From: Brachyspira hampsonii
GTDB lineage: Bacteria > Spirochaetota > Brachyspiria > Brachyspirales > Brachyspiraceae
DNA length: 64,000 bases
Reading direction: 5' to 3'
Assembly: GCF_002214805.1 (NCBI RefSeq)
Contig: NZ_CP019914.1
Coordinates: forward strand, 2,046,001 to 2,110,000
Every line of letters starts with the position of its first letter. The stretch's first letter is position 1. Below the pieces are notes generated by a model. The model was not told the DNA's origin, did no database searches, and saw only the letters and a list, made by a program, of their open reading frames with translations. A program made the translations under genes and the position numbers. Shown one piece after another: positions 1 through 64,000 of this stretch.

Positions 1-1280
1 GGATCTATTAGAGCATCATATACATCTATTATTTCAAGCATTTTAGCGGGGAAATAAGCAAAAGCCTCGCATTCATCTATAGCTTTAGCATCATAAGTCA
101 TGATTCTTTGTATTTGGAAATTAGGATATTTTTTTAATTTTAAAGCATGCAAATGTTCATAAGGTCCGTATCCTAATCCATAATATTCATGGTGTAAAGC
201 TACTGTAAGTATAACTTCAAGCGGATATTCAGAAGTTTGACTTACTAAAGCATAACTATTAAATAAGTGTTTTTTTATTCTTTCATAATCTCTTCCGTTT
301 GCTCCTTCAAAATAGTCCAAATCTTTAACTTTACCTATATCATGAAGCAAAGCACCTACAGAATAAAGATTCATATCTTTTTCTTCTATAATTTTAATAC
401 CTTTGTCTATACAATCTTCAACAGTTGCTAAGTTTTTATGTATTCCTTCTTTATTGAATACGGCTTCAACTTGTTCGTAAAATTTTTTATATTTATTAGT
501 ATATGAAGTTCTTATTTTATGTACTAAATGTCTTCTGTTTATTAAATTATTGTAAAACACCATAAAATTAACATAAGATATAAATACTCTGTTAGAATGC
601 GACATAACACCGCCGTCAGAATAATTTCTAAGTTCATCAAATACTTTCTGTGTTTCTGTATTTGCAGCAAGCATGTCAACTATAGTTGTAACCAAATTTG
701 TAGTTGTTTCAGTTATTTCCTGATTTTCTATTTTAGCCTGTTCCTGAGTAATTTCTTCGCCTTTAATCTTTTGAATACTTTCAAACATAGTAACTTTTGC
801 TATAAGTCCTACATCATTTCCAACATTTACTATTTCCTGAGCCGTATTTCTATTGATTCCTTTTTCTTTATCTACAGTAATTTCTTTTAATTTATCATCA
901 TAATTTTTTATTGTGTTAACTTTTTCCTTATATGTCATTTTAGAGATTTCTGATATTCTTTTACCCATCTCTTTTTCTGATTCTTTAGGTGTTCTAAATA
1001 CATAAGGAGCAGATTCATTTGAAGTATTATCTGAATTGTTTGTTTGAGTAATAGATTTGAATTCTTCTATAAACATAGAAAAATTTTTAGGTATGTATAT
1101 TTTTAAACTGCTGTATTTTTCATTATCAATAATTAAACTTAATTGTTCGGTAGGAAATATTATAAGTTTTTTTTCTTTATCTAATCTAAATAATGGTATA
1201 TTATGGGCAACTAGCTGATCTTTTATATCTTTTAGTTCTTTTACTGTTAGAATATCATATTTTTCCATCAAATCATTCAT
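1..1280 (-). CDS. HD-domain phosphohydrolase (HD-GYP-like), 3' end cut by window edge
   Basis: About 426 residues are visible and the C-terminus lies outside the window. The N-terminal 200 residues match nothing I recognise. The C-terminal part carries an HD metal-dependent phosphohydrolase core: SHSNR near residue 226, LLHDIGK near 311, LHHEYYGLGYG near 362 and DVYDALID at the cut end. This resembles HD-GYP cyclic-di-GMP phosphodiesterases, but the GYP signature is altered to GLGYGPY, so substrate is uncertain. The ATG at 1280 is preceded by AAGG about 12 bases upstream. It lies 85 bp downstream of the cysteine-cluster gene on the same strand and may be cotranscribed. No membrane segment is seen, so it is probably cytoplasmic. 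Confidence 0.75.
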   Translation of the reverse strand, partial: MNDLMEKYDILTVKELKDIKDQLVAHNIPLFRLDKEKKLIIFPTEQLSLIIDNEKYSSLKIYIPKNFSMFIEEFKSITQTNNSDNTSNESAPYVFRTPKESEKEMGKRISEISKMTYKEKVNTIKNYDDKLKEITVDKEKGINRNTAQEIVNVGNDVGLIAKVTMFESIQKIKGEEITQEQAKIENQEITETTTNLVTTIVDMLAANTETQKVFDELRNYSDGGVMSHSNRVFISYVNFMVFYNNLINRRHLVHKIRTSYTNKYKKFYEQVEAVFNKEGIHKNLATVEDCIDKGIKIIEEKDMNLYSVGALLHDIGKVKDLDYFEGANGRDYERIKKHLFNSYALVSQTSEYPLEVILTVALHHEYYGLGYGPYEHLHALKLKKYPNFQIQRIMTYDAKAIDECEAFAYFPAKMLEIIDVYDALID

Positions 1281-1365
1281 TATAAAAAACTACCTTAAAC
1301 AAAAATTACATAATACTTTCGTATTATATTATATCTCATATTGAAAAAAAAAGAAATATATAAAG

Positions 1366-1743
1366 CTATTTTTTTATTTTTACACCGGGGCAGGCTCTTT
1401 TGAATTTTCCTGATATTAAATTACCATTTTTATCCATATATTCTTTCCAATATGGAAAAGTAGAACATTGCTCAGGTTTTGAACTATTAATAGTGCATCT
1501 ATTGTTTTCATCTAAAAATGTACAAGGTTTATCATCTGTTACTTTTATATAATAACCGTACCCTTCTTCATATTCTAAATATTTATTAATAAAAACTAAA
1601 GGAGATATTTCTAATAATTTGGCCGCTCTTTTTATATCGTTATCATTAAAAAATACATATCCTTTTTCTCGGCAGCATATACCGCATCCTGTACATGAAA
1701 ATGTTAATATAGAATTTTTATTATTTTTGTTTGATTTTTTCAT
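1366..1743 (-). CDS. YkgJ-family cysteine cluster protein
   Basis: This 125-residue protein has the zinc/iron-chelating cluster pattern CTGCGICCR near residues 17-25. Further cysteines follow in CTFLDENNRC and EQCSTFPYW, and one near the C-terminus in RACPG. This is the YkgJ/UPF0153 (CxxCxxCC) family, presumed to bind Fe-S or zinc; its biochemical role is not established. Length is normal for the short members. It starts 24 bp after the stop of the long repeat protein and is likely in the same transcript. The Shine-Dalgarno sequence is weak. Confidence 0.8.
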   Translation of the reverse strand: MKKSNKNNKNSILTFSCTGCGICCREKGYVFFNDNDIKRAAKLLEISPLVFINKYLEYEEGYGYYIKVTDDKPCTFLDENNRCTINSSKPEQCSTFPYWKEYMDKNGNLISGKFKRACPGVKIKK

Positions 1744-1767
1744 TTTGTTGATTTTTGCTGTATTAGA

Positions 1768-4113
1768 TTATTTTAATATGGAATTGGCTTGATTTTTTAT
1801 TGTATTAGCTAGATTTTGCTTACCCATTTTTAAGTACATTTCAGAAACTTTTATGTAATCATTGTATAAAGCTCTTTTTTCATTGTCATTCATATCTTCA
1901 ATTTTTTTTTTACCCCCATTAGGGATTTTAATATTTATATTGAAAACTATGCTGTCAGGATTATTGTTTATAATATTTTGATTAAGTACTGCTATTGAAG
2001 GCCATCTTCTGCTGTCTCCAAGCTCGGCAGTGGCTATTGATGATAATGTATCAGTCCACTTTGTTTTATAAGTATCGGTACTATATGCAAATGTATTATT
2101 ATTTGCCTGAGTATTATTGACCGATGCATTTGTATTTGCGGCAGGCGGATTAGGAGGAGGATTTGGCGGAGTAGGGGGGGGTATTTCAGGCTCTTTCGGA
2201 GGAGTAGGTGCTGCTGCAGTATTAGTTTGAGTATTTGCAGCGTTATTAGTTTGAGGTCTTACTGTATTAGTCTGAGTATTTACCGCATTGTTAGTTTGAG
2301 GTCTTACTGTATTAGTCTGAGTATTTGCCGCATTGTTAGTTTGAGGTCTTACTGTATTAGTCTGAGTATTTGCCGCATTATTAGTTTGAGGTCTTACTGT
2401 ATTGGTCTGAGTATTTACCGTATTGTTAGTTTGAGGTCTTACTGTATTAGTCTGAGTATTTACCGCATTGTTAGTTTTAGGCATATCAGAGTCTATATTA
2501 TTAGTGCTTGATATAATATTATTTGTTATTAAATCATTCGTATTTAATGTATTATTATTTGTAACTTCTTCATAGAAATTGTCGTCAATTTCATTATTTT
2601 TTCCTGAGAAGAATTGTATTCCTAAGAATGATAATCCTAATATTATAATTATAATTCCTATTATAGGCACAATTTTATTTGATTTTTTATTATTTTCTAT
2701 AGAATGTTCAGGAGCTACATAAGGTTCTACCGGTTTTTTCTCAATTTCAGGCAGAGAAGAACTTTTTAATTCATCTTCTGTTTCTATAATTTTTATTTCT
2801 TTGTCTTTTAATTCCTGAATTTTTTCATTGATAGTTTCTTTTAATTCATCTATTTTTGATGAAGAATAATCTTTATAGCTTTCTACAGAACTATTTTCAT
2901 TTATTGTAGGAGCATCTTTTATAGCAGTATCAATTTCTTCCTGATTAAATTTAGATTTTTGAATATGCTCATCATCAGTAGGTATAACAACAGGTCTTTT
3001 AAATATATCGCTTTTACTGTATGTAGCTTTTTCTTCTACTTTAACATTATCAACATTATCTTCTATTTTTTTAGCCTCATCAGTTTCCGGTTCTGTTTTT
3101 TCTTCTGCAATTTCATCAAGTTTTTTATCTTCTTCTACTATTAATTCTTCTTTTGATTCTTCTTTTATTTCTACATTTTCTATTTCTTCTTTGTTATCAG
3201 AATCTATATTATCAGATATTTCATTATTTTCAATTTTTTCATTCTCTTCAGGTTTATTATCATCATCTTTTTTATTTTCAAGTGTTTCAAATGAATAAAC
3301 AGGCGAATTATCATCATGAACTACTGATGATGATGTATTTTCATTGATTGATGCAGTATTCTCTTCAGTTTTTTCATTTTTTATATTATGAGCTGCAAAT
3401 ACACTGCTTATAACAGGTTTAGATGTATTTATTTCTTCTGTATTATTTTTAGTATTAATATTATCTAAATTATCATCATCTACTATGGCTATACGCTTTT
3501 TTACGCTAACAGGTCTTGATACATTTTTAGATTTTGCTTTTATTGCTTCTTTAAGAAGAGTTATTGATTCTCTTTCAGTTCTATTTTCAGTATTTTCTGT
3601 TTTAATTGATTCTATTTTTCTAACAGGAGTTGAGGTTTTAAGAACAATTTTTCTGTTAGAAGTTTTTATTTCAGATGTTGCTTCTTTGATTATATCTTTC
3701 AAATCTTTTTTGTCGTCATCATTATTCTTTTTTAAAATAGAATCAGAAGTTTTTATTTCAGTTTTATTTTCTTTTGTTTCTTCTACTTTTTCATTTTGAG
3801 ATATTTTTTTTTCAGCAGTTTTTTTAGCTGCAGTTTTCTTTACTGTATCTTCTTTTTTTTCAGCTTTTTCAGCAGTTTTTTTGGCTGCAGTTTTCTTTAC
3901 TGTATCTTCTTTCTTTTCAGCTTTTTCGGCAGTTTTTTTAGCTGCGGTTTTCTTTACTGTATCTTCTTTCTTTTCAGCTTTTTCAGCAGTTTTTTTGGCT
4001 GCAGTTTTCTTTACTGTATCTTCTTTTTTGTTAGAAGCTTTTTTAGTTGAAGTCTTTTTTATTTCTTTAACTTCTTCTTCTTTTTTATTTGTTGTAGTTT
4101 TTCTTGTTGCCAT
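1768..4113 (-). CDS. Repeat-rich membrane protein: histone H1-like tail, one TM, LysM-like end
   Basis: The 781 residues fall into clear blocks. Residues 29-103 are four near-identical 19-residue units (KKEDTVKKTAAKKTAEKAE), lysine/alanine rich like bacterial histone H1-like tails. Then comes a long acidic, Glu/Asn/Lys-rich low-complexity stretch. A single hydrophobic segment (IVPIIGIIIIILGLSFLGI) lies near 476-498. About six copies of a 15-residue NTQTNTVRPQTNNAA unit follow near 538-633, then a proline-rich stretch. A C-terminal domain (DTLSSIATAELGDSRRWPSI...N) resembles LysM. With no cleavable signal peptide, the basic tail would be cytoplasmic and the LysM-like end periplasmic; topology is inferred. 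Only 4 bp separate it from the upstream winged-helix gene, so the two are probably coupled. I know no characterised homologue. Confidence 0.75.
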   Translation of the reverse strand: MATRKTTTNKKEEEVKEIKKTSTKKASNKKEDTVKKTAAKKTAEKAEKKEDTVKKTAAKKTAEKAEKKEDTVKKTAAKKTAEKAEKKEDTVKKTAAKKTAEKKISQNEKVEETKENKTEIKTSDSILKKNNDDDKKDLKDIIKEATSEIKTSNRKIVLKTSTPVRKIESIKTENTENRTERESITLLKEAIKAKSKNVSRPVSVKKRIAIVDDDNLDNINTKNNTEEINTSKPVISSVFAAHNIKNEKTEENTASINENTSSSVVHDDNSPVYSFETLENKKDDDNKPEENEKIENNEISDNIDSDNKEEIENVEIKEESKEELIVEEDKKLDEIAEEKTEPETDEAKKIEDNVDNVKVEEKATYSKSDIFKRPVVIPTDDEHIQKSKFNQEEIDTAIKDAPTINENSSVESYKDYSSSKIDELKETINEKIQELKDKEIKIIETEDELKSSSLPEIEKKPVEPYVAPEHSIENNKKSNKIVPIIGIIIIILGLSFLGIQFFSGKNNEIDDNFYEEVTNNNTLNTNDLITNNIISSTNNIDSDMPKTNNAVNTQTNTVRPQTNNTVNTQTNTVRPQTNNAANTQTNTVRPQTNNAANTQTNTVRPQTNNAVNTQTNTVRPQTNNAANTQTNTAAAPTPPKEPEIPPPTPPNPPPNPPAANTNASVNNTQANNNTFAYSTDTYKTKWTDTLSSIATAELGDSRRWPSIAVLNQNIINNNPDSIVFNINIKIPNGGKKKIEDMNDNEKRALYNDYIKVSEMYLKMGKQNLANTIKNQANSILK
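2216..2500 (-). repeat. 45-bp in-frame tandem repeat
   Basis: About six tandem units of 45 bp encode the NTQTNTVRPQTNNAA/V repeat of the long membrane protein. Copies differ at only a few bases, and the period is a multiple of three, so gain or loss of a unit keeps the frame. Confidence 0.85.
3805..4029 (-). repeat. 57-bp in-frame tandem repeat
   Basis: Four tandem copies of a 57-bp unit encode the basic KKEDTVKKTAAKKTAEKAE repeat at the N-terminus of the long membrane protein. They are nearly identical at DNA level, indicating recent expansion. Reading them on the opposite strand gives Phe/Ser-rich open frames that are artefacts. Confidence 0.85.
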
Positions 4114-4117
4114 ATTT

Positions 4118-4858
4118 TCACTCTGTTATATTTTGTTTTCTATTTATTAATATGTTTTTTATAGTATTCATTGTTTTTTCATCAAATATGTTTTCAGTTA
4201 TATTTCCTCTTTTTAATGAATCTATAAGATATTTATTTAAATTTATATCTTTATTGAGATTCTTTTCTTTAGCTATATAAACATAATTACACATAGATAA
4301 AATTATTCTAAGCTGATTTCCATCAGAAGAATACTTATCTATTAATTTCTGAGGTTCATCAATACCTAAACAACTTAAATTATAACAAACTTTAAAGAAA
4401 AGTTTATTAGTAACTTGTTTGATTTGGGTATCTTTTTTTACTTTTTTATTTATCGTATAGAGTATAGAAAAATCTCTAGCTTCAAAATTACATACAGCAG
4501 CATAAAATTTTTCCTGATAAGGCATAAGATAATGATGACTTTTTGCCTTAGATTCTACTCTAGTAATAAACCCCTTTTCTTCCAAAGCATCTAATGATTT
4601 AACTATAGTAGCATTTCCTCCTATACCTGCCTCATTTAATATTTGAGAATGAGTAGTTTTAGCTATGCCAAGTTCATAATCATAATTAGCAACTAAAGTT
4701 CTATATACTTCTTTAGCGGATAAAGGTAATTTTTTCCAAGTATTATTTTCTGTTATAGATTTTGGAATAAAAGAACACATTGATGCTATTGATAAAAATG
4801 TATCTTTATCTATCGTTTTTAATTGTGCTTTATTGATTATATCTAAAATGTTTTCCAA
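4118..4858 (-). CDS. Winged-helix protein, possibly replication-initiator or DnaD-like
   Basis: The protein is 246 residues, starting from TTG at 4858 with GGAG seven bases upstream. Residues 45-115 look like a winged helix: LPLSAKEVYRTLVANYDYELGIAKTTHSQILNEAGIG, then SLDALEEKGFITRVESKAK. This resembles the N-terminal DNA-binding domain of plasmid RepA-N or DnaD-type proteins and of MarR-like regulators. The C-terminal half is helical and lysine/asparagine rich. No enzymatic motif is seen. It is the first gene of a minus-strand cluster and is divergent from the 16S gene. Function is not assigned; replication, partition or transcriptional control are all possible. Confidence 0.6.
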   Translation of the reverse strand: MENILDIINKAQLKTIDKDTFLSIASMCSFIPKSITENNTWKKLPLSAKEVYRTLVANYDYELGIAKTTHSQILNEAGIGGNATIVKSLDALEEKGFITRVESKAKSHHYLMPYQEKFYAAVCNFEARDFSILYTINKKVKKDTQIKQVTNKLFFKVCYNLSCLGIDEPQKLIDKYSSDGNQLRIILSMCNYVYIAKEKNLNKDINLNKYLIDSLKRGNITENIFDEKTMNTIKNILINRKQNITE

Positions 4859-5198
4859 AATTCTACTCCAATATGTATATAATATATCTAAATCAATATA
4901 AAATCAAGTTTTAAAAAATATTTTGTTTATCTATTTTTTTAATATTCTATTCTATTAATTTGGGGTTTTTTTATCGGATTTGTTTTTATTAATTTTATTT
5001 TTGGTTTTTTTGTAATAAATTTCCAAAATAAGGATAAAAAAGCATAAAATTCCAATATTTTTGCTGTTTTTTAGGCTGTTTTCTTTTGAAAAAATTGTAA
5101 TATACTAAAAATCACCAAAAATAAGTATTATATGTATTATAAAATATATATTTTGATAAAAAAGATTGAAAAAATATAAAAAACGGTTTTATTTAGTA
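4859..5198. other. AT-rich intergenic region upstream of the 16S promoter
   Basis: About 340 bp are extremely AT rich with long A and T runs. I see no open frame with coding character and no tRNA. It presumably holds the promoter of the winged-helix gene and UP-element-like sequence for the rRNA promoter, but I cannot point to exact sites. Confidence 0.5.
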
Positions 5199-5226
5199 TT
5201 GTGTTTTTTTAGCTGTATGTTATAAT
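5199..5226 (+). promoter_or_regulatory. Probable 16S rRNA promoter
   Basis: TTGTGT (5199-5204) and TATAAT (5221-5226) are separated by 16 bp, with TGT directly before the -10 box (extended -10). Transcription would start near 5233, giving a leader of about 215 nt. The position is inferred from sequence only. Confidence 0.6.
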
Positions 5227-5234
5227 AATAAAAC

Positions 5235-5283
5235 AGTTGATGAGAAACAAAAAACATCAGCTAACAAAATGAAAGTTCTTTGA
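5235..5283 (+). promoter_or_regulatory. 16S leader: hairpin plus boxA-like element
   Basis: AGTTGATG (5235-5242) pairs with CATCAGCT (5255-5262) to make an 8-bp hairpin at the predicted 5' end of the transcript. GTTCTTTGA (5275-5283) resembles boxA antitermination sites of rRNA leaders. A second hairpin, ACTATTC/GAATAGT (5394-5411), lies closer to the mature 16S end. Confidence 0.45.
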
Positions 5284-5445
5284 AATATGGATAGCAGAAG
5301 CAATTTAAGAAAAACACAACTGGTGTAAGAACTTAGATTAAGTTCTATGACCCAATAGTTACAATTTGTAACATTTCTTTAAGTAAGTAAATCACTATTC
5401 AGTAGAATAGTAAAATAAAGAATCATTTCAGATTCACAAAAAGTG

Positions 5446-6960
<1,515 letters not shown>

Positions 6961-7046
6961 ATTCGGAGATTGTCCGACTTAAATCTTACTGCTATTCATA
7001 TTTGAAAGAATTTTTCCATATTATATTTTTTATACCTCGTTAATAA

Positions 7047-7071
7047 ACTAGCCATTTAGGCTGGTTTTTTT
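7047..7071 (+). terminator. rrs: Terminator of the 16S transcript
   Basis: ACTAGCC (7047-7053) pairs with GGCTGGT (7059-7065), including one G-U pair, around an ATTTA loop. A run of seven T follows. It sits 87 bp after the 16S 3' end, so the transcript probably ends without a 23S gene. Confidence 0.75.
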
Positions 7072-7102
7072 GTGCCTTTTATATATATGAAAATTTATAT
7101 TT

Positions 7103-7130
7103 TTGACTTTTTTTATAATATGTCTATAAT
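7103..7130 (+). promoter_or_regulatory. Promoter of the GntR-family gene
   Basis: TTGACT (7103-7108) and TATAAT (7125-7130) are separated by 16 bp, shortly before the Shine-Dalgarno sequence GGAG and the ATG at 7157. Confidence 0.6.
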
Positions 7131-7156
7131 AGTTATAATTTATATTGGAGATTTTT

Positions 7157-7888
7157 ATGGCTGTGTTGAAAAAAGAAATTGATATGAATATGCAGGAACA
7201 AAAAATATATGAGTATAATAGAATATATGTCTATAGAGTATTAAAAGAAAATATAATGAAATTGATACTTAAACCTGGAGAAAAAATTAGCGAGTTAAAT
7301 ATTAAAAAAACATTTAATGTAAGCAGATCTCCAATCAGAGAAGCTATTGTTAGATTAGTGGATGAGGAATTAATTGATGTTTTTCCTCAAAAGGGTACTT
7401 ATGTATCTTTGTTAGATCCTAACTTGATAGAAGATTCTTTATTTATGAGGGCTGCTATAGAAAAGGAAATAATGATTTTATTATGTTCTGAAGACTTTAA
7501 TGCTGAAAATTTATTAATTTCATTGGAATATATATTTGAAAAACAAAAAAAAATAGCATCAAATAATTTAAATAAAGATTCTATTATGGAATTTTTAGAT
7601 TTAAATGAACAATTTCATAGTGAGATATTTAAAAATATTGGCAAAATTAATATATGGGAAAAAATTTTGAAATTTGGAACTCATTATGTAAGATTTCATA
7701 TATTAGAATCTATATCTAAAACTAATGTTGATTTTGCAATAAAACAGCATACTGATATTATAAATGCTATAAAAAATAAAGATTACAATATTGCTAAGCA
7801 GCTGGAAAATAATTTATTATCTAATTATAGATTTAAATTAAAAAAAGTATATGATTTATATCCGCAGTATTTTAAATATAAAATATAA
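7157..7888 (+). CDS. GntR-family transcriptional regulator, FCD (FadR-like) type
   Basis: The N-terminal winged helix has the GntR pattern LILKPGEKISELNIKKTFNV, then SRSPIREAIVRLVDEELIDV and PQKGTYVS. The C-terminal part is an all-helical FCD ligand-binding domain with LNEQFHSEIF and a late H residue in KQHTDIINAI, typical metal/organic-acid-binding positions. I start it at ATG 7157, because GGAG at 7147-7150 is correctly spaced for that codon; an upstream TTG overlaps the Shine-Dalgarno. FCD regulators usually sense carboxylic acids and control uptake or catabolism. The citrate genes 12 kb away are one possible target, but nothing here proves it. It is probably monocistronic and converges on the YidC-like fusion gene. 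Confidence 0.88.
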   Translation: MAVLKKEIDMNMQEQKIYEYNRIYVYRVLKENIMKLILKPGEKISELNIKKTFNVSRSPIREAIVRLVDEELIDVFPQKGTYVSLLDPNLIEDSLFMRAAIEKEIMILLCSEDFNAENLLISLEYIFEKQKKIASNNLNKDSIMEFLDLNEQFHSEIFKNIGKINIWEKILKFGTHYVRFHILESISKTNVDFAIKQHTDIINAIKNKDYNIAKQLENNLLSNYRFKLKKVYDLYPQYFKYKI

Positions 7889-7912
7889 CCTTTTATTATA
7901 AATAATTATATT

Positions 7913-10600
7913 TTATTCTCTAAATCCTAATGATAAATCTATTTCTTTACTATAATTACTTTCATAATACCAACAGTATAATTTCCAATTATTGGTATCT
8001 AATATATTATTATTTACATGATAATAAGTATTAAAATCATAAGTATTTGAATTTTGATTTTCAGGCTTCCAACTTCTGATTCGTATAATATTAGCACCAT
8101 TTGTTTTATAATCATTAGTTATTATTTTATTATTGAATATATTTCTTATTCCTTTTATATGATTAACTGCTAAATATGGCATATCTGCTGCAGTCATAAA
8201 ATTAGTATCAATCCTTAATTTTCCTTTTGCATTGAAATCTTTATACATTAGCAAAGAATTATATAAAGCTATAAATTTTGTATTAGGTTTTTCAAAGTAC
8301 TTGGAGCTTACTCTGTATCCATGATCTGAAATAATTATTATTTTGGTATTATTATAAATATTATTATCTTTTAAAAAATATATAATTTTAGCTATATTTA
8401 TCATTGAAGCTGAATTAGCATAAAAATGTCTTACGCTGTTTGTATCTTTATATGTTTTTAAATCATTAGTATCTATATAATTTAAATTTACTGAAGGCAA
8501 TAAATCAGGAAGAAAATAATGCGGTTCATGTGTGGTATTATTGTGAAGTATATTATAATTATTTCCATCTTCTTCTATTTTTATTAAATCTTTAATAGAA
8601 TCTAATAAAGCATAATTTTCTATACTTGTATTCATAATATTGTTTTTATTTATGAGCCATTGTCCTTCGCTATATAATGTATTTCTAAGCCATATAGGAA
8701 GTATCCTAAAAAATGAAAATCTTATCAATTTATCATTATCTAAATTGTATGTGATGATATTATTTTCATTTGTATATTTATTTATACTGTAATCATAAAT
8801 ATAATCATTATTATACACTTTAATATTGCTGTAATTATCGAATATACTTAAATCACCTTTAAAAGACATATTGGCATAAACAGGATTAAGTATATAAGAT
8901 TTATAACCATATTTTTCTAAAGATAAAGGCAATGTTAATATAGCATTATTATGAATATTTGTAATATTATTATTTTTATTAGTGCTTATTTCATAAGGCA
9001 GATAATCATAACCTCCATAAATAGATGCTATAGTTATAGTATTATAATTATATGAAACGGTATTGGGATAAAATGTGAATCCATCAAATATGTTTTTATA
9101 TTCATCAAATCTATTAAAAGCATCAAACCAATATGAAGAGATAGCTCTGTCCAATATTATAACGAATATATTCTTTCCATTTCTTGATAGATTAAATATC
9201 TTTTCACCTATTTTTAATTTATACGATGTTTTTGTATATGTATTATCATAGCTTAATATTTTATATGTATAAAATATTGACGATGCAATTAATACAAATA
9301 TTACTATATAATCAATATTGATTAATAAAGATAGCTTAGATTTTTTTATTAGTAAATAAATAAATGCTAAAGAAATTAATATGAATAAAATATTTATTAT
9401 TATATCTTTATTAATTATTTTAATTTCACTGTCAAATATAAAATCAGAATTCATATTAGGATAATTACCTGCAAAAATGAAAGTATTTACTATGAATACT
9501 AAAGATAAAAAGATAAATACTAATGTTATATAATTTTTTATTTTATCTGAAAATAAATTATATATAAATAAAGGATAAAATAAAAATATTCCAATACTCA
9601 TTGAAAGATTATTTATTATTAAGTTTAGATGATTTTTGAATTCAGATACTGAATTGTTTATTAATGATGCCGGTATAAAAAGTCCTGATAATATTGTAAT
9701 AATAATACAGGATAATATAAGAAGTTTATATCTGTATTTTATAAAATTATTATTTTTAATTAATGATTTTTCTATATATCCAAAGTTTAATGTTAATATT
9801 ATTATTATAAATATAGTTAAAATATTTCTTATATCTATTTTATTTATATAAGAGATAACAGTTAATACTATAAAAGTTAATACAGTCAATACATTGCTTA
9901 TTTTTAATATTTTATCTTTATTGAATGATTTATATATTTTATATTCTAAAACAATATTTTTAATTAAAGAGAATAAACAATTTATATTCCAATAAAATAA
10001 TAATCCCGAAGGTGAATCATATAATATTATAAGAAATAATAATGAAGTTATATATATAGGCAGACTTTCTTTTATATTTAATTTCTTACTATAAATCATA
10101 CCTGCAAGCAGACTGAATATAGTCATAGTAAAAGGCAGTAAATTTATTCCATTTATTATATTATCAGGTTTTGAAAAATCTTTTATAAAATAAAAATTTC
10201 CTTGAGATAGATCAGGTAAGCTGTATATAAAATTATATGCAGCAATAAAGAATGGTATTTGTATTAAAAGTCCTAAAACTCCTCTGAATGCATAGATGAC
10301 TTTATATTTATTGATTCTATGACAGGCTCTTATAAGTAAATATCTTTGATCTCCTTTATAAACAGCTTTTATATTATCTATGATAGGCTTCATTTTGTTT
10401 TGAATATTTCTTTCTTTTTCCTGCCATTTTTCTGCTATATTATAAAGCGGCAGAGATAACAAGTTTACTGACAAACTTAATAAGAATATACTCAAACTAT
10501 AATGTAAATTAAATATATTATTAAATATAAAAAATAGAGTTTCTATGATTAATTCTATTGGAAATATAAAAATATTAAAAAATATATTTACTATTATCAC
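7913..10600 (-). CDS. YidC/Oxa1-like domain fused to a sulfatase/LtaS-type phosphotransferase domain
   Basis: This 895-residue polytopic protein has two modules. Residues 1-220 match the YidC/Oxa1 conserved core: a membrane helix ending in NLLSLPLYNIAE, the cytoplasmic hairpin with KMKPIIDNIKAVYKGD, LLIQIPFFIAAYNFI and SGLLFYW near 198. The conserved groove arginine appears replaced by Asn (SVNLLSLPL). About six more membrane segments follow to residue 450. From about 470 a sulfatase/alkaline-phosphatase fold begins: IFVIILDRA near 476, a possible Thr nucleophile region NTVSYNYNTIT near 513, HEPHYFLP near 690 and IIISDHGYR near 760. That set resembles LtaS/OpgB-type enzymes that transfer phosphoglycerol or phosphoethanolamine outside the membrane. 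I infer a cell-envelope transferase. It could instead be a phosphatase or hydrolase. Confidence 0.72.
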   Translation of the reverse strand: MIIVNIFFNIFIFPIELIIETLFFIFNNIFNLHYSLSIFLLSLSVNLLSLPLYNIAEKWQEKERNIQNKMKPIIDNIKAVYKGDQRYLLIRACHRINKYKVIYAFRGVLGLLIQIPFFIAAYNFIYSLPDLSQGNFYFIKDFSKPDNIINGINLLPFTMTIFSLLAGMIYSKKLNIKESLPIYITSLLFLIILYDSPSGLLFYWNINCLFSLIKNIVLEYKIYKSFNKDKILKISNVLTVLTFIVLTVISYINKIDIRNILTIFIIIILTLNFGYIEKSLIKNNNFIKYRYKLLILSCIIITILSGLFIPASLINNSVSEFKNHLNLIINNLSMSIGIFLFYPLFIYNLFSDKIKNYITLVFIFLSLVFIVNTFIFAGNYPNMNSDFIFDSEIKIINKDIIINILFILISLAFIYLLIKKSKLSLLINIDYIVIFVLIASSIFYTYKILSYDNTYTKTSYKLKIGEKIFNLSRNGKNIFVIILDRAISSYWFDAFNRFDEYKNIFDGFTFYPNTVSYNYNTITIASIYGGYDYLPYEISTNKNNNITNIHNNAILTLPLSLEKYGYKSYILNPVYANMSFKGDLSIFDNYSNIKVYNNDYIYDYSINKYTNENNIITYNLDNDKLIRFSFFRILPIWLRNTLYSEGQWLINKNNIMNTSIENYALLDSIKDLIKIEEDGNNYNILHNNTTHEPHYFLPDLLPSVNLNYIDTNDLKTYKDTNSVRHFYANSASMINIAKIIYFLKDNNIYNNTKIIIISDHGYRVSSKYFEKPNTKFIALYNSLLMYKDFNAKGKLRIDTNFMTAADMPYLAVNHIKGIRNIFNNKIITNDYKTNGANIIRIRSWKPENQNSNTYDFNTYYHVNNNILDTNNWKLYCWYYESNYSKEIDLSLGFRE

Positions 10601-10761
10601 ATTACTCCCATAAGTGTAAAATTAAAACTTATAAACTATATAATAACATATATTTTATATTATAAAAGCATATTAACATAATATTAATATTTTTTATAAA
10701 ACCCTTGTTTTTTTATCAATATTAGTTACTATATAAATAAAAATATTTTAGGTTTTAATTT

Positions 10762-11436
10762 ATGAAATTTATATTTTCTAGATTTATGATAGGGAGCATT
10801 GTAATACTGATAGGGGCTTATATTTTACTTCAGTATGTTTTTCATATTTATATTCCGGCACTTGCCTATACTCCGGTATTTACTATAATAGTGGCTATTT
10901 TAATAATGGTTTGGGGATGTGCTATAGTTATTGGCAGAGGATTCTATGCATCTAAAATACTTTTGGGAATTTTTGTTATATGTGCAGGAATATATGTACT
11001 TATAAGATACTGTTTTAATATCAATATGCCTTTTATATTATATACGCCAATATTTAGAATGGTTATAGGTATGATAATAATATTTTTAGGTGTTTATATA
11101 TTATTCGGAATGCATTATTTAAGAGACAGCATACCTAAAAATAAAAAAACTAGATATAATGTATATTTTAAAACAGATAGTATAGATTTATCTGAATTAG
11201 AAATAGACAGAAACAGAACTATAGATATTAATACAATTTTTTCAGATACAGTTGTTTTAATAAGCGATAAAGTGCAAGTTCATATAAAGGCATCAAGTGC
11301 TTTCGGATCTGTTTCACTTCCTACAGGCGACAGTGTAAGTTTTGGTGAGACTAATTTTATTATGGGAAGTTCTGATAAAATACTTTATTTAAATGTTAGC
11401 TCAGCATTTGCTCAAATCAGGGTTCTTTATAAATAA
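10762..11436 (+). CDS. LiaF-like membrane protein
   Basis: The protein is 224 residues. Four hydrophobic segments in residues 5-120 form two similar pairs (IGSIVILIGAYILLQYVF and LLGIFVICAGIYVLIRYCF), which suggests an internal duplication. A soluble C-terminal domain of about 100 residues is rich in beta-strand pattern (TIDINTIFSDTVVLISDKVQ; ASSAFGSVSLPTG). This layout fits LiaF/VraT-type proteins, involved in envelope-stress sensing in Firmicutes. No LiaRS-like two-component pair lies beside it, so a signalling role is unproven. It is divergent from the YidC-like fusion gene and 30 bp upstream of rsmD. Confidence 0.65.
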   Translation: MKFIFSRFMIGSIVILIGAYILLQYVFHIYIPALAYTPVFTIIVAILIMVWGCAIVIGRGFYASKILLGIFVICAGIYVLIRYCFNINMPFILYTPIFRMVIGMIIIFLGVYILFGMHYLRDSIPKNKKTRYNVYFKTDSIDLSELEIDRNRTIDINTIFSDTVVLISDKVQVHIKASSAFGSVSLPTGDSVSFGETNFIMGSSDKILYLNVSSAFAQIRVLYK

Positions 11437-11465
11437 ATATATTATTATTGGGCAGTAATTAATTT

Positions 11466-12029
11466 ATGCATATAATATCAGGAAATAAAAAGGGAAGAAA
11501 AATCATAACTCCCAAAAGAGATTTTAGACCTACACAGGGTAAGGTTAAAGAGGCTTTTTTTAATATTATTGATATAGAAAATAAAACTTTTTTGGATTTA
11601 TGCTCCGGAAGCGGTGCTATGGGGTTTGAGGCTTTAAGCAGAAATGCTGGGTTTGTAACTTTTATAGAGATAGACAGGGAGGCGGTTAAAAATATATTTT
11701 CTAATGCTAAAACTATATTCAATAATGATGAGAATGTATATAAAATAAAAAGGGTATCAGCTGAAGATTATGTGAAAAAAACTAATGATAAATTTGATGT
11801 TATATATTTGGATCCGCCTTATCATTCAAAAATATATTTTGATGTTATAAACAATATAATAAAAAGAAATATATTAAATGATAATGGAGTTTTAGCTGCA
11901 GAGTTTGGGGCGGATTATTATAAAAAGTTCTTAGACAATGAGGATTTTAAAAATATAGTATCGAACATTATGAAGTATAATATAAAAACTTATGGTGAGA
12001 GTGTATTAATAATATTTAAGTATATATAA
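11466..12029 (+). CDS. rsmD: 16S rRNA (guanine966-N2)-methyltransferase RsmD
   Basis: This 187-residue Rossmann-fold methyltransferase has family motifs in order: ISGNKKGRKI and RPTQGKVKEAFFNII at the N-terminus, the SAM-binding LDLCSGSGAMGFEALSR near 39-55, the acidic loop IEIDREAV and the catalytic DPPY near 118. RsmD methylates G966 of 16S rRNA in the 30S subunit using S-adenosylmethionine. Length is normal. It follows the LiaF-like gene by 30 bp and is probably cotranscribed with it. Confidence 0.92.
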   Translation: MHIISGNKKGRKIITPKRDFRPTQGKVKEAFFNIIDIENKTFLDLCSGSGAMGFEALSRNAGFVTFIEIDREAVKNIFSNAKTIFNNDENVYKIKRVSAEDYVKKTNDKFDVIYLDPPYHSKIYFDVINNIIKRNILNDNGVLAAEFGADYYKKFLDNEDFKNIVSNIMKYNIKTYGESVLIIFKYI

Positions 12030-12048
12030 AAATTTAAGTATATAAAAA

Positions 12049-12076
12049 AGAGAGATACCTTAAATAGCATCTCTCT
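12049..12076 (-). terminator. Terminator of the PepSY-like gene
   Basis: AGAGAGAT (12049-12056) pairs with ATCTCTCT (12069-12076). Read on the minus strand, the hairpin is followed by a T run. It separates the convergent rsmD and PepSY-like genes and may serve both. Confidence 0.7.
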
Positions 12077-12103
12077 GAAATTTTCATAAACCTTAATTTA
12101 TCT

Positions 12104-12535
12104 TTAATCGTCCCATTGCTGACCCATTAACTGACCATTAGCAGCTATATATAATTCCATCATATTATTAAGTTTTATTTTGTAGTTACCCCATTCTTTT
12201 TCAACATCTATCATTCTAGCCTGAGGATAAGTTCTTCTAACAGTATTAGCCACAGCCTGAGGTAATACGCTCATAGGTACTCCGTTATATTCTCCGTCTA
12301 TATTAAGCCAATTACCATTAGGCATAAAATCTATAGAAGCTCCATTTGACAGCTTAACTTCAAATTTACCGTCATCTCTTTCAACTTTCCATATTTGAGC
12401 ATTAGGATAAACTCTTCTTATGAATGTCCTTGCTTTTTGAGGTAATGATGAAGCTGGTACTACCCAATCAGCAAAAAGGCTTGAAGTTGAGATAATAGTT
12501 AATGATATTAATAAAGCTAATAATTTTTTTGTCAT
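12104..12535 (-). CDS. Secreted PepSY-like (BLIP-fold) periplasmic protein
   Basis: I start this 143-residue protein at ATG 12535, because AAGGAG lies seven bases upstream; a longer frame to 12568 lacks such a site. The first 22 residues (MTKKLLALLISLTIISTSSLFA) form a signal peptide. Two similar domains follow: LPQKARTFIRRVYPNAQIWKVERDDGKFEVKL with NGNWLNIDGEYNG, and LPQAVANTVRRTYPQARMIDVEKEWGNYKIKL with ANGQLMGQQWDD. This is the PepSY-like/DUF2874 duplication common in periplasmic proteins of Gram-negative hosts and pathogens. The ligand is unknown. It is probably monocistronic with its own terminator. Confidence 0.82.
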   Translation of the reverse strand: MTKKLLALLISLTIISTSSLFADWVVPASSLPQKARTFIRRVYPNAQIWKVERDDGKFEVKLSNGASIDFMPNGNWLNIDGEYNGVPMSVLPQAVANTVRRTYPQARMIDVEKEWGNYKIKLNNMMELYIAANGQLMGQQWDD

Positions 12536-12819
12536 AATGAATCTCCTTAATTTAAATGTATTTTTCAATAATCTCCTGTAAATTATCTTTACAATTATAA
12601 GTATAGCAGAAAAACGATTTATGTCAATGGAATTTACTCTATTTTTACAATTTTTTTACAAAATATATTAAAATTAATATTTTTATAAAACATATTATAC
12701 TTAGCTGCTAATTATATATTTAAAAATTGAATGATAGTAAATATTATTTACTTTTACAATTATTTTTTATTAATGGTTTATAAGTAAATATGTATAATTT
12801 GATTCTGAGAGATTAAAAT

Positions 12820-13821
12820 ATGAAAAAAAAGATTTATTTTTCTATACCAATAATAATAGTAGCATTAATAATATCCATTTCATTCTATATGTTAAGAGAT
12901 AAATATATAACAGCTACTGTGATAATAAGCGATACTATACTTAATATAACAGCAGAGACTTCTAATAAAAATATGGATAAACTTATAGAGAGTATTACAA
13001 ATGAGATAAACAGAATAGATAATATACTAAATCCGTATAATACTTCAAGTGAAATAGGAATAATAAATAAAGAAAGTTTGTCAGGAAAAACTGAAATAGA
13101 AATTTCAGATGAAATGGCACATATATTTACCACAGGATTAAGATATTCAAAATTAAATCCCTCTTTTGATATAAGCGTAAGACCTTTGATAGAGTTATGG
13201 GGATTTGGAGTAAAGGAAAATCAGACAGTACCTTTAAAAGAGGATATAGATAATGCTTTGGCCGATATAGATTATTCAGCTGTGAGTATAGTTACTAATG
13301 ATGAGAATAAAAACATATTAAAATTATCAAAGCCGTTAACATTTGACTTCGGATCTTACGGTAAAGGCTATATAATAGAAAAATTAAAAAATATATTTGC
13401 AGAGTATAATATAAAGAATTATTTAATAGATTATGGCGGAGATACCTATGCAAACGGAGTTAATAGCAGAGGTAAACCTTGGGTGATAGCAATTAGAAAT
13501 CCAAGAAATGATGCTTACGGATATTTAGGACTTTTAGAAGCTACAAATTGTACAATAGTAACAAGCGGAGATTATGAGAGATATTTTACTCAGGACGGCA
13601 CTAATTATCATCATATAATAGATGCAGAAATAGGGTATCCTACTTATAACAGTATATCCGCTACTATAGTTCATACAAATGCAGAAGAAGCTGATGCTCT
13701 ATCAACAACAGCATTTTTAATGGGTACTAATTTCTTTACAAATGAGGCTTTTAAATATAAAGAGGCTTATATCGTAACTCCTCAGGGTGAATTATTTATA
13801 GTAACTAATGATAATTTTTAA
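12820..13821 (+). CDS. apbE: FAD:protein FMN transferase (ApbE)
   Basis: The protein is 333 residues with an N-terminal membrane anchor (residues 5-25). It carries the ApbE motifs DFGSYGKGYI near 181, DYGGD, TSGDYERYF near 247, HHIIDAEIGYP near 264 and ADALSTTAFLMG near 291. ApbE hydrolyses FAD and attaches FMN to threonine of target proteins such as Nqr/Rnf subunits, with Mg2+, on the outer face of the inner membrane. No target gene lies within the window. No lipobox cysteine is seen, so it looks anchored by an uncleaved helix. The upstream intergenic region of about 280 bp is AT rich and shows nothing else I recognise. Confidence 0.92.
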   Translation: MKKKIYFSIPIIIVALIISISFYMLRDKYITATVIISDTILNITAETSNKNMDKLIESITNEINRIDNILNPYNTSSEIGIINKESLSGKTEIEISDEMAHIFTTGLRYSKLNPSFDISVRPLIELWGFGVKENQTVPLKEDIDNALADIDYSAVSIVTNDENKNILKLSKPLTFDFGSYGKGYIIEKLKNIFAEYNIKNYLIDYGGDTYANGVNSRGKPWVIAIRNPRNDAYGYLGLLEATNCTIVTSGDYERYFTQDGTNYHHIIDAEIGYPTYNSISATIVHTNAEEADALSTTAFLMGTNFFTNEAFKYKEAYIVTPQGELFIVTNDNF

Positions 13822-13902
13822 TATATATACTTTAAATTACAAAAAATATATATATACTATAGAGAATAGTATATATATTTAATTTGATTACAGAGGTTTT
13901 AT

Positions 13903-14883
13903 ATGGCTTTTTTTGATTTAAGTTTAGAAGAACTTTATAAGTATAAGGGAAGCGGCGAAGAGCCTAAAGATTTTGATGAATTTTGGCTTGATACTTTAAA
14001 TGAAAATAATCATAAAACAGAGACTGAATATACTTTAATAGATACACATTTAAAATTGTTTGATGTATGGAATGTATCATTCAAAGGTTATGCAGCTCAT
14101 AAAATAAATGGTTGGTATATAGCACCTAAATATGCAAGAGAAAATAATGAGAAATTAACTTGTATAATGTGCTATCCGGGATACGGCGGCGGAAGAGATT
14201 ATCCAAATAGCCATTTACTTTTTCCTTCTGCAGGATACAGTGTATTTGTTATGGAGGTTAGAGGACAGGGAGCTGAAGGAGGAAACGGGGCAACAACTCC
14301 AGATCCTGTAGGTTCGACCCCTCATGCTGACGGATTTCTCACTATGGGAATATTAGACAAAAAAGACTATTTTTATAAAAGAGTTTTTATAGACGCATTT
14401 AAATCCATTGAGGCTGCTAAAGAGCATTCTCTTACAGGAAAAATTGCTGTAAATGGTACTAGTCAGGGCGGAGGCATATCACTTGCACTTTTAGGACTTT
14501 CGGCACTTAAAAAAGAAAAAATTGAGGCTGCTATGATAGATGTGCCTTTCTTATGTGATTATAAAAGAGCATGTACAATTACAGATACTTTGCCTTATAA
14601 TGAAATAGCAAGATTTTGCAAAACTAATAGAATGCATGAAAAAACTGCTTTTGAAACTTTATCATATTTTGACGGAAGTTTCTTTGCTAAAAGGTCTAAA
14701 GTGAAGGCTTTATTTTCAGTTGGCCTTATGGATATTTTATGTCCTCCTTCTACTGTTTTTGCTGCTTATAATAATTATGCAGGAGAAAAGTCTATTAATG
14801 TTTATACTTTTAATGGACATGAGGGCGGGGATAATGAGCAGAGTGAAAGAAAATTAGAATTTTTGAATTCATTAAATTTATAG
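13903..14883 (+). CDS. Acetyl xylan esterase / cephalosporin-C deacetylase family hydrolase
   Basis: This 326-residue alpha/beta hydrolase is of the AXE1 (CE7) family. It begins with LSLEELYKYKGSGEEPKDFDEFW, the typical N-terminal helix region. It has CYPGYGGGRDYP for the oxyanion side, VRGQGAEGGNG, the nucleophile elbow NGTSQGGGIS with Ser near 190, an Asp in SVGLMDILCPPST near 276 and a His in FNGHEGGD near 306. CE7 enzymes remove acetyl groups from xylooligosaccharides and related small molecules in the cytoplasm. AGAGG is well placed before the ATG. Its natural substrate cannot be told from context. Confidence 0.88.
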   Translation: MAFFDLSLEELYKYKGSGEEPKDFDEFWLDTLNENNHKTETEYTLIDTHLKLFDVWNVSFKGYAAHKINGWYIAPKYARENNEKLTCIMCYPGYGGGRDYPNSHLLFPSAGYSVFVMEVRGQGAEGGNGATTPDPVGSTPHADGFLTMGILDKKDYFYKRVFIDAFKSIEAAKEHSLTGKIAVNGTSQGGGISLALLGLSALKKEKIEAAMIDVPFLCDYKRACTITDTLPYNEIARFCKTNRMHEKTAFETLSYFDGSFFAKRSKVKALFSVGLMDILCPPSTVFAAYNNYAGEKSINVYTFNGHEGGDNEQSERKLEFLNSLNL

Positions 14884-15007
14884 TTTTATAATATATTACA
14901 TATTATACATATATTATCTGCTATTATTTATGTAAATAAAATATGTTGATAATATTTGTATATATGTTATATTATTATATATAATAATAGGTATTGATGG
15001 ATATGGT

Positions 15008-16480
15008 ATGAAGATTGTATCTGGCAGATTTTTTTCTAAATCTGAACTAAGAAATAGAATATTGAGGGATGTGGTTATTTCCATTTTGTTCTTGTTTATA
15101 ATCATTTTGGTTTATATGCAGATTAGAAGCCCTATACCTATAAAATTTATTTTTAAATCACTTTTTCAAGATGTAAAAACTTCAATAGTAGAAGAATATT
15201 CTAAAATATTTTATCCCACATACTATTTTTCTATGCAGATGACTCCTATATTTGATGTAGTTAATCAGGCTCCTGAGGCATATAAAATCTTAATAACTAA
15301 TTTCTTTCCAAAGCATACTTTTATAGAAAAAGCAGCAATGCAGGTAGGAAACAATTATATGTCTATTACCAAAGAAGGAAACGGATATAAAGTCGTCGGA
15401 CATATTGTAACGAACAGCAGCAGCAATCAATATTCATCTGTTCCTTTTGAACAGCTTAGTATTGATTCTTTCTATATAAAAGACGGTAAGCCATATATAC
15501 ATTTAATATATATAGCTAATGAAAATATAGCTTTTGAATATATTTCTCAGTTTAATGTAAATTTTAATGATGTAGAGCTTAGAGATATTGATGATATGTA
15601 TGCATACCTTATAACAGGCAACAGCAAAATTACTTTTCCTATATCATATTCTGCTACAAATGAAATGAATGAAATGAAAAATAATTTGGATTATAGTGTC
15701 ATAGCTGATATTATGACTGATGAATTTAATGGAACTAATGAAGATATGATAAAAGTTTCATATAAAGATAATAATTATTGGGGATATAAAGGCACTTTCT
15801 CAGTTGCTAATAATAATATAGAAATAGGAATCATCATTCCTGAAAAGGCTTTAATCAGTAAAATACAAATACCTATAATATTATTCTTGGTTGTATTTAT
15901 AATTATTATTGTAGTTATAATAGTGATGCTTGCAATACATTATATTAGAATGATAGAAGAATTAAAAAGAAATCATATGAATATAACAAAAATAATAGAA
16001 GAGGGCGAAAATACTAATGTAGAGTTTAAATCCACATTAAGATACGACAGTAATACAGAAAAAATAAATAAGGCTTTAGAAGAAGTGATTATGAAATCTA
16101 TTGCGGCATTCAGCAATACCGAAGGCGGAAGATTGTTTATAGGAATTGCTAATGATGGGGAAATAATAGGACTTGAACATGATTATTCTACATTAAGACA
16201 GCCTAATAGAGATTTTTTTGAGCTTCATTTGAGAACACTTATAGAAACATATTACGGCAATGCTTTTTCTGCTGAGGGAATAAGAATTGATTTTGTGGAT
16301 CATAATGGCAAAGATATATGTATTGTTTATATAAGAAAAGGGAGAGAGCCTGTATATACTAAAATAACAAACAAACAAGGTGCTAAAGAAGAAAAATTTT
16401 ATATAAGAGTTGGAAATTCTTCTAGGGAAATTGCAAATGCAAGCGAAATAATAGCTTATGTAAAAAAACATTTTAGGTAA
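15008..16480 (+). CDS. Membrane-anchored protein with periplasmic sensor-like domain and AlbA_2 (Schlafen-type) domain
   Basis: The 490 residues start with a membrane helix (about 22-42), followed by about 245 residues that would be periplasmic, and a second helix near 288-315. The cytoplasmic C-terminus is an AlbA_2/Schlafen divergent-AAA domain. It begins EEGENTNVEFKSTLRYD (residue 333), continues MKSIAAFSNTEGGRLFIGIANDGEIIGL and ends with YIRVGNSSREIANASEI. AlbA_2 domains bind nucleotides or nucleic acid and are usually soluble with a helix-turn-helix partner. The sensor-kinase-like layout (TM, extracytoplasmic, TM) is unusual. The function is unknown; I infer signal-dependent control of the AlbA_2 part. 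Confidence 0.7.
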   Translation: MKIVSGRFFSKSELRNRILRDVVISILFLFIIILVYMQIRSPIPIKFIFKSLFQDVKTSIVEEYSKIFYPTYYFSMQMTPIFDVVNQAPEAYKILITNFFPKHTFIEKAAMQVGNNYMSITKEGNGYKVVGHIVTNSSSNQYSSVPFEQLSIDSFYIKDGKPYIHLIYIANENIAFEYISQFNVNFNDVELRDIDDMYAYLITGNSKITFPISYSATNEMNEMKNNLDYSVIADIMTDEFNGTNEDMIKVSYKDNNYWGYKGTFSVANNNIEIGIIIPEKALISKIQIPIILFLVVFIIIIVVIIVMLAIHYIRMIEELKRNHMNITKIIEEGENTNVEFKSTLRYDSNTEKINKALEEVIMKSIAAFSNTEGGRLFIGIANDGEIIGLEHDYSTLRQPNRDFFELHLRTLIETYYGNAFSAEGIRIDFVDHNGKDICIVYIRKGREPVYTKITNKQGAKEEKFYIRVGNSSREIANASEIIAYVKKHFR

Positions 16481-16577
16481 TTAAAATGTTTTGGTTTTAA
16501 TTTTGAAAAAACATTTTAGGTAATTAAAATGTTTTGATTTTAATTTAGAAAAAACATTTTAGATTATTAAAATGTTT
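16464..16577 (+). repeat. Three tandem 43-bp units, each a hairpin
   Basis: The unit AAAAACATTTTAGGTAATTA... recurs with a 43-bp period, the third copy being partial. Each contains AAAACATTTTA and TAAAATGTTTT, an 11-bp inverted repeat around GGTAAT. The first copy overlaps the last codons and stop of the AlbA_2 gene. It may act as a series of weak terminators. Confidence 0.85.
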
Positions 16578-16589
16578 TATATATCTAAC

Positions 16590-16617
16590 TTGACTATTGA
16601 AATATATATTATATAAT
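16590..16617 (+). promoter_or_regulatory. Promoter of trxB
   Basis: TTGACT (16590-16595) and TATAAT (16612-16617) are separated by 16 bp, 35 bp before the trxB start. AAAGGAG precedes that start. Confidence 0.65.
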
Positions 16618-16652
16618 AATTATTACTAATAATAAAAAAGGAGTGTTTATAT

Positions 16653-17585
16653 ATGTCTGTATATGATAGTATAATAATAGGCGGAGGTCCTGCCGGTCTT
16701 TCTGCTATGCTTTATTTAGGAAGAGCTTTAACAAATTCTATTTTGATAGAAAAGAAAGGTATTGGCGGTCAGATGATGAGTACTGATTCTGTTGAGAATT
16801 ATTTAGGTTTTCCTGAAGAAATGAGTGCATTTGAGCTTGTAGCAAGAATGCAGCAGCATGCTGAAAAATTCTCTAAAAATGAAATAGTTTATGATGAAGT
16901 TATAAAAGTAGAAAATATTAAAGATGAAGTGAAGAAAGTTATTACTGCTGACGGCAAAACTTATGAAACAAAGACTATAATACTTGCTATGGGCGGATTC
17001 GCTAAAAAATTAGGAACAAAAGGCGAAGATACATTTGGAGGAAAAGGGGTTTCATACTGTGCTACTTGCGACGGTGCTTTTTACAGAAATAAAACTGTTG
17101 CTGTAGTTGGAGGCGGAAACAGTGCTTTTGATGAGGCTTATTTCCTTACAAGATTTGTTAATAAAATATATTTAGTTCATAGAAGAAAAGAATTCAGAGC
17201 TGAACCTATAAATGTTAAGCATTTAACAGACACTGGAAAAGTAGAATATGTACTTGATTCTGTGATAGATGAGATTTGCGGAGACGGCAAAGTTAATAAT
17301 ATAAAAATAAAAAATGTAGTAGACGGTTCTATACATGATCAGGCTGTAGACGGTGTATTTGTTTTCGTAGGTCAAGAGCCTGCAACTCATTTCTTAAAAG
17401 ACACAGGATTAGAATTAAAAGATACAGGACATATAGTTACAGACATGTCTACAATGGAAACTAATATTCCGGGAGTATTTGCCTGCGGAGATTCTATATT
17501 AAAACCGGTTCGTCAGGTTGCTAATGCTGTTGGAGAAGGTGCAGTTGCTGCTATGAGCGTAACTCATTATTTAAATAAGGCTTAA
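16653..17585 (+). CDS. trxB: Thioredoxin reductase
   Basis: This 310-residue FAD/NADPH flavoprotein is of normal length. Motifs: IIGGGPAGLSAMLYLGRA (FAD), the redox-active CATC at Cys136 and Cys139, VVGGGNSAFDEA and HRRKEFRAEP (NADPH binding), and IPGVFACGDS near the C-terminus. TrxB passes electrons from NADPH to thioredoxin in the cytoplasm and supports oxidative-stress defence in this oxygen-sensitive genus. No thioredoxin gene is adjacent. The start is fixed by AAAGGAG at 16638-16643. It is a single-gene transcript with its own promoter and terminator. Confidence 0.95.
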   Translation: MSVYDSIIIGGGPAGLSAMLYLGRALTNSILIEKKGIGGQMMSTDSVENYLGFPEEMSAFELVARMQQHAEKFSKNEIVYDEVIKVENIKDEVKKVITADGKTYETKTIILAMGGFAKKLGTKGEDTFGGKGVSYCATCDGAFYRNKTVAVVGGGNSAFDEAYFLTRFVNKIYLVHRRKEFRAEPINVKHLTDTGKVEYVLDSVIDEICGDGKVNNIKIKNVVDGSIHDQAVDGVFVFVGQEPATHFLKDTGLELKDTGHIVTDMSTMETNIPGVFACGDSILKPVRQVANAVGEGAVAAMSVTHYLNKA

Positions 17586-17606
17586 TTAATAATTTTAGTC
17601 AAAATA

Positions 17607-17643
17607 AAAAAGAGTTTAGCTTTTAATAAGTTAAGCTCTTTTT
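17607..17643. terminator. Bidirectional terminator between trxB and comM
   Basis: AAAAAGAGTTTAGCTT (17607-17622) pairs with AAGTTAAGCTCTTTTT (17628-17643), with two G-U pairs. A and T runs flank it on both sides, so it can end both convergent transcripts. Confidence 0.8.
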
Positions 17644-17673
17644 TATATAAATATGATTTAATATTTTAAAATT

Positions 17674-19200
17674 TTAGTTATTAAAATTAAATCTGTACTG
17701 CAAAGCCTCTGTTACATGTTCTGCTCCTATAATATCTTTGTCATCTAAGTCTGCTATAGTTCTTGATACTTTCAATATTTTATTGTAGCTTCTTGCACTC
17801 ATTGAAAATCTTTCCATAGCCATATTAAGTAAATTTTTAGCCTTATCATCTAATATGCAGAACTTTTCAGTATCTTTTATGCCCATAGATGAATTAGAAA
17901 ATATTTTAAGTCCGTTATCTTTGAATCTTTTCTCCTGTTTTTTTCTAGCCTCAATAACTGTTTTACGCATAGAGGCAGAACTCTCGCCATCGGCTTTTGA
18001 AGTCATTTTAGCATACTCAACTGCACGAACTTCTATTGATATGTCTATTCTGTCAAGTATAGGACCTGAAAGTTTAGCTATATATTTTTTTCTAGCTATA
18101 TCAGAGCATCGGCATGTATGTTTTTCATCTCCGTAATAACCGCAAGGGCATGGATTCATTGCTGCAATTAAAGTAAAATTAGCAGGAAAAGAAATACTTC
18201 CATTTGCTCTGCTTATTGTTATAGTTTTTTCTTCCATAGGTTCTCTTAATGTCTGAAGTGCTGAGCTTTGAAACTCTACAAATTCATCAAGAAATAAAAC
18301 TCCGTTATGTGCCAATGTTATTTCTCCAGCCTTTATATTTCTGCCTCCTCCTACTAAACTTACATAAGAAGAAGTATGATGTGGTATTCTAAACGGGCGT
18401 TTTTTTACTATAGGCATGTTTTTTGATAATAGTCCGTAAGAAGAATATATTTTCGTAACCTCAATGGCTTCTTCAAAGGTGAGAGGAGGAAGTATTGTAG
18501 GTATTCTTTTTGCTATCAAAGTTTTACCGCATCCGGGAGAGCCTATCATTATAAAATTATGTCCGCCTGCTGCTGCTATCATTGCTGCCCTTTTAGCATA
18601 TTCTTGACCTTTAACATCTGAAAAATCTATATTTTCATTTTCTTCGCTATTAAAATTAAATTTGCCTTCTGATATAATAGGAGGTCTTTTTCCTTCTATT
18701 GTATCTATTGCCTCTTTTAAAGTTTTTACAGGGTATAGATTAATTCCGTCAATAATGTTAGCTTCTTCAATATTATTAAATGGTATTACAGCATTTTTGA
18801 TACCTAATTCCTTAGCATTTAAAAGCATTGAGAATATTCCTTTCACTTCCCTTACACTTCCGTCAAGAGCCAATTCCCCAAGTATTATAGTTTTATCCAT
18901 AAAGTCAGAAAAAAATACTTGGGCACTTGATGATAGTATTCCCAAAGCAAATGCCAAATCATACATACTTCCTGTTTTCTTCAAATCAGCAGGGGCTAAA
19001 TTTATAGTTATTCTTTTCGGAGGGAAAAATCTGTCACTGTTATTTATTGCAGCAATTACTCTCTCTTTTGCCTCATTTACTGCCTGATCCGGTAATCCTA
19101 CAACATCAAATTTAGGCAAACCCTCAGATATATTAACTTCTATTACAATAGGTATTCCTTCTATTCCGTAAAGAGCTTCTGAATATATTTTTGTATGCAT
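17674..19200 (-). CDS. comM: YifB/ComM-family Mg-chelatase-like AAA+ ATPase
   Basis: I start this at ATG 19200 (508 residues), which has GGAG six bases upstream; an in-frame start 45 bp earlier lacks that. The N-terminal ChlI-like domain begins MHTKIYSEALYGIEG and contains GLPDQAVNEAKERV. The AAA+ core has Walker A GSPGCGKT, Walker B VLFLDEFVEF and an arginine-rich sensor region. A cysteine group (NPCPCGYYGDEKHTCRC) and the C-terminal Mg_chelatase_C domain follow. In naturally competent bacteria ComM is a helicase promoting branch migration; in others the role is unclear. Gene symbol by family only. Confidence 0.88.
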   Translation of the reverse strand: MHTKIYSEALYGIEGIPIVIEVNISEGLPKFDVVGLPDQAVNEAKERVIAAINNSDRFFPPKRITINLAPADLKKTGSMYDLAFALGILSSSAQVFFSDFMDKTIILGELALDGSVREVKGIFSMLLNAKELGIKNAVIPFNNIEEANIIDGINLYPVKTLKEAIDTIEGKRPPIISEGKFNFNSEENENIDFSDVKGQEYAKRAAMIAAAGGHNFIMIGSPGCGKTLIAKRIPTILPPLTFEEAIEVTKIYSSYGLLSKNMPIVKKRPFRIPHHTSSYVSLVGGGRNIKAGEITLAHNGVLFLDEFVEFQSSALQTLREPMEEKTITISRANGSISFPANFTLIAAMNPCPCGYYGDEKHTCRCSDIARKKYIAKLSGPILDRIDISIEVRAVEYAKMTSKADGESSASMRKTVIEARKKQEKRFKDNGLKIFSNSSMGIKDTEKFCILDDKAKNLLNMAMERFSMSARSYNKILKVSRTIADLDDKDIIGAEHVTEALQYRFNFNN

Positions 19201-19364
19201 ATAAAACTCCATTGTATTAATTCTTATATGCATATAGTTAAACAAATTTTTTTTAATATTTAAGCCTATAATTATAAATATTTTACCATAATTTTACTTT
19301 TCTTATATAAAAAGGATAAAAATTTATTTTTTTTAAATTTCTTTAATATAAATAATTTAAAAAA

Positions 19365-19392
19365 TTGACAATATTATTTTTTTGAATATAAT
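19365..19392 (+). promoter_or_regulatory. Near-consensus promoter of the citrate operon
   Basis: TTGACA (19365-19370) and TATAAT (19387-19392) are both perfect consensus hexamers separated by 16 bp. The predicted start is near 19399, exactly where the operator-like repeat begins. Confidence 0.75.
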
Positions 19393-19398
19393 ATATAT

Positions 19399-19427
19399 TA
19401 TACTAGTATGATTAGTCGACTAGTATA
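19399..19427 (+). promoter_or_regulatory. Operator-like inverted repeat before citD
   Basis: TATACTAGT (19399-19407) and ACTAGTATA (19419-19427) form a perfect 9-bp inverted repeat. A second palindrome, TAGTCGACTA (19413-19422), overlaps the right arm, and CTAGTATRATTAGT occurs as a direct repeat. It lies just downstream of the -10 box, a position suited to repression. Confidence 0.55.
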
Positions 19428-19448
19428 ATTAGTTCTTAAGGATTTTTT

Positions 19449-19712
19449 ATGTCTACTAAAAAAATATCTGATGATGCTGTTATAAATGCCACCATTACAA
19501 ATACAGGCGGTGTAGTAATCAATATTAATTCTACAGTTAAACATATGTTTTATAATCATATAAAGAAAGCAGTTGAAGAAGTTGTTAATGAAACAGATAT
19601 AAAAAATATTGTTATAGATGTAGATGACTATGGTGCTTTAGACTTTTGTATAAGGGCAAGGACTAGAATGGCTATTAGAAGGGCTATAAAGAGTTTGGAG
19701 GCTGTAAAATGA
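19449..19712 (+). CDS. citD: Citrate lyase acyl carrier protein (gamma subunit)
   Basis: This 87-residue protein matches CitD: INSTVKHMFYNHIKKAVEE and VDDYGALDFCIRARTRMAIRRA are family signatures. CitD carries the phosphoribosyl-dephospho-CoA group that shuttles acetyl and citryl groups between the CitF and CitE subunits. The attachment serine of characterised CitD (Ser14 in E. coli, LESGD) aligns with Thr19 here (ITNTGG), after a short N-terminal extension; this alignment is mine by eye. The gene is first in the operon, and its stop overlaps the citE start by four bases. Confidence 0.88.
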   Translation: MSTKKISDDAVINATITNTGGVVININSTVKHMFYNHIKKAVEEVVNETDIKNIVIDVDDYGALDFCIRARTRMAIRRAIKSLEAVK

Positions 19713-20608
19713 ATAATAAAAAAAATAATCCTTTTGTTAATTGCAGATCATGGTTATTTTCTCCTGCCAGCAATCCAAAATTATTATATAGTGCTGTTGT
19801 TTATAAACCAGATGCTATTATATTTGATTTAGAAGATGCTGTTGCGTTAAAAGAAAAAGAAGATGCTAGAGAATTATTAATAGAAGCATTAAAAAGTATT
19901 AATTATGGTACAATACCAATTTTTGCCAGAGTAAATTCCATAAAAACTCCATTCGGATTCGATGATATAAAATATTTGGTTCAGGCAGGACTTAAGCATA
20001 TTCGTCTTCCTATGTGCGATACTCCGGAAGAGATAAAAGAAGTGGATAAATTTTTAACAAAAGTAGAAGAAGAAAATGGAATACCAAAAGGTACAGTTGT
20101 AATAGCTGCTGCTTTGGAAACTCCAATAGGTGTATATAATGCTTATAATATAGCAACAGCTTCTGACAGGGTTATAGGAATTTCATTAGGTGCTGAAGAT
20201 TTCACTAGATGTATGGGTATAGAAAGAACAAAAGAGGAAGAAGAACTAGCTTATGCCAGAGGTAAAATAGTAATGGAAGCTCATGCGGCAGGAGTTGCTT
20301 GTGTTGATGGTGTTTATACTAAAATAGATGATATGGAAGGTTTTCAAATACAATGCGAAAAATCTAGAAGTTTAGGTTTTACAGGAAAAGCCTGCATACA
20401 CCCTGCACAAATACCTTATTTGCATAAAGCATATCTTCCTAAAAAAGAGGATATAGATTATTCGCTAGAAGTTTTAGAAGCTGCTAGTAAAACAGATATC
20501 AGTAACGGCGGAGTAATATCATTAAATGGAAAAATGATAGATATTCCTATAATAGAAAAAGCTGAAAAAATTGTGGCATTAGCAAAATCAGCTGGAATGA
20601 TTAAATGA
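19709..20608 (+). CDS. citE: Citrate lyase beta subunit (citryl-ACP lyase)
   Basis: This 299-residue HpcH/HpaI-fold lyase has CitE signatures: RSWLFSPASNPKLL, PDAIIFDLEDAVALKEKEDAR, IFARVNSI, LETPIGVYNAYNIA, SLGAEDFTRCMG and the late GFTGKACIHPAQI. CitE cleaves citryl-ACP to oxaloacetate and acetyl-ACP, with Mg2+ bound by the acidic residues of the DLED and GAEDF motifs. Length is normal. The ATG overlaps the citD stop (ATGA), implying translational coupling, and citF follows by 25 bp. Confidence 0.93.
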   Translation: MNNKKNNPFVNCRSWLFSPASNPKLLYSAVVYKPDAIIFDLEDAVALKEKEDARELLIEALKSINYGTIPIFARVNSIKTPFGFDDIKYLVQAGLKHIRLPMCDTPEEIKEVDKFLTKVEEENGIPKGTVVIAAALETPIGVYNAYNIATASDRVIGISLGAEDFTRCMGIERTKEEEELAYARGKIVMEAHAAGVACVDGVYTKIDDMEGFQIQCEKSRSLGFTGKACIHPAQIPYLHKAYLPKKEDIDYSLEVLEAASKTDISNGGVISLNGKMIDIPIIEKAEKIVALAKSAGMIK

Positions 20609-20633
20609 TAATTCTAATTAATAGGAGTAAAAA

Positions 20634-22196
20634 ATGGGTAATAAAATAACTAATTCATTAGGAATAGAATTACCGGAATATATAGAGGGATATGGAAAAG
20701 TAAAGCCATTTATGGGGGCTTTTTACTATTATAATAAAGAAAATCAGCAAACACAATCAAGAAGAATAAAGAATCATAAGCCTAATAATAAGAAATTATG
20801 CTCTTCTATAAGAGATGCTATAGAAAAAAGCGGGTTAAAAGATGGTATGACTATATCGTTTCACCATCATTTAAGAAACGGCGATGGAATAATAATGCTT
20901 GTTGTAGAAGAAATATCAAAGATGGGTATAAAAGATATATCTATATGTACCTCATCATTTACTAATGCCCATGAAGGATTAATAGAATATATAAAAAGCG
21001 GAGTAATAACTTCTATAGCAACATCAGGCTTGAGAGGTGAAATAGGAAAAGCGGTATCAAGAGATAATATATTAAAAAAACCTGTTGTATTTAGAACTCA
21101 TGGCGGAAGGGCAAGAGCTATAGAGGCAGGAGAGGTAAAAATAGATGTAGCTTTTATAGGAGCACCTGCATGCGATGAAGAAGGTAATATGAACGGCAGC
21201 GAAGGAAAAAGTGCTTTTGGTGCTATGGGGTATCCTATGATAGATGCTTTATATGCTAATTATGTAGTTGCTATTACTGACAACTTAGTTAAATACCCTT
21301 TGCATAGAATATCTATACCTGAAATATATGTAGATTCAGTTGTAGTTGTAGATTCTTTAGGCGATCCTAATTTGATAGCCACAGGAGCTACTAGAATAAC
21401 TACAAATCCTACAGAACTTCTTATAGCAGAAAAAGCAGCTGAAGTTCTTATAGGATGTGAACTTATAAAAAACGGCTTCTCATTCCAAGCAGGTGCCGGC
21501 GGTGCTTCTTTGGCAGTTTGCAGATACTTAAGAGAATATATGATTAATAATAATATAAAAGGCTCTTTTGTATCCGGAGGCATTAATGCTTATCTTTTAA
21601 ATCTATTTAAAGAGGGCTTGTTTGAAAGTTTATTAGATACTCAGACTTTTGACGGATCCATAGCTAATGCTATAGGCGAGGAAAAAGGATATATAGAGAT
21701 GTCAGCTTCTATGTATGCCAATCCTAATAATGGAAGCTGTGTTGCTCATAAATTAGATATGATGATGCTTTCTGCTACAGAGATAGATTTGAATTTCAAT
21801 GTTAACTCTTTAACAGGTTCTAATGGATTGATTATGGGTGCTTTAGGCGGTGCTCCTGATACAGCTGCAGGTGCTAAAGTAACATTAATGACTGTACCAT
21901 CTATCAGAAAAAGAATGCCTATTATTACTGACAAAGTAACAAATATAGTAACACCGGGAGAAAGTGTAGATATATTGGTATCTGACAGAGGAGTATCTGT
22001 TAATCCTAACAGAAAAGATTTAATAGATATTTTTGATAGAAATAATATAAAACATAGAGATATAAGAGATTTATATGAAGAAGTTATCTCTCTCACAGGA
22101 GTTCCTGATAAGATTCAATATACTGATAATATAGTCGGAGTAATTGAGTATAGGGATGGAAGTGTAATAGATATAATTTATCAAATTAAGCAATAA
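20634..22196 (+). CDS. citF: Citrate lyase alpha subunit (citrate:acetyl-ACP transferase)
   Basis: This 520-residue protein is of CitF length. Readable family blocks: LGIELPEYIEGYGKVKPFMG, SFHHHLRNGDGIIM, ATSGLRGEIGKAVSRD, VVFRTHGGRARAIEAGE, DVAFIGAPACDEEGNMNG and the glycine-rich QAGAGGASLAVCRYL. CitF exchanges acetyl for citryl on the carrier protein, the first step of citrate cleavage. AGGAG is well spaced before the ATG. The maturation genes citC, citX and citG are not in this window. The transporter genes follow 32 bp later. Confidence 0.93.
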   Translation: MGNKITNSLGIELPEYIEGYGKVKPFMGAFYYYNKENQQTQSRRIKNHKPNNKKLCSSIRDAIEKSGLKDGMTISFHHHLRNGDGIIMLVVEEISKMGIKDISICTSSFTNAHEGLIEYIKSGVITSIATSGLRGEIGKAVSRDNILKKPVVFRTHGGRARAIEAGEVKIDVAFIGAPACDEEGNMNGSEGKSAFGAMGYPMIDALYANYVVAITDNLVKYPLHRISIPEIYVDSVVVVDSLGDPNLIATGATRITTNPTELLIAEKAAEVLIGCELIKNGFSFQAGAGGASLAVCRYLREYMINNNIKGSFVSGGINAYLLNLFKEGLFESLLDTQTFDGSIANAIGEEKGYIEMSASMYANPNNGSCVAHKLDMMMLSATEIDLNFNVNSLTGSNGLIMGALGGAPDTAAGAKVTLMTVPSIRKRMPIITDKVTNIVTPGESVDILVSDRGVSVNPNRKDLIDIFDRNNIKHRDIRDLYEEVISLTGVPDKIQYTDNIVGVIEYRDGSVIDIIYQIKQ

Positions 22197-22227
22197 TTTT
22201 TTTTAATAAAATATTAAGGAGTTTAAT

Positions 22228-23217
22228 ATGAAAACTTTATTTAAAAGTTTAGTAATGTTAGCTGTTATATTAGTAATGGCTTCATGTAAAGGAGCGGACT
22301 CAGCTTCTAATTATCCTAGCGGAAACTTAGATTTTGTAGCTCCGGCAGGTGCAGGCGGCGGATGGGATTTAACTATTAGAACTGTTGGAAAAGTGCTTCA
22401 GGACACTAAAATAGTAAAAGTTCCTATGCCTGTAAGAAATGCCCCTGGTGCCGGCGGTGCTGTTCATCTAGGTACTTTGCAAACTAAAAAAGGTGATACA
22501 AGGACTATAACTGTTTATTCACCTCCTATCATATTCTTGAATTTGAATGGTACAACAGAATATAGTTTCAGAGATTTAACACCTTTAGCTAATTTAATAG
22601 GTGATTATGCTGCATTTGTAGTTAAAGCTGATTCTCCATATAAAACTATTATGGATGTAATGGATGCTCTTAAAGCTGATCCTAAATCAGTAAAAATAGG
22701 CGGTACTTCTTCTGCAGGTTCTATGGACCATGTACAATTCTTAATTGTGGCAAGAGCTGCAGGAGTTCCAAATTTGGATCAAATAGACTATATAGCATTT
22801 GATGATGATGGTGCTACACAGGTTTTAGGCGGACATATAGATTTATTCTCTACAAGCTTAGCTGATGTTATGGGATTGGTTGAAAGCGGTGATTTAAGAG
22901 TTTTAGCACAAACTGCTGACAGAAGAATAGGAACAGGTATAAAAGGAGAAATACCTACTTGTATAGAATCTGGTATAAATGCTACTTTTGTTAACTGGAG
23001 AGGATTATTCGGAGCTCCTGAAATGCCTGAATATGCTGTTAATTTCTGGAAAGATGCTTTAGCTAAATTAGTTGAAACTCAGGAATGGAAAGATGCCTGT
23101 GCTAATTATGACTGGGATCAATATTATCTTAATTCAGAAGATTTTGTAAAATTGCTAGAACAATCTGAACAGGATTATAAGACAATATTAGAAGATATTG
23201 GTATGTTAAAAAAATAA
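22228..23217 (+). CDS. tctC: Tripartite tricarboxylate transporter substrate-binding lipoprotein (TctC/Bug family)
   Basis: The 329 residues begin with a lipoprotein signal ending VMASC (Cys20). The mature protein has Bug-family features: YPSGNLDFVAPAGAGGGWDLTIRTVGK, NAPGAGGAVHLGTL, IGGTSSAGSMDHVQFL, a GGHIDLFSTSLADV block and GDLRVLAQTADRR. It would bind citrate or another tri- or dicarboxylate in the periplasm and deliver it to TctA/TctB. Its place directly behind citDEF supports citrate as the substrate. AAGGAG precedes the ATG. A strong hairpin follows it, so it may be made in excess over the membrane subunits. Confidence 0.9.
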   Translation: MKTLFKSLVMLAVILVMASCKGADSASNYPSGNLDFVAPAGAGGGWDLTIRTVGKVLQDTKIVKVPMPVRNAPGAGGAVHLGTLQTKKGDTRTITVYSPPIIFLNLNGTTEYSFRDLTPLANLIGDYAAFVVKADSPYKTIMDVMDALKADPKSVKIGGTSSAGSMDHVQFLIVARAAGVPNLDQIDYIAFDDDGATQVLGGHIDLFSTSLADVMGLVESGDLRVLAQTADRRIGTGIKGEIPTCIESGINATFVNWRGLFGAPEMPEYAVNFWKDALAKLVETQEWKDACANYDWDQYYLNSEDFVKLLEQSEQDYKTILEDIGMLKK

Positions 23218-23239
23218 TTCTATAGGATATATAAATAAT

Positions 23240-23277
23240 AAAGCTCAATCAATTTTATGAATTTTTGATTGAGCTTT
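23240..23277 (+). terminator. Intra-operon terminator/attenuator between tctC and tctB
   Basis: AAAGCTCAATCAA (23240-23252) pairs perfectly over 13 bp with TTGATTGAGCTTT (23265-23277), followed by a short T run. It lies in the 90-bp gap between the binding protein and the membrane subunits. Confidence 0.75.
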
Positions 23278-23307
23278 TAAAAACAAATTTTAAATTAGGG
23301 AGGAGTT

Positions 23308-23778
23308 ATGACAATAACAACATTGTCATCTATAGTTACCATAGCGGTTGGAGTAGTATATACAATTATGACTTTTCAGCTTCCTGATGCTAGTATAGGA
23401 AGAGCTGCAGAACCTAAAATTTTTCCAGCTATACTTGGAATAGCCTTTACATTATTAGGATTAATTTTATTGATAGATGATACTATCAAAAATAGTAAAA
23501 AAGATAAAAAAGAAAAAGTACAATTTTCTTTCGGTGATAATGGTAAAAAAATCTTAATTACTATAGTAAATGCCGTTCTTTACGCTGTATTATTCAATGT
23601 CATAGGATATGTATTTGCTACAATTATATTCCTTGAGATTGAGCTTTTAATATTCGGAGGAATTAAGGCTTGGAAAGTATCAACTATAGTTGCTGTTTTA
23701 TTCAGTATTATAGCTTTTTTGATATTTAATGTATTTTTGGGTATTTACTTACCTAGATCACCATTAGGTATAATATAA
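23308..23778 (+). CDS. tctB: Tripartite tricarboxylate transporter small membrane subunit (TctB)
   Basis: The protein is 156 residues with four predicted membrane helices: near 3-25, 42-60 (ILGIAFTLLGLILLID), 87-112 and 125-150 split by a short loop. The family motif near the first helix, GRAAEPKIFPAILGIAF, matches DUF1468/TctB. It forms the membrane complex with TctA. GGGAGGAG lies directly upstream. It follows the attenuator hairpin and precedes tctA by 22 bp. Confidence 0.88.
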   Translation: MTITTLSSIVTIAVGVVYTIMTFQLPDASIGRAAEPKIFPAILGIAFTLLGLILLIDDTIKNSKKDKKEKVQFSFGDNGKKILITIVNAVLYAVLFNVIGYVFATIIFLEIELLIFGGIKAWKVSTIVAVLFSIIAFLIFNVFLGIYLPRSPLGII

Positions 23779-23800
23779 TAAAAAATGGAGAATACTGTTT

Positions 23801-25303
23801 ATGGAAAGTTTTAAATTATTAATGGAAGGTTTTGGCGTAGCTATACAGCCTATGAATATATTGTGGGTAACTATAGGAGGTGTTTTAGGTACTGTTATAG
23901 GTATGCTTCCAGGACTTGGACCTGCTACAGGAGTTGCAATATTGCTTCCGCTTACATTTACTATGGGACCTGTTGCTGCACTTATAACTATGGGCGGTGT
24001 TTATTATGGTGCTATGTATGGCGGTTCAAGATCATCTATACTTATAAATACGCCGGGTGATGGTGCTGCTGTTGCCGCTACTTTTGACGGATATCCTATG
24101 GCACTTCAAGGAAGGGCTGAGCAGGCTTTAGCAATATCTGCTATTGCTTCTTTTATAGGAGGTACAATAGCTACTGTAATAATGGCTTTTGTTGCTGTAC
24201 CTGTATCTCGTTTTGCTTTAAAATTCGGACCTGCTGAATATTTTATGTTATTCCTATTTGCTCTATCTGCTACAGCTTCTATGTCTGAAGGTAATGCCAT
24301 AAAAGGATTTATTTCTATGGTATTCGGTCTTATGGTAGCTACTATAGGTACTGACCCTCAGTCTGGTGTTAATAGGTTTACTTTTGGAATATTAGAGCTT
24401 CAATCAGGAATAGATTTTCTTATCATCATAATAGCTATGTATGCTTTAGGCGAGGTATTAAAAAGCTTTAAAAATATCGAAGAAGGCAAGAAAAAAATGC
24501 AGACTAAATTCGGTCGTATTTGGATTAGTATGGAAGAATGGAAAAGATGTGTATGGCCTATTATAAGAAGTTCGCCTTTTGGATTTATAATAGGTGCTTT
24601 GCCTGGAGCCGGCGGTACTATGGCTGCTTTGATGAGTTATAACAATGAAAAACAATTATCTAAACACCCTGAAGAATTTGGTAATGGTGCTATAGAAGGA
24701 GTTGCTGCCCCTGAAGCAGCAAACAATGCAGCGTCTGTTGGTGCTATGATACCGATGCTTGCATTAGGAGTTCCTGGTTCTGGTACTACTGCTGTTATGA
24801 TGGGTGCTTTGCTTATGTTGGGATTGCAGCCTGGTCCTACATTGTTTACTACTCAAACTACTGTTGTATGGGGACTTATTGCTAGTATGTTCATTGGTAA
24901 CATAATACTTGCAGTAGTTAATATACCATTGGCAGGACTTTTAGTAAGAGTATTGGCTATACCTCCTAAAATATTGTATCCTATAGTATTGGGATTAACT
25001 TTTATAGGTACTTATGCTATAAGCTATACTACTCATGATTTCTATGTATTAATAATATTCGGACTTATAGGTTTCTTAATGTCTAAAGCTAAAATTCCTA
25101 GCAGTCCTATGGTATTAGCTGTTATAATAGGAAATAGTATGGAGCAGTATTTCAGAAGAGCATATAAAGTTGCTGACGGAGATATGTCTATATTTATTAA
25201 ATCTCCTATATGTATTGTATTATTAATATTGACTATAGCTTCTATATTGTATCCTATAATAAAAATCATTATGGAAAAAAGCAAAAAAGCTAAAGAAAAT
25301 TAA
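23801..25303 (+). CDS. tctA: Tripartite tricarboxylate transporter large membrane subunit (TctA)
   Basis: This 500-residue protein has about a dozen membrane helices. It carries both glycine-rich TctA signatures: GVLGTVIGMLPGLGPATGVA near residue 27 and FIIGALPGAGGTMAALMSYN near 265, plus YYGAMYGGSRSSILINTPG and EGVAAPEAANNAASVGAMIP. It forms the translocation pathway for tricarboxylates with Na+ or proton coupling, working with TctB and TctC. It is the last gene of the citrate operon, closed by a strong terminator. Confidence 0.95.
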   Translation: MESFKLLMEGFGVAIQPMNILWVTIGGVLGTVIGMLPGLGPATGVAILLPLTFTMGPVAALITMGGVYYGAMYGGSRSSILINTPGDGAAVAATFDGYPMALQGRAEQALAISAIASFIGGTIATVIMAFVAVPVSRFALKFGPAEYFMLFLFALSATASMSEGNAIKGFISMVFGLMVATIGTDPQSGVNRFTFGILELQSGIDFLIIIIAMYALGEVLKSFKNIEEGKKKMQTKFGRIWISMEEWKRCVWPIIRSSPFGFIIGALPGAGGTMAALMSYNNEKQLSKHPEEFGNGAIEGVAAPEAANNAASVGAMIPMLALGVPGSGTTAVMMGALLMLGLQPGPTLFTTQTTVVWGLIASMFIGNIILAVVNIPLAGLLVRVLAIPPKILYPIVLGLTFIGTYAISYTTHDFYVLIIFGLIGFLMSKAKIPSSPMVLAVIIGNSMEQYFRRAYKVADGDMSIFIKSPICIVLLILTIASILYPIIKIIMEKSKKAKEN

Positions 25304-25327
25304 CTTAATTAATATTCCTTATATTTT

Positions 25328-25364
25328 AGGCTGGGCTTTATATATTATAAGTCCGGCCTTTTTT
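25328..25364 (+). terminator. Terminator of the citrate operon
   Basis: AGGCTGGGCTT (25328-25338) pairs with AAGTCCGGCCT (25349-25359) using two G-U pairs, and a T run follows. Confidence 0.85.
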
Positions 25365-25430
25365 ATTTATATATATTTTTTATTAAGATTATTATATAAT
25401 AGTTAATAACTTATAAAAGGAATGATAAGA

Positions 25431-25760
25431 ATGTATCAAGATTTTAATAAAACACATTTACAAAATTTAGGAAATGGACTTAAAAGAAGAATATTAGCAT
25501 ATTCTGATAATATCATGACAGTTTACATGGAATTTGATGAAGGAGCTGAAGCAGAAACTCATTCTCACAATGAACATGAACAAATTACATATATTATAGA
25601 TGGAGAGTTTGAGTTTACAGTTAATGGCGAAGAATATTTATGCAAATCAGGTGATAGTCTGCATTTTGCTAAAAACATGAGTCATGGATGTAAATGCATT
25701 AAGAAAGGAAAACTTTTAGATACTTTTACACCTAAGAGAGATGATTTTTTAAATGGTTAA
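25431..25760 (+). CDS. Small cupin-domain protein
   Basis: This 109-residue single cupin has metal-binding motif 1 as AEAETHSHNEHEQITYIIDGE and motif 2 as SGDSLHFAKNMSHGC. The conserved histidines probably bind a metal. Start: an ATG at 25422 touches the AAAAGG Shine-Dalgarno, so the ATG at 25431, ten bases beyond it, is the better start. The stop overlaps the prmC start by eight bases, so the two are cotranscribed. Substrate or role is unknown; such cupins range from sugar binding to dioxygenase activity. Confidence 0.82.
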   Translation: MYQDFNKTHLQNLGNGLKRRILAYSDNIMTVYMEFDEGAEAETHSHNEHEQITYIIDGEFEFTVNGEEYLCKSGDSLHFAKNMSHGCKCIKKGKLLDTFTPKRDDFLNG

Positions 25761-26634
25761 TTTAAATATAAATCAAGCAGTAATCAATTATGCTAAACAA
25801 TTAGAAAAAATTAATGATAATTATAAAGTGTCCTACATTGAGGCACAAACTATTATAATGCATTCTTTAAATATAAGTAAAATAAAATTAATATCCGAAG
25901 GGCTTAGAGAATTAACTGAAGAAGAAATAAATATAATAGATAGTTTTATAAAAAGAAGATTAAATTATGAGCCTTTATCATATATTACAAATAAAAAAGA
26001 GTTTTATGGTTTTTGTTTTTATGTTGATAATAATGTGCTTATACCGAGACCCGAAACTGAAGAGCTTATCGACTTTGTATTAGATTATACAAATGATAAG
26101 GATAATATTTCAATATGCGATATTGGTTCAGGAAGCGGGAATATACCCATAACATTAAAAAAATTATTTTTAGAGCAGAATAAAAACATTGATATTACAG
26201 CTATTGAAATAAGTAATGATGCTTTTGAAGTTATAAAGAAAAATACTTTAAATATATTAGGAGATGAAAAAATTATAAATATAATAAATGCAGATGCTTT
26301 AGAGTTTATACCTAAAAATAAATTTGATATAATAGTTTCAAATGCTCCTTATGTAGCTTTAAAAGATAAAGATTCACTTCAAAAAGATTTGGAGTTTGAA
26401 CCTCAAAATGCATTGTATTCCGGATATGATGGGCTTGATTTTTATAAAAGTTTTTTAAGTATTATTGATAGATATTTAAAAGAGAATGGAGCTTTCTTTT
26501 TTGAAATAGGATATGATCAGGGAGAGGCATTGATTAATATATGCAATTCTCTTGATATAAAAAATGTATTGGTAAAAAAAGATTTAAGCGGAAAAGACAG
26601 ATTTCTTGTTTGTTATAATATAAAGAACTCTTAA
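25753..26634 (+). CDS. prmC: Peptide chain release factor N5-glutamine methyltransferase (PrmC/HemK)
   Basis: The 293 residues have the PrmC layout: an N-terminal helical domain (VSYIEAQTIIMHSLNIS), RRLNYEPLSYITNKKEFYG, LIPRPETEELIDF, the SAM site ICDIGSGSGNIPITL and the Gln-binding motif region near 197. PrmC methylates the GGQ glutamine of RF1 and RF2. The catalytic motif, normally NPPY, reads NAPY here (Asn197-Ala198-Pro199-Tyr200, codons at 26341-26352). The following EPQNALYSGYDGLDFYKSF is typical. It overlaps the cupin gene by eight bases. Confidence 0.88.
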   Translation: MVNLNINQAVINYAKQLEKINDNYKVSYIEAQTIIMHSLNISKIKLISEGLRELTEEEINIIDSFIKRRLNYEPLSYITNKKEFYGFCFYVDNNVLIPRPETEELIDFVLDYTNDKDNISICDIGSGSGNIPITLKKLFLEQNKNIDITAIEISNDAFEVIKKNTLNILGDEKIINIINADALEFIPKNKFDIIVSNAPYVALKDKDSLQKDLEFEPQNALYSGYDGLDFYKSFLSIIDRYLKENGAFFFEIGYDQGEALINICNSLDIKNVLVKKDLSGKDRFLVCYNIKNS

Positions 26635-26656
26635 TTTAAGTTTTAAGGAGAAGAAT

Positions 26657-27067
26657 ATGCAGTATGTTAAATTTGGAAGCAGGAGAGGCGAGCATGGGGA
26701 TATTAAACTTTTGGATATATTTTATAGACATAATATTGTATTTGCTGAAGTGAAAGCTGGGGCAGAAAAAGTAAAAGAGAAAAAGTTTTTAAAAGGTACT
26801 AAGATAATGATAGCAGATGGTTTAACTGCTGTTGCCGTTGCTGAGGCTTTAACTGATTCTGATTCTCTTGATAATTTTAATATTAAATTCAATAAAAATG
26901 AAATTGAGAGAGTTAATATTTCTGATTGGGTAATAGCTGCTAAAGTTAAAATATATAAATTAAAAGAAGAAGATTATTTTCCAACTACAATAGGTAAATT
27001 CTATCATATAAAAAATAAAGAAAAAATTAAATTAATAGATGAATTATTAGAAAAATATTCAAATTAA
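26657..27067 (+). CDS. Conserved hypothetical protein
   Basis: This 136-residue protein has no membrane segment or signal peptide, and I recognise no family. The N-terminus (YVKFGSRRGEHGDIKLLDIFY) is mixed charge. The middle ADGLTAVAVAEALTDS is a short helical stretch and the C-terminus is lysine rich. AAGGAG is well placed before the ATG, and codon use matches its neighbours, so it is a real gene. It lies 22 bp behind prmC and is probably in the cupin-prmC transcript. Confidence 0.7.
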   Translation: MQYVKFGSRRGEHGDIKLLDIFYRHNIVFAEVKAGAEKVKEKKFLKGTKIMIADGLTAVAVAEALTDSDSLDNFNIKFNKNEIERVNISDWVIAAKVKIYKLKEEDYFPTTIGKFYHIKNKEKIKLIDELLEKYSN

Positions 27068-27272
27068 TATTCGCAATATATATTTAATATTAGCTAAAAA
27101 AATAATTTTTAGTTTATTTAATTATTTTTCATCTTCTACAAAACTATATAAAAATTAAATTTTTTTAATAAAAATTCAAAAAAATTATATGTATCCATAT
27201 TGTATATAGTATTCAATTAATATAAAATTATACTTCATTTTAAAAAATTTAATTTAAAGGAGTTTACAAAAA

Positions 27273-28988
27273 GTGAACAAAAAAACATTATTACCAATCA
27301 TTTTACTAATTTTATCTTTTATTGTAATCGGTTGCAATGGCAGCAGTAAATATGCTGATACTGTAATAACCGGTACAATATACACATCTGAAACTAATCA
27401 GAAAATAGTAAATGCTATTGCCATTAAAGATGGTGTATATCAATATGTTGGAGATGAAGAAGGAGTAAAAGAGTTTATAGGTGATAATACCGAAGTTATT
27501 AATTTAGAAAGCGGTATGGCAATGCCTAGTTTTTTTGAAGCTCATGCTCACACAGCCAAAGGCGGACTTTTAAGATTATATCAGGTACAGTTATATTCTG
27601 GTAAATCTGTAGATGATTATGCTAATAATATTATGGATTTCTATGAAAAAAATAAGAATGTAACAGTTTTGAGAGGAAGGGGATGGAATAATGGATATGT
27701 TCCAGCAAATGGTCCTACAAAAGATGTTCTTGATAGTATAACAACAGAAATACCTATAGTGATGACTTCGGAAGATGGTCATGCTGTATGGGTTAATTCA
27801 AAGGCTATGGAAGTAGCTGGAGTAGATGCTAATACTTTGGATGTTGAAGGCGGAGTAATAGAAAGAGATCCTGTTACTAAAGAACCTACAGGAACATTCA
27901 GAGAAAAAGCAGCAGATTTAATTACTAAAAAAATTCCAGATTTTGGAGTAGATGAATACAAAAATGCAATACTATCATATCAAGATGAAGTATTGGCGTA
28001 TGGAATCACATCTGTTTTTGAACCGGGTATTAATACAGTTGGACCTTCTGATAACTTTTTTATAGCTTTAAATGAACTTGATAAAAATAATGAATTAAAA
28101 TTAAATTTCTTTGTTGGTTACAGCTTGTATAATACAGATAACTATAAAGAAAAATTTGATAAAATATCTCAGCTTAGAAAAGATGTAAACGGTAATAAAT
28201 TTAAAATGACAACTTTGAAAATATTTGCAGACGGAGTAATAGAGGGTAAAACAGCTTATTTACTTGATGATTATGCATCAGACAGCGGATTTAAAGGTTA
28301 TAAACTTTGGGAGCAAGATTCTTTAAATGATGTATATCTTAATGCTCAAGAGTTAGGTCTTCAAATACATGTTCATTCTATAGGAGATGCAGCTGCAAAA
28401 CAAGTTATATATGCATTTGAGTATTTAAAAGATAGCACAGGAGAAACTAATAAAAGACATGCTATAACTCATTTACAGTTAGTCAGTAAAGATGATATAA
28501 AAAGAATGGGAGAATTAAATATAGTTGCTGTTACAAATCCTTATTGGTTTTTTAAAGAAGATGGATATTATTATGAATTGGAAGTTCCTTATTTAGGAGA
28601 AGAAAGAGCTAGTAAAGAATATCCTATGAAAGACTTATTTGATGCTGGCTGTGTAGTATCACTTGCAAGCGATTATCCGGTAACAATATCTCCAAAACCT
28701 TTAGATGCAATACAGTTTGCTTCTACAAGAATGAATTTAGAAGGCGAGACTGAATCATTGCTTGGGGCAGATCAAATAGTAAGTGTTGAGCAAATGATGG
28801 ACTCTGCAACAATAAATGGTGCTTATCAGAATTTTGCTGAAGATACTTTAGGTTCTATAAAACTAGGAAAGAAAGCAGATTTTATAATATTGGATCAAAA
28901 TATACTTGAGATAGTTCCTACAGATATTACTAAGACTAAGGTGTTAAAAACTTATGCAGATGGAAAATTAGTTTATCAGGCAGAATAA
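27273..28988 (+). CDS. YtcJ-type amidohydrolase, predicted lipoprotein
   Basis: The 571 residues start from GTG with AAGGAG ten bases upstream. A lipoprotein signal ends at FIVIGC. The mature protein is an amidohydrolase of the YtcJ/amidohydrolase-3 type: ADTVITGTIYTSE at the start, metal ligands in FFEAHAHTAKG, DGHAVWVNSKAM, FADGVIEGKTAYLLDDY and LQIHVHSIGDAA, and SDYPV near 465. The end GSIKLGKKADFIILDQNI is typical. The family hydrolyses amide or related bonds of small molecules; the substrate is unknown. As a lipoprotein it acts outside the cytoplasm, unusual for an amidohydrolase. The 205-bp gap before it holds a weak TTGTAT/TATAAA pair. Confidence 0.88.
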   Translation: MNKKTLLPIILLILSFIVIGCNGSSKYADTVITGTIYTSETNQKIVNAIAIKDGVYQYVGDEEGVKEFIGDNTEVINLESGMAMPSFFEAHAHTAKGGLLRLYQVQLYSGKSVDDYANNIMDFYEKNKNVTVLRGRGWNNGYVPANGPTKDVLDSITTEIPIVMTSEDGHAVWVNSKAMEVAGVDANTLDVEGGVIERDPVTKEPTGTFREKAADLITKKIPDFGVDEYKNAILSYQDEVLAYGITSVFEPGINTVGPSDNFFIALNELDKNNELKLNFFVGYSLYNTDNYKEKFDKISQLRKDVNGNKFKMTTLKIFADGVIEGKTAYLLDDYASDSGFKGYKLWEQDSLNDVYLNAQELGLQIHVHSIGDAAAKQVIYAFEYLKDSTGETNKRHAITHLQLVSKDDIKRMGELNIVAVTNPYWFFKEDGYYYELEVPYLGEERASKEYPMKDLFDAGCVVSLASDYPVTISPKPLDAIQFASTRMNLEGETESLLGADQIVSVEQMMDSATINGAYQNFAEDTLGSIKLGKKADFIILDQNILEIVPTDITKTKVLKTYADGKLVYQAE

Positions 28989-29008
28989 TATATTTTAATT
29001 CAATAAAA

Positions 29009-29048
29009 AACCCCGTTTTATTTATTAAAATAATTCGGGGTTATTCTT
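29009..29048 (+). terminator. Terminator of the amidohydrolase gene
   Basis: AACCCCG (29009-29015) pairs with CGGGGTT (29036-29042), with a T-rich tail after it. The 20-base interior is AT rich and partly self-complementary. Confidence 0.75.
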
Positions 29049-29190
29049 TTTTTCATTTTAATTTATCAAATAAACTTACTATACCTCTATAATCAGACCT
29101 ATTATACAAAATATTTCTTAATGTTTATTATATAGATGTACTTTATTTGTTTATTTAGTTATATCATAATGTAGTATTAGAATAAATATC

Positions 29191-29952
29191 TTATAACTCT
29201 TTATAAATAATATCAGAAATAAAATTAAAATATTTATTTGTTATAGATTTTATTCCTTTATTAGCATTAATCTGAGCATAACCATCATATTCTTTTATCA
29301 TTTCTATATCGTTGTTGGAATCGCCTGCAGTTATTATTTTTTCTATATTATTATTTTTATTTAATAGTCTATATACAAAATTAACTCCATTCGCTTTATT
29401 AACTGTATTCTTTACTATATCAATAGTTCTAATATTAGCATAAGCTGTTACTTCGTTAAATTCTTTATTAATAATATTTGCTGTAATTTCAGTAGTTTCA
29501 GCATTAGGAGTCATTTTATTTATTTGTATAATATTTTTGACAGTTTCTATTTTTTCTATATCAATCTTTTTATCAACTCTGAAAGGAAGTATATCATTTC
29601 CATCTTTTGATTTTACAGATATTAAATAATTATCATTTACTATTTCTACTGTACCTGCGAATTTTTCATGCAGAAATCTTATTACCTTATATGACACTTC
29701 ATCATCAAAAGCATCTTTAAATATCATTTCTTTTTTATTATTGAATACTAAAGCTCCGTTATTGGCTATCAAATAATCGAATTCTAATCCATGCCTTTCA
29801 ATATGTTCAAATATAGAAAATTTATTTCTTCCTGTTGCAATAGTAAATATGTTTCCAGCTTCTCTCCATTTTTTTACAGCATCAAAAACACTTTCATCAA
29901 TTTTTTCATAAATATAAATAGTCATATCATAATCGCTAAAAAACAATTTCAT
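29191..29952 (-). CDS. HAD-superfamily (Cof/IIB) phosphatase
   Basis: The 253 residues show HAD motifs: I as FSDYDMTIY (nucleophile Asp7, acid Asp9), II as IATGRNK, a conserved lysine region in KANGVN and IV as ITAGDSNNDIEMI. The cap between about 85 and 180 is the alpha/beta type of the Cof/YbiV group. These are cytoplasmic sugar- or nucleotide-phosphate phosphatases; the exact substrate cannot be told. It follows the LD-carboxypeptidase gene on the same strand with a 42-bp gap. Confidence 0.87.
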   Translation of the reverse strand: MKLFFSDYDMTIYIYEKIDESVFDAVKKWREAGNIFTIATGRNKFSIFEHIERHGLEFDYLIANNGALVFNNKKEMIFKDAFDDEVSYKVIRFLHEKFAGTVEIVNDNYLISVKSKDGNDILPFRVDKKIDIEKIETVKNIIQINKMTPNAETTEITANIINKEFNEVTAYANIRTIDIVKNTVNKANGVNFVYRLLNKNNNIEKIITAGDSNNDIEMIKEYDGYAQINANKGIKSITNKYFNFISDIIYKEL

Positions 29953-29994
29953 AATAACTCTCTTATTTCTATTTAAATTTTTTATTGTTCTTTT

Positions 29995-30951
29995 TTAAAT
30001 CAACACATTTTCTAATGTTTCAAAACTTTTATTTTCAGCATCAATTTTTACCATAGCACCATGTGCAATAGTGAGTTTAGTTTTGCCATGTCCGCATTTT
30101 ACATTTGTAAGTACAGGTATATTTAAATTGCTGAATCTTTCTATTATGGTTTCTTTGGTAGTTATAAATCCTGTTTCTTTTTCTCCTTCAAGCAAATCGC
30201 AGTTTTCAAAATCCCCAACTACAATTCCTTTTATAGATTTGCCTATTTCTTTTGAATTAAATATAGTAGAGATAATCCTATCAATCTTATAAGGTTTTTC
30301 ATCTACTTCTTCTATATATAAAATATAATCTTTATTTAATTTCGGAAAATACTCTGTGCCGAAACTAGACATCATTACAATGAAGTTTCCTCCTATTAAT
30401 ATTCCTTCTGCTTTTCCATCATTTCCATAGGATATGCTTTCAAACTCTGAGCCGTCAGGATTTTTATAAATTATTTTTTCTTTACTTTCTAAAACATCAA
30501 ACATATTATTCAATGAGGCTTCATCAAATGATTTTCCTTTTATCATATCTATGCTTACCATTGGCGCATGAAAAGTAATGAGTTTTGTTTTTTCATAAAA
30601 AGCCAAATGAAAAGAAGTTATATCACTGTAGCCTGCAAATATTTTATTATTACTTTTTATAACATCGTAATTTAATTTATCGAGTATTCTAACTGCACCG
30701 TAGCCGCCTCTTGAACATATTATTGCATCAACTTTATCGTCTTTAAAGAAATTATTTAAATCTTCAGCCCTTGCCTCATCATTTCCGCCGTATCCATTAT
30801 AATTATCAAATACATGTTTTGATAATTTTATCTTGTATCCTCTGCTTTCTAAATATTCTATTCCTTCATACAGTTTATCTTTCGGACATGCACTTGATGG
30901 TGTTATTATTCCTATAGTATTTCCTTTTTCTAATTTTTTGGGCTTTATCAT
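29995..30951 (-). CDS. LD-carboxypeptidase (peptidase family S66)
   Basis: This 318-residue protein matches the LdcA/MccF family: IGIITPSSACPKDKL at the N-terminus, ICSRGGYGAVRIL, the nucleophile Ser in FAGYSDITSFHLAF near 115, FHAPM and the C-terminal His in CGHGKTKLTIAHGA. S66 enzymes cleave L-D peptide bonds of recycled muropeptides in the cytoplasm or, in the MccF branch, peptide-nucleotide antibiotics. No signal peptide is seen. Its Shine-Dalgarno AGGAG lies inside the end of the yjbQ gene, so the two are coupled. Confidence 0.9.
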   Translation of the reverse strand: MIKPKKLEKGNTIGIITPSSACPKDKLYEGIEYLESRGYKIKLSKHVFDNYNGYGGNDEARAEDLNNFFKDDKVDAIICSRGGYGAVRILDKLNYDVIKSNNKIFAGYSDITSFHLAFYEKTKLITFHAPMVSIDMIKGKSFDEASLNNMFDVLESKEKIIYKNPDGSEFESISYGNDGKAEGILIGGNFIVMMSSFGTEYFPKLNKDYILYIEEVDEKPYKIDRIISTIFNSKEIGKSIKGIVVGDFENCDLLEGEKETGFITTKETIIERFSNLNIPVLTNVKCGHGKTKLTIAHGAMVKIDAENKSFETLENVLI

Positions 30952-30960
30952 AAAGTTAAT

Positions 30961-31377
30961 TTATTCTCCTATAATTTTTATCAATACTCTTTTCACTCTT
31001 TTTCCGTCATATTCTCCGTAGAAAATCTGCTCCCAAGTTCCGAAATCAAGTTTGCCGTCTGTAATAGCCACTACAACTTCTCTTCCCATTAATTGTCTTT
31101 TCATATGAGCATCTGCATTATCTTCATATCCATTATGATTATATTGACTATGAGGTTTTTCCGGAGCTAATTTTTCTAGCCATACTTCAAAATCCTGATG
31201 AAGTCCGCTTTCATCATCATTTATAAATACGCTTGCTGTTATATTCATAGCATTGCATAAAACAAGTCCTTCTTTAATACCGCTTTCATTTAGGCATTTC
31301 TGAACTTCTGGGGTAATATTTATGTATCCTCTTCTTTTTGGATAATTTATTTCTAAAACTTTTCTGTAAGATTTCAT
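30961..31377 (-). CDS. YjbQ/UPF0047 family protein
   Basis: I start this at ATG 31377, giving 138 residues, the usual family length. An upstream extension of 39 residues is hydrophobic and not part of the family, and GGAG precedes 31377. Family motifs: [34 protein letters not shown], the H-rich metal site [23 protein letters not shown] and [16 protein letters not shown]. Members complement thiamin-phosphate synthase weakly, but the true function is not settled. It is the first gene of the yjbQ-ldcA-HAD cluster. Confidence 0.9.
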
Positions 31378-31547
31378 AGTGATTTTCTCCATTAGATTAA
31401 TATTTATACTATAATATAATAAAACTTTGATATTGACAAGTGAAACATTATGCATAATAAAAATATTTAATATAACTATAAAAAAATAGTTCATATTTAA
31501 AATGATACCATTGTTTTTTTATTGTAATTTTTGCGGCATTATTTTCA

Positions 31548-31811
31548 CGCACGGTGAGCAAAGCTAAAAATATAAATTTAATTATCAATTCAATTTGAAT
31601 TATATATAAAAATGCATTCACCGTGCGGTATATGTGTTATAAATTTAAATAAATCTTGTGCGGGCATGCTTTTATAATTTAAGCTTTTAATATAAATAAA
31701 ATTTTTGATTGTATTAAAGCTATAAATTCTAAAGGGTGGGGTTAAAAATAAATCAAAAAAGTAAAATTTTATTTTAGATTATATTAAAAAAAATTATATC
31801 AGCTTTTTTAA
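31548..31811 (+). repeat. Palindromic intergenic element, copy A (3' half plus tail)
   Basis: CGCACGGTGA (31548-31557) and TCACCGTGCG (31618-31627) form a perfect 10-bp stem. Then follow AAATTTAAATAAATCTTGTGCGGGCATGC and AAAGGGTGGGGT (to 31742), the right arms of the family. The 170 bases to 31811 are about 90% identical to copy C. The left arms are missing. This fills most of the 456-bp gap between yjbQ and the Mrr remnant. Confidence 0.8.
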
Positions 31812-31833
31812 CGAAAACTTGAAAAAATAAAAT

Positions 31834-32173
31834 TCATATTATCACATCGTAAATATTTCTAGTTTCAAGAACTTTTACTCCAACTTCATATTCACGCATA
31901 TATTTAGAAAGTCTGTATCCGTTTATCAGAATTATTTTTACATCTTTTAATTCTTCTACAACCTTCTTAGCCTGAGTAGTATAATCTGAAGCAGTTATAA
32001 AAATTCCTCTGTTTATGCCATTAACATTTTTAAGCCCATGAGCGAATTTTGTTATTTCAGTATCATTAACTTTACTATTTTCTTTATAGCATTTGCATTG
32101 TACACCTATAATGTCAAAACCGAATTTATCCATAGTAAGAGTACCATCAATTCCTCTGTCTCCGCTTCTGCCT
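31834..32173 (-). pseudogene. 3' fragment of an Mrr-like nuclease gene
   Basis: The last 99 residues (MDKFGF...NIYDVII) differ at only five or six positions from the C-terminus of the intact 298-residue Mrr-like protein at 40866-41762. Homology runs upstream through GDRGIDGTL and stops abruptly near 32173, just after an in-frame TAA. The winged-helix N-terminus and the first part of the nuclease domain are missing. The fragment keeps the aspartate of GDRGIDG and the QCK motif but is unlikely to be functional. It sits 22 bp from palindromic element A, so recombination through these repeats is a plausible origin. Confidence 0.85.
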
Positions 32174-32264
32174 TCTTCTAATTAGTAAGAATAGTTTTTA
32201 TAATATCTAATTTTATACTTCGTCATTATTTTTTATTGATTTATTTTATAAAACTTTGATAAAC

Positions 32265-32558
32265 TTAAAAATTTAAGTTTATATCAATTATATTTTCAGT
32301 TTTAAAAACTATCTTATCGCCGCATTTTACACTTTTCAAACAATAAGGATCATTGTCTAATATACCTGTAAAATTATCACCATTTATATTTGTAATTTTT
32401 ACCCACATTCTCTCAGGTACAGCATTTTCTTCAGTGAAAATTAATTTAACATAATCATCAGGTTTTAAAGAATTAATTTCTTCTTTAGAAGGAATTTTAA
32501 AAGTGTCCGGATACTCTTTATTTAATTCAAATGCATTTTCTAAATAGTATTTAATCAT
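32265..32558 (-). CDS. DUF2314-like small protein
   Basis: The 97 residues resemble the DUF2314 (YegJ-like) domain: KPDDYVKLIFTEE, VPERMWVKITNINGDNFTGILDNDPY and VKCGDKIVFKTENIIDI match its W-x-x-V, F-x-G-x-L-x-N and G-D-x-V-x-F-x-x-x-x-I-x-D pattern. The function of this family is unknown; it is sometimes found near immunity-type genes. AGGAG precedes the ATG. It is on the same strand as the radical SAM gene, which starts upstream of it, but 32 bp separate them. Confidence 0.65.
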   Translation of the reverse strand: MIKYYLENAFELNKEYPDTFKIPSKEEINSLKPDDYVKLIFTEENAVPERMWVKITNINGDNFTGILDNDPYCLKSVKCGDKIVFKTENIIDINLNF

Positions 32559-32590
32559 AATAAAAAAACTCCTAAAACAATATTTGTTAG

Positions 32591-35002
32591 CTATACAAGT
32601 TCTAATTTTCTAATATTTTTTATATTAATATCATTTTTTGAAAGATAGCTTTTTATGTCACGTATCCTTATAGCTTTTTCGCTGCTCTCTAAAAGTGTTA
32701 TAAGCAAATCATTATCTTTATTTATAATTAAATAATCGCCTTTTCTCTCTTCGCTTGATTTCAAATCTTCTTTGTTTAAAAGTATATCAAAAGCCTTTTT
32801 ATCATCGCTTGTTATAATTTTATAAACTGTATTCTTTGGAAGAGACTGTATATTTTTAGCATTTGTAGGAGTAGAAATGGCACTCATTATTTCTATGCCT
32901 ATATGAGAAAGCAGATTATTAATTTTGTTTTTTAATAACTCTATATCTACTAAATCAGTTAAACTCACTTCCATATACTCTGCCTCACTCTCACATGCAA
33001 AAGGAGTTGGCGGAGTGAATACCACTTTTTCTAATGGGTGAAAACCTTTGCTTAATGATATGCTAGCACCTGCTATTTTTAAAGCACATATCATCACACG
33101 AGATAAATCATGCATTCCTAATAATGAAGATATACCCTCTTTTTTGAACTTCATAAATACTTTATAATTTACAGCAAATATATCTCGTTTTTTTAATGTT
33201 TTTAATTCTTCAACCATTTGAGTGAAGTTTGTATTTAAAACTTCTTTTTTATATTTGTGGCAGTATTTTTTATAGTCTATGCCGCAGTTTTGACAATTAC
33301 CTGTAAAGCAGTAGTCTGTAAACTTACCATTTTGAAATCTCTCATATTCTTTATCAAAAAACTTCTGACTTACAAGAGTATAAATACATTTCCAAGGCAT
33401 ATTTATTTTTCTGCTTAATAATTCTTTTATAGTATATCCGCTTTCTTCTATTACTTCTTTCCAAGCATCATAATTAAAATGTTCTACCCAAGCATCAAAT
33501 CTTACACCTTTTTTATATGCTTTGTAAATAATATCACCTATTTTTTCATCGCCTCTTGATATTATTCCTTCAATTTCTGCCATTCTTGGAGGGTGATATT
33601 TTATAGCAACCTTTGTACCTCTAAAATGATCTCTCACCTTTCCTATATAAGTAATAGCTTCTTCATCAGTAAGCTGATTATTATTTTCTAAAGGCGTATG
33701 AGGCTTTGGTATAAATACATTAATAGCTGCATTGATTTTTACTTTGTTTTTTGACACTTTAATCATCTTTTCAAGTGCTTCTATTATCTCATCGGCTTCT
33801 TTGTCTGGATTATCAGTAAAGCCTATCATAAAATATATCTTTACTATCTTCCAGCCCATTTTCTGAACATCAGCAAGTATATTGTATATGGCCTCTTCAT
33901 CCATTTCTTTATTAATCTTTTCTCTTAATTCATGGCTTCCTACTTCTAATGCAAATGTAAGTCCAGTTTTTCTAAACTGTGCTATTCTATTTGCAGTGTC
34001 TTTATCAAATGAATCTATTCTAAGAGAAGGAAGCGACAAAGAAAATCCCTTATGCTCTCCAAGTGTCTGAAGATATTCTATCAAATCAGCAATATGAGGA
34101 TAATCATCAGCAGAAAGCGAAAATAAATTAAGTGTACTAGCTCCTGTGGCTTCTAATGATTCCATAGATATATCTACAATTTTTTCTATAGTGCGGTTTC
34201 TCACAGGTCTATAAGTAATTCCTGCTAAACAGAATCTGCAGCTATGAGTACAGCCTCTAGCTATTTCAACGGATATTCTGTTTTGTATGCCCTCTACAAG
34301 AGGAACTAAAGGCTTTTTAACATAAGGCATATCATTAATGTTTTCAACAAATATTCTTTTAACATTCTCTCTTGGGTATTTAGGAACATAGGCATACTCA
34401 AGTTTTGAAAGCTCTTTTAATATATCATCTCTTTTAGCACCGTTTTTTTTGAGATTATAAATTATATCAACAAAGTTCTTCATCTCAATATCAAACTCGC
34501 CGAATAAAAACACATCAATAAAATCAGCCAAAGGAAAAGGATTAAATACACTAGGTCCTCCTGCCGCTATTATAGGTACATCTTCTCCTCTATCATATCT
34601 GTGTATAGGTATTTGGCTTAGTTCAAGTACCTGAAGTATATTTGTATATATAAGCTCATACTGCAAAGTAAATCCCAAAACATCAGCGTCTTTTACTCTG
34701 CTGAAAGTCTCCAAAGTATAAAGAGGTATATTTTTCTCTCTTAAAAGTTTTTCAAAGTCTTCAGCAACAGCATATACTCTCTCACATGATGCATACTCAA
34801 TAGAATTGATAACCTCATAAAGTATAGAAAGTCCTAAATTACTTATTGCTATTTCATACATATCCGCAAAGCACATAACAAATTTAAAAGGCATATTTGG
34901 TTTTATTATAGCATTTATCTCACCGCCTAAATATCTAGTTGGTTTTATTATATCATCGCTTTTTACAAGTTCTAATATTTCATTTTTTAAATTTTCGCTC
35001 AT
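32591..35002 (-). CDS. B12-binding-like radical SAM protein with DUF2344 domain
   Basis: The 803 residues combine an N-terminal cobalamin-binding-like region (AAGGPSVFNPFPLADFIDVFLFGEFD), a radical SAM core with RGCTHSCRFC near 253 binding the 4Fe-4S cluster, and a second cysteine group (CFTGNCQNCGIDYKKYC) near 560. The C-terminal DUF2344 domain contains MICALKIAGASISLSKGFHPLEKVVFTPP. This fused form (TIGR03960 plus TIGR03936) occurs in many spirochaetes and Firmicutes, often beside ribosomal protein L21 or Rng genes, and is suspected to modify RNA. The reaction is unknown. The ATG at 35002 is preceded by AGGA. Confidence 0.9.
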   Translation of the reverse strand: MSENLKNEILELVKSDDIIKPTRYLGGEINAIIKPNMPFKFVMCFADMYEIAISNLGLSILYEVINSIEYASCERVYAVAEDFEKLLREKNIPLYTLETFSRVKDADVLGFTLQYELIYTNILQVLELSQIPIHRYDRGEDVPIIAAGGPSVFNPFPLADFIDVFLFGEFDIEMKNFVDIIYNLKKNGAKRDDILKELSKLEYAYVPKYPRENVKRIFVENINDMPYVKKPLVPLVEGIQNRISVEIARGCTHSCRFCLAGITYRPVRNRTIEKIVDISMESLEATGASTLNLFSLSADDYPHIADLIEYLQTLGEHKGFSLSLPSLRIDSFDKDTANRIAQFRKTGLTFALEVGSHELREKINKEMDEEAIYNILADVQKMGWKIVKIYFMIGFTDNPDKEADEIIEALEKMIKVSKNKVKINAAINVFIPKPHTPLENNNQLTDEEAITYIGKVRDHFRGTKVAIKYHPPRMAEIEGIISRGDEKIGDIIYKAYKKGVRFDAWVEHFNYDAWKEVIEESGYTIKELLSRKINMPWKCIYTLVSQKFFDKEYERFQNGKFTDYCFTGNCQNCGIDYKKYCHKYKKEVLNTNFTQMVEELKTLKKRDIFAVNYKVFMKFKKEGISSLLGMHDLSRVMICALKIAGASISLSKGFHPLEKVVFTPPTPFACESEAEYMEVSLTDLVDIELLKNKINNLLSHIGIEIMSAISTPTNAKNIQSLPKNTVYKIITSDDKKAFDILLNKEDLKSSEERKGDYLIINKDNDLLITLLESSEKAIRIRDIKSYLSKNDINIKNIRKLELV

Positions 35003-35119
35003 TTTATTATAATTATCCTAATTATTTTTTTGAATTAGTATTATATAGTAAAGTTTGTCATTATACAAATATAAGTATTGAATTATTCAATTAATTGTTT
35101 TTTAATTAAAATTATAAAA

Positions 35120-35147
35120 AAGAGGTCTGCTAAAAAACAAACCTCTT
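35120..35147 (-). terminator. Terminator of rseP
   Basis: AAGAGGT (35120-35126) and ACCTCTT (35141-35147) form a 7-bp stem that can extend with TG/CA after one mismatch. On the minus strand it is followed by a T run. Confidence 0.75.
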
Positions 35148-35170
35148 ATTATATTTTTATTATCTAAATA

Positions 35171-36535
35171 TTATCTGAATAACTGTGTTATATCATTTAT
35201 AGTTATAAATATCGCAAGTGTTATTAAAAATGCGGCTCCTATTGCCTGTATTTTAGTTAATACTTTTCTGTCTATAGGTCTTCTCATTATAAGCTCTATA
35301 AATGAAAATACTATCATACCTCCGTCTACTACTGGAAGAGGAAGAAGATTCATTAAGAAAAGTATTAAACTTATAGTAGCAGTAAATGAAAGTATTGTTC
35401 TAAGTCTATACTCTATATCAACAGAAATAACCTGAGATGAAATCTGTATAATTCTTACAGGTCCTCCCAAATTCTCACGAACTGATAATTTTCCTGTGAA
35501 TAATAATTTCAAACCATTAATGTATGATATAATATAATTACCTGTTTCTTTGAAAGCTTCCGGTATAGATTTTGGAAAAGGTATTCCTGCAACTTTTTCA
35601 ACTCTCATAGGTGTGCTGTCAAACTCTATTCCCAAACTTCCGTAAGTGCCTATAGCTTTTGAAGTTATAGGTCTTGGTATAGCCTCTCTTGTAATCTCCT
35701 CACCATTTCTTATTACAGTGATATTAATTTTCTGAGAGGCATTATCCATAACTATAGGTCTGAAATCTGCTATATTATTGGCATTCATTCCATTAATAGA
35801 TATTATTTTATCTCCAGCCATAAGCCCCGCCTCAGAAGCAGCAGAATCAGCAATTACATTTTTTATTATTAGGTCATTTCCAAAGTATAAACCTAATGAC
35901 CTCTCTCCGCTTAAAGCCTTTAACATCTCAACAGAAGGTATTGTAATGTTTAAAGTTTCTTCGCCTCTGTTTAATGTGAAAGTTATATTTTCAGCAGCCT
36001 TTTGTATTGCCTCATCATTTATAGTTTTTAATATATCATTATCTGATTCTACTTTTACCCCATTTATAGCTGTAATAGTATCCCCACTTTGCAAACCATA
36101 TTCATAAGCTAATGTTATGCCTGATTTTGAATGCATATATCTTCCGTCTTTAAATACTGATACTGTAGGTGAATATAAATCTATTTTTGAAGGAAGAGAC
36201 ACCAATATTGTAAGAAGCAAAAAGGCAAATAAATAGTTAAAGAAAGGACCTGCAAAATAAACTATTATTCTTTTTAAAGGCGACATATTAAGAAAATCGC
36301 CTTCTTCTACTTTTCCGTCCTCTGCAATTTCACCTTTGAACTTACAGTATCCTCCGAAAGGAATGATTGAAAATCTGAAATCTATTCCTTTAATTTCTTT
36401 TTTAAAAAGTATAGGACCGAAACCTATAGAGAAAGCCTCAGCCTTTATTCCAACTGCTAAGCCTGCAAGCAAATGTCCCATTTCATGAACAAATACTAAT
36501 ACGCTCAGTAATATAATAGCACCTATCCAACTCAA
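35171..36535 (-). CDS. rseP: RIP zinc metalloprotease RseP (site-2 protease)
   Basis: The 454 residues start from TTG at 36535, with AGGAGG six bases upstream. The zinc motif HEMGH (VHEMGHLLAG) lies in the first helix near residue 18, and the third ligand region, NLLPLPVVDGG, near 395. Two PDZ domains are visible in the periplasmic part: GLQSGDTITAINGVKV and GLMAGDKIISINGMN. Four membrane helices are predicted. RseP cleaves membrane proteins such as anti-sigma factors or signal-peptide remnants. No rpoE/rseA genes are nearby. Confidence 0.94.
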   Translation of the reverse strand: MSWIGAIILLSVLVFVHEMGHLLAGLAVGIKAEAFSIGFGPILFKKEIKGIDFRFSIIPFGGYCKFKGEIAEDGKVEEGDFLNMSPLKRIIVYFAGPFFNYLFAFLLLTILVSLPSKIDLYSPTVSVFKDGRYMHSKSGITLAYEYGLQSGDTITAINGVKVESDNDILKTINDEAIQKAAENITFTLNRGEETLNITIPSVEMLKALSGERSLGLYFGNDLIIKNVIADSAASEAGLMAGDKIISINGMNANNIADFRPIVMDNASQKINITVIRNGEEITREAIPRPITSKAIGTYGSLGIEFDSTPMRVEKVAGIPFPKSIPEAFKETGNYIISYINGLKLLFTGKLSVRENLGGPVRIIQISSQVISVDIEYRLRTILSFTATISLILFLMNLLPLPVVDGGMIVFSFIELIMRRPIDRKVLTKIQAIGAAFLITLAIFITINDITQLFR

Positions 36536-36752
36536 ATTTAACCTCCTAAATTTATTATAAATTTTATATACTTATTAATAATAATTACTAATAAGTATAT
36601 ATTTAATATAAATTTATTTCAATATGTTTTTATAAAATTATTAACATAATATATTATAATTTAATAATTTACAATAGTTTTACATTATGTGTTTTTTAAA
36701 TATAACAAAAAGTATTGACAAAAGATATTAAATTTGTTAAATTTTTTTATAT

Positions 36753-37349
36753 ATGAAGAAATTATTAATTATACTATTATCAGCATGCCTATTTATATAC
36801 GGATGTAATTATAAAGCATTAAATCCTGTAAGTACGAATACTTCAAGTGAAAATACCGAAAATTCAGAAGATAATCAGGATACTAATGCAGTTACTAAAG
36901 TTATGTATTTTAAGTTTAAAGTATCAGGAAAATCTTCTAATAAAAAATTTAAAGTTTCAAATGAAGATATTTATCCTAGAGAAGTAAGCATACAAAATTA
37001 TTATAATAATATGACATATACTTATACAGGAAAATGGGGTGATCCCGGTTATGTTGCTATTTATTATTTTTGTGATGACAAAATAGGAAACAGTATGAGT
37101 ATTCCTTTTTATGTAGGAGATTCTAAATTACAAGTATCATACAATGATAAAAATACAGAGATAACTTTTAATGGATATATTTGGATTCTAAATTCTGGAA
37201 AAGGCTTTTGTAGAAATGATTTCTCCGTTACTATACCTATAAGTAATTTTGATTAAAACAAATATAATAATACTGCTTTAATATCTATAGTTTTATATCC
37301 GGATAATTATACATACAAATGTACATTTGACGGATTTGAGGCAAAATAA
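36753..37349 (+). pseudogene. Lipoprotein gene interrupted by an in-frame TAA
   Basis: The first 167 codons encode a lipoprotein: signal ending FIYGC (Cys18), a Ser/Asn/Glu linker and a beta-rich domain (MTYTYTGKWGDPGYVAIYYF). A TAA stops the frame at 37254-37256. The same frame stays open for 30 further codons (NKYNNTALISIVLYPDNYTY then KCTFDGFEAK) to a TAA at 37347. That extension continues the beta-strand pattern, so I read this as one gene broken by a single nonsense change. The shorter protein could still be made. TTGACA lies at 36715, but no Shine-Dalgarno is visible before the ATG. No known family. Confidence 0.6.
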
Positions 37350-37408
37350 TTTATTTTTGTTTATATCTTCTTATATTATCCGATCATAATTATTTACAAA
37401 GATTTTAT

Positions 37409-37436
37409 TTGATTATATAGAAAATTACTGTATAAT
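37409..37436 (+). promoter_or_regulatory. Promoter of the CHAT-amidase-rsmI operon
   Basis: TTGATT (37409-37414) and TATAAT (37431-37436) are separated by 16 bp, with TG directly before the -10 box. It lies 44 bp before the CHAT gene. Confidence 0.55.
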
Positions 37437-37479
37437 AAATAATTATTGTTTGTACTTAAAAAAGAAGATATTTAATTAA

Positions 37480-38805
37480 ATGGCATATAAATCATATATT
37501 ATAACTCAAAATAGAGAATACTTTTTATCTCATAGCATAGAATATATTTCTTTAAAAAATACTTCTGTAAAAAAGATTTTGAAAGCTATTAAAAAAGATG
37601 AAAGTTATATAAATATATTTTTATATGATAATGAAAAAAATAAATTATATGGTTATTATGAAATTGATTTAAATAATAAAAATAATGAAACATCAAGCAA
37701 AGACTATACAAATATTTATATAACTGATAATTATAAAAGAAGGCGAGGAATATATTATAAGTTAGAAGATAAGTATTCAGATTTTGCAATATATGAAATA
37801 GATTCTAAGACATTTTCCAAATTAAGAGATAGATTAATACTTTTAAATGATAATATTTCGCAGACATTTTTTTCATGTTCTATAAATGATAATATTTTCA
37901 AATATCAATCTGTAGAAACATATCCTTCTCTTTATGTGGCAGAATACGAAAAGCATTTTGATAATAAGGCTTATGAAAGTATATATAACGAATATCTTCG
38001 TTTATTAAAATATTCAAATAGCGAAAATAATAGTATAGACAGATATATAGAACTTGGAAGTTATTTAATGAATATGCTCTTTCCAGAAAAAGATTTCAGA
38101 GAACATTTGCTTGATGGATTTAGAATAGTTTATCTTAATCTTGACAATAAAGCATACAGCATTCCTTGGGATATACTTTCTTTTAATGGTAAATTTTTAT
38201 CCGAAAATATAATTTTTTCATATAATAATGCATCTAATGTTTTGCATAATAAGAAAATTGACAATAAAAAATTAAAGATGGCTATTATTTCAATACCAAA
38301 TGAAGATATTGTATATGATAAACAAGAGATAGATTCTATTTTGTCATTGCAAAATAATATAAAAAATATAGAAATAGATTTATATAAAAAAGAGCATAAT
38401 TATTTTGAGTTTGTTAAAATATTGGAAAGTTATGATATAGTGCATATTATCACTCATGGATATAAGGACGGAATAAAATTGAGTGAGGATTATATACTAA
38501 ATTCGGTAGCGGCATTACAAAATCCTCCTTCACTTATTTTTATTAATGCATGCAATATGGAAGAAGCTGATAACAAATTAACAAAATCACTTCTTTCTTC
38601 TGGGGTAAGCACAGTAATATCCGGTATTGGTTCTTTAGCCGATGGTATGTATTTAGATTTTATTTACAGTTTTTATAGTAATTTACTTCATAGGCATGCT
38701 AGAATAAATACAGCACAGGCATATTATTTTGCTTATGTAGAAGTTAAAGAATTCTATAAAGGGTTTATACGATATAGATTTAATGGAGTTCCTGTATATG
38801 TTTAA
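37480..38805 (+). CDS. CHAT-domain (caspase-like) putative cysteine protease
   Basis: This is a 441-residue soluble protein. The C-terminal half is a CHAT peptidase domain: AYSIPWDILSFNGKFLSE, the catalytic His in DIVHIITHG (His326), the catalytic Cys in LIFINACN (Cys358), GVSTVISGIGSLADGM and a terminal YRFNGVPVYV. Both residues of the dyad are present, so it should be an active protease. The N-terminal 190 residues match nothing I know and lack clear TPR repeats. CHAT proteases act in CRISPR type III-E, CBASS-like and other suicide systems. Here the partner is an amidase gene whose start lies inside its last codons. Native substrate unknown. Confidence 0.8.
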   Translation: MAYKSYIITQNREYFLSHSIEYISLKNTSVKKILKAIKKDESYINIFLYDNEKNKLYGYYEIDLNNKNNETSSKDYTNIYITDNYKRRRGIYYKLEDKYSDFAIYEIDSKTFSKLRDRLILLNDNISQTFFSCSINDNIFKYQSVETYPSLYVAEYEKHFDNKAYESIYNEYLRLLKYSNSENNSIDRYIELGSYLMNMLFPEKDFREHLLDGFRIVYLNLDNKAYSIPWDILSFNGKFLSENIIFSYNNASNVLHNKKIDNKKLKMAIISIPNEDIVYDKQEIDSILSLQNNIKNIEIDLYKKEHNYFEFVKILESYDIVHIITHGYKDGIKLSEDYILNSVAALQNPPSLIFINACNMEEADNKLTKSLLSSGVSTVISGIGSLADGMYLDFIYSFYSNLLHRHARINTAQAYYFAYVEVKEFYKGFIRYRFNGVPVYV

Positions 38806-39826
38806 ATTTATCAGATTTATTTATTTATTGGTAATAATAATAGCATTTACATCTTGTAATGATGAGAATATAACACCTATAAGAACTAGGAAAATAGCTC
38901 CTAAGGTTTCAAGTGCTTTTAAATCTCCTGCATATAATTTAAGAATAAAATATATTATACTTCATTATACCGCTTTAAATGATGATTTATCTTTTAAGGT
39001 ATTAACTGATCCGGGTGTATCTGCACATTATCTTATAACTACAAAAAAAGATGAGCCTATATATAAACTTGTTGATGATAATGACAGAGCTTGGCATGCG
39101 GGGGTTACTATGTTTGATAACAGACTTACTATGAATGATACTTCTATTGGTATAGAAATAGTAAATTTAGGATTTCTAAGAAAGGTTACAAATACTTATG
39201 AAGATTTAAGAAGAATGACAAAAAAACAAAGAGAAGATTTATTTTTTATTCCTTATGATGAGTATATAGAATTTGAGGAGAGCCAGATAGAAAAGGTGGC
39301 ATATTTGCTTAAAGAGTTAACAGAGAAATATGGAATAAAGCCTTATAATATATTGGGGCATTCGGATATAGCTCCATATAGGAAAAAAGACCCAGGACCT
39401 AAATTCCCATGGAAAAGACTTCATGATGAATATAATTTAGGTATGTGGTATGATGAGTATGATTACAGCAACTTTTTAAATGATAATGAATATAGAAAAG
39501 CAAAAGTAATGGATATAAAAGAAGAGTTTATAAAATACGGATATACAAGTATGCCTACAAATAATGTTTGGGATTTTGATTCCAGAAAGGTGCTTTATGC
39601 TTTTCAATGTCATTTCCGACCTGAAAAAATAGATGGAAATATTGATAATGAAACTTATGCTGTTATTAGAGCTTTAAATCTTAAAGTTAAGAAGATTAAT
39701 GAAATGGAAGAGCGTTCTAAAGCTAATAACTTCCTTACTAATACATTCTTTACTAATATATTTATAAGCAATAACATAATAAACACAAATTGGAGTTACA
39801 ATACAAATACTTCATTAAGGAAATAG
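38798..39826 (+). CDS. N-acetylmuramoyl-L-alanine amidase lipoprotein (AmiD-like)
   Basis: I start it at ATG 38798, where a compact lipoprotein signal (FKFIRFIYLLVIIIAFTSC) begins; GGAG is nine bases upstream, inside the CHAT gene, and the two frames overlap by eight bases. The amidase_2 domain has zinc ligands in IILHYTAL, RAWHAG and ILGHSDIAPYRKKDPGP. A C-terminal peptidoglycan-binding-1 domain follows: SRKVLYAFQCHFRPEKIDG then NIDNETYAVI. This layout matches E. coli AmiD, an outer-membrane amidase that cleaves muropeptides. The asparagine-rich tail is low complexity. Confidence 0.88.
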   Translation: MFKFIRFIYLLVIIIAFTSCNDENITPIRTRKIAPKVSSAFKSPAYNLRIKYIILHYTALNDDLSFKVLTDPGVSAHYLITTKKDEPIYKLVDDNDRAWHAGVTMFDNRLTMNDTSIGIEIVNLGFLRKVTNTYEDLRRMTKKQREDLFFIPYDEYIEFEESQIEKVAYLLKELTEKYGIKPYNILGHSDIAPYRKKDPGPKFPWKRLHDEYNLGMWYDEYDYSNFLNDNEYRKAKVMDIKEEFIKYGYTSMPTNNVWDFDSRKVLYAFQCHFRPEKIDGNIDNETYAVIRALNLKVKKINEMEERSKANNFLTNTFFTNIFISNNIINTNWSYNTNTSLRK

Positions 39827-39834
39827 GATTATAT

Positions 39835-40509
39835 ATGCTTACTGTTTACATTGCTGCAAGAGATATAGGGAATTACAAAGATAATACTGAAAGATTAAAG
39901 GAAGTTTTAATTGAAAGTGATATTGTTTTAGTTGAAAGTTTTAGAGAAGCTACAACTCTTTTTAAAGTACTTAATATAGATAAAAACAAAGAATGTTTAA
40001 TAGAGTTTAGCGAACACACAAAAAAATCTAAAGATATTGATGAAATAATTACAAAGATTATAAACTGTAAAACGGTTACTCTTATAAGTGATTGCGGCAC
40101 TCCTATATTGGAAGATCCGGGAAGGCTTTTGCTTGAGTATTGTTATTCTCATAATATAAGGGTTCGTCCTATAGCAGGTGTAAGCAGTGTTACAGCAGCT
40201 ATTATGTGTCTGCCTTTTAATTTCAAAGAATTTTATTATGCTGGGCTTTTGCCGCGTGATGACAGAGAACGTGAAAAAAAATTATTATATTTAAAAAGAT
40301 TAAATGTGCCTATTATAATATTAGATACTCCATACAGATTAGGGAAAGTTCTTAATGCAATCAGAAAAGTGTATTCAAAAGATAAAGAAATAGCACTATG
40401 TTTAGATATTACAACCGAAAGAGAAGAAATTATTATAGATAGAGTATCAGATATATATAATAAATATCAGGACAGCAAAAAAAGAGAATTTGTTATTGTT
40501 ATAAGCTAA
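39835..40509 (+). CDS. RsmI-like 16S rRNA 2'-O-methyltransferase (divergent)
   Basis: I start it at ATG 39835 (224 residues), eight bases after the amidase stop, with AGGA upstream. It has the tetrapyrrole-methylase fold seen in RsmI: LISDCGTPILEDPGRLLLEYC and VRPIAGVSSVTAAIMCL are good matches, as is IILDTPYRL. The usual N-terminal TPIGNL and EDTR motifs are altered to ARDIGNYKD and ESFREAT, so it may be a paralogue with another target. RsmI methylates C1402 of 16S rRNA. It closes the CHAT-amidase transcript. Confidence 0.72.
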   Translation: MLTVYIAARDIGNYKDNTERLKEVLIESDIVLVESFREATTLFKVLNIDKNKECLIEFSEHTKKSKDIDEIITKIINCKTVTLISDCGTPILEDPGRLLLEYCYSHNIRVRPIAGVSSVTAAIMCLPFNFKEFYYAGLLPRDDREREKKLLYLKRLNVPIIILDTPYRLGKVLNAIRKVYSKDKEIALCLDITTEREEIIIDRVSDIYNKYQDSKKREFVIVIS

Positions 40510-40517
40510 TTTCTTAT

Positions 40518-40715
40518 ACGCACGCAGAGTAATACTAAAAATATAAGTTTTATTATTAATAGAATTCAAATTTTTTTATAAAAATGCATTTACCGTGCGT
40601 TTAGTGAAATTTTTAAATTTAAAAATAACTTGGGTGGGTGCTGATAAATTAGTATAAATAAAAAGAGAAAATAATATTATAATTCAAATGTAGATAATAA
40701 GTCTATAGGGCGGGG
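40518..40715 (+). repeat. Palindromic intergenic element, copy B (3' half)
   Basis: ACGCACG, a CAGA bulge and GTAA (40518-40532) pair with TTACCGTGCGT (40590-40600). The right arms AACTTGGGTGGGTGCT and GGGCGGGG (40708-40715) follow. It starts nine bases after the rsmI-like stop. The 356-bp gap to the Mrr-like gene otherwise shows only AT-rich sequence. Confidence 0.8.
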
Positions 40716-40865
40716 AATTAGGATAAATTTAAAATTAAAAAATAATTTAGTAAGCATACTTTTTTATTAAAACAATAACAGAAATTATAAAAAATTTATC
40801 ATTTAATTTAGATATAATTTTATTAGAAATTTAAATACAAAGCAAAGTGTTATTTAAATTTGATA

Positions 40866-41762
40866 CTATATTATCACATCGTAAATATTTCTAGTTTCAA
40901 GAACTTTTACTCCAACTTCATATTCACGCATATATTTAGCAAGTCTGTATCCGTTTATCAGAATTATTTTTACATCTTTTAATTCTTCTACAACCTTCTT
41001 AGCCTGCGGAGTATAATCTGAAGTAGTTATAAAAATTCCTCTGTTTATGCCATTAACATTTTTAAGCCCATGAGCAAATTTTGTTATTTCAGTATCATTA
41101 ACTTTATTATTTTCTTTATAGCATTTGCATTGTACACCTATCATATCAAAACCGAATTTATCCATAGTAAGAGTACCGTCAATTCCTCTGTCTCCGCTTC
41201 CGCCTGTTCTGTACTTCTTACCGTATCCCATTTTCTCAAGCAGTTCCAAACATATATTTTCAAATTTAGTGCCTTTATCAACAGAGCTTTCACCCATATA
41301 CTGAAGCCTGTCAAGTATATCTTTCTCTACGCTTTCATAATACTCTTCTATGCTTTTTTCTATCTCGTTTCTATTTTCATCTTCTTCTGCTTCTTCTATT
41401 TCGTCAATATCATAATTTGAATTATTTTTGCTGTTTTCTAAATAAGGCGTTTTTTCTTTTAATGTTTTTAAATCAAAGTTAGGGTTTTCTTCATAGAATT
41501 TTTTACCGAAGTCAGTTATTTGATATACTCCCTTATCGGTGTTTTCTATTAACTGAGCTTTTTTTAAAACAACTAAAGACCAATGAATTCTAGAATTAAA
41601 TTTATTATATCCATTTTTTGTTATCAAATTAAAGTCTTCATCAGATGTGTTGGTATACTCTTTTAATTTGCTGTATGTATCTTTTCTATGTGCTGGTCTA
41701 TTTATGTCATAAAAAAATTTTAATACATATTTATCATAATCTCTATATTTTAAAAGTGCCAT
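40866..41762 (-). CDS. Mrr-family restriction endonuclease-like protein
   Basis: The 298 residues have the two-domain Mrr layout. The N-terminal winged helix (VLKFFYDINRPAHRKDTYSKL; VVLKKAQLIENTDKGVYQITDFGKKF) covers about 10-95, then comes an acidic linker with many Glu. The C-terminal Mrr_cat PD-(D/E)XK nuclease contains FENICLELLEKMGY, GDRGIDGTL and VQCKCYKE (Asp and QxK active-site residues), then GIFITTSDYTPQAKKVVEE and LINGYRLAKYM. Mrr nucleases cut methylated DNA or act under stress. No methyltransferase is beside it, fitting a type IV-like enzyme. It lies between palindromic elements B and C, and a 3' fragment is duplicated at 31834-32173. Confidence 0.85.
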   Translation of the reverse strand: MALLKYRDYDKYVLKFFYDINRPAHRKDTYSKLKEYTNTSDEDFNLITKNGYNKFNSRIHWSLVVLKKAQLIENTDKGVYQITDFGKKFYEENPNFDLKTLKEKTPYLENSKNNSNYDIDEIEEAEEDENRNEIEKSIEEYYESVEKDILDRLQYMGESSVDKGTKFENICLELLEKMGYGKKYRTGGSGDRGIDGTLTMDKFGFDMIGVQCKCYKENNKVNDTEITKFAHGLKNVNGINRGIFITTSDYTPQAKKVVEELKDVKIILINGYRLAKYMREYEVGVKVLETRNIYDVII

Positions 41763-41843
41763 AATTAAAAAACTCCTATTACTTCATTTAAAAATCATAC
41801 TTCAATAATTACTTTTTTACAATGTTTTTTATCTTATTCTAAA

Positions 41844-42222
41844 ACCCCACCCTTTATTCTATGCTGCTTAAACAGATAATTTTACTTTTATTTTCTTTGA
41901 AGCCTTATTAGAATTTATAGCACCCACCCAAGTTTTTTTAAATTTGATGTGTTTTTACCGCACGCAGAGTAATATTAAAAATATTAGTTTTATTATTGAT
42001 GCAATTAAAATTTATTATAAAAATGCATTCACCGTGAGGTATATGCATTATAAATTTAAATAAATCTTGGGCGGGCGTGCTTTTATAATTTAAGTTTTTA
42101 ATATAAATAAAATTGTTAATTGATATTAAAGCTATAAATTCTAAAGGTCGTGTTTTTAAATAAATCAAAAAAGTAAAATTTTATTTTAGATTATATTAAA
42201 AAAATTATATCAGCTTTTTTGC
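41844..42222 (+). repeat. Palindromic intergenic element, copy C (full, with tail)
   Basis: Outer left arm ACCCCACCCTTTATT (41844-41858), middle left arm AGCACCCACCCAAG...AAATTT (ends 41944), inner stem around CCGCACGCAGAGTAA and TTCACCGTGAGG, middle right arm AAATTT...CTTGGGCGGGCGTGC and a degenerate outer right arm TAAAGGTCGTG (near 42143). A 70-base tail matches copy A. This occupies most of the 592-bp gap before the BspA-like gene. Confidence 0.8.
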
Positions 42223-42354
42223 AGATGCTAAAGCAGACTTTGTCAAGCTGCAAAAAGACAAATGCTATAATTTATTTAGTATAATAACAATTTGAAAATT
42301 GCAAAATATATCAAAAAATATAAAATAACATAAAAGCAATTAGTACATATAATT

Positions 42355-44178
42355 ATGAAATACAAACCGCAAACAAGAGAAGAATTACAAAAGTTAGTGC
42401 AAGATGAAAACATATATTTGGGTGATATTGATACTAGTTTAATAAAAGATATGATAAGGTTATTTGAAAATAGTAATAGAGAAAATTTTGATGGAATTGA
42501 AACTTGGGATACTTCTAATGTTACAGATATGTCAGATATGTTTATGGGAGCTGTAAACTTTAATTCAAATATAAATAATTGGAATGTTTCAAAAGTTACT
42601 AATATGTTCGGGATATTTTAAAGTGCTAAAAACTTTAATCAGCCATTAAATGAGTGGAATGTATCTAATGTAACAAATATGGAATTTATGTTTTCTGAAG
42701 CTCAAAATTTTAATCAGCCTTTAGACAAATGGAACACTTCTAAAGTTATTAGTATGAGATGTATGTTTTATAAAGCTGTAAATTTTAATCAGAATTTAAA
42801 TAATTGGGATACTTCTAATGTAAAAAATATGAAGAGTATGTTTTCAAAGGCTTATAATTTTAATCAGTCTCTTAATAATTGGAATGTCAGCAAAACAGAA
42901 AAAATGCTCGGTATGTTTGAGAATGCTTATAACTTTAATCAGCCGCTTGATAAATGGGATACATCTAATGTTTTATATATGAACTATATGTTTTTTAATG
43001 CTAAAAGTTTTAATCAGGATATTGGAAACTGGAATGTTTTTAATGCAATTAGTATGTCATATATGTTTAGTGGTGCGGAGAGTTTTAATCATTCTATAGA
43101 AAATTGGATTATTAATGAAGCTTGTTTTATGAAGGAGTTTTTTTCGGGTGCTTCTTCTTTTAAGAATGTGAAGTCTATATTAAATATTTATTTTCTTTCC
43201 AAAGGAAGTGATAGAAAAAAACTTTTATTAATGCTTGAAAACTGCGATATAAAAGAAGTGTATAAAGAAGTTCTAAAATATAATAAACTTAAAGATTTTA
43301 CAAAAAAGTTAGAGAATGTTTATTATGAAGAATTAAAAGAATTAATTGATAATAAAGAAGATATTATAAAAGAATACAAAAAATTAAAGGCTAATAATAT
43401 CAAATTAAAAGAAAATGAAAAATATCAACCTAAAGATAAAATAGAATTATTAAAATTAATAAAAGAAAAAGTAAAATTGAATAAAATAGATACTAGCCTA
43501 ATAACTGACATGTCTGGATTATTTCAAAACTCAAAACTTAAAAAATTTGACGGCATTGAAACTTGGGACACTTCAAATGTTGAAGATATGCATAACATAT
43601 TTAGAGGAGCTATATATTTTAATCATAATATAGAAAATTGGAATGTATCTAATGTTATTAATATGGAATATATGTTTTCAGGCTGTACTAGATTTAATCA
43701 GCCTCTTAATAATTGGGACGTTTCTAATGTAAAGTATATGAGTTTTATGTTTTCAGATTGTGAAAGTTTTGACAGTGATTTAAGCAGATGGAATACATCT
43801 AATGTAGAAATAATGGCCTTTATGTTTAAAAGTGCATATTCTTTTAATCAGGATATTTCTAAATGGAATGTAAGCAAAGTAAAATATACTGATGCTATGT
43901 TTAAAGATGCTAAGAGTTTTAATCAGCCTTTAAATGATTGGGATATGAGTAATATTGAATCTATAAGTGGAATGTTTCATAGTGCTTCAAACTTTAATCA
44001 GCCTTTAGATAAATGGAAGCTATCTAATATTAAAAATATATCATTTGCATTTTATAACTGCTCAAGTTTTAATCAGGATTTAGAATCTTGGAAATTGTCA
44101 AATGAGGTTAATATGAAATATGCTTTTTCAGATTCGCTTGTAGAAAAACATGAACCTTCTTGGTATATAGAAAATTAA
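42355..44178 (+). pseudogene. BspA-like (DUF285) repeat protein gene with one in-frame stop
   Basis: A 608-codon frame is broken only by TAA at 42619-42621, where the repeat reads MFGIF-stop-SAKNFNQPL. The stop falls at a variable position of the repeat, so one base change explains it. The protein is made of about 25-residue units of the type NWDTSNVxxMxxMFxxAxxFNQPL, the BspA/DUF285 family often linked to surface proteins. Two repeat blocks, each introduced by the same capping segment (FDGIETWDTSNV), flank a lysine-rich helical linker near residues 275-355. No signal peptide is seen. An internal ATG at 42679 could give a 499-residue product. No clear Shine-Dalgarno precedes 42355. Confidence 0.8.
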
Positions 44179-44196
44179 AAAATAAAATTTTATTCT

Positions 44197-44510
44197 AAAA
44201 CCCGCCCTTTATTCTATGCTGCCTAAAAAGATAATTTTACTTTTATTTTCTTTGAAGCCTTATTAGAAATTACAGCACCCACCCAATTTTTTTTAAATTT
44301 CGTACTAATTTTATCGCACGCAGAATGAGTTAAAAAATACAGCTTATTTGATATTCAAATTTTTATTATATTTTTAATTCAGTTTACCGTTCGTTAAATG
44401 AATTCTAAATTTAATTAACACTTGGGCGGATGCTAAAATTTAAAATTAGGCTATAAAGATAATATAATATTACAATTTAAAATAAAGCTCTAAATTTTAA
44501 AGGGCGGGGT
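44197..44510 (+). repeat. Palindromic intergenic element, copy D (full)
   Basis: Left arms AACCCGCCCTTTATT and GCACCCACCCAATTTTTTTTAAATTT are mirrored by AAATTTAATTAACACTTGGGCGG and AAAGGGCGGGGT (ends 44510), around TCGCACGCAGAATGAG and TTTACCGTTCG. It begins 19 bp after the BspA-like gene. Confidence 0.8.
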
Positions 44511-44542
44511 ATGTAATTAATTTTTTAAAAATTTACCTGAAA

Positions 44543-44853
44543 TCCCACCCTATAGGCTTTCAATTCCTTCTGATTTTGATAAACTATTTTCCTTTTAAAT
44601 CTAAATGGTCATTTTAGCTGCCCACCCAAGCTTTGTTTAAATTTGCTGTGTTTTAACCGCACGCAGAGTAATGTTAAAAATATAAGTTTCATTATTGATG
44701 CAATTCAAATTTGTTATAAAAATGCATTTACCGTGCGTTAAATAGATTTTAAATCTAATTAACACTTGGGCGGGCATGCTTTTTATGATGTAAGTATATA
44801 ATATGAATAAAATTTTAATTTAAATTAATGCTTTAAATCTTAAAGGGAGGGTT
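44543..44853 (+). repeat. Palindromic intergenic element, copy E (full)
   Basis: Left arms TCCCACCCTATA and GCCCACCCAAGCTTTGTTTAAATTT are mirrored by AAATCTAATTAACACTTGGGCGGGCATGC and TAAAGGGAGGG, around CCGCACGCAGAGTAA and TTTACCGTGCG. Copies D and E lie back to back, 32 bp apart, and fill the gap before the CAP gene. Confidence 0.8.
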
Positions 44854-44913
44854 TTTAAATAAAATTAAAAATGAAATTTGCTTTAATTATATTCTAAATT
44901 AAATAAAAAATTA

Positions 44914-45741
44914 TTAATCAGTAAATACCTGAACCCAATAAAGTCTGTTATTATATTCAAATACACCTACGCCTATTTTTCCAAAACTTTTATTAAGTAT
45001 ATTTGCTCTATGACCTTTAGAATTAAGCCAAGAGTTCATAACATCATCAGCATCTACCTGACCATTTGCTATATTCTCTCCAGCTGTTTTGTAAGTGATA
45101 TTATATTCTTTTAATATAGTAGAAAATGCCGTTTTATTAGGTCTTGTATGTGAAAATAGGCTCTTTAACTCTTCTGCTCTTTTTTGTGCTGCCTCACTTA
45201 ATTTACTGTCAAGCACCAATAAAACAGTTACATTATTCTCTTTTCTCGCTTCATTGCATAATTCAGTTACTCTTTCTCTCTCTTTTTGTATATTTAATTC
45301 TCTTTTTATTATGTCCCCATTTCTTGAAGATACATAGAGCATAACCCAATATTTTTTGCCTCCTTTTTCATAAACTCCTGCAGCAGCATGTGTAAATGTT
45401 TTATTTAATACCAAATTTTTTTGGCTTTTCATTATCTGATTAAATATTTCTTCTGCAGTCATATCAGCAATAATAGAGCCTTCGGAGTATGATGCAAATT
45501 GTATATTATTTTCTTGTAAAGCTGTTGATTTTCTTATACCTTCTGCTATTTCTTTAGCTCTTTGGTTTGCAGCATTTTGTAATTGTGTTTCTGTTTTGTA
45601 TTCATTAAGAGATGATTTTTTTCTTTCGCTGTTTATTAATTGAAGTAATTGAGATGCTTCATCATTGTTCTGTGAAAAAGATGTTTGAGCATAAATAATA
45701 AAACTAAATAACACTAAAGATAATATTTTTAATAATTTCAT
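44914..45741 (-). CDS. Secreted protein with two CAP (SCP/PR1) domains
   Basis: I start it at ATG 45741, with GGGAGGT nine bases upstream (275 residues). A signal peptide (LLKILSLVLFSFIIYAQTSFS) leads to two CAP domains. The first (about 35-145) is degenerate: LLQLINSERKKSSLNEYK, then NLVLNKTFTHAAAGVYEKGGKKYWVMLY. The second (about 150-275) has the full set: FSHTRPNKTAFSTIL, AGENIANG, GHRANILNKSFGKIGVGV and YWVQVF. Bacterial CAP proteins are exported and of unclear biochemical role. It has its own transcript between palindromic elements and the epimerase gene. Confidence 0.87.
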   Translation of the reverse strand: MKLLKILSLVLFSFIIYAQTSFSQNNDEASQLLQLINSERKKSSLNEYKTETQLQNAANQRAKEIAEGIRKSTALQENNIQFASYSEGSIIADMTAEEIFNQIMKSQKNLVLNKTFTHAAAGVYEKGGKKYWVMLYVSSRNGDIIKRELNIQKERERVTELCNEARKENNVTVLLVLDSKLSEAAQKRAEELKSLFSHTRPNKTAFSTILKEYNITYKTAGENIANGQVDADDVMNSWLNSKGHRANILNKSFGKIGVGVFEYNNRLYWVQVFTD

Positions 45742-45916
45742 TTTTTTGATACCTCCCAACACTTTATTTACAAAATTTTTTTTTCAATATATAATCTGTA
45801 AAATAAAAAACTATTTATATATGTTTATGTAAAATAATGATGAATTAATTAAAAATCATTAAACTATAATTTTAAGTTTATCGCTTTAATAAAGTATAAT
45901 AAAAGAGGATAATAAG

Positions 45917-47476
45917 ATGAAATATACAATAGCCTTAACAGGTGCCACTGGAAATATGGGACTTGAAACATTAAGACAATTAATGGAGATAGAAGATATT
46001 AAATTGGTAAAGGTGCTTGTAAGAAAAGAAAGTAAAAAAACAGCTGATAAGTTCAAAATGCAGTACGGGGAGAGAGTTGAAATTATTATAGGATATTTAT
46101 ATGAGAGAGATGACTGCGTAAAATTATTAAAAGATTGTGATTATATACTTAATCTTGCGGCAGTTATACCTCCAAATTCTGATAAATACCCAAAACTTGC
46201 ACATCTGACTAATTTTGTAGGCGTTAAGCATATTGTAGATATATTAGAAGAAATGCCTAAAGAAAATCGTCCTAAACTTGTACATATATCAACAGTGGCT
46301 CTTTACGGCAACCGAAATGAAAAACACCCTTGGGGAAGAGTAGGGGACCCTTTATTAATAAGTCCTTATGATGCATATTCTTTTTCAAAATTAAAAGGCG
46401 AAAGATATGTTCTTGATTCATCATTAGAAAATAGGGCTATAATAAGACAAACTGCTATGCTTCATAATAGAATGCTTACTGACAATATGAGCGATGGGCT
46501 TATGTTTCATACTTGCTATAATGCTCCTCTTGAATGGGCTACAGCAAGAGACAGCGGGCTTTTAATGAAGAGAATTATTGAAGAGGATATTAAAGGAAAA
46601 TTAGACGATTATTTTTGGAAAGGCTGCTTTAATTTGGGAAGCAAGGCAGAAAATAGATTAGTTGGATATGATACTTTTAATGACGGCTTCAAACTCATTG
46701 GGGGATCCACAAAAAAATATATGAAGCCCAATTGGAATGCAACAAGAAATTTTCATGGGCTTTGGTATTATGACGGATACAAATTAGAAGAATTATTTTC
46801 TTATCAGAAAGAGTCCGTTATAGATTATTGGAATGAGATAGGAAAAACACATTGGTATTATGCTTTCGGTAAACTTGTGCCTCCTTCTATAATATCGTTT
46901 TTTGCTATACAAAGACTTTTATCACATCCTAACTCTCCTACATATTGGAGAAAAAACGGAGAGAAAGGAAAAGTTATAGCTGCATTCGGAAGTGAAGAGG
47001 CTTTTGATAATTTGCCTAAAAAATGGGAAGATTTTAATTTGCTTTTTGAAAATAAAGATTCTAATGGTAATTATATAGACTATAAGGCTTTGCTTGATAT
47101 AAAAAATGCCGAGCTTCTTAATCATGGATATGATGAAAATAAAAAAGACAGTGAAATAGATTTTGAAGATTTGAAAAAGGCTGCTGAGTTCAGAGGCGGA
47201 AAACTTTTAAGCACTAGTATGACCAAAGGAGATTTGCATACAAAATTAAGATGGTCTTGTTCTGAAGGACATGAATTTGAGGCTTCTCCATTTACTGTTA
47301 TAAAAGCAGGTCATTGGTGTATGGAATGTATGCCGGACTATACTTGGAATTTTGATATTTTAGCGAAAAAAAATCCTTTCTTTGCTCAGGTTTGGTATGA
47401 TTCTCATGAAAAAGATGAGAATATGCTTTATTATTTTGATGAAGATTTTAAGGCTCATTATAAAAAGGTAGATTAA
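45917..47476 (+). CDS. Extended SDR (NAD-dependent epimerase/dehydratase) with C-terminal zinc-ribbon-like region
   Basis: The 519 residues start with a Rossmann NAD site (LTGATGNMGLETLRQL). They have ILNLAAVIPP, HISTVALYGN and the catalytic Tyr-Lys pair in YDAYSFSKLKGE near 155-165, typical of extended SDRs acting on nucleotide sugars or similar. SDRs of this kind end near residue 330. Here about 190 extra residues follow, including a cysteine/histidine pattern RWSCSEGHEFEA and HWCMECMPDYTWN that looks like a zinc ribbon. AGAGGA precedes the ATG. The ferredoxin-flavodoxin gene follows by 24 bp. Substrate unknown. Confidence 0.78.
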   Translation: MKYTIALTGATGNMGLETLRQLMEIEDIKLVKVLVRKESKKTADKFKMQYGERVEIIIGYLYERDDCVKLLKDCDYILNLAAVIPPNSDKYPKLAHLTNFVGVKHIVDILEEMPKENRPKLVHISTVALYGNRNEKHPWGRVGDPLLISPYDAYSFSKLKGERYVLDSSLENRAIIRQTAMLHNRMLTDNMSDGLMFHTCYNAPLEWATARDSGLLMKRIIEEDIKGKLDDYFWKGCFNLGSKAENRLVGYDTFNDGFKLIGGSTKKYMKPNWNATRNFHGLWYYDGYKLEELFSYQKESVIDYWNEIGKTHWYYAFGKLVPPSIISFFAIQRLLSHPNSPTYWRKNGEKGKVIAAFGSEEAFDNLPKKWEDFNLLFENKDSNGNYIDYKALLDIKNAELLNHGYDENKKDSEIDFEDLKKAAEFRGGKLLSTSMTKGDLHTKLRWSCSEGHEFEASPFTVIKAGHWCMECMPDYTWNFDILAKKNPFFAQVWYDSHEKDENMLYYFDEDFKAHYKKVD

Positions 47477-47500
47477 TAATAATTTATAAAGGTAATAAAT

Positions 47501-48448
47501 ATGTCTGAAAATAAAAAGGCTGTAATATACTGTTTTTCTGGTACCGGAAATACTGAAAAAGTTACAAAAGAGTATAAAAAAATATTTGAAGAAAACGGAG
47601 TTGAAACTTTGCTTTATAGTGTAGGCGATAATTTTGATAATATGCCTAATATAAAAGATTATGATTATGCCGGTATTGCCTATCCTATACATGGATTTAA
47701 TGCTCCTTATCCTATTTTTGATTTGATAAAACTTTTTCCTAAATTTGAAAATGAAAAGAAAAAAATATTTATTATAAAAACTTCCGGAGAGCCTCTAACT
47801 ATTAATAATATATCTTCAGAGCCTTTGATGGCAAGACTTAAAAATAAAGGCTATATTCTTACTAATGAGTATCATTATGTAATGCCCTATAATATAATAT
47901 TCAGACATACTGATGAGTTTGCTGCAAAGATGTGGAAAACTGCTAAGGCTTTATGCGTGATTGAGGCTAATGAAGTTTTGGACGGACGAGAAAGTTTTTT
48001 AAAGAAATTTCCTTTCGGCAGATTTATAGCATTTTTATTTAGAATAGAGCACCCTGCTATGAAGGTTAATGGTCATTTATTTAAAGTAAAAAAGATTTGC
48101 ACTCATTGTAATTTATGTGTTAAGAAATGTCCTGTTAATAATATCTATAATGATGAAAAAGGTGATATAAAGTTCAAAAATAAATGCGTAATGTGTACAA
48201 GTTGTGCTTTCAGATGTCCTGTTGATGCTATAACTATAGGAATACTTAATGGCTGGAGAGTTAATGGCGTTTATAAATTTGAAAATCCGCCTACAGGTAT
48301 AAAAACTAAACATGACAATTACTGCAAAAAGGCTTATGATAGGTATTTTGCCGACGCTGATAAAAAGATACATGATTATGCTATTAGTTCTAAAGAAGAA
48401 TATAAACAAAAATCATACTATAAAAATATAGAAAATTATATATTATAA
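47501..48448 (+). CDS. EFR1-family ferrodoxin (flavodoxin plus two 4Fe-4S)
   Basis: The 315 residues start with a flavodoxin-like fold: VIYCFSGTGNTEKVTKEY binds FMN phosphate, and IAYPIHGFNAP follows. Residues about 200-245 hold two 4Fe-4S motifs: CTHCNLCVKKCP and CVMCTSCAFRCP. This is the EFR1 arrangement found in anaerobes, thought to move electrons between ferredoxin-like partners. It lies 24 bp behind the epimerase gene and is probably cotranscribed; whether the two work together is not known. Confidence 0.87.
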   Translation: MSENKKAVIYCFSGTGNTEKVTKEYKKIFEENGVETLLYSVGDNFDNMPNIKDYDYAGIAYPIHGFNAPYPIFDLIKLFPKFENEKKKIFIIKTSGEPLTINNISSEPLMARLKNKGYILTNEYHYVMPYNIIFRHTDEFAAKMWKTAKALCVIEANEVLDGRESFLKKFPFGRFIAFLFRIEHPAMKVNGHLFKVKKICTHCNLCVKKCPVNNIYNDEKGDIKFKNKCVMCTSCAFRCPVDAITIGILNGWRVNGVYKFENPPTGIKTKHDNYCKKAYDRYFADADKKIHDYAISSKEEYKQKSYYKNIENYIL

Positions 48449-48527
48449 CAATAAATATTATTCTAACGCTTTTTTTATAATTTCCGAGAATGTAAAAAAC
48501 AATATAAAAATAAGTTTGGAGCGGAAA

Positions 48528-49463
48528 ATGATAAAGAAGTATTTAGCAATATTAATAGGTTTATTGTTAGTTTTTACAATATCATGTAAAAAACCTGAAG
48601 GTAATATAGAAGATGATTATATTAATGAAATAGAGAAGGAATATCAAAGTTCATCAAGCAATGATGTTGTAGCAGAAACTAATAACGGAGTCTCTGATAA
48701 TATAGGAAATACATCAAATGATATGTCATCTGCAATGGATAATGATAATATTGATTATAATCAGGCATTAAATAATAATCCTAATCAAAATGTTAATATG
48801 ACAGATAATACAGCAACATCATCTGCAGCACCTGCCAAAAGAAGACCTTTAAAAGCTACTATATATAACTTTTATAGTCCTTGGACTTCTCAAAATGATC
48901 CTTTGATAATTAGAGAGATAAGAGTTATGATAGCAAATAAAGAATATACTCAGGCTCTAAACTATATAAATAAATTAGATTTTAATAATTTACCGGCTGA
49001 TGTAGATGTTGGTCAGCTATATCAGTTTAAAGGTATAGTTTATTATTTCCTTGCTAAAGGCGGTTATAAATCAAATAATGTTATAGCTAGAGGTAATATT
49101 GATTTAGCTGATGAATGCTTTAAGAAAGTAGAAGGACTTACAAAAATAGAAAAATTTAAGCCTCTTTCATTATTATGGAATGGTATGCTTTATCAAACTT
49201 ATTCTAATGATGAAACAGAATTACAGGAAGCTATTGCTTTATTTGACAGAGTAATTACAGAATATCCTAGAACTAGATTTGCTAATGATGCTGTATTCTA
49301 TAAGGCTGTAACTATGAAAAAATTAGGTATGCCTGAAAATGAATATAATGATCTTTTCCTTTCTATAAAAAGAGGCGGTTTTGTTGATACTTTAGTTTTC
49401 TCACAAGTAGTAAATGATTATGTTCCTGCTAATGATTTGGTAGACAGAGAAATGTTAAAATAA
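48528..49463 (+). CDS. TPR-like lipoprotein
   Basis: I start this at ATG 48528, because GGAG (48518-48521) is six bases upstream; an in-frame TTG at 48516 overlaps that site. The lipoprotein signal ends LLVFTISC. Residues 20-105 are a low-complexity Asn/Asp/Ser linker. From about 115 helical repeats appear (EYTQALNYINKLDF, EAIALFDRVITEYPRTRFANDA), similar to TPRs in BamD-like outer-membrane assembly lipoproteins. The last repeat with TEYPRTRFANDAVFYKA is BamD/YbgF-like. Function is not assigned. It has its own terminator. Confidence 0.72.
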   Translation: MIKKYLAILIGLLLVFTISCKKPEGNIEDDYINEIEKEYQSSSSNDVVAETNNGVSDNIGNTSNDMSSAMDNDNIDYNQALNNNPNQNVNMTDNTATSSAAPAKRRPLKATIYNFYSPWTSQNDPLIIREIRVMIANKEYTQALNYINKLDFNNLPADVDVGQLYQFKGIVYYFLAKGGYKSNNVIARGNIDLADECFKKVEGLTKIEKFKPLSLLWNGMLYQTYSNDETELQEAIALFDRVITEYPRTRFANDAVFYKAVTMKKLGMPENEYNDLFLSIKRGGFVDTLVFSQVVNDYVPANDLVDREMLK

Positions 49464-49486
49464 ATTTCACTTAGGTTTTAATTTTC

Positions 49487-49524
49487 AAAAGTGATAGTTT
49501 ATCTAAAAATAGACTATCACTTTT
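49487..49524. terminator. Bidirectional terminator between convergent genes
   Basis: AAAAGTGATAGTTTA (49487-49501) pairs over 15 bp, with one G-U, with TAGACTATCACTTTT (49510-49524). T and A runs flank it. Confidence 0.85.
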
Positions 49525-49530
49525 TTATTT

Positions 49531-51162
49531 TTATAGTTTTTCTTCTTTAAGGAGATTGTTAAATTGATTTCTTGAATATACAGTAACTTTATCATTATGG
49601 GAAGCATAGCTTTTAGCACTATTGCTTAATTGCACAGGAAGTATTAATATTCCGTTTTTAGCCCCAGATTCAGAAACCATCATTAAAAAATCTCTTATAA
49701 TCAATTCGCCGACTTCGATTTTTTTCCATCTTTTGAAAGATATTAATGTGGTATCTTTTTTATTTCCTTTGATATTATATGTTATATAATTAACCTCATC
49801 TCCATAATCATTATTAGAAGTATTGTCAGTGTATTCCTGTATTATAGAATGCGATAATTTTGTACGAATTAGATTTTGACATAATTTTTTGAAATCTATA
49901 ATATTCATGTTATAAATTTTATCTACTTTCTGAACTATTTTCAAACTCATTTCATTATTGCTGTCATTATCTATTTTTAATTCGTCTAATATCTTTTTTA
50001 CATTAATATTATTTTGTATTTCTATAAGAGAAGTTAAATAATTTATATCTATAAAAGAACCTTCCCATAAATCAACAGCTCTCTCCCAATTTTCAATATC
50101 TTCTTTCTGCACATATTTTTCATAATTATTATTTTTAGAATTATCTAATTTCATCATGTTTCTAAGTTTATTAAGCTGTTCTGTAGCTTTATTTATCTCT
50201 GATAAATATTGTATTATAATATCAAAATTATAAACAGATAATTCAGGTAAATTTAAGCTGTTTATAATTTCAAATAATTTTTTAGATAGAGATATATCTC
50301 TTAAAAAATATGAGTAGAAAGAATAGTCTAATATTAAATCATATATTTTTTTGTCTGGGTTTGCTATATTATATTTTTTGTATAAATTATCATATAATTC
50401 TTTAAACTTCTCATTATCAAGAACTTTATATAATATATGTAAATAGATTCTATCAATATACTCTTGATTATTAATATGTTTATTAGCTATAATCTGTTCT
50501 ATAAAATTTCTAGCTATATTCAATTCATCGGAAAGCATATACATTGATATTAAAGTTTTATTGACAGTATCTATATCTTTATCATTTTCTTTTATTAATA
50601 TTTTTTGCAGTTCTTCTAAAAACACAATACATTTTTTATAGTCCTTGTTCTTAAAAAAACTAAATGCTGCAGCTTTGAGATTATCAGTATTAAATTCATT
50701 TTTATTTAATATAGCCTTATTAAAATAATCGCATGCAAGTATATAATATCCTTCATTACAAAGAACGGTTCCTGTTTTGATATTATAATACATATTATTT
50801 GGCTCTAATTTGGCGATTTTTAATGTATATTTAAAAGCTTCCTGATTTTTATCAAAATTCTCATAGAATAATTCAAGTTTTTTACATATTTCTAATTCTT
50901 CTTTTTCTTTAAAGAAAGAAACCTGCATTAATTTTTCATACATTTTGAAAGCTGATTCTGTTTCTCCTATTTGCTCTTTAAGTTGGGCTAATTGATAAAG
51001 AGATACATAATCTTTTTCGTTTTCATTAATTTTATTAGTTAATTCTTCTATTTCTTTTTTTATATGTTTAAGAGAAGGGGATTTCTTATTATTAAGAATT
51101 TTTCTTATTATTAAGATAATTAAAACTAATAATACTATTGCTGATAATATAATATAAACCAT
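49531..51162 (-). CDS. Membrane-anchored TPR protein with Mrr-like C-terminal domain
   Basis: I start it at ATG 51162 with AGGG eight bases upstream (543 residues). One N-terminal membrane helix (VYIILSAIVLLVLIILIIRKIL) anchors it with the rest cytoplasmic. Residues 35-330 are helical TPR-like repeats (DYVSLYQLAQLKEQIGETESAF; YYILACDYFNKAIL). The last 90 residues resemble the Mrr_cat fold: LISFKRWKKIEVGELIIRDFL, ESGAKNGILILPVQLSNSAK and VTVYSRNQFNNLL line up with the QCKRW, GIFITT and ELIDG elements. The lysine is kept but the QxK glutamine is Ser (SFK), so catalysis is doubtful. I infer a structural or sensing use of the fold. Confidence 0.65.
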   Translation of the reverse strand: MVYIILSAIVLLVLIILIIRKILNNKKSPSLKHIKKEIEELTNKINENEKDYVSLYQLAQLKEQIGETESAFKMYEKLMQVSFFKEKEELEICKKLELFYENFDKNQEAFKYTLKIAKLEPNNMYYNIKTGTVLCNEGYYILACDYFNKAILNKNEFNTDNLKAAAFSFFKNKDYKKCIVFLEELQKILIKENDKDIDTVNKTLISMYMLSDELNIARNFIEQIIANKHINNQEYIDRIYLHILYKVLDNEKFKELYDNLYKKYNIANPDKKIYDLILDYSFYSYFLRDISLSKKLFEIINSLNLPELSVYNFDIIIQYLSEINKATEQLNKLRNMMKLDNSKNNNYEKYVQKEDIENWERAVDLWEGSFIDINYLTSLIEIQNNINVKKILDELKIDNDSNNEMSLKIVQKVDKIYNMNIIDFKKLCQNLIRTKLSHSIIQEYTDNTSNNDYGDEVNYITYNIKGNKKDTTLISFKRWKKIEVGELIIRDFLMMVSESGAKNGILILPVQLSNSAKSYASHNDKVTVYSRNQFNNLLKEEKL

Positions 51163-51168
51163 TTTCAA

Positions 51169-51469
51169 AACCCTACTAACAACTTATCATTAGACTTGTA
51201 TATTTATTAATTGTGAATGCGTTTGTATACCAAAATAATAAGCTATACAGCATAAAAACATTGTATTTTATAATTTTTAAGATTAAATTTTTTTACATCT
51301 AATCTTGTCAAATACTTTTAAAACAAGTCTGATATTACAAATATAATAAAAATATTCAAATAATATATACTTTTTTTACATAAAATTGATTTTTTTATTA
51401 TTAAAAAACTATAGACTAAAATCTTTTTTTAATATATCATATACCATCTTACTTTAATGGATTAAGGAT
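51169..51469. other. AT-rich gap without recognised features
   Basis: About 300 bp between divergent genes. It must contain promoters for both sides, but I see no clear -35/-10 pair and no structured leader. The AAAAAACTA string near 51404 is discussed among the rejected items. Confidence 0.5.
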
Positions 51470-52099
51470 ATGGATAATATTAGAGAGGAAGAATATAAAA
51501 TTTCATTTGTTACGATACTTGTTATTTGTTCTTATATAGCCTGTCAAATGATATCAAATATAGCAAGTGTAAAGATAGCTAATGTTTTAACTTTAGCTGT
51601 TGACGGCGGTACATTTTTATATCCTTTGGCTTTTACAATCAGAGATATGGCACATAAGACTATAGGAAAGAAAAATACTCAGAAACTTATAATAGTTTCA
51701 GCAATTATCAATATTTTCTCACCTATTTATTTTTATATAATATCTCAAATACCTGCAGATGCAAGCTGGGAGTTTAATGAGGCTTTTCAATTGACTTTAA
51801 GCCCTGTTTTAAGAATATCTATTGCATCTATACTAGGTTCTACTTTGTCGGAGCTTGTTGATACGGAAATATATCATCTTTTTGTAACTAAGATAACAAA
51901 GAAATATCAATGGCTTAGAGTATTAATAAGTAATGCTTTCAGCATACCTGTGGATAATTTAGTATTTGTTGTTATAGCATTCTGGGGGGCATTGCCTTTC
52001 GATGCTTTGGTAGGCATATTTATATTTAATTTTATAGTAAAATATGCAGTTACAGTTATAAGTGTTCCTATGATATATTTAGTAAAAGATAAGAATTGA
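51470..52099 (+). CDS. VUT/YhhQ-family (queuosine precursor) transporter
   Basis: This 209-residue membrane protein has about six helices. Family features are the polar-in-membrane motifs ASVKIANVLTLAVDGGTFLYPLAFTIRDM near residues 27-55, SELVDTEIYHLF near 121 and ISNAFSIPVDNLVFVVIAF near 145. E. coli YhhQ imports queuosine precursors. No que genes are next to it, so the substrate stays inferred. It is first in a VUT-fabH-C_GCAxxG cluster, with a 40-bp gap to fabH. Confidence 0.85.
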   Translation: MDNIREEEYKISFVTILVICSYIACQMISNIASVKIANVLTLAVDGGTFLYPLAFTIRDMAHKTIGKKNTQKLIIVSAIINIFSPIYFYIISQIPADASWEFNEAFQLTLSPVLRISIASILGSTLSELVDTEIYHLFVTKITKKYQWLRVLISNAFSIPVDNLVFVVIAFWGALPFDALVGIFIFNFIVKYAVTVISVPMIYLVKDKN

Positions 52100-52139
52100 T
52101 TTTAAGAAAATTAATGAAATAAAGAGAGAGTTTAAATTT

Positions 52140-53117
52140 ATGAAAGCTATTATTAAATATTTATCTTCATATTTACCTGAAAATGTAGTAACTAATTATG
52201 ATTTGGAGAAAAAATTGGATACTAATAATGATTGGATAGTTTCAAGAACAGGAATAGAAGAGAGAAGAATAGCAGATGAAAAAGAAAGTACAGGAGATAT
52301 GGCAATAAAGTCTTTGACAAAATTAAAAGATAAGGGTGCTGTAATAGAAGATGCTGATGCTGTAATAGTTGCAACTTCTACAAAATCATATACTTTTCCT
52401 TCTACTGCGGGACTTATTCAAAAGGCATTTCATATAAAGAATTCATGTCTTGCTTTTGATATATCTGCTGCCTGCTCAGGATATATATATGCTTTAAATA
52501 CTGCTGCTTCTCTTATAGAAAGCGGAGAATGTAAAAAGGTTTTAATAGTTGCTGCCGAAAAATGTTCGGATATACTTAATTGGGAGGACAGATCTACTGC
52601 TATATTATTCGGAGACGGTGTAAGCTGTGCTTTACTGGAGGCTTCTGATGATGATTCTAAAGGCATTATATCAACAGATATAGGTTCTGAGCCTAATGAT
52701 GAAATACTTATAGTAAAAGGCGGAGGAAGTGTTAATCCTATTACAGAGAATAATGTTGAAGATAATACAAATACTATAACTATGGCGGGTACTGAAGTAT
52801 TTAAAAAGGCTGTTAAAACTTTTGATGAAACTATTAATAAAACGGTAAAAAATGCTGATTTAGATTTAAAAGATCTGTCTCTTATAATAACTCATCAGGC
52901 TAATACTAGAATAATGAATGCGGTTGCAAAAACTTTAGGTTTAGGTGATGATAAATTTTATATTAATATACAGAAATACGGAAATACATCTGCAGCTAGT
53001 GTTGGCATAGCTTTTACAGAGGCTTTTGAATCCGGTGTTATAAAGGAGGGCGATTATGTTCTTCTTACTGCTTTCGGAGCAGGGCTTACTTGGGGTTCTA
53101 CTTTAATTAAATTTTAA
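52140..53117 (+). CDS. fabH: 3-oxoacyl-ACP synthase III (FabH)
   Basis: This 325-residue protein is of usual length, with the complete active-site triad: Cys in FDISAACSGYIYAL near 112, His in ITHQANTRIM near 252 and Asn in YGNTSAASVG near 282. It has NDWIVSRTGIEERRIA and ends TAFGAGLTWGSTLIKF as expected. FabH condenses acetyl-CoA with malonyl-ACP to start fatty-acid synthesis. It stands apart from other fab genes here. The C_GCAxxG gene follows by 14 bp. Confidence 0.95.
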   Translation: MKAIIKYLSSYLPENVVTNYDLEKKLDTNNDWIVSRTGIEERRIADEKESTGDMAIKSLTKLKDKGAVIEDADAVIVATSTKSYTFPSTAGLIQKAFHIKNSCLAFDISAACSGYIYALNTAASLIESGECKKVLIVAAEKCSDILNWEDRSTAILFGDGVSCALLEASDDDSKGIISTDIGSEPNDEILIVKGGGSVNPITENNVEDNTNTITMAGTEVFKKAVKTFDETINKTVKNADLDLKDLSLIITHQANTRIMNAVAKTLGLGDDKFYINIQKYGNTSAASVGIAFTEAFESGVIKEGDYVLLTAFGAGLTWGSTLIKF

Positions 53118-53131
53118 TTAAGAGGTTTTTT

Positions 53132-53551
53132 ATGACATTATATGAATATTTATCTTCAGGATTTGGTAAGGCAGAAGATTTGAATTGTGCTGAGAAAATG
53201 CTTTACGGAGCAAATAAAGTATATGATTTGAATATAGATAAAAATGATTTAAAATTGGCAGCTGGTTTCGGCGGAGGTATGGCTGTTGGTATAACCTGCG
53301 GTATATTGACAGGCGGAATAATGGCTTTTGCTAAGGCTTTTATAGCAGACAGAGGACATGAGGGTACTCTTTTAAAAGAAATAGAAGCTGAATATATAAA
53401 TAAATTTAATGATAAAATGAATAGCATTAATTGCGATTATTTAGTAGAAAAATACAGACACCCAGAAAATGGATGTGATTATCTAATATTTGAAGCTGCT
53501 AAAATATTCGATGAATTAATGGAAAAATATAAAGATTATAGAAAGAATTAA
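53132..53551 (+). CDS. C_GCAxxG_C_C family redox-type protein
   Basis: This 139-residue protein has conserved cysteines as in the C_GCAxxG_C_C family: LNCAEKMLYGA near 19, FGGGMAVGITCGILTGGIMAF near 46-66, then INCDYL and NGCDYLIFEAA. The glycine-rich segment may lie in or at the membrane. The family is proposed to be redox active or metal binding, without a known reaction. AAGAGG precedes the ATG. It is last in the VUT-fabH transcript. Confidence 0.82.
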   Translation: MTLYEYLSSGFGKAEDLNCAEKMLYGANKVYDLNIDKNDLKLAAGFGGGMAVGITCGILTGGIMAFAKAFIADRGHEGTLLKEIEAEYINKFNDKMNSINCDYLVEKYRHPENGCDYLIFEAAKIFDELMEKYKDYRKN

Positions 53552-53556
53552 TTTTT

Positions 53557-53596
53557 AAGTTTTAAAGAGGGAGTATAGTACTCATTTTTAAAACTT
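53557..53596. terminator. Hairpin between convergent genes
   Basis: AAGTTTTAAA (53557-53566) pairs with TTTAAAACTT (53587-53596), with an inner GAGTA/TACTC stem. The T run is weak, so termination is likely but not certain. Confidence 0.5.
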
Positions 53597-53608
53597 TAAT
53601 TAAGATTA

Positions 53609-53899
53609 TTAAATAATATCACATATAGAATTGATAATATTTACTTTTTTCCTTTCTCTTTCGCTTAAAGGAGCATATTTGGATTTGTACATTATATCAT
53701 TAGCAAGTACTATAAATTGTTCTTTAAGCATTTCCGCCGCCTCTTTAGGAGTTTTTCCTGTTGCTCTAATAGCTAAATCTTCATTTCCTATAACATAATG
53801 ATCCTCTGCTATTTTAATCATATAACCTTTTAATGTTTTTTTGAAATGGAAATCATCTACATCATTGAAATTTAATTCTATTTTTTGTTTTTGTGCCAT
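53609..53899 (-). CDS. Small hypothetical protein
   Basis: The 96 residues read GYMIKIAEDHYVIGNEDLAIRATGKTPKEAAEMLKEQF in the middle, which faintly recalls HicB-like fold proteins (beta strands then an EA-helix), but no toxin gene is beside it. The C-terminus SERERKKVNIINSICDII is charged. The ATG overlaps the stop of the upstream lipoprotein gene by one base, so it is cotranscribed and coupled with it. Function unknown. Confidence 0.65.
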   Translation of the reverse strand: MAQKQKIELNFNDVDDFHFKKTLKGYMIKIAEDHYVIGNEDLAIRATGKTPKEAAEMLKEQFIVLANDIMYKSKYAPLSERERKKVNIINSICDII

Positions 53900-54681
53900 T
53901 AATATATACCCGCCTTTTTTGCATAATCTTCATTAGTTAAACTAAATGTTTTTTGTGTGAATATAATATCATTGGTATTGAATGCATAAGGTACTTTACC
54001 TTTCAAACCGCTTACCCCATTTGATATAGCCTGATCTATAACTATATATAATTCTTCAGCATGCTTTTTTTGATATTTCATAACATCAGCTATAACTATT
54101 TCATAGGCAGTTTGTCTTGTAGGTGCTCCTGTATCTCCTATTATATAGTAGGAAGCTCCGTTTAGAGTATCTATCCACAAATAATTTCCTTCTATATCAT
54201 GAATCTCAAAATCTATTTTTACCTTTTGAGACCAGAAAGACATAGCCGATTCAGCATACATTACTCCGTCTACTTTATCAGCAAGTAAAGCTAATGTTTC
54301 TTCAGAAAGCCTATTAGTGGCAAGCGTGCCTGTAGCAGCAACATAGTTAGCTCCTAATATAGAATGATTCGGTAATTCAGCAAATTCTTTATTTCCTAAA
54401 GCTTCCTGCAAAGTTACTAGCTTAACCATTTCATTTTGAGAATTAAAATTACTAATGAAACTGTTTAGTACAAAATCAGCATATATTTCTGTATTTAAAT
54501 ATTTTAATCTGTCCCAATACTCATTAGTCATACTTTTTGGAAAAGTAAAAGATGCAACTGCAATAGTTCTATTTTTATCTATTATATCATCTACCCTTAC
54601 ATAAGAGTATTTTTCTGCACATGAGACAATAATAAAAGATAATATTATCAATATAAAAAGAAAATTAATTTTATTGTTCAT
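53899..54681 (-). CDS. Uncharacterised lipoprotein
   Basis: The 260 residues have a lipoprotein signal ending FIIVSC (Cys21). The mature part contains KNRTIAVASFTFPKS, MTNEYWDRLKYLNTEIYADF and VDGVMYAESAMSFWSQKVKIDF, then DIEGNYLWIDTLNGASYYIIGD. The early strand and later structure remind me of the CsgG/TolB-N-like fold of lipoproteins that build their names on GVLPF-type strands, but that is weak. AGAGGA precedes the ATG. It sits in the alaS operon, 26 bp behind the HEAT lipoprotein gene. Confidence 0.72.
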   Translation of the reverse strand: MNNKINFLFILIILSFIIVSCAEKYSYVRVDDIIDKNRTIAVASFTFPKSMTNEYWDRLKYLNTEIYADFVLNSFISNFNSQNEMVKLVTLQEALGNKEFAELPNHSILGANYVAATGTLATNRLSEETLALLADKVDGVMYAESAMSFWSQKVKIDFEIHDIEGNYLWIDTLNGASYYIIGDTGAPTRQTAYEIVIADVMKYQKKHAEELYIVIDQAISNGVSGLKGKVPYAFNTNDIIFTQKTFSLTNEDYAKKAGIY

Positions 54682-54707
54682 CTAATATATTTTCCTCTAT
54701 TATGTTA

Positions 54708-55373
54708 TTATTTTGCTGATGCTGTTTCTTTTATTTCTTCTTTAACTTCACTTTTTTTATTTTTTCTATATTCTATTACCTGATTGATAGTAGATCTCAC
54801 AGCATAATCTTTATCCGTAGAAACCAGCAAATTTAAAGATCTGTCAACTCTGGCATCGTCATAATCTTTTAAAGCCTCTACAGCAGCCATTCTAACCCAT
54901 TTATTTTTACTTGATAAACTATCTAGTATAGAATTCAAAAGTTCTTTAGCATTCATTCTACCTGCTACTTTTAATCCCTCTATTTGAACCTGTAAATCTG
55001 TATCTGATATAGCCCTTTTTATTCTGTCAATAGCTTCAGGATTATTAGCATCTAATCTTCCAAGTCCCAAAACCGCTAAACATCTTACATTAAAATCCGG
55101 ATCTTCAACACTAGCACGGAGGAAATCACTGTATGCAATATCAGCTTCTATTTTTCCAAGCACCCATATAGCTTCAGCACGAACTTCTCTTCCGCCGTTT
55201 TGAGCTGCATTAAGTACTTCCAATACAGTCTCTTCATCATCAGGATTTTTAGTAAGTTTTTGTTCTGCTTTATGTACATCTTCAATTCTTCTTAAAGTAA
55301 CATCTTTAGCAGAGCATGAAATAATAAGCATAGAGCTTACAGCAAATATAAAAACTATAATATTTTTCTTCAT
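54708..55373 (-). CDS. HEAT-repeat lipoprotein
   Basis: The protein is 221 residues from ATG 55373; an in-frame ATG at 55391 inside the alaS end is the alternative, and neither has a strong Shine-Dalgarno. I prefer 55373 because it gives a normal lipoprotein signal (KKNIIVFIFAVSSMLIISC). About four HEAT-type helical pairs follow: EVRAEAIWVLGKIEADI, FNVRCLAVLGLGRLDAN, LQVQIEGLKVAGRMNA and KWVRMAAVEALKDYDD. These make a protein-binding scaffold on the periplasmic side. The C-terminus is a Lys/Glu tail. Partner unknown. Confidence 0.8.
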   Translation of the reverse strand: MKKNIIVFIFAVSSMLIISCSAKDVTLRRIEDVHKAEQKLTKNPDDEETVLEVLNAAQNGGREVRAEAIWVLGKIEADIAYSDFLRASVEDPDFNVRCLAVLGLGRLDANNPEAIDRIKRAISDTDLQVQIEGLKVAGRMNAKELLNSILDSLSSKNKWVRMAAVEALKDYDDARVDRSLNLLVSTDKDYAVRSTINQVIEYRKNKKSEVKEEIKETASAK

Positions 55374-55381
55374 ATTAAGAT

Positions 55382-57985
55382 TTACAACCATTTACTTTTT
55401 AATTTATTAATTTCTTCTTTAGCTTTTTCTACATTCTCTATAGAACCCTGAGCAAAAGTATCTTTTCCGCCTCCGCGTCCTCCGGCAGCAGCAATAATAT
55501 CTTTTATAATATTATTTGCTGATAATTTTTTGTCTTTTAAAGCATTTCCTGTAATCTGTACAAGTATAGAGTTGGAAGAATCAGTTTTACTTATCATCAC
55601 AGAAATACTGTCTTTTACTCTTTCTTTTATAGTATCAGCATAAAGCCTTACTTCTTTTATATCTTCATTAAACTCTAAATTATAGAATCTAATCCCTTTT
55701 AAATCTTCAAAATTATCCATAAATGAAACAGCAGAAGCACCTGAAGTTTTAAGCTGCTTAATTTCTTTCTGCAGTTTTTTTACTTCATTTTGCAAACTTT
55801 CTGCTCTTACAGTAAGGTCATCTGTTTTTGAAGCATTAAGTATATGAGCTAAATTCTTTACTTTGCTGAATAATTTACTAGCTTCATTGGCAGCCTTTAA
55901 TCCTGTAATAGCCTCTATTCTTCTAACTCCGCTAGCCACAGAACCTTCACTCACTATATGGAAATAACCAACTTCAGATGTATTTGTCAAATGGCTTCCG
56001 CCGCAAAGCTCTACAGAAAAACCATCTCCTATATCGAGTATTCTTACAGTATCAGGATATTTTTCTCCAAATAAAGCCTTAGCACCGCAGGAAATAGCCT
56101 CTTCTTTAGGCATATATTTTATAACAGCCGGCATTGATTTAAATACTACTTCATTAACCTGATTTTCTATACTTATTAATGTATCTTCTGAAATTGAATC
56201 TGGGTGTGTAAAATCGAATCTCAAGTATTCATCGCTTACAAAACTTCCAGCCTGATTAACATGATTTCCAAGTGTAAGTTCTAATACCTTTTGAAGTATA
56301 TGTGTAGCTGTATGATTTTTTCTTATAGCACTTCTTCTGTCAAAATTAACAAATAACTTTATTTCTTCCCCTACACTTAAAGAATTACCGCTGCAGTCTG
56401 CTATATGTATTATAGTATTTTCTTTCTTTTGAGTATCTATTATCTTTATTATTTCTTTTTTGCCGTTTTCTATATATCCGTTATCTCCAATCTGTCCTCC
56501 CATCTCTCCATAGAAAGGCGAAACATCTGTAATAATAACAGCATTTGAAGATGATGTTTTATCTTTTTTGGCATTATCTTCATATACAGCAACTATTTTT
56601 GCATTTACTCCGTTTATAAGATTATCAGTTTCCTCTCCTACATATTTAGTTTCATAATTTTCAACATATCCGAATTTAGACCTTTTATCTTCTCCAGCAC
56701 CTCTGCTCCTTTTTTTCTGCTCTTCCATAGCTTCTTCAAATCCAGCCTTATCAACTGTAAATCCATGATCTGATGCTTCTTCTTCTGTTATATCTATAGG
56801 AAGTCCGTAAGTATCAAAAAGCATAAATGCATCTTTTCCTGATATTACTTTACTATCTTTATTTTCTTCCATTACAGCATAAAGTTTATTCATACCGGCT
56901 GATATTGTATTTATGAATTTATTTTCTTCTTCTTTTAATATTCTTTTTACATTTTCTTCTTCTTTAGGAAGATAATCATATATTTCTTTATATACATTAA
57001 CCACTGAAGATGTAATCTCATTTAAAAAAGCACCCTTATGTCCTAAATCGCTTGCAGTTTTCAAAGCCCTTCTTAAAAGCCTTCTAAGTACATAACCTCT
57101 ACCGTCATTAGAAGGAGTGCAGCCTTCAGATATTACAAATACCAATGCTCTTAAATGATCTGCTATAAGATTTATTTTAGTTTTATTTTTATCATCATAT
57201 TTAACATTCAGTTTTTTTGCTATTGCATCAACTATTGGCTTCATTACATCAGTTTGATAATTGCTTTCTACACCCTGAGTAATATAGCATAATCTTTCAA
57301 GTCCCATTCCTGTATCTATACCTACATTCGGAAGAGGAGATAAGTTGCCGTCAGTATCCTGAAAAAACTCATTGAATACTAAATTCCAAAACTCTAAATA
57401 TCTTTCACAGTCGCATCCTACAAAACAATCAGGCTTTCCGCATCCTTTTTCTTCGCCCATATCAATATAAAGCTCACTGCAAGGTCCGCAAGCTCCGGAA
57501 TCTCCAGCAGGTCCCCAGAAATTATCCTTTTTTCCAAGTCTTACAATCTTTTCTTTAGGTACCCCTATATGCTCATTCCAAATTTTAAAAGCATCGTCAT
57601 CTTTTTCATAAATAGAAACATATATTCTTTCAATAGGAAGTTTAATAACCTGAGTAGAAAATTCCCAAGCAAATTCAATAGCCTCTTTTTTGAAATAATC
57701 ACCCATAAAGCAGAAATTACCAAACATCTCAAAAAATGTATGGTGTCTTGCTGTTTTTCCTATATTTTCTAAATCAGAAAGTCTGAAGCATTTTTGTATA
57801 GTTGCCACTCTTGAATACGGAGCTTTCTTTATTCCGGCATAATAAGGCTTAAATTGAAGCATTCCGGCTGTTGTAAATAATAGGCTAGGATCGTCTATTG
57901 GTATAAGAGATGATGATTTCTCTATAGCATGCTTTTTGCTTTTAAAAAACTCTTTAAATTTTTCTCTCAATTCTAAATGTGTCAT
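55382..57985 (-). CDS. alaS: Alanyl-tRNA synthetase
   Basis: The 867 residues show the class II catalytic core (FTTAGMLQFKPYYAG, TIQKCFRLSDLENIGKTARHHTFFEMFGNFCF, NVGIDTGMGLERL). The editing domain has NHTATHILQKVL and CGGSHL (zinc ligands), and the C-Ala domain ends with AAGGRGGGKDTFAQG. It charges tRNA-Ala in the cytoplasm. AGGAG precedes the ATG. It heads an operon with the HEAT lipoprotein, the second lipoprotein and the 96-residue protein. Length is normal for the family. Confidence 0.97.
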   Translation of the reverse strand: MTHLELREKFKEFFKSKKHAIEKSSSLIPIDDPSLLFTTAGMLQFKPYYAGIKKAPYSRVATIQKCFRLSDLENIGKTARHHTFFEMFGNFCFMGDYFKKEAIEFAWEFSTQVIKLPIERIYVSIYEKDDDAFKIWNEHIGVPKEKIVRLGKKDNFWGPAGDSGACGPCSELYIDMGEEKGCGKPDCFVGCDCERYLEFWNLVFNEFFQDTDGNLSPLPNVGIDTGMGLERLCYITQGVESNYQTDVMKPIVDAIAKKLNVKYDDKNKTKINLIADHLRALVFVISEGCTPSNDGRGYVLRRLLRRALKTASDLGHKGAFLNEITSSVVNVYKEIYDYLPKEEENVKRILKEEENKFINTISAGMNKLYAVMEENKDSKVISGKDAFMLFDTYGLPIDITEEEASDHGFTVDKAGFEEAMEEQKKRSRGAGEDKRSKFGYVENYETKYVGEETDNLINGVNAKIVAVYEDNAKKDKTSSSNAVIITDVSPFYGEMGGQIGDNGYIENGKKEIIKIIDTQKKENTIIHIADCSGNSLSVGEEIKLFVNFDRRSAIRKNHTATHILQKVLELTLGNHVNQAGSFVSDEYLRFDFTHPDSISEDTLISIENQVNEVVFKSMPAVIKYMPKEEAISCGAKALFGEKYPDTVRILDIGDGFSVELCGGSHLTNTSEVGYFHIVSEGSVASGVRRIEAITGLKAANEASKLFSKVKNLAHILNASKTDDLTVRAESLQNEVKKLQKEIKQLKTSGASAVSFMDNFEDLKGIRFYNLEFNEDIKEVRLYADTIKERVKDSISVMISKTDSSNSILVQITGNALKDKKLSANNIIKDIIAAAGGRGGGKDTFAQGSIENVEKAKEEINKLKSKWL

Positions 57986-58148
57986 GATTAGCTACTCCTA
58001 TTTTTAAGAACATTTATATATATGAAAAATTAAATTTTTATTGTCAAATAATATATTCCATTAATAATATATTAAATCAATTATGAATGCAAGTACAAAA
58101 TACAAAAATAGTTAACATAATTAGTACAAGATATTAAACATAAAAAAA

Positions 58149-58180
58149 GAATTGCAAGTATTTACCTGCAATTCCTTTTA
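58149..58180 (-). terminator. Terminator of the HtrA gene
   Basis: GAATTGCA (58149-58156) pairs with TGCAATTC (58167-58174), extended by A/T pairs. On the minus strand a T run follows, 25 bp after the protease stop. Confidence 0.75.
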
Positions 58181-58198
58181 TTAACTTTTATTAAAGCA

Positions 58199-59710
58199 CT
58201 ATTCTATAATTATAACATAAGTCATTCTAGCTCGTTTTATAGTTATTGTAAAGGACTTATCATTACCATAAGATTTTACGAAGTTATCGTAATCATCAGT
58301 ATTTGATATTGTTATACCATTAATAGCTTTGATAACATCTCCCGGTCTAAGTCCGTATTGATAGGCTTTAGAGTTCTGAGTCATATTAAGAACTACAACA
58401 CCTCTTTCATTACTTCTTATCTGAAGTCTTTGAGATATTTCAGGAGTGATATTAGAAACATCTAACCCCATCCAAGAACGAGTACTGCTCTGTGAATTAT
58501 TTTGAGAAGGTCTTGTAGGTACAACTTCTTCATCTTCAACTCTAGCTTCTATAGTGATTTTAGTGCTTCTTTCTCTTCCGTTTCTTAAATATTTAACATT
58601 AACCTCTTTTCCTACTTTAGTAGTTGCTACTTTATTGAATAAATCTCCTGATTTAGTCATTCTTTCGCCATCATACTCTATTATAATGTCTCCGTCCTGT
58701 AAGCCTCCTTTTGCAGCAGGTGAATCAGGTACAACTTCGCTTACATAAACACCGCTGTTTTGCTTAACATTCAAACCTCTTGAAAGATTTTCATCAATAT
58801 CTTGTAAATATATACCTAAATATCCTCTTGTAACTCTGCCGTTTTCTTTTAAGTCAGTCATTACTGAAGTAGCAAGATTAATAGGAGTAGCAAATCCTAT
58901 ACCAATGCTTCCGCCTGAAGTAGAGTATATTAATGTGTTTATTCCTATAACCTGACCATGAATATTAAATAAAGGACCTCCTGAGTTACCTGGATTTATA
59001 GCAACATCAGTTTGTATATATCTTTGATATTTATTAGCACCGACATCGCTTCTTCCTTTAGCACTTACTATACCAAAAGTAACAGTATTATTAAGTCCGT
59101 AAGGGTTTCCTATAGCAATGGCAAACTCACCCGGCTCTATAGCATCACTATCACCTAAAGCAACATAAGGGAAAGTTCTGTTTTCATCTTCTATTTTTAA
59201 TAATGCTAAATCATAAGCCTCATCATAACCTATTAATTTTGCAGGAAGTTCTCCGTCCTCTCCATAAAGTGTAATCATAATTTTAGTAGCACCTTTTACA
59301 ACATGGTAATTAGAAAGTACATATCCTTCTTCATTGATTATAAAACCGCTTCCTAAAGATTTCTGACTTCTTTTTTGTCTAGGCATTTGATCTCCGAAGA
59401 AAAATCTAAAGAATTCATCGGCATATCTGTCTTCTTGAGTATTACCTGCTTCTATTTCTGTAGATATATTAACTACAGCAGGCATATTTTTGTCAACTAC
59501 ATCTCTTATAGCATTTTCTACAGCCAAAGCTCCGTCTAATGAACCTGTAAATGATGTCTTTTCAGGTGCTGCCTGAGCATGAACCAAAAACTCATCTTTT
59601 TTATAATTTTTTTCATAAGAAAATATGAAAAAAGAAATAATTATGCCAACCAAAGTAAATGTAAGCCCAAGATTTAAAAAGAACATAAATGAACGTTTTT
59701 TTTGCTCCAT
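58199..59710 (-). CDS. HtrA/DegP-family periplasmic serine protease
   Basis: The 503 residues have an N-terminal membrane anchor (FFLNLGLTFTLVGIIISFFIF). A trypsin-like domain carries the complete catalytic triad: His in LSNYHVVKGA, Asp in AYDLALLKI and Ser in NPGNSGGPLFN. Two PDZ domains follow: PAAKGGLQDGDIIIEYDGE and KAYQYGLRPGDVIKAINGI. It degrades or refolds damaged envelope proteins. GGAGG precedes the ATG by nine bases. It stands alone with its own terminator. Confidence 0.94.
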   Translation of the reverse strand: MEQKKRSFMFFLNLGLTFTLVGIIISFFIFSYEKNYKKDEFLVHAQAAPEKTSFTGSLDGALAVENAIRDVVDKNMPAVVNISTEIEAGNTQEDRYADEFFRFFFGDQMPRQKRSQKSLGSGFIINEEGYVLSNYHVVKGATKIMITLYGEDGELPAKLIGYDEAYDLALLKIEDENRTFPYVALGDSDAIEPGEFAIAIGNPYGLNNTVTFGIVSAKGRSDVGANKYQRYIQTDVAINPGNSGGPLFNIHGQVIGINTLIYSTSGGSIGIGFATPINLATSVMTDLKENGRVTRGYLGIYLQDIDENLSRGLNVKQNSGVYVSEVVPDSPAAKGGLQDGDIIIEYDGERMTKSGDLFNKVATTKVGKEVNVKYLRNGRERSTKITIEARVEDEEVVPTRPSQNNSQSSTRSWMGLDVSNITPEISQRLQIRSNERGVVVLNMTQNSKAYQYGLRPGDVIKAINGITISNTDDYDNFVKSYGNDKSFTITIKRARMTYVIIIE

Positions 59711-59964
59711 ATACTCATAACCTCCGATTTAATGTATTTTTTTGGGACTAAAATTTTAATAATTTGCCACAACTTTATTATAGTAAAAAAATATTAATTT
59801 TTAAATAAAAAATCTAATAAAAATAAAATCGAAAATATTATATGAAGATTATTACCTCATTATTTTGTAAAATTAAGAAATTTATATAATGTTATTCTGA
59901 CAATTATTATCGTTTTAGTACATTTAATATATAATATAAACCTATGAAAAAAAATAAAGTAAAA

Positions 59965-60897
59965 CTATTTATAATTATTATTTTTATAAAAAATTTCAGG
60001 TTCTCCATTAGGTCTTGTATTCCATCTTGGATGAACCCAAAGCCAATTTTCAGGGTGTTTTGATATTATTTCCTCCAATTTTTTTGTGTATCTTTGAACA
60101 TTATGTTTTATAGTTTCTTCTTTAGTTTCTTTTTGTTCTATGTACATTATGTCATAAACTATAATTTTATGATGTCCGTATCTGTCAGGCAAACTATAGA
60201 GTATAGCCATTGGAGAGCCTGTTTTCATAGCTATGGCAACAGGACCTACTGCCGTAGCAGCCGGATATCCGAAGAAGTCTACAAAAACACCGTCCAAATA
60301 ATTTTGATCGCATAAAAAAGCAACAGGCGAATTATCATTTAAAACATGAAATATTTCTCTCAAATCGCCCCATCTTGATATACATCTCATACCTCTTTTC
60401 TCTCTCCAAGAACGCATATAAGCATCTAATTTTGGATTATCAAGAGGACGGAATATAACACCGGGATTGTATCCTTTTATGGCAAAATAAAAAGCTATAT
60501 ATTCCCAATTTCCTATATGTCCTGTGATAGCTACAATGCCTCTTTTTTTCTCATTCATAGCTTCATCAAATTTGTCCTGACCTTCTATTTTTATCCTTTT
60601 TAATATCTGTTTATCTGACATTCTTGATGATTTAATAAACTCGGCAAAAGTCATTATCATAGATTTCATGGAGCGTTTTGCAATTATTTTTCTTTCATGA
60701 AAACTTTTATTTGGAAATGCCTGTTTTAAATTAATTAAAGCAATTTTTCGCACACTTGGTACAAAATAGTACATTAAACTTCCTATAACCTTAGCGAATA
60801 ATATTACTATAATATATGGTGTAAATGCTATTATTTCCATCAGTATACGAAGTGGAATATATTCAAGCATTATAACTTTTGGGGATTTATAAGCCAA
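59965..60897 (-). CDS. LpxL/HtrB-type lipid A acyltransferase
   Basis: The 310 residues start from TTG at 60897, with GAGG six bases upstream. There is one membrane segment near 20-45 (LMEIIAFTPYIIVILFAKVIGSLMYYF). The acyltransferase signature HxxxxE is GHIGNWEYIAF near 127-132, followed by DNPKLDAYMRSWREKRGM, FLCDQNYLDGVFVDFFG and a C-terminal WLWVHPRWNTRP. It adds a secondary acyl chain to lipid A or a related glycolipid on the inner membrane. Brachyspira makes lipooligosaccharide, so this fits. It is last in the SDR-534-140-lpxL operon. Confidence 0.9.
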   Translation of the reverse strand: MAYKSPKVIMLEYIPLRILMEIIAFTPYIIVILFAKVIGSLMYYFVPSVRKIALINLKQAFPNKSFHERKIIAKRSMKSMIMTFAEFIKSSRMSDKQILKRIKIEGQDKFDEAMNEKKRGIVAITGHIGNWEYIAFYFAIKGYNPGVIFRPLDNPKLDAYMRSWREKRGMRCISRWGDLREIFHVLNDNSPVAFLCDQNYLDGVFVDFFGYPAATAVGPVAIAMKTGSPMAILYSLPDRYGHHKIIVYDIMYIEQKETKEETIKHNVQRYTKKLEEIISKHPENWLWVHPRWNTRPNGEPEIFYKNNNYK

Positions 60898-60913
60898 AAT
60901 AACCTCTTTATAT

Positions 60914-61336
60914 TTACTGTTTTAAATCTTTATCTTCTTTTCCTGTATCTTCAAATAAATCTTCATCTTCTAAAGACTCATCAAATCCGTCATTTTCTAA
61001 TTTTATTTCATTTGATTCTGATACGCTTTCAGATGAATTTTCTGTATTAGAATTTGATTCTTCGTCTTCAGGAATCTGATTTTCATCATTTTCTACACTA
61101 TTATTTTCAGCATTATCATTTTCTGCATTAGAAGCAGCAGGTTCAGCATTATTATCATTATTAACACTTTCTGCTTTGTTATTAGATTCAGCAGTATCTT
61201 GTTTTGCTGCAGTGATTGTATCATCTGGTTCATCATCGCCGCCTTCTACTAGAATGCCTGATCCTGATAATTCACCCTGTGTTATTAAATAATTAAATCC
61301 GGATATAAAATAATATGCTTCTGTCAATGCTTTCAT
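60914..61336 (-). CDS. Acidic low-complexity protein
   Basis: The 140 residues have a short ordered start (MKALTEAYYFISGFNYLITQ) followed by a long Asn/Glu/Asp/Ser-rich disordered acidic tail. No motif or membrane segment is recognised. The ATG overlaps the stop of the upstream 534-residue gene (ATGTAATG), indicating translational coupling, and it lies 16 bp before the acyltransferase gene. It may be a small partner of the 534-residue protein; this is inference from coupling only. Confidence 0.65.
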   Translation of the reverse strand: MKALTEAYYFISGFNYLITQGELSGSGILVEGGDDEPDDTITAAKQDTAESNNKAESVNNDNNAEPAASNAENDNAENNSVENDENQIPEDEESNSNTENSSESVSESNEIKLENDGFDESLEDEDLFEDTGKEDKDLKQ

Positions 61337-62940
61337 TACATTATATCCTTGTATTCTTTTTTAGCCTTTCCTACATCTGCAGAGAAAGTTAATATATCAT
61401 TAGGATTTTCTATTATTCTTTCTCTTTCTTCTTTATCTAATAATAATTTATCTAACTTTTTTTTGAAAGGTGATATTATTGATACAAATGTGTTTCTCAA
61501 ATTTTTAGCTAAATAAGAACGCTGACCGTTTTTATCTGAAAGCATAGAAACTCTCTGTTCAAAACGCATAGTTTTATCTTCTTCTACTTTATTTATTGTT
61601 CTGCAAAGTTCGCTGTATTCATTTAATCTTGAATTTGTATCTGATAATGATAAAAATATATTATTAAAGTCATTTTTATAATCTGTTCTTACCTGATTGT
61701 CATAAACTAAATTATATCTAACCTTATTAGAAACAAAAACTGCCGAATACTCTCTGTCTAAAAAGTCTATTAATACTTTTATTCTATATATTTTATCTTT
61801 TACAGGCACAATGAAAAACGGATCAGCTTCATATTCTATATTGTTGTCAGATTTTTTGAATGATACGCATTTTTCTATAAGTTTTACACCTATAGCTTCT
61901 ACTTTACTTAATTTTTCTTCTTCATTGTCTTTTTTCTTTCCTATATTTTCTTTTGCCTGCTGTATTTTAGTTTCCTGTAATTTTTCTTTTTCTTTTCTCA
62001 ATTTTGTATAATATCCTAATATATCTTCTTCAGTAATATTTAGATAACGATTAAAGTCATTTATATTTTCTAATGATTCTTTAGAAGCATACTGTAAAAG
62101 AGCAAATAGTTTAGGATAATATTTTCCATATATCAAATCTACAGCCCTTTTAAAAGCGGATATTCTTGAGTTTACAATTCCTTTGCTTATATTATCAACC
62201 ATTGCATAAGCAAACATAGCTTTTTCTCCGGCTAATTTTATTCTTGAAGAATAAGTATGAAGTATATAAAGCGGTCTGAACATAGCTTTTATTTCTTTTA
62301 CATAACTTTCAGCTATAACAGTGCTGTTTAATTCTTTATATGGTCTTAAAAAGTCTTTGTATAGATTTTCATTATACTGATCTTTTATTCTTTCTAATAA
62401 TTCCAAATCATCTAAAGTTTTAGAGAATTGAGAAATTACTTTCTCATGTTTAGCTTTAGCATCTATATCAGAAGCTTCACTTGGATTTAAAGCATTGAAT
62501 ATTAAAGTATCCATTTCTAAAAGTGCCGATATAACATTTTTATCTATAAAGTTTAAAAATTTAGGATTGACATTTCCTCCCATTAATGTGATTACACCAG
62601 AACTTAAAGCGTTAAACCATAATTTTATATTAAAAAAGAATCCGTTGCTTTTTTTATTTTGAGAAGCTACTGCAGAAGAAGAAGAAGATTTAGAATTTTT
62701 ATCTTTACTGTCGCTTTTGGTATTAGAAGTGTTTGGACTTTTAGAATTTTTAGTATTATTTCCGCCTACTAATGTATTTTGGCTTTTTTTAGGTGATCCT
62801 ACAAGTATATTATTATCTCTCTTTTTATCCGCTACTACTTCACCGCCGGCATCTACAAATTTATTAAATAAATCTTTTCTGGCATCTTTATTAAGTTCAT
62901 CTAACTTTAGTCTGTCTCTAGTGTTATCTATATCGCCCAT
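61336..62940 (-). CDS. Conserved spirochaete-type hypothetical protein
   Basis: The 534 residues start RDRLKLDELNKDARKDLFNKF, then FVDAGGEVV, and a Ser/Lys/Asn-rich linker runs to about 100. The rest is helical and lysine rich, without a signal peptide. Segments such as KLWFNALSSGVITLMGGNVNP and YKDFLRPYKELNST look ordered. It reminds me of spirochaete-restricted cytoplasmic proteins of the DUF5312 type, but I cannot confirm that by search. AGGAG precedes the ATG. It follows the SDR gene by 34 bp and is coupled with the acidic protein. Function unknown. Confidence 0.65.
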   Translation of the reverse strand: MGDIDNTRDRLKLDELNKDARKDLFNKFVDAGGEVVADKKRDNNILVGSPKKSQNTLVGGNNTKNSKSPNTSNTKSDSKDKNSKSSSSSAVASQNKKSNGFFFNIKLWFNALSSGVITLMGGNVNPKFLNFIDKNVISALLEMDTLIFNALNPSEASDIDAKAKHEKVISQFSKTLDDLELLERIKDQYNENLYKDFLRPYKELNSTVIAESYVKEIKAMFRPLYILHTYSSRIKLAGEKAMFAYAMVDNISKGIVNSRISAFKRAVDLIYGKYYPKLFALLQYASKESLENINDFNRYLNITEEDILGYYTKLRKEKEKLQETKIQQAKENIGKKKDNEEEKLSKVEAIGVKLIEKCVSFKKSDNNIEYEADPFFIVPVKDKIYRIKVLIDFLDREYSAVFVSNKVRYNLVYDNQVRTDYKNDFNNIFLSLSDTNSRLNEYSELCRTINKVEEDKTMRFEQRVSMLSDKNGQRSYLAKNLRNTFVSIISPFKKKLDKLLLDKEERERIIENPNDILTFSADVGKAKKEYKDIM

Positions 62941-62974
62941 AAATAAACTCCTAAGTTATTATAAGTATATTATA

Positions 62975-63754
62975 TTATTTGTTTTTATGTATTATAGTAG
63001 CACTGCCTTGATTTTCTGCCATTATAGTCATGCTTGAAATTTGTACATGACTTTTTCTAGTTAATACATACTCTATATTATCGGCTATATCTTCGGCATA
63101 TAAAGGATTAAATCCTTTGTATACATTGTCAGCTTTTTCTTTATCGCCTTTAAATCTTACAGTAGAAAATTCTGTATTAACGGCACCCGGTTTTATATTT
63201 GTTATTTTTACAGGCTTGTCTATTAATTCTACCCTCAAACTGTCGCCGAACATTTCAACGAAAGATTTAGTTGCACAGTATATAGCACCTCCGCTGTAAG
63301 CTTCATCAGCAGCGGTAGATGAAAGGTTTACTATATGTCCATGTTTACTTTCTAATATATATGGAAGCAAAAGTCTTGTTAATACTATTAATCCTTCGCA
63401 ATTAACTCTAATCATTTGAAGAGAATCTTCTATAGGATTATTATAATATAAATCTTTACCTAAAGCTAAACCGGCATTATTTATAAGTATATCTATTTTT
63501 TTCTCTTCATCTTTAAGAGAATCTACGGCTTTTACTATATCCTCAGGTTTAGAGAAATCTAGTTTTATTGTTTTCACTTTCACATTGTAATTTTTTTCTA
63601 ATTCATTTTTTAAAGCTTCAAGTTTTTCTATTCTTCTTGCAGCCAAGATAAGATTAACCCCATTAGAAGCAAGCATTTTAGCCACAGCTTCCCCAATACC
63701 TGCACTTGCTCCTGATACGAATGCAGTTCTTCCTTTAATATTTTCTGTATACAT
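62975..63754 (-). CDS. Short-chain dehydrogenase/reductase (YdfG-like)
   Basis: This 259-residue classical SDR has the NAD(P) site VSGASAGIGEAVAKML and the R-R pair AARRIEKL that favours NADP. It also has LINNAGLALG, NLSSTAADEAYSG and the catalytic YCATKSFVE (Tyr and Lys), then IKPGAVNTEF. The close match is YdfG/serine 3-dehydrogenase-like enzymes acting on L-serine or L-allo-threonine, or 3-hydroxypropionate; substrate not certain. AAAGGA precedes the ATG. It heads the minus-strand operon ending with the acyltransferase. Confidence 0.88.
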   Translation of the reverse strand: MYTENIKGRTAFVSGASAGIGEAVAKMLASNGVNLILAARRIEKLEALKNELEKNYNVKVKTIKLDFSKPEDIVKAVDSLKDEEKKIDILINNAGLALGKDLYYNNPIEDSLQMIRVNCEGLIVLTRLLLPYILESKHGHIVNLSSTAADEAYSGGAIYCATKSFVEMFGDSLRVELIDKPVKITNIKPGAVNTEFSTVRFKGDKEKADNVYKGFNPLYAEDIADNIEYVLTRKSHVQISSMTIMAENQGSATIIHKNK

Positions 63755-63815
63755 AATTAATTCCTTTTGTTATTTATAGATTATGTTTAAAATTATATAT
63801 AAAAACCTTTATCAA

Positions 63816-64000
63816 TTAATAAGTTTCTACCATTCCTGCAACATCTTGAGCTGTATACTGCATGCCAACTTCATTAAGATATTTTGTGATTAAGGCATCT
63901 ACCTGTTTTTTTAATCCCTTAGAATAAAGCTCCATAACCACAGTACAATTTTGTTTAGAATCCCATTGCGTTTCTACAACAGAAGCTCCTCTTATTCTTC
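63816..64000 (-). CDS. Partial gene at right edge, uncharacterised
   Basis: Only the last 61 codons are visible. They read RIRGASVVETQWDSKQNCTV, then VMELYSKGLKKQVDALITKY and LNEVGMQYTAQDVAGMVETY before TAA. The strand-turn-strand pattern with a long helix recalls LPP20/FlgO-like envelope lipoprotein domains, but the fragment is too short to decide. Its 5' end lies outside the window. The 61-bp gap to the SDR gene suggests it may be upstream in the same transcript. Confidence 0.6.
   Translation of the reverse strand, partial: RIRGASVVETQWDSKQNCTVVMELYSKGLKKQVDALITKYLNEVGMQYTAQDVAGMVETY

Follow-up and report, generated by a model that had tools for sequence, protein, structure and literature searches.

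In defence systems, the SAVED domain senses cyclic oligonucleotides, and in SAVED-CHAT proteins such a sensor domain is fused to a CHAT domain. In the Craspase (CASP) system, which contains the TPR-CHAT protein Csx29, Cas7-11, Csx30 and CASP-sigma, the CHAT protease cleaves a sigma inhibitor after RNA recognition, with Csx29 and Csx30 as the precedent for such control (PMC10028731). This was the one paper found in the literature in which a CHAT domain and an ECF sigma factor occur together. A domain resembling CHAT also forms the C-terminal part of the transmembrane anti-sigma factor DdvA (PDB 8rot, 8rw5). Bell, Wolf and Koonin predicted in 2020 that prokaryotic DCD and EVE domains bind modified bases, and listed McrB-like, PD-(D/E)XK and methyltransferase domains as fusion partners of DCD; the main text of that study makes no mention of CHAT (PMC7641849).

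Here we describe a locus in a window of Brachyspira hampsonii DNA (the whole stretch that was analysed, 64,000 nucleotides), in which the gene for a CHAT-family protein overlaps the gene for an AmiD-type amidase. Our preferred reading, held tentatively at a probability of about 0.45, is that the protein is a latent cytoplasmic regulatory protease of caspase fold, gated by nucleic acid, which ancestrally cleaved an anti-sigma factor and in Brachyspira has become coupled to an envelope amidase. It resembles Craspase in its CHAT fold and in the operons of its relatives, which pair CHAT with a sigma factor and an inhibitor. On the other hand, its sensor would be a built-in DCD/EVE/YTH-type domain instead of a TPR bound to a CRISPR effector, its gene partner in Brachyspira is an envelope amidase, and gating by nucleic acid, which was shown for Craspase, is here a prediction. 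No cas gene was recognised among the window neighbours scanned. Our literature search returned no published account of a fusion between a DCD/EVE/YTH-type domain and CHAT, and no paper pairing Brachyspira with a CHAT domain or a CHAT protease with an amidase. The combination of a DCD/EVE/YTH-type domain with CHAT appears to be a new architectural variant among CHAT protease systems.

Results

A CHAT-family protein with a predicted reader-type domain

The CHAT gene (37480..38805, + strand) is single copy and encodes a cysteine protease homologue of 441 amino acids in which no signal peptide was seen. Residues 196-409 matched Pfam CHAT (PF12770) with an E value of 7.9e-10 and 39.1 bits against a cut-off of 24, and the same profile was matched by 17/17 orthologues. 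The catalytic-type dyad claimed in the earlier note was confirmed by alignment: His326 (codon 38455..38457, +) and Cys358 (codon 38551..38553, +) were invariant in 25/25 Brachyspiraceae orthologues, and the corresponding His and Cys in 29/29 aligned spirochaetal CHAT proteins. Because a PDB sequence search with the CHAT or the N-terminal profile gave nothing meaningful, folds were compared instead. The AF2 model of the full-length protein had a mean pLDDT of 75.7 and a pTM of 0.47, and its C-terminal part resembled CHAT, separase and caspase structures in both Foldseek and VIA. The best structural match of the CHAT domain (residues 196-441; 38065..38802, +), as delimited by Pfam and VIA fold comparison, was SAVED-CHAT 8tl0 (VIA Z 17.8, rmsd 2.6, 169 aligned; Foldseek E 1.7e-8), the closest solved CHAT fold and likewise a fusion with a sensor domain; DdvA 8rw5 (Z 15.2, rmsd 2.8, 163 aligned), separase (Z about 14) and Csx29 (Z 13.1) were also matched. 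DdvA carries its CHAT-like domain within the anti-sigma factor, whereas the Brachyspira protease and anti-sigma homologue are separate proteins. By profile, dyad and caspase/separase-type fold, the window gene is a member of the CHAT family, and its product would be an active protease.

The earlier note had overlooked both the N-terminal domain of this protein and the sigma/anti-sigma operons of its relatives. The N-terminal domain (residues 1-126; 37480..37857, +) was delimited from the AF2 model, VIA and sub-threshold Pfam DCD matches, and is joined to CHAT by a linker (residues 127-195; 37858..38064, +) of beta strands and helices in the AF2 secondary structure. When folded alone with 14 relatives, the domain reached a pLDDT of 83 and a pTM of 0.79 (AF2). 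The best 50 VIA matches listed (Z 8.3-10.4, with 106-124 of the 132 residues aligned) were YTH or EVE chains; the top match had a Z of 10.4, an rmsd of 3.4 and 123 aligned residues. In Foldseek, the best 20 matches listed were all YTH domains (E 2.8e-3 to 2e-2). Pfam DCD was matched below threshold in 13/17 orthologues (best E 0.0036), and no member reached the Pfam cut-off for PF10539 or PF01878. Since all Pfam matches were sub-threshold, we call the domain DCD/EVE/YTH-type and do not file it as a member of Pfam DCD. Its likeness to the DCD/EVE/YTH readers thus lies in the fold and in sub-threshold DCD and EVE profile matches. As modelled, residues 1-126 share the fold of modified-base readers of the PUA-like DCD/EVE/YTH superfamily and are fused to CHAT. 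A domain of this fold would be expected to bind nucleic acid; its likely ligand is a base in RNA, whether modified or not. Compared with SAVED-CHAT, the Brachyspira protein differs in the YTH/EVE fold of its sensor-type domain and in being encoded by a core gene.

An overlapping amidase gene and its surroundings

The second gene (38798..39826, +) encodes an AmiD/AmpDh2-type lipoprotein N-acetylmuramoyl-L-alanine amidase of 342 aa, or of 347 aa when read from 38783. The product matched Amidase_2 (PF01510) with an E value of 8.5e-28 and 97.7 bits against a cut-off of 26, and its profile matched the structures of AmpDh2, AmpDh3 and AmiD with E values of 2e-58 to 6e-52. Residues H61, H82, E125, H193, K201 and D203 (347-aa numbering) were invariant; of these, we take H61, E125, H193, K201 and D203 to be the equivalents of AmiD zinc ligands or catalytic residues. 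Profile and conserved residues assign the protein to the AmiD/AmpD-type family. It is a clear relative of AmiD, AmpDh2 and AmpDh3, with a C-terminal peptidoglycan-binding domain (PG_binding_1; 39500..39664, +; Pfam E 1.4e-4, slightly short of the cut-off) and a signal-peptide cysteine (lipobox FTS-C, codon 38855..38857, +). Signal peptide and cysteine were found in nearly all orthologues. The exception was the amidase of genome G001 (L052), whose hydrophobic N-terminus has no lipobox cysteine, so that it may be membrane-anchored and not a lipoprotein. We know of no AmiD/AmpDh relative that is coupled to a protease gene.

The amidase gene had been said to start within the last codons of the CHAT gene. 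The overlap is real, and its start was corrected: 38783 is merely the start of the longest open reading frame, whereas ATG 38798 is conserved across the genus and gives an overlap of 8 nt, ATGTTTAA, with the CHAT gene. A Shine-Dalgarno-like GGAG (38785..38788, +) lies inside the CHAT 3' end, 9 nt upstream of this ATG; it was conserved in the overlapping genomes, with GGGG in G019, and the two non-overlapping genomes had other Gly codons (GGT, GGC) at its position. The overlap suggests that translation of CHAT and amidase may be coupled. A putative sigma70-type promoter, TTGATT-16-TATAAT (37409..37436, +), was found at a distance of about 45-70 nt ahead of the CHAT start codon, within a block, ATTTGATTATATA..ATTACTATATAATA, common to 15 aligned Brachyspira upstream regions. 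It was among the best scan scores (10/12), but the region as a whole gave no more hits than expected by chance; only the conservation of the block across species was used. Downstream, an rsmI-like gene (39835..40509, +) for a 16S rRNA C1402 2'-O-methyltransferase (TIGR00096 E 3e-40, below its cut-off) is probably the third gene of the operon and adjoins the pair in hyodysenteriae-type and pilosicoli-type genomes only. No Rfam match to a structured RNA was obtained close to the locus.

The pair is a vertically inherited core locus

CHAT and amidase were each present as a single copy in 26/29 genomes of the family, and these were the same 26. Of the three genomes without the pair, two are incompletely assembled (86-88%); the third, G026, is a near-complete genome of the sister genus in which both genes were missing. 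The overlap was kept in the genus genomes in which both genes were found. In the sister genus, the genes were adjacent in the sole genome having both; in G027, they lay about 30 nt apart and did not overlap, and in G028, of a third genus, they were unlinked on different contigs. Both genes evolved under purifying selection (dN/dS 0.05-0.14 for CHAT, 0.04-0.14 for amidase), and their distance matrices were correlated (r 0.95), as expected under vertical descent. Conservation together with purifying selection indicates that the pairing is more than chance. No match to phages or plasmids was found by tblastn, and a mobile or phage origin was rejected on this search; neither gene matched PADLOC-DB up to E 1, so that a known defence system was also rejected. 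Searched at E 1e-20 against 296 genomes, the profile of the amidase matched no more than two spirochaetes beyond the family. The pair belongs to the core genome of Brachyspira: it is present once per genome, evolves slowly and is passed on vertically. The earlier note had made its proposal hang on conservation across genomes, and this is borne out in 26/29 family genomes, with adjacency kept despite changes of the flanks; the amidase gene does not usually stand alone.

The main rival to our reading is that the two genes share a transcript only, the protease being an independent regulator, the amidase a housekeeping wall enzyme and the overlap a product of genome compaction. We consider this rather unlikely, although several observations agree with it. 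The products belong to different compartments, and in many genomes rsmI follows as closely as the amidase gene does. Besides the unlinked genes of G028, the CHAT gene of G015 was interrupted while its amidase gene was intact: about 50 nt after codon 28 were replaced by about 437 nt, and one further base was deleted, with no sign of relaxed selection in this CHAT gene. G277 had the amidase without a CHAT match; conversely, two genomes of the sister family f2 encoded a protease of the same architecture and no amidase homologue. However, the pair is the only adjacency that was seen to persist when both flanks change (G001, G019 and G027), and it also persisted in the pilosicoli group, whose upstream flank is different and which retains rsmI downstream. 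The conservation of the overlap and of the Shine-Dalgarno-like motif, as well as the joint absence of both genes in G026, also argues against mere sharing of a transcript.

Relatives are encoded beside sigma-like genes

To find relatives outside Brachyspiraceae, the profile of the whole protein was searched across the phylum. Besides the f2 proteins, the same architecture in more divergent form was present in f5, in f24 and in one long-branch protein of f22. The N-terminal profiles of f5/f24 and f1/f2 aligned with each other (hhalign 95.8%, E 7.5e-9), and f5/f24 members independently matched Pfam DCD in 4/6 cases (best 6e-4) and EVE in 1/6 (2e-4). In six f5/f24 genomes, the gene order was tsaE, tsaB, DCD-CHAT and sigma-like gene, and a zf-HC2-type anti-sigma gene came next in the five genomes whose contig reached far enough. 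The tsaE-tsaB genes, of t6A tRNA modification, lie directly upstream of DCD-CHAT (L121, L123, L179, L180, L181, L189); TsaE and TsaB were confirmed by Pfam in two genomes and recognised in the others by sequence likeness. In f6 (Leptospira-type), a sigma-like gene of the same family and a short gene were followed by a CHAT gene without the N-terminal domain and by a gene for a CxxCC protein. The f31 CHAT protein also lacks the N-terminal domain; its gene was followed by that for a CxxCC protein and then by tsaC/Sua5 (Sua5/YrdC), two genes downstream of CHAT (L116-L119). An M23 peptidase gene is divergent from the f6 sigma gene (L182 and L184; by eye also L168, L183, L185 and L126), and in these Leptospira-type genomes a peptidoglycan hydrolase is again found beside a CHAT system.

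Linkage of CHAT to a sigma factor and its inhibitor was observed in f5, f24 and f6 relatives and not in Brachyspira, where the sigma/anti-sigma pair is single copy and lies elsewhere. Each f1/f2 genome searched had one copy of the sigma-like gene, which was followed by an anti-sigma homologue in the f1/f2 genomes examined; in Brachyspiraceae, this homologue has lost the zinc-finger cysteines. An atypical ECF-like sigma gene with its anti-sigma homologue was located downstream of a DciA-like gene (L159 6637-8020, - strand, corresponding to G000:C1 about 2648637-2650020); the anti-sigma homologue occupies about 2648637-2649137 of this stretch, also on the - strand. We make the sigma assignment with moderate confidence, from the neighbouring zf-HC2 gene and from sub-threshold matches to Sigma70_r2 (best E 0.0012, in two members) and to region 4 (in one member); the comparison with region 4 of ECF SigH gave an E value of 0.65. 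G026 keeps sigma and anti-sigma without CHAT and amidase, which speaks against strict dependence. Outside f1/f2, 49 genomes had both short CHAT and sigma, 32 sigma only, 10 CHAT only and 271 neither, in hand-assembled counts over genomes that are phylogenetically non-independent. The linker of the anti-sigma factor contains a conserved R-G (the R is shared by most of the 16 aligned), which was considered as a cleavage site; it is suggestive and too weak to claim. In G015 (Brachyspira sp. G79), the sigma gene (L177 7271-8190) has six one-base deletions relative to a relative, five of them in A runs; since these frameshifts are likely sequencing errors, a joint decay of CHAT and sigma in this genome was rejected and not used.

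From the t6A genes a more specific mechanism can be drawn, to which we give a low probability. The N-terminal domain of an epitranscriptome-gated caspase would read a base of tRNA or rRNA that is modified (e.g. t6A) or absent, CHAT would cleave the anti-sigma factor, and stress transcription would follow; Brachyspira would have rewired this response to peptidoglycan turnover through the amidase. The t6A idea is based on tsaE-tsaB upstream of DCD-CHAT in f5/f24 and on tsaC downstream of CHAT in f31.

Discussion

Under our preferred reading, that of a latent regulatory protease, binding of nucleic acid by the N-terminal domain would switch on the CHAT domain. The ancestral task would most likely be cleavage of an anti-sigma factor, as Craspase cleaves Csx30, because the relatives are encoded with ECF-like sigma and anti-sigma genes. 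In Brachyspira, the protease gene lies outside such an operon and is coupled to the AmiD-type amidase gene. The sigma role of the relatives may extend to the Brachyspira protease, but it counts against this reading that its gene and the sigma pair are not linked. A further point against it is that proteolysis itself, as we picture it, gives the amidase no part. The link of the amidase to the protease would probably consist in coordinated expression of an envelope-maintenance enzyme and a stress-signalling protease, and co-regulated envelope maintenance is our best guess for what it contributes. The constitutive-looking promoter, the sensor-type domain joined to a caspase fold, the invariant dyad, the slow evolution and the sigma/anti-sigma neighbours of the relatives are all more in keeping with a latent regulatory protease than with a toxin.

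Anti-phage defence, in which the domain would recognise modified phage DNA or RNA and CHAT would abort infection, is improbable. Prokaryotic DCD and EVE domains have been tied to restriction of modified DNA (PMC7641849), and a gene for an Mrr-type type IV restriction enzyme lies at 40866-41762. However, the CHAT gene is a slowly evolving core gene that occurs once in each genome, the Mrr gene does not always adjoin the pair, CHAT and amidase have no match in the defence library, and the relatives adjoin sigma and t6A genes. Also improbable is a lysis or programmed-cell-death module, along the lines of the lysis proposal in the earlier note, in which activated CHAT would kill the cell and the co-translated amidase would degrade the wall. 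In its favour, the genes for a caspase-fold protease and a peptidoglycan hydrolase appear to form one translational unit and are jointly absent in G026, CHAT proteases are immune-active elsewhere (e.g. SAVED-CHAT 8tl0) and this type of N-terminal domain has been tied to cell death (PMC7641849). Against it, both are core genes present once per genome, vertically inherited (r 0.95) and strongly constrained by purifying selection, behind a conserved sigma70-like promoter block and without phage, plasmid or PADLOC matches. The two products act in separate compartments, and nothing points to a step that would release either of them; the amidase is of AmpDh2/AmiD type, and no holin-like partner was noticed. 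Moreover, f2 proteases occur without amidase, and the amidase is intact where CHAT is disrupted (G015). A signalling protease is more likely than a suicide device because of the reader-type fold of the N-terminal domain and because the relatives sit in sigma/anti-sigma operons. Of the "lysis or stress module" that had been suggested, the lysis half is not supported, nor is an immune module, and a stress or regulatory role, not that of a dedicated suicide module, is plausible.

If our reading of a regulatory protease is true, a CHAT protease equipped with a domain of modified-base-reader type would do in one protein what Craspase does as a complex, and it would be a core gene of a whole genus, as opposed to the scattered occurrence of defence islands. 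Proteolysis would then make the control of a sigma factor depend on the modification state of nucleic acid, and a bacterial setting would be at hand for the link that has been suspected between DCD/EVE domains and proteases of caspase type.

Several genes near these loci were recorded in addition. The Mrr-type gene of the window (40866-41762, - strand; Pfam Mrr_cat E 1.1e-28, PADLOC mREase_IV E 7e-39) is close to the pair in some Brachyspira genomes and elsewhere or split in others. A DUF285 repeat protein is encoded at 42679-44178 (+ strand; E 5.5e-139), and its gene adjoins the pair in some genomes and is absent in others. In L117, E2-like, ThiF/E1-like and JAB-like open reading frames stand in a row (4325-6388, + strand) just upstream of pdxJ and the CHAT gene, and by-eye reading of their motifs suggests a possible cluster of ubiquitin-like conjugation genes.
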